From an uncultured Campylobacterales bacterium (lineage in GTDB: Bacteria > Campylobacterota > Campylobacteria > Campylobacterales > Arcobacteraceae), in assembly GCA_938084175.1 (NCBI GenBank), contig CALKDR010000032.1, forward strand, positions 1-32,994: DNA of 32,994 nt, in the 5' to 3' direction. Below the pieces are notes generated by a model. That model had not been told where the DNA came from. It ran no database searches and saw only the letters and a program-made list of their open reading frames with translations. The first letter of the stretch is position 1, and every line of letters begins with the position of its first letter. This document shows, one piece after another, positions 1 to 32,994 of this stretch. A program made the position numbers and the translations under genes.

Positions 1-268
1 AGTAGAACTAAAAGATTTAGTTGTCAAAATTGATGACTTAAATTTAAGTGCTAGATCATTCAACTCTTTAGATAGAGCTGGATTAAAATTCTTAGGTGAA
101 TTAGTACTTATGAGTGAAGTTGAAGTTAAAAATATCAAAAACCTTGGGAAAAAATCTTATGATGAAATTGCTGAAAAGCTAGAGTCACTTGGTTTCCCAG
201 TTGAAGATACACTTCCAGAAAACGTTGCTTCTGCATTAAGAAGAAAATTAGAGCAACTTAAAGCATAA
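1..268 (+). CDS. rpoA: RNA polymerase alpha subunit, C-terminal end (partial)
   Basis: The gene is cut by the left edge; the reading frame is codons from base 2, ending in TAA at 266-268, about 88 residues. The visible part is the alpha C-terminal domain, which binds UP elements and activators. It shows the helix-hairpin-helix pattern of this domain: ARSFNSLDRAGLKFLGELV, then VKNIKNLGKKSYDEIAEKL, then a tail rich in Glu and Lys. rplQ follows after 15 bases, the standard rpoA-rplQ order at the end of the alpha operon. Identification is firm from motif and context. Confidence 0.95.
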   Translation, partial: VELKDLVVKIDDLNLSARSFNSLDRAGLKFLGELVLMSEVEVKNIKNLGKKSYDEIAEKLESLGFPVEDTLPENVASALRRKLEQLKA

Positions 269-283
269 TTAAGGGTTTAGAAC

Positions 284-634
284 ATGAGACATAAGCACGG
301 ATATAGAAAGTTAAGTAGAACTTCTTCTCATAGAAAAGCATTGTTAAAAAATATGGCAATTGCAATTATCGAAAGAGAAAAAATTGAAACAACTGTTCCA
401 AAAGCAAAAGAATTACAAAGATATATTGAAAGATTAGTAACTACTGCTAGAAACGCAGATTTAAATACTCATAGACAAGTATTTGCTGCATTACAAAGTA
501 AAGAAGCTACTAAAAAATTAATAAATGAAATTGCACCTAAATACGAAGGTAGAAATGGTGGATATACTTCAATTATTAAAACAAGAATCAGAAGAGGTGA
601 TGCTACTCAAATGGCATTCATTTCATTCGTATAA
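284..634 (+). CDS. rplQ: 50S ribosomal protein L17
   Basis: L17 is a protein of the large ribosomal subunit near the exit tunnel. The protein has 116 residues, the usual bacterial length, and opens with the family signature [20 protein letters not shown]. It ends in a basic segment with [17 protein letters not shown], as expected for L17. The ATG is preceded by AAGGG about 9 bases upstream. It is the last gene of the ribosomal-protein operon, right after rpoA, and a strong terminator follows 22 bases past the stop. Confidence 0.98.
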
Positions 635-656
635 TAATTAATTATACAAATTCTTG

Positions 657-690
657 AAAAGGCAGAAGTCATTGACTTCTGCCTTTTTTT
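657..690 (+). terminator. Rho-independent terminator after rplQ
   Basis: Stem GGCAGAAGT (661-669) pairs with ACTTCTGCC (675-683) around a 5-base loop and is followed by seven T residues. Four A residues before the stem can extend the pairing into the T tract. This is the clearest intrinsic terminator in the window and ends the rpoA-rplQ operon. Confidence 0.93.
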
Positions 691-813
691 ATACCTAAAC
701 AAAACTCACAATTACAAAACTAATAATCAAAACTTAAATTTTTCTTTTTAATTTTAATTAATATTTCCTTTACCATTTTTTAATCATTTTTTAGATAAAA
801 TCCGGTGTAATAC

Positions 814-819
814 TATAAT
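814..819 (+). promoter_or_regulatory. Probable -10 box of the gatA-guaB promoter
   Basis: A perfect TATAAT lies 22 bases before the TTG start of gatA, in the AT-rich gap after the rplQ terminator. No convincing -35 box is visible, which is common for sigma-70 promoters in Campylobacterota. The implied leader is short (about 15-20 bases) and contains the Shine-Dalgarno sequence. Confidence 0.5.
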
Positions 820-841
820 CGTAAAATCACAGGAGAAACGT

Positions 842-3660
<2,819 letters not shown>

Positions 3661-3667
3661 AAATTAA

Positions 3668-3694
3668 AGTAAAGCATTATATTTATGCTTTACT
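3668..3694. terminator. Hairpin between convergent genes guaB and the DUF3144 gene
   Basis: AGTAAAGCAT (3668-3677) pairs perfectly with ATGCTTTACT (3685-3694) around a 7-base loop. It lies 7 bases after the guaB stop. There is no T run on the plus strand, but on the minus strand the stem is followed by TTTAATTTTT. It may therefore terminate leftward transcription from the DUF3144 gene, or both directions weakly. Confidence 0.5.
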
Positions 3695-3756
3695 CTGCGT
3701 TGAATTTTGAATTTAACACTTTCTTTTTAATTTTGTTCTGTAATCTTTTTTTCTAA

Positions 3757-4047
3757 TTATTTTTCTGGATTCTTTGTAAAGTCATGAGTAACTGCATGAT
3801 TATTTAGATGCTCTTCTAGTGCTAATTTATATTCTTTTGTAAAGTACTCTACAATTTCATCTTTATCTGCAAGCATTTCTTCTGCTGTCTTATATGAAGT
3901 ACATGCCATATAAGTACTAAATCGTACTGAACCATACAAATATGAAGCACTTACTTCACCTAATGTTAGTCCTTGTTGTAGTTGTTCATTCGCAATTGCA
4001 ATTTGAGCATCTGCTCTTTGTAAAAATTCGTTTGATTTTTCGCTCAT
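3757..4047 (-). CDS. DUF3144 family protein
   Basis: A 96-residue cytosolic protein with no signal peptide or membrane segment. The pattern NEFLQRADAQIAIANEQL, then GEVSASYLYGSVRFSTYMA, then a Glu-rich helix with VEYFTKEYKLALEEHL matches what I recall of the DUF3144 family (ADxFIxLANEQ, GKVSASxMYxxARFNAW). The function of the family is unknown. It runs leftward, convergent with guaB, and is followed by other small leftward genes. The family assignment is from memory of the motif; no role is inferred. Confidence 0.7.
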   Translation of the reverse strand: MSEKSNEFLQRADAQIAIANEQLQQGLTLGEVSASYLYGSVRFSTYMACTSYKTAEEMLADKDEIVEYFTKEYKLALEEHLNNHAVTHDFTKNPEK

Positions 4048-4171
4048 AATGTATTATCCTATTTTTATTTGAATTATAGTGAAAAGACTGTTATAAAATA
4101 GAATAATAGTAAAATATCTTTTACCTAAAATTAATACAAGTAACTTTTATACTCTTTCTTTAGAGTTTATT

Positions 4172-4423
4172 TTATATCTCATAATTAATAAAATCTTTAA
4201 TACTAAAAGTTTGATACTTAACTAAGCGTTTATAAATTAACTCTTTTTCTTCTTCCTTTGCTATTTTGTACTCTTTTTCAGTTTCAAGAATACTTTCCAA
4301 TGTTGCTTTAATTTTTAGAACTTGATTTGTGCTCATATAATCATTATACTTTCCATGACCTACATAAAAGGCTACTTTTCTTATGCTATCTAGTATTTGT
4401 TCTATTTCTTCATCTCTTTGCAT
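4172..4423 (-). CDS. Small charged hypothetical protein
   Basis: An 83-residue protein, not recognised. It is rich in Glu and Lys (EKEYKIAKEEEKELIYKRL at about 49-67) and predicted largely helical, with no signal, membrane segment or cysteine pair. The ATG at 4423 has GGAG seven bases upstream on the minus strand, supporting translation. It lies between the DUF3144 gene and the rof-like gene on the same strand, with gaps of 124 and 56 bases, so co-transcription is possible but not shown. It is probably lineage-specific. Confidence 0.65.
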   Translation of the reverse strand: MQRDEEIEQILDSIRKVAFYVGHGKYNDYMSTNQVLKIKATLESILETEKEYKIAKEEEKELIYKRLVKYQTFSIKDFINYEI

Positions 4424-4479
4424 TATTTACTCCGTTACGTGTGAATGAAGTCTATCTAAAAGCTTTTTAAAGCATCTTT

Positions 4480-4713
4480 TTATTCTTCTTTATGTTTTTT
4501 ACCATTAAATTTAATAACACAATCTAATCTTATTTTTTCTTTTGAATCTAAAACCATAAATTCTATTCCATCTATTACTTCCATAGTTTTAATAAGACCT
4601 GATACTGTTTCTTTTTCTTCATCATCATTTTCATAAATTATTGTCGAAGGTATTTTTCTTTGCATTGCAACATTTAGTTGGTCAAAAAATTCACATGATA
4701 TTGGATTATACAT
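4480..4713 (-). CDS. rof: Rof-like Rho-binding antiterminator
   Basis: Rof (YaeO) binds the RNA-binding face of Rho and inhibits Rho-dependent termination. The 77-residue protein matches the family layout: MYNPISCEFFDQLNVAMQRK (family: Y.PI.C..YD.LE.A), a central beta strand region beginning STIIYEN, then G.I.TMEVIDGIEFMVL and KIRLDCVIKF, equivalent to the EYL.L..G..IRLD.I motif. A short acidic loop (ENDDEEKE) replaces the shorter turn of the Enterobacteria protein. The ATG has AAGAGAAA upstream. It is divergent from the unknown gene at 4840. The assignment rests on motif order alone. Confidence 0.72.
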   Translation of the reverse strand: MYNPISCEFFDQLNVAMQRKIPSTIIYENDDEEKETVSGLIKTMEVIDGIEFMVLDSKEKIRLDCVIKFNGKKHKEE

Positions 4714-4839
4714 TATTTCTCTTTTATTGATTTTTTCTTTTTTTAAGATGTGATGCTACTATTTATTAGCTTTAATTATCGTATACGTATTTCTAAGTTT
4801 TTTAGGCATTTTAGCTATACTTTGCAAAAAAGAGTGTTT

Positions 4840-5253
4840 ATGTCAAATCTTGATATTGTCTATATCAAAGGAAATCCAGCTTCAGGAACTGCTTTACAAC
4901 ATAAGCAAATGAATGCAATTGTATATGAGTTTATAAAAGAATACTCTTATGAAATAATTGATTCACAAGCAAAGAATCTATCAGGTTTTAAATTACCTGA
5001 CTCTAAAATATATATTGGTTTTTCAAGAGGTTCAAGATATTTAAAGAAGTTAGATAATAAGTGTTTAAAAATATCAATTGGCGGAATATCAGGTTCAAAA
5101 ATACATCTTTTTAAAAATAAAAATGATGAAATTTTATTAGGGAATATTTCCGATGCTTCAATGAATGCACATTTCATTATTTTAAATGAAGACAAAAATA
5201 AAATTAAAACTTTAATAAATAATTATTTAAATAATAAGGAAGACGTAAAATGA
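4840..5253 (+). CDS. Conserved-looking hypothetical protein, coupled to a DCC-family gene
   Basis: A 137-residue protein that I do not recognise. The reading frame stays open to 4750, but the upstream 30 residues are basic and unlike the rest; ATG 4840 (MSNLDIVYIKGNPASG) is the likelier start. It alternates beta-like strands and helices: LDIVYIKG, KIYIGFSRGSRYL, KCLKISIGGISGSKIHLF, AHFIILNEDKNKIK. The segment IGFSRGSRYL resembles the nucleophile elbow of alpha/beta hydrolases (G-x-S-x-G), but no partner Asp/His motif is clear, so hydrolase activity is only a suggestion. The stop overlaps the ATG of the DCC gene by four bases, so the two are translationally coupled. Confidence 0.7.
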   Translation: MSNLDIVYIKGNPASGTALQHKQMNAIVYEFIKEYSYEIIDSQAKNLSGFKLPDSKIYIGFSRGSRYLKKLDNKCLKISIGGISGSKIHLFKNKNDEILLGNISDASMNAHFIILNEDKNKIKTLINNYLNNKEDVK

Positions 5254-5615
5254 AAATAGAAGTGTTTTATGATAAAGAATGTCCTTTTTGTAACTTATAC
5301 TCTAAATATATAGTTATAAAAGAAAACAATGAACTAATTTTGTGTAATGCACGAGAATATATAAACGAATTAGAAAAATTTAAAATAAATGGCTTTAATA
5401 TTGATGATGGATTTATAGTAAGAACTAATGATAAAGAGGTTTATCAAGGTGTTGATGCTATTGTTTTTTTAAATACTTTATCAAAGAGAAAAGTACATTT
5501 AACTAATAACAATTTTTTTAGAAATGTTGTTTATCCATTTGTTAAACTTTTAAGAAAAGTCTTTTTATTTATTCTTGGAAAAAGTATTTATTTATTAAAA
5601 AAAGAAAACACTTAA
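5250..5615 (+). CDS. DCC-family (DUF393) thiol-disulfide oxidoreductase-like protein
   Basis: The 121-residue protein begins MKIEVFYDKECPFCNLYSKY, the D-x-x-C-x-x-C motif that names the DCC family, on a thioredoxin-like start. The rest follows the family pattern: a strand and helix, then VYQGVDAIVFLNTLSKR, then an aromatic and basic C-terminal helix (FRNVVYPFVKLLRKVFLFILGKS) that may touch the membrane. Members are thought to be redox proteins; the substrate is unknown. It overlaps the upstream unknown gene by ATGA, which suggests a joint job. A head-to-head tail with the SlyD-like gene follows. Confidence 0.82.
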   Translation: MKIEVFYDKECPFCNLYSKYIVIKENNELILCNAREYINELEKFKINGFNIDDGFIVRTNDKEVYQGVDAIVFLNTLSKRKVHLTNNNFFRNVVYPFVKLLRKVFLFILGKSIYLLKKENT

Positions 5616-5647
5616 GTTTTTACTAAAGTGCTTACTTGTATTAATTT

Positions 5648-6067
5648 TTAAGAAATAGATTTTATTAAAACTTTAAATTCTAAATCTGCACCTGCTAAGG
5701 GGTGGTTATAATCAACAGTAACATGTTCTTTAGTAACATCTGTTACAGTTGCTTTAACAACTTCATCATGGCTGTTATCAGCTTCTAATACCATTCCAAT
5801 TTGTAAATCAATTCCATCAAATTCTTTAATATCAATTATTTGGCTTAATGATTCATCATATTGCCCATATGCTTTTTCTGAAGGTACTTTAATTGTTTTT
5901 GTTTCGCCTTCTTTCATTTGCTTTATTCCAAGCTCTAAGCCTTCAATTATTTGTCCAGATCCATAAATAAAACTTATTGCTTCTTTATCAAAGTTTGTAT
6001 CTACTGTTTCATCATTTATTTTTAGTTCATAATGTAAACTTACATTTTGATTTTCTTGTATTGGCAT
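5648..6067 (-). CDS. FKBP-type peptidyl-prolyl isomerase, SlyD-like
   Basis: A 139-residue cytosolic FKBP with an insert-in-flap chaperone domain. The FKBP part is split: residues 1-65 (VSLHYELKINDETVDTNF, then FIYGSGQIIEGLELGIKQMK) and 120-139 (PLAGADLEFKVLIKSI). Between them is the flap insert (about 68-118, beginning AYGQYDESLSQ). These are the hallmarks of SlyD/FkpB-type folding catalysts. It lacks the His-rich metal-binding tail of E. coli SlyD, so nickel-hydrogenase maturation should not be assumed. It is convergent with the DCC gene and divergent from the metalloprotease-like gene. Confidence 0.88.
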   Translation of the reverse strand: MPIQENQNVSLHYELKINDETVDTNFDKEAISFIYGSGQIIEGLELGIKQMKEGETKTIKVPSEKAYGQYDESLSQIIDIKEFDGIDLQIGMVLEADNSHDEVVKATVTDVTKEHVTVDYNHPLAGADLEFKVLIKSIS

Positions 6068-6163
6068 AATTTTCCTTATTTTTTAGATTTTAATAATATC
6101 TAAATAAGCTCCTTTTTTAACTAAAGTAAGCTTTGATAAATAGTAATTTAATTAAAATACATT

Positions 6164-7102
6164 ATGTTAAGAAAAATTATAGCTCTACTTTTACTCTTTT
6201 TATCTTCATCTTTCGCATCTTATGAGATGATTAAAGTAGGGGTGATTGATAATTATTATGAAAATAAAATTAATAAACAAGAAGTACGTAATATTTTAAG
6301 TGAAACAGAGTACCTTTTTGAGTCAAAACTTAATATGAATATATTTGATTATAGTGAAAATGGAAAAGTAATTGATATTCTTTATATACATGCTTCAAAA
6401 CTTGAACAAAGACTAAATAGAAAATTAGAAAAATCAAAAATCAAAAAATCAAAAATTGAAAAAGTACAATCTTCTTTACCCTCAAAATTAAGTAAAATAA
6501 ATATTATGAAACAAGATATAAAGAATACTAGAAGTATTTTAAATAAAAAAATAAAAGCTTTAAATGATTATGTTTCAATAGTAAATAAACAAAAAACTTT
6601 TCCTAAAGAAGAGCTAATTAGAATAAAAGATTATATTAAAAAAGAAAAGAAAAAGATAAAAAGTTTTTCTTCAAAGTTTAAAAAAGATGAAAGAAAATTA
6701 AGGACAAAACTAAGTTCATATAATCAAAAAATCAGATTACAAAACAATTTAATAAGAGAATTTAATATATTAAATAATGAAATAGAAAGAATAAACAGAA
6801 ACTTTAAAAAAGTTAAAGGTAATGCTATTGGCATTAAACAAGTAACTTCAAAAATATTTTATAAAGATGGAAAAAGAGTTAAAGAAAAAAGTGTCAAAAA
6901 TATTATGAATAAAATAGAAATATATGGTTTTGATAATAAACAAGAGCTAAAAGTAATTTTAGCTCATGAAATTGCACATTTAGTAGGAATTCCACATATA
7001 AATGTAAAAGATGCATTAATGAATCCTATTTTACAAAAAAGTCAAATTAATAAATTGACTCTAACAAAAAGTGATATCATTAATTTTAAGAAAAACTTTT
7101 AG
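6164..7102 (+). CDS. Secreted metzincin-like zinc metalloprotease with coiled-coil insert
   Basis: The 312-residue protein begins with a signal peptide (MLRKIIALLLLFLSSSFAS, cleavage near 18-19), so it is exported. Near the C terminus is HEIAHLVGIPH, the extended HExxHxxGxxH zinc site of metzincins (H268, E269, H272, H278), followed by ALMNP with M286 as the expected Met-turn. Between lies an unusual Lys-rich helical stretch at about 75-215 (KLEKSKIKKSKIEK and similar), predicted coiled coil, splitting the N-terminal beta segment (YEMIKVGVID) from the catalytic half. It may resemble archaemetzincin or matrixin proteins; the precise family is unclear. The stop abuts the stop of the convergent Panacea gene with no gap. 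Confidence 0.8.
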   Translation: MLRKIIALLLLFLSSSFASYEMIKVGVIDNYYENKINKQEVRNILSETEYLFESKLNMNIFDYSENGKVIDILYIHASKLEQRLNRKLEKSKIKKSKIEKVQSSLPSKLSKINIMKQDIKNTRSILNKKIKALNDYVSIVNKQKTFPKEELIRIKDYIKKEKKKIKSFSSKFKKDERKLRTKLSSYNQKIRLQNNLIREFNILNNEIERINRNFKKVKGNAIGIKQVTSKIFYKDGKRVKEKSVKNIMNKIEIYGFDNKQELKVILAHEIAHLVGIPHINVKDALMNPILQKSQINKLTLTKSDIINFKKNF

Positions 7103-7597
7103 TTAGATTATTACACTACCGTTTTCTATTTTTCTTAAGTCGTCAATTTGGAAACATGAATTTGCAATATTTCTAGGACTTGTATCTTTATGTTCTGATA
7201 CTATTTTATGAATAGTTTTCATTTCATCTTCATCAAATATTGATTCATCAAATTCTTCTTCCATTTTAAGAAATTTTAACTCAACAAATTTTTTTCTTTC
7301 TACTACTTCAATATCAATATAATCTAATAATTCTTGAATAAAGTAAAGTCTTTCGTCCTCTTCTTCTAAATCTTCATTATTTGCTATAACATCAAAAAGT
7401 TCTCCTAAAAGAACTGGTTCAGGGTTTCTAGAGTTTTTTATAAACTCTTCATTGAATATTTTTTTATCACAAAATTTAATATGATTATACTCTATTAAAA
7501 AAAGCATAATTGATAATTTTTTGTCGTTTAAATGCTCAACTTTTTTATGTAACATGTATAAAATTACATTTGCTACTTTTGTCATATCTACGTTCAA
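7103..7597 (-). CDS. Panacea-domain (DUF4065) protein
   Basis: A 164-residue soluble protein. The N-terminal half, VANVILYMLHKKVEHLNDKK then LSIMLFLIEYNHIKF and PEPVLLGELFDVI, fits the Panacea/SocA-like fold (vaNyiLyla...plkLqKLLYla), known as an antitoxin or adaptor domain in many toxin-antitoxin pairs. The C-terminal half is acidic (NNEDLEEEDER, FDESIFDEDEMK) then TIHKIVSEHKDTSPRNIAN, also typical. The start is TTG at 7597: AAGGAA lies five bases before it, while the next ATG, four codons on, would be too far. No toxin gene lies beside it; the neighbours are a protease-like gene and acpH, so a housekeeping role is equally possible. Confidence 0.65.
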   Translation of the reverse strand: MNVDMTKVANVILYMLHKKVEHLNDKKLSIMLFLIEYNHIKFCDKKIFNEEFIKNSRNPEPVLLGELFDVIANNEDLEEEDERLYFIQELLDYIDIEVVERKKFVELKFLKMEEEFDESIFDEDEMKTIHKIVSEHKDTSPRNIANSCFQIDDLRKIENGSVII

Positions 7598-7707
7598 ATA
7601 ATTTCCTTTAAGTTAGTAAACGAAGTATATAATATTATGTATAAATATTTGTTTTATTGTCATTTAAGTTTATTAATATAAAGTACATTTATTGAAAAAG
7701 GAAATGA

Positions 7708-8322
7708 ATGAATTGGCTTGCACACGCATTTTTATCAGAAGAACATATTGATTTTAAAATAGGAAATATTCTTGCTGATCCTTTAAAAGCTAAGACTTGG
7801 GAAAATGCTAGTAAACACGTAAAAAATGGTATGAAAACCCATATACTAATTGATTCATTTACAGATAAACATGAAATTGTAAAAGCAAGTAAAAAAAGAT
7901 TAAGAGAAAAAGGTCTTTTAAAACCCGTAATTATTGATTTAACTTATGATTATTTACTTACGAAAAATTGGCATTTATATTCGAACATTTCTTTAAAAGA
8001 ATTTACAGATAATTTTTACAATAAAGCTGAAAAAAGTTTAGAATATTTACCAAATAGACCAAATGAAATAGTTATGAATTTAATAAACAAAGATTTATTA
8101 AATAAATACCATACTTTGGAACAGTTAAATACATCATTTAAAAGAATGGATTTGCGACTCTCAAAACGATTATTAAAAAGAGAAACAGCATCAGGATATT
8201 TTTATGATGTGCATGTAAATTTAAAAGATATTGAAAAAGATTTTTTAGAATTCTTCCCTTTATTGTGTAAGCATATTAAAAAAGATTTAGATTCTAATAA
8301 ACTAAATCATTGGAAGATTTAG
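7708..8322 (+). CDS. acpH: Acyl carrier protein phosphodiesterase (ACP hydrolase)
   Basis: This family removes the 4'-phosphopantetheine arm from holo-ACP. The 204-residue protein shows the family pattern MNWLAHAFLSE, IGNILADPLK (family: GNFiaDfvKG), HILIDSFTDKH (the conserved DxFTDxH metal-type site), IDLTYDYLLTKNWHLYS (family: DhFLArnW..Y), and a C-terminal RMDLRLSKRL. The ATG follows AAAGGAAATGA. The terminal 4 bases overlap the stop of the convergent YhcH gene. The E. coli enzyme has about 193 residues, so length fits. Substrate is inferred from family only. Confidence 0.82.
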   Translation: MNWLAHAFLSEEHIDFKIGNILADPLKAKTWENASKHVKNGMKTHILIDSFTDKHEIVKASKKRLREKGLLKPVIIDLTYDYLLTKNWHLYSNISLKEFTDNFYNKAEKSLEYLPNRPNEIVMNLINKDLLNKYHTLEQLNTSFKRMDLRLSKRLLKRETASGYFYDVHVNLKDIEKDFLEFFPLLCKHIKKDLDSNKLNHWKI

Positions 8323-8801
8323 TTTATTAATTCAAGAGGAATTTTTATAACTGCTTTATATATCAGTTCAGATTTGTTAGTTTTTATACAAGGTTGGTGA
8401 GCATCACTTGGATAAAATATTGCTAAATGATTTTGTTTTATTAGTAATTTTGATATATTTTTTTCTTTACCTTTATATTTAATAAAATCAGTTTTCTCAT
8501 CATATTCATTTATTGCTTCTAAAGATTGAATATCCGTTACATCCATATATTCATCACCTCTAAGCATAAATTGAACGTCAATATATTTTTTATGAGATTC
8601 AAAAAAACAATCACTTCTATTTTTTGTATGATATGCTTGTTTTAAAACAAAAATATCATCACTTATCATTTCTTTAATACATTCATTTTCTTTAATTTGA
8701 AAAAAATCATTATCAATATTCTCTAAATAATTAAATGCAAGTTGAAAATATTCATTGTTGATTTGCTCTTTAATCTGTGAAAGTTGTCCAAAAATTGCCA
8801 T
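8319..8801 (-). CDS. YhcH/YjgK/YiaL family protein (DUF386)
   Basis: The 160-residue protein is a cupin-like metal-binding family member linked elsewhere to sugar or sialic acid use and to biofilm proteins. Signatures visible are FFESHKKYIDVQFMLRGDEYM (family: EaHrkyiDiqyml.GeE), then a second half FAIFYPSDAHQPCI-like segment (AIFYPSDAHQPCIKTNKSEL) and a closing strand YKAVIKIPLEL (family: vkKvVvKv). The His and Asp residues of these motifs are the expected metal ligands. It starts three bases after the HemF-like gene stop, with AAAGGAT as ribosome site, so both form one operon. Confidence 0.85.
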   Translation of the reverse strand: MAIFGQLSQIKEQINNEYFQLAFNYLENIDNDFFQIKENECIKEMISDDIFVLKQAYHTKNRSDCFFESHKKYIDVQFMLRGDEYMDVTDIQSLEAINEYDEKTDFIKYKGKEKNISKLLIKQNHLAIFYPSDAHQPCIKTNKSELIYKAVIKIPLELIN

Positions 8802-8804
8802 GTT

Positions 8805-9839
8805 TTATCCTTTGTGATTTGATACAGTTGATGGAATAACATTCCCACTAGCTTGATTACTTAATGCTTCTGGATATTTTTTATAAAAAGTTCGTACTGC
8901 TAAGGCTAGTTTTTCTTTCGTTTTAGTATCAACTTTACCATCATCATTTATTACCTTAACTAAGTTCTCAACAAGTTCATCTTGAGGTTTTTGTACTTTT
9001 TCTTGCCATGACCTTAATAACTCTTTATTTATAAAAGATGGAAGAGAACCCATAATTCCTACATCATTTTGGTTGTGAACTAATAATCCTGAAGTAGTTC
9101 CTCTATCTAGTGTTAAAACTTGAAATAAATAAAGTGTATGATAATCAAGTTGTTCTTTTATATCTTCACTTGAAAATTCTTTTCTTGTTTTAAAAGCACT
9201 CTCAATAATATTTATATATGTATCAATTATTCCTTCTCCAAAACTTTTTGCAAATGTATGGGCATCTTCTTTTTTACTTGTTTTATAGTTCTCTAGATAA
9301 AAATGAGAGATACCTCTGTGTCTATTCAAAGCAGGAATAGAAAAATACTTATCACCTTGTTTAATTCCTTCTTCATAATCTGAAAAAGAAAGTTCTTTAA
9401 GAGAATTATTAAATACTTCTTTATCTTCATTATTAGCAATTGCTGGATTTAAATCAGCCATAACTCTCCAATAAGCGTCATTATTTCTGATTTGTGTTAG
9501 AGAAATATGAATATGAATTGAAGGTACATTTGGGTTTTTGGGATGAATTATTGTAGATATAGCACTAGCACTTTGAAGTCTTTTACTTTCATCTTCATCA
9601 TAATGAACTTGTGAAACATTAACACTTGCAGTATTGAAAAGTACATTGTCTCGTGCTTCATATCTATTTCCTCCTCCATGTATTCCTTCATCTCTTAACC
9701 ATATAACTTCTTCAAATTGTTTATCTTCCCCTATTTGTTTACTTAAATTATTTAATTTTTCTACAAATCTTTTTTGTAAATTACTTACTAATTCATAAGC
9801 ATTTATAGCATCTATTGATTTTGCTTTTATCATATTCAT
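8805..9839 (-). CDS. HemF-family coproporphyrinogen III oxidase-like protein
   Basis: HemF performs the O2-dependent double oxidative decarboxylation of coproporphyrinogen III in haem synthesis. The 344-residue protein follows the HemF order: GGGNRYEARD, FNTASVNVSQVHY (family: FEkAGVNvS.VHG), SAISTIIHPKNPNVPSIHIH (family: iS.ViHP.NP..Pt.H.N), YWRVMADLNP (family: wFGGG.DLTP), KYFSIPALNRHRGISHFY (family: eYFyl.HR.E.RGiGGiF), and LDRGTTSGLL (family: YDRGT.FGL). Several strongly conserved positions differ, for instance N-V-R-F after the His is ISLTQ here and E-x-R-G-I-G-G is changed. It is clearly of the superfamily but divergent; activity is probable, not certain. Confidence 0.72.
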   Translation of the reverse strand: MNMIKAKSIDAINAYELVSNLQKRFVEKLNNLSKQIGEDKQFEEVIWLRDEGIHGGGNRYEARDNVLFNTASVNVSQVHYDEDESKRLQSASAISTIIHPKNPNVPSIHIHISLTQIRNNDAYWRVMADLNPAIANNEDKEVFNNSLKELSFSDYEEGIKQGDKYFSIPALNRHRGISHFYLENYKTSKKEDAHTFAKSFGEGIIDTYINIIESAFKTRKEFSSEDIKEQLDYHTLYLFQVLTLDRGTTSGLLVHNQNDVGIMGSLPSFINKELLRSWQEKVQKPQDELVENLVKVINDDGKVDTKTKEKLALAVRTFYKKYPEALSNQASGNVIPSTVSNHKG

Positions 9840-9874
9840 TTATATATCTCTTTATTTAATATTTTTATTAAGAA

Positions 9875-9880
9875 ATTATA
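9875..9880 (-). promoter_or_regulatory. Possible -10 box for the HemF-like/YhcH operon
   Basis: On the minus strand TATAAT lies 35 bases before the ATG of the HemF-like gene. No -35 box is evident. The 121-base gap to the next gene is shared with a rightward promoter, so both divergent promoters would sit close together. Confidence 0.4.
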
Positions 9881-9913
9881 TAGAAATTAACTTAATCAAC
9901 TATTCTTATAGTG

Positions 9914-9919
9914 TATAAT
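9914..9919 (+). promoter_or_regulatory. Possible -10 box for the CX4R phosphatase gene
   Basis: TATAAT preceded directly by TG lies 41 bases before the ATG at 9961, in the divergent gap with the HemF-like gene. A ribosome site AAGG follows close to the ATG. No clear -35 element. Confidence 0.45.
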
Positions 9920-9960
9920 CTAACAAAATAATAAAGAAGTTAATAAATAAAAGGCAAAAA

Positions 9961-10410
9961 ATGGAAGAAATATTAAACTACATAAAAATAAATGAACTAA
10001 TATCAACATCGGGTCAACCTAGTGTTGAACAATTTGAAGATATTGCAAAAAATGAATTTGATGTAGTTATAAATTTAGCATTACATAATGCCTCAAATGC
10101 GATTGAAAATGAAGATAAGATTGTAACAAGTTTAAAAATGGCTTATTTCCATATTCCTGTAGACTTTGATAATCCAAAAGCTTCAGATGTAAAGTTGTTT
10201 TTAAATACTTTACAAGCCCTTGGTTCAAATAAAGTGTGGGTTCATTGTGCTTTAAATTATAGAGTTAGCGCGTTTATGTATATTTACCATAAGTATATTT
10301 TAGAAACGCCTTTCGATGATATAAATATTTCATTATTTGAAGAATGGTCACCTGATTTAAAATGGCAAGAAATTATAAAAATTTCTTTTGATGAAATTAA
10401 AAATGCCTAA
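9961..10410 (+). CDS. Tyrosine phosphatase-like protein with CX4R active site
   Basis: The 149-residue cytosolic protein looks like the small phosphatase-like family related to DUF442/dual-specificity phosphatases. It begins INELISTSGQPSVEQFEDIA (the family opens with tSGQPt..ql), then DVVINLAL (family: vinLr), then MAYFHIPVDFDNP (family: y.hiPv.f..P). The active-site loop is VWVHCALNYRVSAFMYIYH, i.e. Cys-x4-Arg, one residue shorter than the Cys-x5-Arg of classical phosphatases. HCAxNxRxSAF is a recognisable variant. Substrate unknown. It is followed by metY 91 bases downstream with its own likely promoter region, so it is probably a separate unit. Confidence 0.78.
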   Translation: MEEILNYIKINELISTSGQPSVEQFEDIAKNEFDVVINLALHNASNAIENEDKIVTSLKMAYFHIPVDFDNPKASDVKLFLNTLQALGSNKVWVHCALNYRVSAFMYIYHKYILETPFDDINISLFEEWSPDLKWQEIIKISFDEIKNA

Positions 10411-10501
10411 TAATTTAATTTAATTGCATAATTAAAAGCTAGTCTTATATTACTTTTGATAATATTCAATACTAAAAAAACTACACTAAGGAAACTAAAC
10501 T

Positions 10502-11761
10502 ATGGATGCAAAAACATTAGCAATACATGCAGGATACGATAAAGACTCACAACTTACTATGGCTGTACCTTTATATCAGACAACTGCATTTGAGTTTAAA
10601 AGTACAGAACATGGTGCTGATTTATTTGCCTTAAGACAATTGGGAAATATTTATACAAGATTATCTAACCCTACGACTGATGTTTTAGAAAAAAGATTTG
10701 CTCAAGTTGAAGGTGGAAATGCTGCACTAGCAACTGCTTCTGGAATGTCAGCAATTTTTTATGCAATCGTAAATGTTTGTGAACCAGGTGATAATATAAT
10801 AGCAGCAGATAAACTTTATGGTGGTACATATAATCAGTTTGTGCATACTTTAAAAAGATTCGGTATAGAAGTTAGATTTTTTGATACATTTAATGTTTCT
10901 AGTGCTGAAGATTTAGTTGATGATAAAACAAAAGCTATTTTCTTTGAGTCAATTACAAATCCTTCTATTGATGTTATTGATATTGAGAGTATTGTAAATA
11001 TTGCAAAAAAACACAATATTATGTCAATGGTTGATAATACTGTTGCAACTCCATATTTATTTAGACCTTTTGATTGGGGTATTGATATTTCTGTTCATTC
11101 AACGTCAAAGTATGTAACTGGTCAAGGTTTGGCTATGGGTGGAATTATTGTTGAAAGAAATGGATTAAATGACTTTTTAAAATCAAATCCAAGATATGCT
11201 CATTTTAATGAACCTGATATGTCTTATCATGGATTAGTTTATACTGATTTAGATTTCCCTGCTTTTTGTTTAAGAGCTAGGCTTGGACTAATGAGAGATT
11301 TAGGTGCAGTTCCTGCTCCTTTTAATTCTTGGCTATTAATTCAAGGATTAGAAACTCTTAGTCTAAGAATTAAAGAACATAGTAAATCAACTCTAAAAAT
11401 TGCTCAAGTTTTAAAAACTAATGCAAATGTTAAAGAAATTAAATATCCACTTTTAGAAGGTGATAAAAACTATGATAATGCAGTTAAATATTTAAAAGAT
11501 GGAGCATCAGGATTATTATCATTTGATGTGGGTTCTTTTGATAAAGCAAAAAGTGTAATTGATAAATTAGAAATATTCTCATTAGTTACAAATATAGGTG
11601 ACACTAAATCAATAGTTACACATAGTGCATCAACAACACATCAACAACTTAGCAATGAAGATTTATTAGCTTGTGGTGTAACACCTGGATTAATAAGATT
11701 ATCAGTTGGTTTAGAAGATGTTGATGATTTAATTAATGATTTACAAAACGCATTAGCATAG
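10502..11761 (+). CDS. metY: O-acetylhomoserine sulfhydrylase (homocysteine synthase)
   Basis: A PLP enzyme of the Cys/Met metabolism family that makes homocysteine from O-acetylhomoserine and sulfide. The 419-residue protein starts with TLAIHAGYDKD and VPLYQTTAFEF, has YTRLSNPTTDVLEKR, the cofactor-contacting ATASGMSAIFYAI, and SVHSTSKYVTGQG with the Schiff-base Lys203. The length over 400 with the insert before SYHGLVYTDLDF is typical of MetY rather than MetB/MetC (about 380-390). The next gene is metX, which makes its substrate, so the pathway is direct sulfhydrylation. The ATG follows AAGGAAA. Confidence 0.93.
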   Translation: MDAKTLAIHAGYDKDSQLTMAVPLYQTTAFEFKSTEHGADLFALRQLGNIYTRLSNPTTDVLEKRFAQVEGGNAALATASGMSAIFYAIVNVCEPGDNIIAADKLYGGTYNQFVHTLKRFGIEVRFFDTFNVSSAEDLVDDKTKAIFFESITNPSIDVIDIESIVNIAKKHNIMSMVDNTVATPYLFRPFDWGIDISVHSTSKYVTGQGLAMGGIIVERNGLNDFLKSNPRYAHFNEPDMSYHGLVYTDLDFPAFCLRARLGLMRDLGAVPAPFNSWLLIQGLETLSLRIKEHSKSTLKIAQVLKTNANVKEIKYPLLEGDKNYDNAVKYLKDGASGLLSFDVGSFDKAKSVIDKLEIFSLVTNIGDTKSIVTHSASTTHQQLSNEDLLACGVTPGLIRLSVGLEDVDDLINDLQNALA

Positions 11762-11774
11762 GATTGGAAATAAT

Positions 11775-12884
11775 TTGGTAATAGAAACAAAAATTCAGAA
11801 ATTTGATGAGCCATTACACTTAGAAAGTGGAAGAATTTTAGAATCATATGAACTTATGTATGAGACTTATGGACAGTTAAATGAAGATAAATCTAATGTT
11901 ATTGTAATTTGTCACGCACTAGCAGGTTCACATCATGCAGCTGGTCGTTATGGTGATGAAGCTAAGCCTGGTTGGTGGGATAAATTCATTGGTGATGGAA
12001 AAGTAGTTGATACTAAAAAATATTTTGTAATTTGTTCAAATAACTTAGGAAGCACATTTGGTTCAACTAATGCACTTAGCATTGATCCTAGTACTAAAAA
12101 AGAGTATAGATTAAAGTTTCCTATTTTAACAATTTCTGATATTGTGAAAGCACAAATGAATTTGTATGAGAAATTAGGAATAAAAAATGCAGCCGCTGTT
12201 ATTGGTGGTTCTATGGGTGGAATGCAAGCACTTTGTTATTCTATTGAATATCCAGAATTTACCAATACGGTAATTGCAATGGCTACAACTGCATATACAA
12301 GACCTTGGGCAATTGCTATTAATAAAATTGCAATTGAAGCAATTAGACATGATCCTGTTTTTAAAAATGGACTTTATTCAAAAGAAGATTTAGTTGCCAG
12401 TGGATTACCTGGACTTGCAGTTGGTAGAATGGCTGGATTAATAGCATATTTATCTCCTAGTTTATTTAATGAAAAGTTTGGAAGAGAATATAGTAGAACA
12501 GATGGTTTATACGAATTATTTGGAAGATTTGAAGTAGAGCGATATTTAGAATATAACGCATACTCTTTTCCAAAAATATTTGATCCCTTGTCATATCTTT
12601 ATATTTGTAAAACAATGAATATCTTCGATGCAGGAAGAAATAAAGATAAGTTAGAAGATTCATTTGATAAGCTAAAATGTAATCTGCATTTAATCGCTTT
12701 TAATGATGATATGTTATTTTTTCCTGAAGAAATGGAAGAAATAAGAGATATAATGATCAAACTTGGGAAACAAGAACAAGTAACATATAAATTAATCGAT
12801 AGTAAATCAGGACATGACTCATTTTTAGTAGAAGTTGATAAATTTGAAGAACATGTTAAAAAAATATTAGAAGGAAAACAATGA
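11775..12884 (+). CDS. metX: Homoserine O-acetyltransferase
   Basis: MetX acetylates homoserine with acetyl-CoA, feeding the upstream metY product. The 369-residue alpha/beta hydrolase-fold protein shows CHALAGSHHAAGRY, the GSTFGSTNALSIDP segment, the nucleophile elbow VIGGSMGGMQAL with Ser146, then Asp312 in NDDMLFFPEE and His347 in KSGHDSFLVE. The start is TTG at 11775, 13 bases after metY; a weak GGATTGGAA lies upstream and no in-frame ATG fits. The last four bases (ATGA) overlap xseB. Some family members use succinyl-CoA; with metY beside it acetyl is favoured, but substrate cannot be proved from sequence. Confidence 0.93.
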   Translation: MVIETKIQKFDEPLHLESGRILESYELMYETYGQLNEDKSNVIVICHALAGSHHAAGRYGDEAKPGWWDKFIGDGKVVDTKKYFVICSNNLGSTFGSTNALSIDPSTKKEYRLKFPILTISDIVKAQMNLYEKLGIKNAAAVIGGSMGGMQALCYSIEYPEFTNTVIAMATTAYTRPWAIAINKIAIEAIRHDPVFKNGLYSKEDLVASGLPGLAVGRMAGLIAYLSPSLFNEKFGREYSRTDGLYELFGRFEVERYLEYNAYSFPKIFDPLSYLYICKTMNIFDAGRNKDKLEDSFDKLKCNLHLIAFNDDMLFFPEEMEEIRDIMIKLGKQEQVTYKLIDSKSGHDSFLVEVDKFEEHVKKILEGKQ

Positions 12885-13078
12885 GTAAAGAAAATGAAAA
12901 ACTAGTTTTTGAAGATAAAATAATAGAAGCAAAACAACTTTTAGAAAAACTATCAAATCCACAAATCACATTAAGTGATTCAATAGAAGTTTACAAAACA
13001 GGAATAAAAGAATTAGAAGAAGCACAAAAGCTTCTTGATGAAGCAAAACTAATTTTTACTACACAAGAAAAATTTTAA
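12881..13078 (+). CDS. xseB: Exodeoxyribonuclease VII small subunit
   Basis: XseB binds XseA in the exonuclease VII complex that degrades single-stranded DNA. The 65-residue protein fits: FEDKIIEAKQLLEKLSNPQITLSDSIEVYKTGIKELEEAQKLL (family: FEeaL..Le.iV..LE.g.l.LeeSl..yeeG..L...c...L..Ae). It is a little shorter than the usual 75-85 residues, losing mostly the C-terminal tail. It overlaps metX by ATGA, so is translationally coupled to it; the pairing with methionine genes has no functional meaning I can support. A hairpin follows. xseA is not in the window. Confidence 0.88.
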   Translation: MSKENEKLVFEDKIIEAKQLLEKLSNPQITLSDSIEVYKTGIKELEEAQKLLDEAKLIFTTQEKF

Positions 13079-13088
13079 TCTTATAAAA

Positions 13089-13112
13089 ACCCACTTAAAA
13101 GTGGGTATCTCT
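13089..13112 (+). terminator. Probable terminator after xseB
   Basis: ACCCACTT (13089-13096) pairs with AAGTGGGT (13099-13106), preceded by A residues and followed by ATCTCTATT, a poor T tract. It lies 11 bases after the xseB stop and probably ends the metY-metX-xseB transcript. The remaining 230 or so bases to the next gene hold only AT-rich sequence without a recognisable gene or RNA. Confidence 0.7.
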
Positions 13113-13333
13113 ATTAACCTTTATAACCCTAAAAATTATATATAAAATAGAATATTCTAAATATTTTTAAAAACTGAAAGCATTACTATATGAAATAGTA
13201 TGAGAAAATAAATAAATTTAATACAAAAGAAAAACAAAGAGTTAAAAAGGTCAAAAAACTTTAAAGTAAATCTGCTATCATTACAAATATACATAATAAA
13301 AATAAACTATACTTATATACTAAGGATTAAAAC

Positions 13334-14014
13334 ATGAGCGAAATACATGAATTTTTTAATAGACAAATAAAGCTTTGGGGTGAAGAAACACAAGATTCTT
13401 TGTCATCTAAAAAAGTAGTAATAATTGGAAGTGGAGGGCTTGGCTGTTCTTTAGCTATTGCACTTGGAGCTTCAGGAATAGGGGAGTTTGCTTTTGTTGA
13501 TTTTGACGAAGTAGGTGTTCATAATATTCACAGACAAATTGGTTTTAAAGTTGGTGACGATGGAAAAGCTAAATGTGAAGTTTTAAAAGAACTAGTTGAG
13601 TCAAGATGCCCTTATACAAAAGTAACAGCTTATAATGAAAGTTTTCAAGATTTTGCTAAAAGAGGTTTAGAGTTTGACTTAGTAATTGATGGAACTGATA
13701 ATCTTCCAACACGTGCTGCTATAAATGAATATTGTTTAGAAAACAATCAGCCTTGGATTTATGGTTCTGTTGAAGAATTTCATGGTCAAGTTTGTTTTTT
13801 TGAGAAAGCATCTTATGAGGCTGTATTTGTTGTAAATGATAGAAAACCAAATGGAATAGCTTGTCCAATTGTAATGCATATAGCATCATTACAAGCAAAT
13901 TTAGCAATTAGACACTTAACAGGACTTCCTGTTAAAAAAGATATTTTATACTATTTATCTTTTGATAGTGAGGGTGTTTTAGATACTAAAAGATTTAATT
14001 TACCTACAGCGTAA
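13334..14014 (+). CDS. ThiF/MoeB/HesA-family E1-like adenylyltransferase
   Basis: The family adenylates the C-terminal Gly of small ubiquitin-like sulfur carriers (MoaD, ThiS). The 226-residue protein begins FFNRQIKLWGEETQDSL (family: RY.RQi.l.e.G..GQ..L), has the nucleotide-binding GSGGLGCSLAIALGASGIGEF and FVDFDEVGVHNIHRQIGF, and ends with VIDGTDNLPTRAAINEYC, the family adenylation-site pattern (D.tDN...R..in..C). It lacks the two zinc CxxC pairs of MoeB and the rhodanese tail. No ubiquitin-like partner is adjacent, so which carrier it serves is open. The ATG follows AAGGATT. Converges on the SHOCT gene. Confidence 0.82.
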   Translation: MSEIHEFFNRQIKLWGEETQDSLSSKKVVIIGSGGLGCSLAIALGASGIGEFAFVDFDEVGVHNIHRQIGFKVGDDGKAKCEVLKELVESRCPYTKVTAYNESFQDFAKRGLEFDLVIDGTDNLPTRAAINEYCLENNQPWIYGSVEEFHGQVCFFEKASYEAVFVVNDRKPNGIACPIVMHIASLQANLAIRHLTGLPVKKDILYYLSFDSEGVLDTKRFNLPTA

Positions 14015-14023
14015 GTTAAAACA

Positions 14024-14048
14024 TAAGTAGGCTGTTAAAGCCTACTTA
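14024..14048. terminator. Shared hairpin of convergent thiF-like and SHOCT genes
   Basis: TAAGTAGGCT (14024-14033) pairs with AGCCTACTTA (14039-14048) around a 5-base loop. The stop codon of the SHOCT gene (14035-14037) sits in the loop and the gene's last codons form one arm. On the plus strand the T-rich run at 14056-14067 lies a little downstream. It probably ends the rightward transcript and may also affect the leftward one. Confidence 0.6.
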
Positions 14049-14805
14049 GTAATTCACTTTTTTTTGTATTAAATTCATCATCCGAAAGAACACCCGCTTG
14101 ATGTAATTTACCAAGTTGTTCAATCATTTCTATAATTGAGTTTATTGAGTGTGATGGCTGTGTTGAACTTGTATCAATTTGCGTAGTTTCTTCATTTAAA
14201 GGAGTTGGATTGGAAAAATCTGCTTGTAGGAAATTATTATTCTCTAGAGGTGGAATATTACCTGTCCCTGATATAACAGGAAGTGTTGAAACTAAAATAG
14301 TTCCATATTGACTGCTAAAAGTAAGAGAATCATTTCCTCCTTGTTGTTGTGAAACACCACCTATATTGTTATCAAGAGTGTCATAAATAGTTACATTGCC
14401 ATTTAACTCAACAGCAAGCCTATTGGGAAATACTGCATAATGAGTACTGTTTTGTGAGCCACTACTAAATGGAATACCTAAGTCACTTGGCCACCATTGA
14501 TTACTTCCTTTTGTGCCAGCAGGAATAATAGGAAATACTTGAGTTGATAATAAAGAATTAGAAATTTCTGTACAAAGATTATCCACAGTATTTTTAAGTC
14601 CATTATTAAACATATCACCTACCATAGTCATTCCACCTTGCATCCATTGTCCTGAACCACCTAACTCTGGTGAATTAAATTGTGCCATAGAACCACCTCC
14701 ATTATTAACTGCTCCAATCATATGGATTATAGCTTCTGCACTTAAGTTATATTTAATAGACAGATTATTTACTAGGTTTTGACCTTCTGGTGTAAGTTTT
14801 TGCAA
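14035..14805 (-). CDS. SHOCT-domain protein with Gly/Met-rich N-terminal region
   Basis: A 256-residue protein of unknown function. The N-terminal part resembles a recurring pattern of SHOCT proteins: LTPEGQNLVNNLSIKYNLS, then GGGSMAQFNSPELGGSGQW, MTMVGDMFNNGLKNTVDNLC (1-80). The middle is Gly/Ser/Asn-rich, with WWPSDLGIPFSSGSQNSTHYAVFPNRLAV. The end (about 222-256) is a SHOCT domain: IIEMIEQLGKLHQAGVLSDDEFNTKKSELLSRL family pattern (L..L..LG.LteeEF...K..LL). No signal peptide. The start is TTG at 14805, with AGGAAATAAT upstream and no in-frame ATG that fits better. It is divergent from the ATP-grasp operon across a 350-base gap. Confidence 0.78.
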   Translation of the reverse strand: MQKLTPEGQNLVNNLSIKYNLSAEAIIHMIGAVNNGGGSMAQFNSPELGGSGQWMQGGMTMVGDMFNNGLKNTVDNLCTEISNSLLSTQVFPIIPAGTKGSNQWWPSDLGIPFSSGSQNSTHYAVFPNRLAVELNGNVTIYDTLDNNIGGVSQQQGGNDSLTFSSQYGTILVSTLPVISGTGNIPPLENNNFLQADFSNPTPLNEETTQIDTSSTQPSHSINSIIEMIEQLGKLHQAGVLSDDEFNTKKSELLSRL

Positions 14806-14917
14806 ATTATTTCCTTTTTTTATAAGTATATTTTGAAGTATTAATTTATAATTTTATTCAACATTCTATCATAGTTTAGTGTCAATTGTTGTTTTTATGT
14901 AATATTATAATGTATAA

Positions 14918-14952
14918 ATAAATTATACAAAATAAATTATACAAAATAAATT
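14918..14952. repeat. 14-base tandem repeat, 2.5 copies
   Basis: The unit ATAAATTATACAAA occurs at 14918-14931 and 14932-14945 exactly, with a partial third copy (ATAAATT) to 14952. It sits in the divergent intergenic region and could be a binding site or simple slippage product. Confidence 0.75.
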
Positions 14953-15077
14953 TATAAGATAGTTAATTTTTATATATTAATTTACTAGACAGCAAATGAT
15001 ATTTAGTATATAATATATACAGAAATTAGCGCAATTAAATTTTATTTCAGTTAGAATGTAAAAACGATTTAAAATAA

Positions 15078-15083
15078 TATAAT
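15078..15083 (+). promoter_or_regulatory. Probable -10 box of the ATP-grasp/alpha-E operon
   Basis: A TATAAT lies 72 bases before the ATG of the ATP-grasp gene, within an AT-rich spacer. The -35 region is weak. The leader downstream carries AGGGG as a strong ribosome site. Confidence 0.4.
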
Positions 15084-15155
15084 ATGTACCTAATTAATTA
15101 AAGAGTTGGGTATATATAAATCAGGTATATAAAAATTCGTAAGTAGGGGTAATTT

Positions 15156-16520
15156 ATGTTAGAGAAATCAACTGAAATTCATAAAAAGTTTTGGGAAATA
15201 TTTTCAAAACAAGATAGACAAAAAATTGAAGAGTTTAAAATATATATGGATAAGTTTGCAGTAAATTTTAATCTTTATAAAGATGGAAATTTTGTAGAAC
15301 AATCTTTGCCTTTTGATGTTATACCACGTATTATTTCTAAGAAAGAGTTTAGTAAGATTGAAAAAGGGTTGGTGCAAAGAGTTACTGCATTAAATCTTTT
15401 TCTAGAAGATTTATACACAGATGCAAAAATTGTAAAAGATGGTGTTGTCCCTCAAGAATTTGTAGATAGTGCAGGTGGTTATTTAAAAGAGTTTGTTGGA
15501 TTTTCACCTTCTAAAAAAATCAGAGCTCACATAAATGGTATTGATCTTGTAAAAGATTCAAAAGATGATGAATGGGTTATTTTAGAAGATAATCTAAGAG
15601 TTCCAAGTGGTTCTAGTTATCCCTTATCTGTGCGTAATACTTATAGAAAAATATATCCTGATTTTTTTGAAAACTTTAAGATAGAACCAATTAAATCTTA
15701 TCCAAAATTTATCACTGATGCAATGAATTATGTAAATACAGGCGGAATTAATGTTTTATTAACTCCTGGTAGATTTAATTCTGCATATTATGAACATAGT
15801 TATCTTGCTGAAAAAATTGGAGCACAACTTGTTCGTGCAAGTGAATTAGTTGTTATAGATAAAAAAGTTTATTTTAAAAATTATAATGGACAAAAAATAC
15901 TTGTAGGATCTATATATAGAAGATTAGATGATGATTTTATTGATCCAAAGTTTTTTAATCCAGAAAGTTTAATTGGTGTTCCAGGACTTGTTGAAGCTTA
16001 TTTAAGTGGAAATGTTGCTCTTATGAATGCAATAGGTAATGGTGTTGCTGATGATAAAGGAATTTATTATTTTGTACCTAAAATGATTAAATACTATCTT
16101 AATGAAGAACCTATTTTAAGAAATGCACCTACGTATCTTCCTTATTTTAAAGAAGATATGGAATATGTAATGAATAATATGGAAAAGCTTGTTATAAAAG
16201 ATGTAGCTGAAGCTGGTGGATATGGAGTCTTATTTGGGCATTCAATGACTAAGTTACAGATTGAAGATTTAAAAGCTACTATAAAAGCAAGTCCAAGAAG
16301 ATTTATTGCTCAAGAGCTAATTGAATTCTATGATGAAAAATGTTACTTAAATAATGAATTAAAAGACAGAAAGGCAGATTTTAGAGCTTATGTTGTTGCA
16401 GGAGAAGACGTAAAAGTTTGGAACTGTGGATTAACAAGATATGCATTAGAAGAAGGTAACTACCTTGTAAACTCTTCTCAAGGTGGTGGATTTAAAGATA
16501 CTTGGGTAATGGAGTTATAA
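15156..16520 (+). CDS. Circularly permuted ATP-grasp (type 2, DUF404/DUF407) protein
   Basis: This family resembles glutathionylspermidine synthetase-type ATP-grasp ligases and is predicted to form amide bonds between an unknown acid and amine. The 454-residue protein shows the family motifs: LEDNLRVPSG (143-152), LLTPGRFNSAYYEHSYLA (201-218), YRRLDDDFIDP (254-264), NAIGNGVADDKGIYYFVP (291-308) and NSSQGGGFKDTWV (439-451). The usual PGGLTRVAL is NCGLTRYAL here (423-431), a small deviation. It is stand-alone, whereas many homologues are fused to alpha-E; the alpha-E gene follows directly. No signal peptide. The ATG follows AGGGG. Substrate unknown. Confidence 0.9.
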   Translation: MLEKSTEIHKKFWEIFSKQDRQKIEEFKIYMDKFAVNFNLYKDGNFVEQSLPFDVIPRIISKKEFSKIEKGLVQRVTALNLFLEDLYTDAKIVKDGVVPQEFVDSAGGYLKEFVGFSPSKKIRAHINGIDLVKDSKDDEWVILEDNLRVPSGSSYPLSVRNTYRKIYPDFFENFKIEPIKSYPKFITDAMNYVNTGGINVLLTPGRFNSAYYEHSYLAEKIGAQLVRASELVVIDKKVYFKNYNGQKILVGSIYRRLDDDFIDPKFFNPESLIGVPGLVEAYLSGNVALMNAIGNGVADDKGIYYFVPKMIKYYLNEEPILRNAPTYLPYFKEDMEYVMNNMEKLVIKDVAEAGGYGVLFGHSMTKLQIEDLKATIKASPRRFIAQELIEFYDEKCYLNNELKDRKADFRAYVVAGEDVKVWNCGLTRYALEEGNYLVNSSQGGGFKDTWVMEL

Positions 16521-16522
16521 AA

Positions 16523-17200
16523 ATGGAACAATTATTAACAGCAAATGTAGCCACAAATATGTATTGGCTTGGTCGATATTTAGAACGTATTGAAACAACA
16601 TTGTATAAAATTGAAGAAGCATTTGATAATATTATTGATGTAGACAAGAACGCAGGTGTAATACTTTATGAAAAATTTGGTGTAGAATTAGAATATACTG
16701 ATTCTGTAGATTTTTTAAAAAATGCAATATTTGGTGATCATCAAGCTAATATTGCAGCAATGACAGCAAATGCAAGAGAAAGTGCAATTATTAGTCGTAT
16801 ATATATTAACGCTTCAGCATTTGGTGAAATCATTGAATTGGATGCAATATTTAAAAAAATATCTATTAATGAAACTCCTATAAATTATAATGATTTAGAT
16901 CATGCCCTTTCATTAATAAAAGAAATATGGGGAGAAAAGACTACAAGAGGAAAGCAAAGAAGTAGTGATTATTTCTTTACACTTGGAAAACTTGTTGAAG
17001 AAGTAGATAACCGTGTTCGATTTAATGGAAACTTAGAAATGACAAATTTAATAATAGAAGAGATTAATGGAATATTTAAACTTCTTAGTCCTGAATTAGA
17101 TTTATCAGTTGATTTTCTAAAAGAAAACGGACTTAAAGTTCGTTTAGATCTTATTACTAGAGTTCAAAAATCAGTAGAAGAGTTAATAATAGAAGATTAA
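16523..17200 (+). CDS. Short alpha-E (DUF403) domain protein
   Basis: Alpha-E is an all-helical domain found with permuted ATP-grasp and transglutaminase proteins and of unknown function, probably a partner of the ligase. The 225-residue protein begins LLTANVATNMYWLGRYLERIETT, the family signature (L...AenLYWLGRY.ERAE.TARLL), and repeats it weakly at SSDYFFTLGKLVEEVDNRVRF. Typical members have about 310 residues, so this is a shortened form. The frame remains open upstream to 16502 with a TTG; ATG 16523 is preferred because GGAG lies eight bases upstream. It begins two bases after the ATP-grasp stop, a tight operon. Confidence 0.87.
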   Translation: MEQLLTANVATNMYWLGRYLERIETTLYKIEEAFDNIIDVDKNAGVILYEKFGVELEYTDSVDFLKNAIFGDHQANIAAMTANARESAIISRIYINASAFGEIIELDAIFKKISINETPINYNDLDHALSLIKEIWGEKTTRGKQRSSDYFFTLGKLVEEVDNRVRFNGNLEMTNLIIEEINGIFKLLSPELDLSVDFLKENGLKVRLDLITRVQKSVEELIIED

Positions 17201-17228
17201 TATTATCTTAAAATATATAAATCATTTG

Positions 17229-17255
17229 TCTCAAAGAATTTTATTTTCTTTGAGA
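17229..17255. terminator. Hairpin between convergent operons of the cluster
   Basis: TCTCAAAGAA (17229-17238) pairs perfectly with TTCTTTGAGA (17246-17255) around a 7-base loop, midway between the plus-strand alpha-E stop and the minus-strand transglutaminase stop. There is no long T tract on either side, so termination would be weak but can serve both directions. Confidence 0.6.
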
Positions 17256-17276
17256 TAAAGAAGTAACAAAAGTAAT

Positions 17277-18209
17277 TTATTGTTGACTTTGTTGCTGAAC
17301 TTGTATAGTGTTAGCTTTTTCTTCAGACTTTCTTACATCAACCATTACTGATAAATTACTTGAACCACTACTATAAACTACTCCTTTTAATGGAGAAATA
17401 TCATTGTAATCTCTTCCTGAACCTAAAAGTATATGTTGATCAATTGGAATAAGATTGTTTGTAGGATCAAATTCTACCCATCCCGCATTTGGTATATATA
17501 CAGAAAACCATGCATGAGATGCATCAGCACCAAATAGCTTTTTTTCACCCTTTGCAGGTAATGTTTCAATATAACCACTCATATACTTAGCTGGTAATCC
17601 AATTGTTCTTAGTGCAGAAATTGCAAATTGTGCAAAATCTTGGCATACACCTTTTTTTGCTTCAAATATTTTTTCAATAGGAGTAGTTATATCACTAAAA
17701 CCAGAAACAAATTTAAAGTCATTGAAAATACGTTCCATAAACTCTTTTGTAGCTTCAAATACATCTCTATCTTTATGAAAAGATTCTAATACATATTCTT
17801 TTATTTTAGAAGATGCAGTAGGAATTAAATCAGATTCAAAGAGATACTGTTTTGCATGTAAATCATCAATATTAAATTTTGATAAACGATCAATAGCAGC
17901 TTCATATGTTATACTATTTTTTCTGATATTTTTAATATTCTCTTTCCTAAGTTCTGGAAAAAGTTCTATCTTAGACTTTCCTATAATATTAAGTGAAGTA
18001 TGTGGTTCTCTTATTAGCATATAAGTATTTGTATTTCCAAACATATCAATAAATTCAGAAGAATCATAAACTTCTGGTGATATCTCCATAGAAAAATCAA
18101 TTACTCTTTGATAATTTGTATTTTTTGGCTTAAGTCTTGCTATATTGTGACTAAAAGACACACTATGATCATATTTAAATTCTGTTTTATGGTAAATATT
18201 ATAAATCAT
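17277..18209 (-). CDS. Transglutaminase-like protein with N-terminal beta region
   Basis: The 310-residue protein has the bacterial transglutaminase-like N-terminal region (about 1-75, starting IYNIYHKTEFKYDHSVSFS) and a papain-like transglutaminase core. The catalytic triad is visible: Cys189 in KKGVCQDFAQFAISALRTIG, His232 in DASHAWFSVYIP, Asp248 in VEFDPTNN. It is cytosolic. In such clusters the fold is thought to hydrolyse or transfer the amide bond formed by the ATP-grasp partner. It ends in Gln-rich QVQQQSQQ, a tail not part of the fold. It starts 2 bases after the fused ATP-grasp gene stops, so is the last gene of the minus-strand operon. Confidence 0.88.
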   Translation of the reverse strand: MIYNIYHKTEFKYDHSVSFSHNIARLKPKNTNYQRVIDFSMEISPEVYDSSEFIDMFGNTNTYMLIREPHTSLNIIGKSKIELFPELRKENIKNIRKNSITYEAAIDRLSKFNIDDLHAKQYLFESDLIPTASSKIKEYVLESFHKDRDVFEATKEFMERIFNDFKFVSGFSDITTPIEKIFEAKKGVCQDFAQFAISALRTIGLPAKYMSGYIETLPAKGEKKLFGADASHAWFSVYIPNAGWVEFDPTNNLIPIDQHILLGSGRDYNDISPLKGVVYSSGSSNLSVMVDVRKSEEKANTIQVQQQSQQ

Positions 18210-18211
18210 TA

Positions 18212-20710
18212 TTACTCGTCGTTATGTGAAAAATAAGTATTTGAAAATTCATTAGAACACTCTAAAAATAAATCTGATAACATAGATAAGTTTTTATCTA
18301 ATTCCACATATATCCCTTCTTCTTCTTTAATATCTATTAAAGTTTGCAAGTCCATTGATTTTAATAATTCTTGCGCTTTTTGCATTGCATTTTCGTATGA
18401 AGTCAACTCTTTTTTTGCCTTTGGCAGTTCTTTAAATTCTTTTAAAAGGTTTTCTGTCATATAAGTTAATGATTTCGGAAACTGTTGATTTAAAATTAAA
18501 AAATCTACTACATTTTCCAGATTTAAAGAACTTTTGTAATGTGCTCTATAAGCATTAAAACTACCTAAAGAAGTTAACATTCCTTCTAAAACATCATATC
18601 CTACAGACTTCTCAAGTTTTAGACATAAAATAGATCTTGCTTTTGAAATAAGATGTAAAGAATCTTCAATTTTATATCCAATATCATATAATATTAAACC
18701 TTGTTCTTTAAAAATACTTTCATTTACTAGCTCTTTGTAAGCCATCATATAAATTAAAAATTTATCAAGTTCACTTGCCATAGACATTGCAGAATCATTT
18801 TTTTTAGTAATAAATTGATTCCAATTATTTTGCATTTTCTCAAAAAGTTTCCATGATTCTTGAGTTAATAGATCTTTAATATTTACATTGGTATTTGATA
18901 ACATCATTACTGTAGATGATAAAGAACCTGATCTATAAACATCTTTAATAACAGAAGTTATTTCTTGTATAGGAATTATATCTTTAACCTTCTCATTATC
19001 AGAATTGATAAATCCAGGATAAGTCATAGTCATATGTGTTAAAGCATTTTGTAAAATTATTTGAGAATCATTTGAACTTAATACTTCATTTCTGTAGAAA
19101 CTTGTAATTTTTTTGATTATATGTAAAATAAGTCTAGATGTAGATATAGAACGTGAAAGGTATCTTCCTAACCAAAAAAGATTTTCAGCTTTTAATGTTG
19201 TTATCTTATCTATTGAAGTTTCAACATACGGCGTATAATTTAATGAATCAATTGAAGGAAGAGGAATATCATCTTCTCCTAATATCCATAAATCTTTACT
19301 AATCCCACCTTTTCTTTTTGAGGAAGTTAATAAATTCTCTTTATTCTCAGATATTCTTACAAGCCCACCATTCATTACAACATAATCATCATCTTTTTTC
19401 AAAGAAAAAGTTCTAATAACGGCATTTCTAGGTTCAATTTTCCCTTCAGTATAATAAGGTACTGTTGAAAATTCTATTTCTTCTTGAGCTACATATTGAT
19501 GAGGGTTTTGTATTAAAAGACTAACAAGTTCATCTTTTTCTTTAATACTTAACTTTCTACCAAAATAAACCTTTATATTATTCGGAACGTCAATTTTTTT
19601 AATAATAAGTTTATCAATATTAGCTAATACATATTCACGTTCTTTTTCTTGACCACACCACCAAGTTGCAATTTGAGGAAGGATTAATTCTTCTTTTAGA
19701 AAATATTGTGCAATTTTTTTCATAAAAGGATTTAAACCTATATTTTCTGCAATTGCACAACCTATAGGATTTATCATATTAATATTGTCTTCTCTTAGTG
19801 ATTCAACAAGTCCAGCAACTCCAAGTCGTGAATCATTTTTTAATTCAAGAGGATCAGCATATCTATCATCAACTCTTCTTAAAAGAGTATTTATTTTTTT
19901 TAGCCCACTTAAACTTTTTAGCCATACACAATTGTTTTTAACAAGTAAATCTTGCCCTTGAACCATGTTTAATTCTAAAAATGAGCTAAGGTATGCATGC
20001 TCGAAATATGTCTCGTTATATGGGCCTGGTGTTAACAGCGCAGCAGAAGACATGTCTCCTTTTGTAAGTGTTTTTAATAGGTCTTTAAATTCCTGAATAA
20101 AAGAAGCAAGTTTTTTTGTATCAATATTTGGATATAAATCCTGTGCAATCACATTCATTGTTAATCTATTTTCAATAGCATATCCAAGTCCGGATGGAGC
20201 TTGTGTTTTATCACTTACAACCCACATCTTTCCATTCGGTCCTCTAGCTATATCTGTAGCATAAAAATAAAGGTTAAAATTTTCTTTATTCCCAAAATTA
20301 AAAACTTCTGTTGCAAAACCCTTATATCCAAAAACTACTTCTGCAGGTACGATATTATCCTTAATTAGTCTTTGTTCAGAATAAAGATCTTTAATAATTA
20401 AATTAAATAGTTTTGCTCTTTGTTTAAGACCTTTTTTTACTGTTTTCCATTCTTCTTCTTCAATAACAAAAGGAATTGGATCCAAGCTCCAAGATCTATT
20501 TTTAGGTCCATCTTGGTCATCATAGATATTATAAGTTACTCCATTATCCTGAAGATGCCAATCAATCTCTGCTTGTTTGTCATTTAATGTATTTAATCCT
20601 GCTTCTTCAATATCATTTACAACTTCTTTCCAGCATTCTCTAATATTATTTTTATCATCATACAATTCATCAAATGATGATTCTGCAACATAAGTATCGA
20701 ATATACTCAT
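18212..20710 (-). CDS. Fused circularly permuted ATP-grasp/alpha-E protein
   Basis: The 832-residue protein joins a permuted ATP-grasp domain (about 1-480) to an alpha-E domain (about 503-815). The first part has VSDKTQAPSGLGYAIENR (165-182), LLTPGPYNETYFEHAYLSS, LLRRVDDRYADPLEL, GVAGLVESLREDNINMINPIG, IATWWCGQEKEREYVLANID and GGISKDLWIL, the pattern of the fused subtype. The second part begins LKAENLFWLGRYLSRSISTSR. It is a distinct subtype from the stand-alone gene at 15156, which has EDNLRVPSG instead of SDKTQAPSG. Its ATG directly follows the TAA of the DUF2126 gene (TAAATG), so it is coupled. Confidence 0.9.
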   Translation of the reverse strand: MSIFDTYVAESSFDELYDDKNNIRECWKEVVNDIEEAGLNTLNDKQAEIDWHLQDNGVTYNIYDDQDGPKNRSWSLDPIPFVIEEEEWKTVKKGLKQRAKLFNLIIKDLYSEQRLIKDNIVPAEVVFGYKGFATEVFNFGNKENFNLYFYATDIARGPNGKMWVVSDKTQAPSGLGYAIENRLTMNVIAQDLYPNIDTKKLASFIQEFKDLLKTLTKGDMSSAALLTPGPYNETYFEHAYLSSFLELNMVQGQDLLVKNNCVWLKSLSGLKKINTLLRRVDDRYADPLELKNDSRLGVAGLVESLREDNINMINPIGCAIAENIGLNPFMKKIAQYFLKEELILPQIATWWCGQEKEREYVLANIDKLIIKKIDVPNNIKVYFGRKLSIKEKDELVSLLIQNPHQYVAQEEIEFSTVPYYTEGKIEPRNAVIRTFSLKKDDDYVVMNGGLVRISENKENLLTSSKRKGGISKDLWILGEDDIPLPSIDSLNYTPYVETSIDKITTLKAENLFWLGRYLSRSISTSRLILHIIKKITSFYRNEVLSSNDSQIILQNALTHMTMTYPGFINSDNEKVKDIIPIQEITSVIKDVYRSGSLSSTVMMLSNTNVNIKDLLTQESWKLFEKMQNNWNQFITKKNDSAMSMASELDKFLIYMMAYKELVNESIFKEQGLILYDIGYKIEDSLHLISKARSILCLKLEKSVGYDVLEGMLTSLGSFNAYRAHYKSSLNLENVVDFLILNQQFPKSLTYMTENLLKEFKELPKAKKELTSYENAMQKAQELLKSMDLQTLIDIKEEEGIYVELDKNLSMLSDLFLECSNEFSNTYFSHNDE

Positions 20711-23700
20711 TTATTGTTTTGCCCACTTTCTTCTCAAGTCTAATGTATTTGGATATTCTAAACTAACTGGTATTTCTTGGAATAAGAATTTTTCATTATC
20801 AAGACCATCTTTACGTACTACTGCTCTTTTTGCACCATTTACATCTGTTAAATTTTTTAATACACTTGAAGAATAAGTATGACTTATTTCACCTTGCGTA
20901 TGATTAAATGGTTGGAATCTATTAATTCTTCTAGATTCAGCTTCTCCTGCATTAATTGGGAATGTTTCATATGTTCTTCCACCAGGATGAGAAACATGAT
21001 ATGTCATTCCACCAATAGATCTTTCATTCCATTTATCTACAATATCAAAAGTAAGTGGTGTGTCTACACCAATTGTTGGATGTAATGCAGACCAAGGTTG
21101 CCATGCTTTGTATTTAACACCAGCAACAAATTCTCCTTCAATACCTGTAGGACTTAAAGGAATTGCTACTGAATTACAAGTAAGAACATAACGTTCTGGA
21201 ACAAAATTATTTACTTTAATTTGTACTCTTTCTAAAGATGAATCAACATATCTTGACGTTCCTTGAGAACCACTTTCTTCACCAAGAACATGCCAAGGTT
21301 CAATTGCAGCACGAAGCTCAAGATGTACTTTTTCAACTGTTGCCATTCCATAAAGAGGGAATCTAAATTCAAAGAAGGGATCAAACCAATCAAGATTAAA
21401 ATCGTAGCCTTCATTATTTAAGAATTCAACAATATCTTTCATATCTTCTTTTACATAGTGCTCAAGTAAAAATTTATCATGTAGTTGTGTATTCCAACGA
21501 ACTAATTTATGAGTATATGGTTTTTTCCAAAATACCGAAACTAATGTTCTAATTAGAAGATTTTGCATTAGTGCCATTTTAGGATGTGGTGGCATATCAA
21601 AACCACGAAGCTCTAAAATTCCAAGTCTTCCTGTACTTGAATCTGGTGAATAAAGTTTATCTATACAAAATTCAGAACGATGTGTATTTCCAGTAATATC
21701 AGTTAACATATGACGGAATAGTCTATCTGTTAACCAAAAAGGAACTTCTTCATCTACTGGAATTTGAGAAAATGCGATTTCTAATTCATAAAGGTTTTCT
21801 AATCTTCCTTCATCAACCCTAGGTGCTTGTGAAGTTGGTCCAATAAAAGCACCAGAGAAAAGATATGATAAACCAGGGTGGTGTTGCCAGAAAGTAATGA
21901 AACTTCTAAGAACTTCAGGACGTCTTAATAATGGACTATCTTCAGGTTTCATAGCTCCTATTGTAACGTGGTTTCCTCCACCTGTACCTGTATGTTTTCC
22001 ATCAAGCATAAACTTTTCTGTTCCAAGCCTTGATTCTCTTGCATCATTGTAAAGTGTAAATAAATTTGATGTTAAGTCTTTCCATGAATTTACAGGTTGA
22101 ATATTTACTTCAATTACACCAGGATCTGGAGTAACTTTTATTGTTTCTAAACGTAAATCATGAGATGGTTCATAACCTTCTAATACAATTTTTATTTTTA
22201 ATTTTCTTGCAACTGCTTCAATAGAAGCTATTAAATCTAAGAAAGCATTTGTATGATTTAAAGGTGGTAAGAATATATAAAGTTTACCATCTCTTACTTC
22301 CACATTTAAACCAGTTCTGATAAAAGTATCTTCTGGATTATTTTTGTTTTTTGTTTTTCCAATATCTTCTACGCGTTTTTCTGCTTTTTTCAAGAATTTT
22401 TTTAGCTTTGGAGCTTTTGCAAATAAATCTGGCTCAAAATGTAATGGTAACTCATTATCAGGATTTTCTATAAGTGATTCCATTGGTAATCTAAGACCAA
22501 GTGGAGAATCTCCTGGAATTAAGAAAATTTTATCTCTTTTAAATGTCCAATAAGAAGTCATCCATTCATTTTCTGCAAAGTTAAGTGGTAAAATAAATCC
22601 AACGGGCTTACTTAATCCTTGGCTTAATACTTTGGCTATTGTTTTTCTTTCAATTGAACTATCAATATCATATTCTGTAGGATCTATATCAATAGGAAGT
22701 TCAGCTTCTTTCATTATGTAATGAATAGGGTCTTCATATGCAGGAAGTATTGTTTTATCAGATAACTTTAAAGTAAGTGCTAAATATTCAATGAATTTTT
22801 TAGCATCTTCATTTGTATACTCATGAGTTTCGTTCATATTAGCAAATAAACTTGGATCTTTCCAAATTTTCTTACCATCTTTTCTCCAAATAATTGACGT
22901 TTGCCATCTAGGAACTGCTTCACCTGGATACCATTTTCCTTGTGCATAATGAAGCATACCACCTTTACCAAAAGATTTAAGAAGTCTTCTTGATAAATTA
23001 TCCGCTAATTCTCTTTTTAAAGGACCATCAGCTGCTGTATTCCATTGTTCTGATTCCATATCATCAATTGATACAAAAGTAGGCTCTCCACCCATAGATA
23101 ATCTTACATCATTTTTCTCTAAATCAGCATCAACTTTATAACCTAAAGAATTAATAGCATCCCATTGGTCATCTCTATATGGTTTTGTTACACGTGGAGA
23201 TTCAAAAACTCTAGTAACAGTATTTGAGAAATCAAATTCAGTTTCACATTTATCACTTAAACCTTCAATTGCATGTGCACTTTCATAATGTGCTGTACAA
23301 GCAAGAGGAATATGACCTTCTCCAGCAAATAATCCACTAGTAGAATCAAGTCCAACCCATCCAGCACCTGGAAGATAAACTTCTGTCCAAGCATGTAAGT
23401 CTGTAAAGTCTTCTTCAGGACCACTAGGACCATCAAGTGATTTTTCATCTTGTTTTAATTGAACTAAGTATCCTGATACAAATCTTGCAGCAAGACCTAA
23501 GCTTCTTAGTACTTGAACAAATAACCAAGCATAATCTCTACAACTACCAAGTTTCTTTTTAAGTGTAGTTTCACAATCTTGAACACCTGCTTCTAATCGA
23601 ACTGTATAATTTAAATATTTGTAAATTTCAATATTTAAATAAACAAGGTAATCATTAATTTTACATTCTTTTAAATCAAGTGATTTAACGAATTTCTTAA

Positions 23701-24079
23701 GTTCTTTTCCATTTTCTGTAACTTCAAAATATGGTTTAAGCTCTGCACTTAATTCAGGTTTGTATTCAAAAGGAAATTGTTCAGCATATTCTTCAACAAA
23801 AAAATCAAAAGGATTAATTGAAATCAAATCTGCTTTAACTTCTACATCTATTCCAAATTCTTTTACTTTTTCAGGGAAAACAACTCTAGCCAAATAATTT
23901 CCATAAGCATCTTGTTGCCAGTTTATAAAATGGTTTTCAGGAGTTATTTTCATAGAATAAGCATCAATAGGTGTTCTACTATGTGGAGCTGGTCGTAATC
24001 GAATAGTATGTGGTGAAAGTGAAATATATTTATCGTATTTGTAATGTGTCTTATGAGATAGTATTACTTTTAATGACAT
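20711..24079 (-). CDS. Transglutaminase-like protein with C-terminal DUF2126
   Basis: At 1122 residues the largest gene of the cluster. Residues 1-265 are a transglutaminase-like unit with N-terminal region (KVILSHKTHYKYDKYISLSP) and triad Cys180 in KKLGSCRDYAWLFVQVL, His229 in DLHAWTEVYLPGAGW and Asp245 in VGLDSTSG. From about 310 on is DUF2126: RLSMGGEPTFVSIDDMESEQW, LHYAQGKWYPGEAVPRW, GGGNHVTIG and others such as TGTGGGNHVTIGAMKPEDSP, which in part resemble metal-binding glutamine-synthetase-like sequence. It is cytosolic. The order DUF2126, fused ATP-grasp, transglutaminase is a recurring triad. The ATG follows AAGGAA. The start is firm. Enzymatic role of DUF2126 is unknown. Confidence 0.9.
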   Translation of the reverse strand: MSLKVILSHKTHYKYDKYISLSPHTIRLRPAPHSRTPIDAYSMKITPENHFINWQQDAYGNYLARVVFPEKVKEFGIDVEVKADLISINPFDFFVEEYAEQFPFEYKPELSAELKPYFEVTENGKELKKFVKSLDLKECKINDYLVYLNIEIYKYLNYTVRLEAGVQDCETTLKKKLGSCRDYAWLFVQVLRSLGLAARFVSGYLVQLKQDEKSLDGPSGPEEDFTDLHAWTEVYLPGAGWVGLDSTSGLFAGEGHIPLACTAHYESAHAIEGLSDKCETEFDFSNTVTRVFESPRVTKPYRDDQWDAINSLGYKVDADLEKNDVRLSMGGEPTFVSIDDMESEQWNTAADGPLKRELADNLSRRLLKSFGKGGMLHYAQGKWYPGEAVPRWQTSIIWRKDGKKIWKDPSLFANMNETHEYTNEDAKKFIEYLALTLKLSDKTILPAYEDPIHYIMKEAELPIDIDPTEYDIDSSIERKTIAKVLSQGLSKPVGFILPLNFAENEWMTSYWTFKRDKIFLIPGDSPLGLRLPMESLIENPDNELPLHFEPDLFAKAPKLKKFLKKAEKRVEDIGKTKNKNNPEDTFIRTGLNVEVRDGKLYIFLPPLNHTNAFLDLIASIEAVARKLKIKIVLEGYEPSHDLRLETIKVTPDPGVIEVNIQPVNSWKDLTSNLFTLYNDARESRLGTEKFMLDGKHTGTGGGNHVTIGAMKPEDSPLLRRPEVLRSFITFWQHHPGLSYLFSGAFIGPTSQAPRVDEGRLENLYELEIAFSQIPVDEEVPFWLTDRLFRHMLTDITGNTHRSEFCIDKLYSPDSSTGRLGILELRGFDMPPHPKMALMQNLLIRTLVSVFWKKPYTHKLVRWNTQLHDKFLLEHYVKEDMKDIVEFLNNEGYDFNLDWFDPFFEFRFPLYGMATVEKVHLELRAAIEPWHVLGEESGSQGTSRYVDSSLERVQIKVNNFVPERYVLTCNSVAIPLSPTGIEGEFVAGVKYKAWQPWSALHPTIGVDTPLTFDIVDKWNERSIGGMTYHVSHPGGRTYETFPINAGEAESRRINRFQPFNHTQGEISHTYSSSVLKNLTDVNGAKRAVVRKDGLDNEKFLFQEIPVSLEYPNTLDLRRKWAKQ

Positions 24080-24202
24080 GTTTTTTCCTTAATAGATTGA
24101 TTTGTAAATTTAAAACTAGAAGATTTAATTTTGTACCAATTTTGTCTTTAATTCAGTTAAATGTAGACAAAGAACTTGTGACTTATTTATTATTTTAATA
24201 TT

Positions 24203-24208
24203 ATTATA
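24203..24208 (-). promoter_or_regulatory. Possible -10 box for the DUF2126 operon
   Basis: The 191-base gap before the DUF2126 gene (24080-24270) holds on the minus strand TATAAT, with CTTTTT about 16 bases upstream, 124 bases before the ATG. The gap also contains the inverted pair CTTAC/GTAAG near 24220-24235, which might end the preceding transglutaminase transcript. Otherwise I see nothing in the gap. Confidence 0.35.
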
Positions 24209-24270
24209 ACATTGTAAGCCTTACAAAAAGCGTAAGCTAAGTAAAATTAAAATTAATTTTTTATGTATAT

Positions 24271-25122
24271 TTAACAAAGTGTTACCCATACCCCAACATC
24301 TAAATTAGATTTTGCATTACCTGAAAATGATCCAGATATTGCGGGAATTGAATGAGCAAGTCTAGACACTGCAACTGGAATATGATCTTTCCCTACAATA
24401 TCTCCGATTGTAGGATCAAAACCTTTCCAACCAACTCCAGGTAAATAAACCTCTGCCCAAGCATGAGTAGAACCTATTTGATCTGACATTAGTGGGGCAT
24501 AAAGATAGCCACTTACAAAACGCGATGCTAAGCCTAAACATCTCACTGTTTCCATAAATAAAAATGCAAAATCACGACATGAACCTGAATTTAGTTTTAA
24601 TGTTTCTTCAACACTTTGAACTCCAGGTTCTTCTCTTATATTATAGATAAAAGTTTTATAGATATATTTTGTTATTTTTTGAAGCAAAGTATATGTTTGA
24701 ATATTCTCATTATTTTCCCAAATATTTAAAATCCAAGTATTTAGTAATTCTTTTGTTTGACTATCAGGCAAAACTGTATAAGGTGAAAGTAAAAACTTAT
24801 CATCTTTTTTATACTCAAAGGGATATGTTAATGCATAGTCTTCAACTATAAAATCTAATGGTGATTCATTAAACTGTTGAAGAATTACTTCACTCTCAAC
24901 AATAAGCTGTTGAGTTTTTTGATTAAATTCTACTACTGCAACAGAATTATTTTCAATATCTCGATGCCATAATATTTTTGTATGTGGAGTACATTTTATT
25001 AGAAAAGATTCAATTCTTAACTCATAATCTTCTCTAGGTCGTAAGAGTAGTTTATGAGTTCCTAGACTTACTTCTTCTGAATAATTATAGTAAGTACGAT
25101 GAATTATTTTATATCGTTGCAT
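24271..25122 (-). CDS. Transglutaminase-like protein (second stand-alone copy)
   Basis: The 283-residue protein has the bacterial transglutaminase-like N-terminal region (MQRYKIIHRTYYNYSEEVSL, KLLLRPRE) and catalytic core. Triad: Cys182 in NSGSCRDFAFLFMETVRCLG, His220 in GSTHAWAEVYLPGVGWKGF, Asp236 in GFDPTIG. The end (VGVWVTLC) is short. It resembles the N-terminal 270 residues of the DUF2126 protein, which has the same GSCRDxAxLF motif, more than the one at 17277 with GVCQDFAQF. The frame is open to 25161, but ATG 25122 has AAGGAT upstream and gives the family start. It lies 191 bases before the DUF2126 gene in the same direction and may have its own promoter. Confidence 0.87.
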   Translation of the reverse strand: MQRYKIIHRTYYNYSEEVSLGTHKLLLRPREDYELRIESFLIKCTPHTKILWHRDIENNSVAVVEFNQKTQQLIVESEVILQQFNESPLDFIVEDYALTYPFEYKKDDKFLLSPYTVLPDSQTKELLNTWILNIWENNENIQTYTLLQKITKYIYKTFIYNIREEPGVQSVEETLKLNSGSCRDFAFLFMETVRCLGLASRFVSGYLYAPLMSDQIGSTHAWAEVYLPGVGWKGFDPTIGDIVGKDHIPVAVSRLAHSIPAISGSFSGNAKSNLDVGVWVTLC

Positions 25123-25333
25123 ATTTGTATCCTTACTCAGATTTGTTTTTATAAAACACAATGCTCATTATGTATTAAATCCAAAACTATTCTATCAGAT
25201 TTCTTTAATCAAATGATTAATACTTGTTTATTTTATATTATTTTGGTGAAATTATTTATTTTTTGTTTAAATTTTTTTCAAATAAAATTATTTTCTGCCT
25301 TTTCACATAACAGAATTTTAAGCACTTAATGGA

Positions 25334-25339
25334 TATAAT
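25334..25339 (+). promoter_or_regulatory. Probable -10 box of the carB promoter
   Basis: TATAAT in GGATATAATCTCC lies 35 bases before the chosen ATG of carB, in the divergent gap with the transglutaminase gene. A strong ribosome site (TGGGGAA) lies between it and the ATG. Confidence 0.6.
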
Positions 25340-25374
25340 CTCCAAATTTATAAAAATATATGTGGGGAACTTTT

Positions 25375-28300
25375 ATGCCAAAAAGAGAAGATATAAAATC
25401 AATATTACTTATTGGTTCTGGACCAATTGTTATTGGACAAGCATGTGAATTTGACTACTCAGGTACTCAAGCTACTAAAACACTAAAAGAACTAGGTTAC
25501 AGAGTTGTATTAATCAACTCAAATCCAGCAACAATCATGACAGACCCTGAATTTGCTGATAGAACTTATATAGAACCAATTACTGAAGATGTTGTTTCTA
25601 AAATTATCAAAAAAGAAAATATTGATGCAATACTTCCTACAATGGGTGGACAAACTGCACTAAATGTTGCAACATCTATGTATGATAGGGGTATGTTAGA
25701 AGGTATTCATTTCCTTGGTGCTCATCCTGATGCTATTAAAAAAGGTGAAGATAGACACCTATTTAACGAAGCAATGATTAAAATTGGTATGGATTTACCA
25801 AAAAGTGCAAATGCTTATACTGTTGAAGAAGCAATGGTTGAAGCTAAAAAGATTGGATTCCCAGTAATTTCAAGAGCTTCATTTACTTTAGCAGGTGGTG
25901 GTTCTGGTGTTGCTTATAATATGGAAGAGTTTAAACTTCTAGCAGAATCTGGAATTGATGCATCTCCTATTAATGAAATTGAAATCATGGAATCAATGTT
26001 AGGTTGGAAAGAATACGAAATGGAGGTTATCAGAGATACTAAAGATAACTGTATTATCGTATGTTCTATTGAAAACTTAGACCCAATGGGTGTTCATACA
26101 GGTGATTCAACTACTATTGCTCCTGCACTTACTCTAACAGATAAAGAATATCAAGATATGAGAAATGCATCTTTTGCGATTCTTAGAGAAATTGGTGTTG
26201 ATACTGGTGGTTCAAATGTTCAGTTCTCAATTTGTCCAAATACTGGAAGAATGATTGTAATTGAAATGAACCCAAGAGTTTCAAGATCTTCTGCTCTTGC
26301 ATCAAAAGCTACAGGTTACCCAATTGCAAAAGTTGCAACACTTCTAGCTGTTGGATTTACTTTAGATGAAATTGAAAATGATATTACAGGTACAACTGCA
26401 TCGTTTGAACCTGTTATTGATTATATTGTTACAAAAATTCCTCGTTTTACTTTTGAAAAATTCCCAAAAGCAGATTCTACTTTAACAACTGGAATGAAAT
26501 CAGTTGGTGAAGTAATGTCAATGGGTAGAACATTTAATGAATCTATTCAAAAAGCACTTTGTTCACTTGAAACTGGTCTAGTTGGATTTGATGTTATTTC
26601 TACTGATTTAGAATTAATCAAAAAAGAAATCAGACGTCCTAACTGTGATAGATTACAGTACTTAATGGATGGAATGAGACAAGGTTTATCAAACGAAGAA
26701 ATCTTTGATTTATGTAAAGTTGATCCATGGTTCTTAACTAAATTTAGAGAAATGTACAATATTGAAAAATCAATGGATGTATCTATTTTAGAAAATGAAG
26801 AATCTATGAGAACTGCAAAAACAAATGGTTTTTCAGATGCAATGATTGCAAGATTAATTTCTAATTCTGAAAAAACAGTGTCTGAAGAAGATGTATATCA
26901 AGCCAGAAAAACTTTAGATGTTAACTTTGAATATAACGAAGTTGATACTTGTGCAGCTGAGTTTAAAGCATTAACTCCATACCTTTACTCGACTACAAAC
27001 ATTACAAAATTACCAAAAGTTGAAAAACCAGTAGAAACTGAAAAGAAAGTTATGATCATAGGTGGTGGGCCTAATAGAATTGGACAGGGTATTGAGTTTG
27101 ATTACTGTTGTGTTCATGCCTCGTTTGCTTTAAATGAAATGGGTATTAAAACTATTATGTATAACTGTAATCCAGAAACAGTTTCAACTGATTATGATAC
27201 ATCTGATATTTTATACTTTGAACCAATTGATTTTGAACACGTAAGATCTGTAATTGAAACTGAAAATCCAGATGGTGTTATTGTACATTTTGGTGGACAA
27301 ACTCCATTAAAATTAGCAAACGCTTTAACAGATATTGGTGCAAAAATTATTGGTACTACTGCTGAAGTAATTGATTTAGCAGAAGATAGAAAAAAATTCT
27401 CTAAGTTTGTTGATGAAGTAGGATTATTACAACCTGAAAATGGAACTGCTGTTGAAGTTACTGAAGCTATACAAATTGCAGAAAAAATTGGATACCCAGT
27501 ATTAGTGCGTCCTTCATTTGTACTTGGTGGAAGAGGAATGAGAATTGTTTACTCAACGCAAGAGTTAAAACAATACATGGATGCAGCGGTATCTGTTTCA
27601 AATGATGCTCCAGTATTAATTGACAAATTCTTAGATAGAGCAATTGAACTTGATGTTGATTGTATTTGTGATGGTAAAGAAGTTTATATTGGTGGAATTA
27701 TGCAACATATTGAAGAAGCAGGTGTTCACTCAGGTGATTCAGCTTGTTCTTTACCTCCAATTTCTATTTCAGATGAATTAATCAAAGAATTAGAAACAAA
27801 AACAAAAGCAATGGCACTAGGACTTGGTGTTGTTGGTTTAATGAATACTCAATATGCAATCCATAAAGGTCAAATTTACTTAATTGAAGTAAATCCAAGA
27901 GCTTCAAGAACAGTTCCTTTTGTATCTAAAGCAACTGGTATGCCTTTAGCAAAAGTTGCAACTAGAGTTATGTGGGGTGAGAGTTTAAGAAATGCACTTG
28001 ATACTTATAATTCTGATTTAATCTGGGAAGATAACGGTGTTTTAAAACCAATTTTAAGAGACCATGTAGCTGTTAAAGAAGCTGTATTCCCATTTAATAA
28101 ATTATCAGGTTCTGATATGATTTTAACACCTGAAATGAAATCAACTGGTGAAGTAATGGGTATTTCAGATAGTTTTGCTGAATCATATGCAAAAGCACAA
28201 AGTGCTGCTAAAAATGATTTACCAACAGAAGGAAAAGTATTTATTTCATTATGTGATTTAGATAAAGAATTTGCTCCTAAAATTGCTTCAGGATTAGTTG

Positions 28301-28632
28301 AACAAGGGTTTACTGTAGTTGCCACGGGTGGAACTCATAAAGCTATTAGTGATGCGGGAATTACTTGTGAAAAAGTTCTTAAAATTTCTGAAGGAAGACC
28401 TAATATTACAGATTCTATTACAAACGGTGAAATAGCACTTGCTTTTAATACATCTGATGGAAAAGAGTCATCAAAAGATGATGGTAAAAATATCAGACGT
28501 GCAGTATTAAAAGAAAATGTTCCTTATGTTACAACTGCAGCTGCTGCACTTGCTTGTGTTGAAGCTATGGCTGTGTTAAACAGAAAAGATGGATTAGGTG
28601 TTAAATCAATCCAAGAATTCTTAAACGACTAA
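25375..28632 (+). CDS. carB: Carbamoyl-phosphate synthase large subunit
   Basis: CarB makes carbamoyl phosphate from bicarbonate, two ATP and ammonia delivered by CarA, for pyrimidine and arginine synthesis. The 1085-residue protein has the normal two-half architecture: an ATP-grasp carboxyphosphate half (1-400, [20 protein letters not shown]), oligomerisation domain (400-550), carbamate-phosphorylating half (about 555-930, [18 protein letters not shown]) and the allosteric MGS-like domain (930-1085, beginning [11 protein letters not shown]). The frame is open to an ATG at 25360, but that overlaps the GGGGAA ribosome site; ATG 25375 ([16 protein letters not shown]) is chosen. carA is not in the window. 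The YrdC-like gene follows after 21 bases. Confidence 0.97.
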
Positions 28633-28653
28633 AATTACTAGTGATAAACTAAT

Positions 28654-29097
28654 ATGGACTCATCTCTAGTTTATCTAGTTCAAACAGATACTACTGTTGG
28701 CTTTTCATCTTCAAACCATGAAAAGCTTTCAGATGTAAAACAAAGACCGAGATCAAAAAAAATACTTCATACAGTAGACTCTTTTAAAACTTTAAAAAAA
28801 CATACTAGAATTCCTAAGAAATTCAGAAAAGATGTAAGACGTGCCTCTTTAACTACATTTATCTACCCAAATGAAAAATCATTTAGAGTGATAAAAAAAG
28901 AAAATAGTTTTTATGAATTTATACATAAATTCGGAATTTTATACTCAACATCTGCTAATAAAACAGCAGAAAGTTTTGAATATAATTTTGCAAAAGAACA
29001 CTCAGATATAATTGTCGAAGATAAAAACAATTTTTATGAATCTTCTGCATCTTCTATTATTAAACTTACAAAAACAAATAAAAAAGCTATTAGGTAG
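28654..29097 (+). CDS. Sua5/YciO/YrdC-family protein, short form
   Basis: The family includes TsaC/Sua5, which makes threonylcarbamoyl-AMP for the t6A modification of tRNA. The 147-residue protein starts LVYLVQTDTTVGFSSSNHEK (family: vv..PTdT.YGL), then KQRPRSKKILHTVDSFKTL (family: KgRp...pl...v.s...l) and ends with LYSTSANKTAESFEYNFAKEHSDIIVED (family: STSAN.sG). It is about 40 residues shorter than E. coli TsaC (190) and lacks much of the RxP and Gly-rich middle. Such short forms are, as I recall, usual in Campylobacterota. It follows carB by 21 bases; its ribosome site is weak, so coupling to carB is plausible. Confidence 0.75.
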   Translation: MDSSLVYLVQTDTTVGFSSSNHEKLSDVKQRPRSKKILHTVDSFKTLKKHTRIPKKFRKDVRRASLTTFIYPNEKSFRVIKKENSFYEFIHKFGILYSTSANKTAESFEYNFAKEHSDIIVEDKNNFYESSASSIIKLTKTNKKAIR

Positions 29098-29105
29098 TAT
29101 AAAAA

Positions 29106-30410
29106 ATGTTTTTTTATAGAGAAAGTGAATTGAATCTTTTAAATGAAGACTTTGACAAAGCAAACTCAAGTTTATCTTTTATTTTTGCAAGAAGACAAGT
29201 AGGAAAAACAACATTATTAAATGAATATACAAAAAATAAAAACTGTTTATATTTATCAGCTTTTGAAACAATAAATTTCTTATTATTAAAAGAGTTCAAA
29301 AAAACAATAGATGATTTCACTAATAATAAAAATGAAGAAATGATAAAATCATTTGAAGATTTATTTATTTATCTAGGAAAAATAAAAATAGAGAATAAGA
29401 TTGTTATTGTTCTTGAAGACATTCAAGAACTTATAAAAATAGATAAAAAATTTTTAATTAATTTCAATAACTATTGGAATAAATACTTAAAAAATATGAA
29501 TATTCAATTTATTATTACATCTTCTTTTTTACCAAATGATTTTGAAAACTTAGCAATTGCAAAAAAAGTTGATAATAAAATTAAGTTAAAACCTTTAAGT
29601 TTTAATATCATTCAAAAGCTTTTACCAGATATCAAACTAGATGATCTTATGCTTGTTTATTCATTATTTGGTACAAATCCTACATATTTAAAATTTTATG
29701 ATACTAAAGAAAACTTTTTTATAAATATAAAAAATAATTTTCAAAAACTTGACAGTATTTTAATAAATGAAGGAATGAATATAATAAAAAAGGATTTATC
29801 AGATGTTCTTACTTATTGTTCAGTATTACATGCAATTTCTATTGGAAAAAAGAAAATAGGAGATATAGCTAGTTTTTTAAATCTAAAATCTTCTTATCTT
29901 ACTAGATATATGCAAAAACTTCTTGATTTAATGCTTGTAAATAAAATTGTACCAATAAACGAAAATCCTTCAAAAAGTAAATTTGGTAGATATGAAATTG
30001 ATGATAATTTTTTAAAGTTTTGGTTTTGTTATATATATCCAAATATTAATTTTCTTAATACTAACAAATTTGATAAGATCTTAAATGATATTGAAAAAGA
30101 TTATGATAGAAAGTTAGTTGAAGTTGCTTATAAAAAACATGTAAGCGAAGAAATCCAAAATGACCATATGTCTTTTTTAGATTATCGACCTAAAAAAATA
30201 GGATCATGGTGGAATAATAAAGATATAGAAATAGATTTAATAGCATATGATAGTAAAACTATCACTTTTATTGATTGCAAATGGACTAAAAGTAATTCTC
30301 TTGAAGATGATTATAAAGCTTTAGAAAGTAAAGCAAAAAAGTTTGAGACGCAATTAGAAAAAAAATATTTGATTTTTAATAAAGAAAAAACTAGTAAAAT
30401 AGCCTTATAA
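29106..30410 (+). CDS. AAA-type ATPase with C-terminal DUF234 (nuclease-like) domain
   Basis: The 434-residue protein is of the archaeal-type ATPase family. Residues 1-210 form a P-loop domain: the Walker A is FARRQVGKTTLL (27-38), with Ala28 where Gly is usual in G(R)RR.GKT. The Walker B is IVIVLEDIQELI (99-110), where family members usually have hhhDExQ; here the acidic pair is Glu104-Asp105. A winged-helix region follows (about 240-290). The C-terminal DUF234 domain has EIDLIAYD (375-382) and FIDCKWT (388-394), the E/D...DxK pattern of a PD-(D/E)xK nuclease-like fold. It follows the YrdC-like gene by 8 bases. Function of the family is unknown. Confidence 0.8.
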   Translation: MFFYRESELNLLNEDFDKANSSLSFIFARRQVGKTTLLNEYTKNKNCLYLSAFETINFLLLKEFKKTIDDFTNNKNEEMIKSFEDLFIYLGKIKIENKIVIVLEDIQELIKIDKKFLINFNNYWNKYLKNMNIQFIITSSFLPNDFENLAIAKKVDNKIKLKPLSFNIIQKLLPDIKLDDLMLVYSLFGTNPTYLKFYDTKENFFINIKNNFQKLDSILINEGMNIIKKDLSDVLTYCSVLHAISIGKKKIGDIASFLNLKSSYLTRYMQKLLDLMLVNKIVPINENPSKSKFGRYEIDDNFLKFWFCYIYPNINFLNTNKFDKILNDIEKDYDRKLVEVAYKKHVSEEIQNDHMSFLDYRPKKIGSWWNNKDIEIDLIAYDSKTITFIDCKWTKSNSLEDDYKALESKAKKFETQLEKKYLIFNKEKTSKIAL

Positions 30411-30478
30411 AAAGTGTAAACTTTGTATAAAGTAGATTTATATTATATAGTTTAAGCAACTATAAACACAAAGTAAAT

Positions 30479-30484
30479 TATAAT
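30479..30484 (+). promoter_or_regulatory. Probable -10 box of tRNA-Glu
   Basis: TATAAT lies 17 bases before the first base of the mature tRNA, giving a leader of about 10 bases for RNase P processing. No good -35 box is seen. Confidence 0.55.
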
Positions 30485-30501
30485 TTCAATCTTTTAAAAA
30501 T

Positions 30502-30577
30502 GACCCCGTCGTCTAGCGGCCAAGGACCTTAGGATTTCCTCCTGATGACAGAAGTTCAAATCTTCTCGGGGTCGCCA
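30502..30577 (+). tRNA. tRNA-Glu (anticodon TTC)
   Basis: A complete 76-base cloverleaf with encoded CCA. Acceptor stem GACCCCG (30502-30508) pairs with CGGGGTC (30567-30573), then G and CCA. The anticodon stem TTAGG (30529-30533) pairs with CCTGA (30541-30545, one G-U pair), loop ATTTCCT, anticodon TTC at 30536-30538. The T stem AGAAG/CTTCT (30550-30554, 30562-30566) encloses TTCAAAT. Its 5' part GTCGTCTAGCGGCCAAGGAC is the classical start of glutamate tRNAs. No other tRNA is adjacent. Phage-type genes begin right after, so its 3' end is a candidate integration site. Confidence 0.96.
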
Positions 30578-30855
30578 CTTAGTAGCTCCTATTTATAAGT
30601 CTTTATTTGATAAAAAATATGTTTCTAATTAATCCTTTTTAAGATAGTATAGCCTCTATACTTGTAGAACTAATAAAATACAATAAAGTATCAGATATTT
30701 ATTATGGTATGTATTCTTTTAAACATCCCCTAGGTATTAACTTTAAATATTCAAAAGTACTATATGAAAGACTTAAAATAGCTATAATAAAAAAGAAGCT
30801 AATAAATCCCCTTCTAATTCATGATAGGCTTAACATTATTAATCACAATATCTAA
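30578..30855 (+). other. Gap after tRNA-Glu with an orphan open frame (possible gene remnant)
   Basis: Between the tRNA and the helicase gene (stop at 30814) no complete gene is seen. One plus-strand frame stays open from 30643 to a TAA at 30853-30855 (70 codons), overlapping the helicase 3' end by 42 bases; the only ATG is at 30709 (MYSFKHPLGINFKYSKVLYE, 48 codons) and has no convincing ribosome site. The reading, for instance LVELIKYNKVSDIYYGM before it, looks protein-like. It could be the remnant of a gene cut when the element integrated, or chance in AT-rich DNA. A 7-base inverted repeat (30646-30652 with 30656-30662) lies at its start. Confidence 0.3.
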
Positions 30856-32157
30856 AACTTCATTTTTCTTTTTATCTATCCAACCTGTTGTTCTATCATT
30901 GTACATAGTTATATTTGCAGATTTTTTATTTTTAAATGGTCTCATAGCTCTTCCAATAATTTGTTGTAAACGTGCTGTATCTTCAAACGGAGGGTAGGCT
31001 GGACTTGCACAAAATACATTTTTAATCGAAGGAATATCTGTACCTTCTCCTAAAAGTTTTGAAGTACCTATTAATACATAATCAGTGATTTTATTTTCTG
31101 TTAAATCAGAAAAAATTTCATTTCTTTGTTTTGCTTTTGTACTTGCGTCTATATATAATACATTATATGAAGCTGATAACTCTTCTTTTAATGTTTGTCC
31201 TAATTCTAGTGTATTTACTAAAATTACTGATTGATTAGATTTAAACTGATTTCTTTCAAACTTTAGAGAATTTTTAATATCATTTAATATGAATTCTTTT
31301 CTTTTTTTTGACTTATCAATATTCTTTTTAAGCATCCCTAGTTTTATATTAAAATCTAATGAACGTAAGTATTCTTGTTCTATATCAATTTTATAGTTTG
31401 TATTTTTAATTTTAATATTTGGTTGAACTAAGAAGCCATTTTTATATAAATCTCTTATATCTACACTTGCCCTTTCTTCTCCAACTAAATCAAAAAGTCT
31501 TTGTTCATTTTTAATATTATTTCTATACGGTGTTGCAGTAAGACCGTGTTTATACATAGCAGGAATTGAAGATACCACATTATAATAAACATTAGCACTA
31601 GCCTTGTGCATTTCATCACAAATAATCTGTGAATATCTATCTTCTTTTATTCTTTGTAAAGTTGCTTCATTACCTAATGATTGCCATGTAGTAATTAAAA
31701 TAGGAGCACCAAACTCTTTTTTGGAAGAGCTAAGTTCACCTATCATTGCTGGGTCAATATCTAAAATATCTTGAAATCTTTTTTTTGTTTGTTTTACTAA
31801 ATCATATTTAGGAACTATAAAAAGTGTTCTTATATTTCTTTTAGCAATTAAATATGCAGCTATATTTGTTTTTCCAGAGCCTGTAGGTGCATAAATATAA
31901 CCTGTAAGTGTAGTTCGAGTAAATTTATCAATACAATCTTGTTGAAAATCTCGCGCTTGAAAGTTCTTGATATTTATTGTTTCTTGATTATCTATAATCT
32001 GACACTTATCTCTAGCTGGAACATTTACGTTCCATTTTATATCTGTGCAAATATTCTTAAATTTACTTAACAATGATAAAACCTCACCATAAGGGAAGAT
32101 TTTCTCAATAGTTCCATCTATTAGTTTAACTTGTGATCCTATTATTAATTGCATCAT
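30814..32157 (-). CDS. Superfamily 2 DNA/RNA helicase, phage type
   Basis: The 447-residue protein carries the SF2 helicase motifs in order: I APTGSGKTNIA (90-100), Ia LFIVPKYDLVKQ, II CDEMHKA with DEMH at 181-184, III LTATPYR (206-212), the C-terminal RecA domain with VILVNTLELG, motif V LLGEGTDIPSI (368-378) and VI LQQIIGRAMRPF (397-408). The N-terminal 85 residues are a short preface. It resembles UvsW-like replicative or repair helicases of phages. The annotated ATG (32157) is only two bases from AGGAG; the next ATG three bases on, at 32154, is better spaced. It runs leftward toward the tRNA, after a polymerase-like gene, and belongs to the phage-type block. Confidence 0.85.
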   Translation of the reverse strand: MMQLIIGSQVKLIDGTIEKIFPYGEVLSLLSKFKNICTDIKWNVNVPARDKCQIIDNQETINIKNFQARDFQQDCIDKFTRTTLTGYIYAPTGSGKTNIAAYLIAKRNIRTLFIVPKYDLVKQTKKRFQDILDIDPAMIGELSSSKKEFGAPILITTWQSLGNEATLQRIKEDRYSQIICDEMHKASANVYYNVVSSIPAMYKHGLTATPYRNNIKNEQRLFDLVGEERASVDIRDLYKNGFLVQPNIKIKNTNYKIDIEQEYLRSLDFNIKLGMLKKNIDKSKKRKEFILNDIKNSLKFERNQFKSNQSVILVNTLELGQTLKEELSASYNVLYIDASTKAKQRNEIFSDLTENKITDYVLIGTSKLLGEGTDIPSIKNVFCASPAYPPFEDTARLQQIIGRAMRPFKNKKSANITMYNDRTTGWIDKKKNEVLDIVINNVKPIMN

Positions 32158-32261
32158 ATCTCCTAAGAATATTTTATTTCTTTCAGATTATATGGAAAAA
32201 TTCTCCAATGATAGAAAACAATGACAATTTGTAATGTTTTTAGTTTTGATAAAAGATATAA

Positions 32262-32994
32262 TCAGAAATCAAAAAGTGACTCATGTTTTTGATTAAATGG
32301 TTCTATAAGTTTATAAGCCTCTTTTATATAATAATCAAAGTCTAAAAATTCATAAGAAAAGTCTTGGATATTATTACAAAGTTCTACTTTGTATCCTACA
32401 TTTATTCCTATTACTCTTTGTTCTGAATCTTTTTTTAGAGGTGGAAGAATCTTTTTTAAAGGAAAGCCATTTTTACTTATAAAATATCTAATAGTATTGG
32501 ATAATGGCATATAAGTTTTTTGTAATGAATATACTTTTTCAAGGACTAAGTTGATATTTTTAGTAGCTTTAAAATTTAATAAAAAGTCATATTTATTTCT
32601 ATGATTGTGTATAAACTCTTCTATTGAAGTGCCTTTTATTAAGTATGCTTCTACTGCTTTTTGAACTACTAAAGCAGAGTGGTTTTGATTCCATGCTAAG
32701 TCATATTTATAGGCACCTATTTTTTTAGCTTCCCCATTTTCTTTTAAAGCTACATAGTTGTTTACATCTCTAATCCAAAGCTTTTCATAGATTATTTCTT
32801 CTAGTTCTAAGCCTGTAAAGTCTTGCCATTTATTTGATATATTTTCATATCTTGACTTATCTTTTTTGGCTATTTTAAAAGTAAGGCCATCTGTATTTGC
32901 TTGTATTAAAGTTACTGTATCTATTTGCATAAGTTTCTCAGCAAGCATACACAACATCAATTGTCCATTTAGAGTAATATCCAAAGTCATCTTA
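32262..32994 (-). CDS. Phage-type DNA polymerase, C-terminal part (partial)
   Basis: A gene entering from the right edge and running leftward; 242 residues are visible from an internal Met at 32990, and the frame stays open to the edge. The segment LDITLNGQLMLCMLAEKL then VTLIQANTDGLTFKI (about 3-40) matches a phage polymerase B pattern (vTitGQL.LLmLiE.le...v.v.saNTDGi), where the TDG Asp is a metal ligand of the palm, equivalent to the DTD motif C of B-family polymerases. Downstream NYVALKENGEAKKIGAY recalls the KkY.a...G..k.kG motif. Protein length, exonuclease domain and start lie outside the window. The helicase follows after 104 bases on the same strand. Confidence 0.75.
   Translation of the reverse strand, partial: KMTLDITLNGQLMLCMLAEKLMQIDTVTLIQANTDGLTFKIAKKDKSRYENISNKWQDFTGLELEEIIYEKLWIRDVNNYVALKENGEAKKIGAYKYDLAWNQNHSALVVQKAVEAYLIKGTSIEEFIHNHRNKYDFLLNFKATKNINLVLEKVYSLQKTYMPLSNTIRYFISKNGFPLKKILPPLKKDSEQRVIGINVGYKVELCNNIQDFSYEFLDFDYYIKEAYKLIEPFNQKHESLFDF

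Follow-up and report, generated by a model that had tools for sequence, protein, structure and literature searches.

Family B DNA polymerases (PolB) are rare in bacteria, and the minor bacterial groups are described in a 2026 survey (PMC12926913) as lacking the N-terminal domain and having intact proofreading motifs. The polymerase considered here resembles that description, with exonuclease motif I located at residue 6. The bacterial groups G1–G3 are treated, in the part of PMC7544198 concerned with them, as independent entries, probably from viruses. Among phages, the polymerases of Sashavirus, Gorganvirus and Klebsiella phage Carvaje (phrog_1252) are of the same family as ours, matching it over 98% of the length at approximately 41%–42% identity, and share with it the DxE exonuclease motif, the DVxSxYP motif A and the NTDG motif C. 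The phage genes are surrounded by genes for an exonuclease, a single-stranded DNA-binding protein and a primase, whereas the polymerase described here is chromosomal, lies among cellular genes and is without these.

The SF2 core is common to the helicase encoded beside this polymerase and to the UvsW, T5 D10 and XPB-type helicases, of which D10 is described as having branch-migration and unwinding activity (PMC5180179). Unlike these, the helicase gave no phage or plasmid homologue of at least 60% identity in searches of phage, plasmid and IMG/VR sequences. The third point of comparison is with tRNA-anchored integrative elements and hot spots: here too synteny breaks at a tRNA 3′ end, and an integrase element occupies the same tRNA in a relative (G099). 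In contrast to such elements, our block has neither integrase nor repeat, and its genes are chromosomal elsewhere. In the open-licence literature we found no paper on the polymerase–helicase pair, or on tRNA-Glu islands in Arcobacter.

The region between tRNA-Glu and aroB

The window (the whole stretch of DNA analysed, 32,994 nucleotides) is the entire contig C32 of a Poseidonibacter-like metagenome-assembled genome (MAG), G000, and its right edge is the contig end. The assembly has 74 contigs and 1,744,425 bases, and is 85.25% complete and 2.36% contaminated. Comparisons were made with a genus set of 10 genomes (G000 and nine others), a family set of 104 genomes, and an evenly sampled phylum set of 397 genomes. 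Relatives in the group include the cultured species Poseidonibacter ostreae (G094) and P. lekithochrous A1R12 (G093), together with uncultured Campylobacterales and Arcobacter MAGs.

The left flank contains the core gene carB, coding for the large subunit of carbamoyl-phosphate synthase (25360–28632, plus strand; Pfam CPSase_L_D2, 2.5e-100), which served as a control and was found in 100 of the 104 family genomes. It is followed on the same strand by a gene for a Sua5/YciO/YrdC-like protein (28654–29097; PF01300, 1.6e-7), present in all ten genus genomes, and by a gene for an ATPase_2/DUF234-type ATPase (29106–30410; PF01637 4.9e-14, DUF234 8.2e-14), which adjoins tRNA-Glu in six of the ten when gene order is compared. 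The last gene before the tRNA, which the preliminary description of this DNA took to be of chromosomal type, is this ATPase gene. The tRNA-Glu(ttc) gene (30502–30577, plus strand; ARAGORN; Rfam RF00005, 44.5 bits) is also present in 10/10 genus genomes, and its 3′ end forms the left border of the variable region. Beyond it lies a junction of 236 bp without a recognised relative (30578–30813), then the SF2 helicase gene (30814–32157, minus strand) and, separated from it by 104 bp, a fragment of a phage-type polymerase gene (32262–32993, minus strand) that runs off the edge of the contig. This arrangement had been described correctly from the outset, and is confirmed by ARAGORN, Rfam, Pfam and PHROG.

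DNA similarity to the stretch 30441–30830 stops at 30577–30580 in all nine other genus genomes, so that the break in synteny falls at most 3 bases from the 3′ end of tRNA-Glu. The boundary originally placed between 30550 and 30814 is thus real as a break in synteny. What had been proposed to begin there was a prophage or phage-like element at tRNA-Glu, opening with the helicase and polymerase and mostly missing from the contig.

The rest of the polymerase gene is found elsewhere in the same assembly. A search of G000 with phrog_1252 gave two matches, at C32:32280–32993 and at C1:107507–108157, the second encoding residues 1–217 at the very end of C1 (last base 108159). The fragment on C32 encodes the C-terminal 243 residues (406–648 of 648), covering positions 425–656 of the 663 in the profile (3.6e-62), and gave no Pfam match. 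The two pieces do not overlap, and are 92%–93% identical to a single gene of the relatives. When they are aligned to the intact polymerase gene of G095, the C1 end corresponds to nucleotides 1–653 and the C32 end to nucleotides 1216–1943. Approximately 562 bp of the polymerase are therefore unassembled in G000. Judged by G095, these contain motifs A and B, and C1 and C32 would be joined through them.

On C1, the start of the polymerase gene is preceded, at a distance of 21 bp, by a gene for an M32 carboxypeptidase (PF02074, 1.4e-164), and ahead of this lie genes for an AlkB-like dioxygenase (PF13532, 2e-31) and SelO, and then the aroB-mscS operon. The genes flanking the block are core or accessory cellular genes. 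From tRNA-Glu to aroB there are thus approximately 7.8 kb and five genes in G000 (helicase, polymerase, M32, AlkB-like and SelO). Given that tRNA-Glu is directly beside aroB in three of the nine other genus genomes, this DNA sits between them as an insertion in G000, and the insertion point is seen independently from C32 and from C1. We therefore consider it probable that the region from tRNA-Glu to the aroB operon is a variable chromosomal spot occupied by five accessory chromosomal genes, with the contig break falling inside the polymerase. It is this break that gave the appearance of the edge of a larger element.

The gene order across C1 and C32 leads us to reject the prophage, which we regard as hardly tenable. 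The polymerase is indeed phage-type (phrog_1252), and is matched by 953 phage records, at 41%–42% identity among the 20 listed, the best being 42%; G099 proves that insertion at tRNA-Glu occurs; and diverged relatives of the polymerase in G076 (33% and 31% identity) lie among phage-type genes. However, the other half of the polymerase adjoins M32, AlkB, SelO and aroB. An accessory block with a phage-related polymerase, and an integration site at tRNA-Glu in the genus, are what survives of the original claim. The remark that no integrase is visible holds for the whole of C32, which has no PF00589 match, and for C1: the five matches in G000 are on C36, C55, C30, C34 and C51. A single copy of tRNA-Glu was detected in G000, and no match to phrog_2, the one terminase large subunit family searched, in this 85% complete assembly (11 of 14 control genomes do match). 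The far border, where a repeat of the tRNA had been expected, has none at the SelO/aroB junction on C1. Finally, G095 carries helicase, polymerase, M32 and AlkB in the same order in its chromosome, 95 kb from its tRNA-Glu, and the occurrence of the block in relatives, which had been suggested as a test, thus goes against a prophage. We also considered whether the intervening 95 kb in G095 is itself an integrated element, and rejected this: the parts examined hold aroB and glyS-type core genes. The practical result is that a false prophage is removed from the annotation, and that a contig break can imitate one.

A further reading is that the junction of tRNA-Glu and helicase is a chimera made during assembly. 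The MAG is fragmented and has some contamination, as given above, and the exact junction occurs in no relative. Against this, the C1 end of the block meets aroB, which is the neighbour of tRNA-Glu in three relatives. The block fits the aroB/tRNA-Glu site on both sides, which is not expected of a chimera, and we regard one as very unlikely.

tRNA-Glu as an integration site

The right-hand side of tRNA-Glu varies greatly within the genus, with eight different neighbours among the ten genomes. The first gene 3′ of the tRNA is aroB in G092, G095 and G096, the helicase in G000, a gene for a 321-residue protein in G098, a GntR/UTRA regulator in G093, a GGDEF/EAL protein in G091 and a WYL regulator in G097. 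In G094 it belongs to an FtsX-type transporter cluster, and aroB follows after four genes; in G099 it encodes a 312-residue protein and forms part of an integrase element.

The G099 element is a 5.3 kb insert with tRNA-Glu on one side and, on the other, a 49-base sequence that repeats the tRNA 3′ end exactly. It contains four genes, one for a tyrosine integrase (PF00589, 5.5e-20), one of the T5orf172 type and two more. The gene for the 321-residue protein lies 11 bp past the 49-base copy in G099 and 16 bp from the intact tRNA-Glu in G098, and G098 is the unoccupied version of the site. The 3′ end of tRNA-Glu is hence a genuine integration site in this genus, as had been presumed from the general behaviour of integrases, and the relatives supply a concrete hot spot in both occupied and unoccupied versions. 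G097 has a relative of the G099 integrase, in three pieces, beside a partial copy of tRNA-Glu that is not identical to its own tRNA-Glu. A 28.6 kb element extending from tRNA-Glu to this partial copy was considered and dropped, on the grounds that the copy shares an exact run of only 13 bases with the G097 tRNA-Glu, that the integrase is broken, and that genes for a penicillin-binding protein and a trypsin/PDZ protease lie inside. The integrase on contig C30 of G000 is 36.6% identical to that of G099.

These observations raise the question of whether the block in G000 is likewise a genomic island, one that entered by integration at this tRNA and from which the integrase and far repeat have since disappeared. 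The synteny break exactly at the tRNA 3′ end, the G099 element at the same tRNA and the broken integrase of G097 are in keeping with such an origin. So is an open frame of 70 codons without a start (30643–30852, plus strand), most of which lies in the 236 bp junction and which is possibly the remnant or scar of an earlier inserted element. No homologue of this frame was found among the relatives' loci fetched, nor any Pfam match at E ≤ 1, and its length was matched in 70 of 5000 single-base shuffles on the plus strand and in 115 of 5000 on either strand, which is of weak significance. The island is, however, doubtful. Outside the tRNA itself, neither the window nor the terminal 20 kb of C1 contains a repeat of the tRNA 3′ half longer than 11 bases (the longest exact runs being 11 and 10 bases respectively), and the genes of the block occupy sites in relatives that are not islands. 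The search of G000 for tRNA-Glu gave one match only; partial copies like those in G097 and G099, which score at E values of about 1e-15 to 1e-16, would have been detected, although copies shorter than about 25 bases might escape. Moreover, homologous exchange of the flanks also yields variability at a tRNA. For the variable chromosomal spot, we provisionally favour entry of the 7.8 kb by homologous recombination between the flanks over an old site-specific integration, because no repeat or integrase remains.

The polymerase and helicase genes

The assembled parts of the G000 polymerase include Exo I–III and motif C only. In all 22 sequences of a polymerase alignment, Exo I retains its DxE and Exo III its D, motif A keeps DV-SxYP, and motif C contains NTDG. 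Motif C is usually DTDS, and the replacement of the first Asp of DTD by Asn is found across all 22, phages included. The Asp retained in NTDG is presumably the metal ligand, as in family B polymerases. The fold model is of middling quality (pLDDT 69.4). A Foldseek search with it gave 202 matches at E ≤ 0.001, the best at 9.8e-13, and the best 50 of these 202 are all family B polymerases or complexes containing one, although TM-scores for these 50 are low (0.27–0.39).

A FastTree phylogeny was made of the same number of sequences, comprising eight chromosomal polymerases, two from G076, one from G443, two phage records and nine of 14 IMG/VR loci, the other five loci being omitted. It separates the eight chromosomal polymerases from the other 14 with support of 1.00. 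Pairwise dN/dS is 0.051–0.153 for the polymerase (11 comparisons) and 0.058–0.134 for the helicase (nine comparisons), and both genes evolve under purifying selection. No plasmid match above 60% identity was found for either. The sequence comparisons indicate that the polymerase is of phage ancestry and is now chromosomal. Arcobacteraceae thus provide a documented case of a phage-related polymerase that is chromosomal and selectively maintained. At the level of the group, it is an example for the viral origin proposed for bacterial family B polymerases, a proposal made for G1–G3 (PMC7544198).

The helicase has 447 residues and matches Pfam ResIII (3.7e-27), DEAD (3.8e-14) and Helicase_C (2.8e-12), as well as phrog_16, “DNA helicase” (8.4e-62), and phrog_6819, “Holliday junction branch migration helicase” (3.1e-11). 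SF2 motifs I, II, III and VI are present, as APTGSGKT at residue 90, DEMH at 181, TATP at 207 and QQIIGRAMR at 398. The best match in the PDB is XPBII (2e-17), in an alignment that begins at residue 65, and the protein can be described as UvsW/XPB-like. Its predicted structure (pLDDT 43) is too poor to use. Phage records that match number 1787, all below 60% identity and with the 20 listed at 24%–29%; among the plasmid matches listed identity reaches up to 36%, and no homologue was found in IMG/VR contigs. In phage Sasha a helicase gene lies beside the polymerase gene, but its product is only 22% identical to the helicase described here, over the generic core. Joint capture of the two genes from such a phage is therefore not supported.

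Distribution and possible role of the pair

The polymerase is found in 10 of the 104 family genomes, including seven of the ten in the genus, where the three genomes without it are 86%–88% complete. One of the ten is G076, which has only two copies of approximately 31%–35% identity, in phage-like contigs that also carry phage-type exonuclease, ATPase and HNH genes. The helicase is found at E ≤ 1e-30 in 12 of the 104 and again in seven of the ten, and is absent from the complete genome G091. Within the phylum sample each occurs in 5 of the 397 genomes. Both genes are present in G000, G092, G093, G094, G095 and G099, and are adjacent in five of these six, being 10.9 kb apart in G092. In nine family genomes one occurs without the other (polymerase alone in G091, G036 and G055; helicase alone in G098, G001, G035, G077, G087 and G088), which counts against an obligate two-part machine.

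Helicases of the genus are 75%–78% identical to those of G001, G035 and G077, and 89% identical to those of G087 and G088, which belong to another genus. The corresponding values for CarB are 87% for G001, 92% for G035 and 86% for G087 and G088 (CarB was not found in G077). In G087 and G088 the helicase is therefore more similar than the control gene, which makes horizontal movement likely. On these identities the helicase appears to have been inherited partly vertically and partly horizontally, and the pair is probably still mobile in some sense.

The likeliest role of the pair, judging from its protein families, would be in accessory DNA repair or replication restart. The polymerase may derive from a phage gene taken up ahead of the diversification of the genus, which became a stable part of the chromosome and changed its place within the genome. 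By analogy with UvsW, T5 D10 and XPB-like helicases, the helicase would remodel or branch-migrate stalled or recombining DNA, and the polymerase, with proofreading motifs that are conserved in the relatives, would fill in or restart synthesis.

An alternative role is in defence against phage. The helicase matches the PADLOC models for PbeA (1.7e-22) and for type IV restriction (3.9e-15), and the ATPase upstream of tRNA-Glu matches the candidate PDC-S27 (1.7e-23). The pair is patchily distributed, and a weak NACHT-domain gene (0.00043, under the Pfam cut-off) is located near it in G095 and G099. The PADLOC matches of the helicase, however, span only the generic SF2 core inside much longer models, no PADLOC model is matched by either the polymerase or the NACHT-like protein, and there is no nuclease or sensor conserved alongside the pair. 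We therefore regard defence as improbable.

A more specific reading, which we offer only as tentative, is that in Poseidonibacter and a small number of its relatives a family B polymerase of phage origin, which does not belong to the three main PolB groups of bacteria, has been domesticated and paired with a UvsW/XPB-like helicase, the two forming a predicted chromosomal module for damage response or replication restart that travels with AlkB, MsrA and SelO genes. AlkB, MsrA and SelO are stress genes, and their proximity to the pair may be coincidental. None of the neighbours considered occurs in the stretches fetched for G055, G087 and G001; those for G087 and G001 are short or differ in size. 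One or more of SelO, M32, MsrA, AlkB and the FtsX-type transporter share the fetched stretch with the polymerase or helicase in G000, G092, G095, G036, G091, G094, G099, G093, G098, G077 and G035, as a plain count over stretches that differ in length, with no statistic attached.

Left flank of tRNA-Glu

The variation among the genus genomes at tRNA-Glu also extends to its left flank, as is seen on comparing stretches L085 and L087 with L083 and L078. The flank consists of CarB, the Sua5-like gene and the DUF234-type ATPase in six genus genomes, while a different gene set is found there in G092, G096, G097 and G099. The DUF234-type ATPase (window 29106-30410) has a local G+C content of about 20%, and is only 43-66% identical to its copies in relatives, compared with 69-96% for the neighbouring genes. 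It matches the PADLOC candidate PDC-S27 (1.7e-23). Two adjacent transglutaminase-domain genes lie at window 20711-25161 on the minus strand, the larger of which is additionally assigned as a putative amidoligase (DUF2126).

Integrases

Genome G099 carries a small integrase element at tRNA-Glu (L073 9797-15146), which has exact 49-base repeats and whose cargo comprises a T5orf172 gene plus two others of unclear family. Its integrase is 36.6% identical to one from the window's own genome (contig C30, L006 331-1440), located close to a contig start.

Membrane-type protein and diverged polymerases

The large membrane-type protein near the helicase in G095 (L030 3713-6379) and G099 (L037 16197-18869) gave no match to PADLOC models, and a weak NACHT match (0.00043, under Pfam's cut-off). 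In G076, two mutually related phage-like contigs (L033 and L034) each carry one polymerase, 31-33% identical to the chromosomal polymerase. On one of them, exonuclease VIII-, ATPase- and HNH-type genes precede the polymerase.
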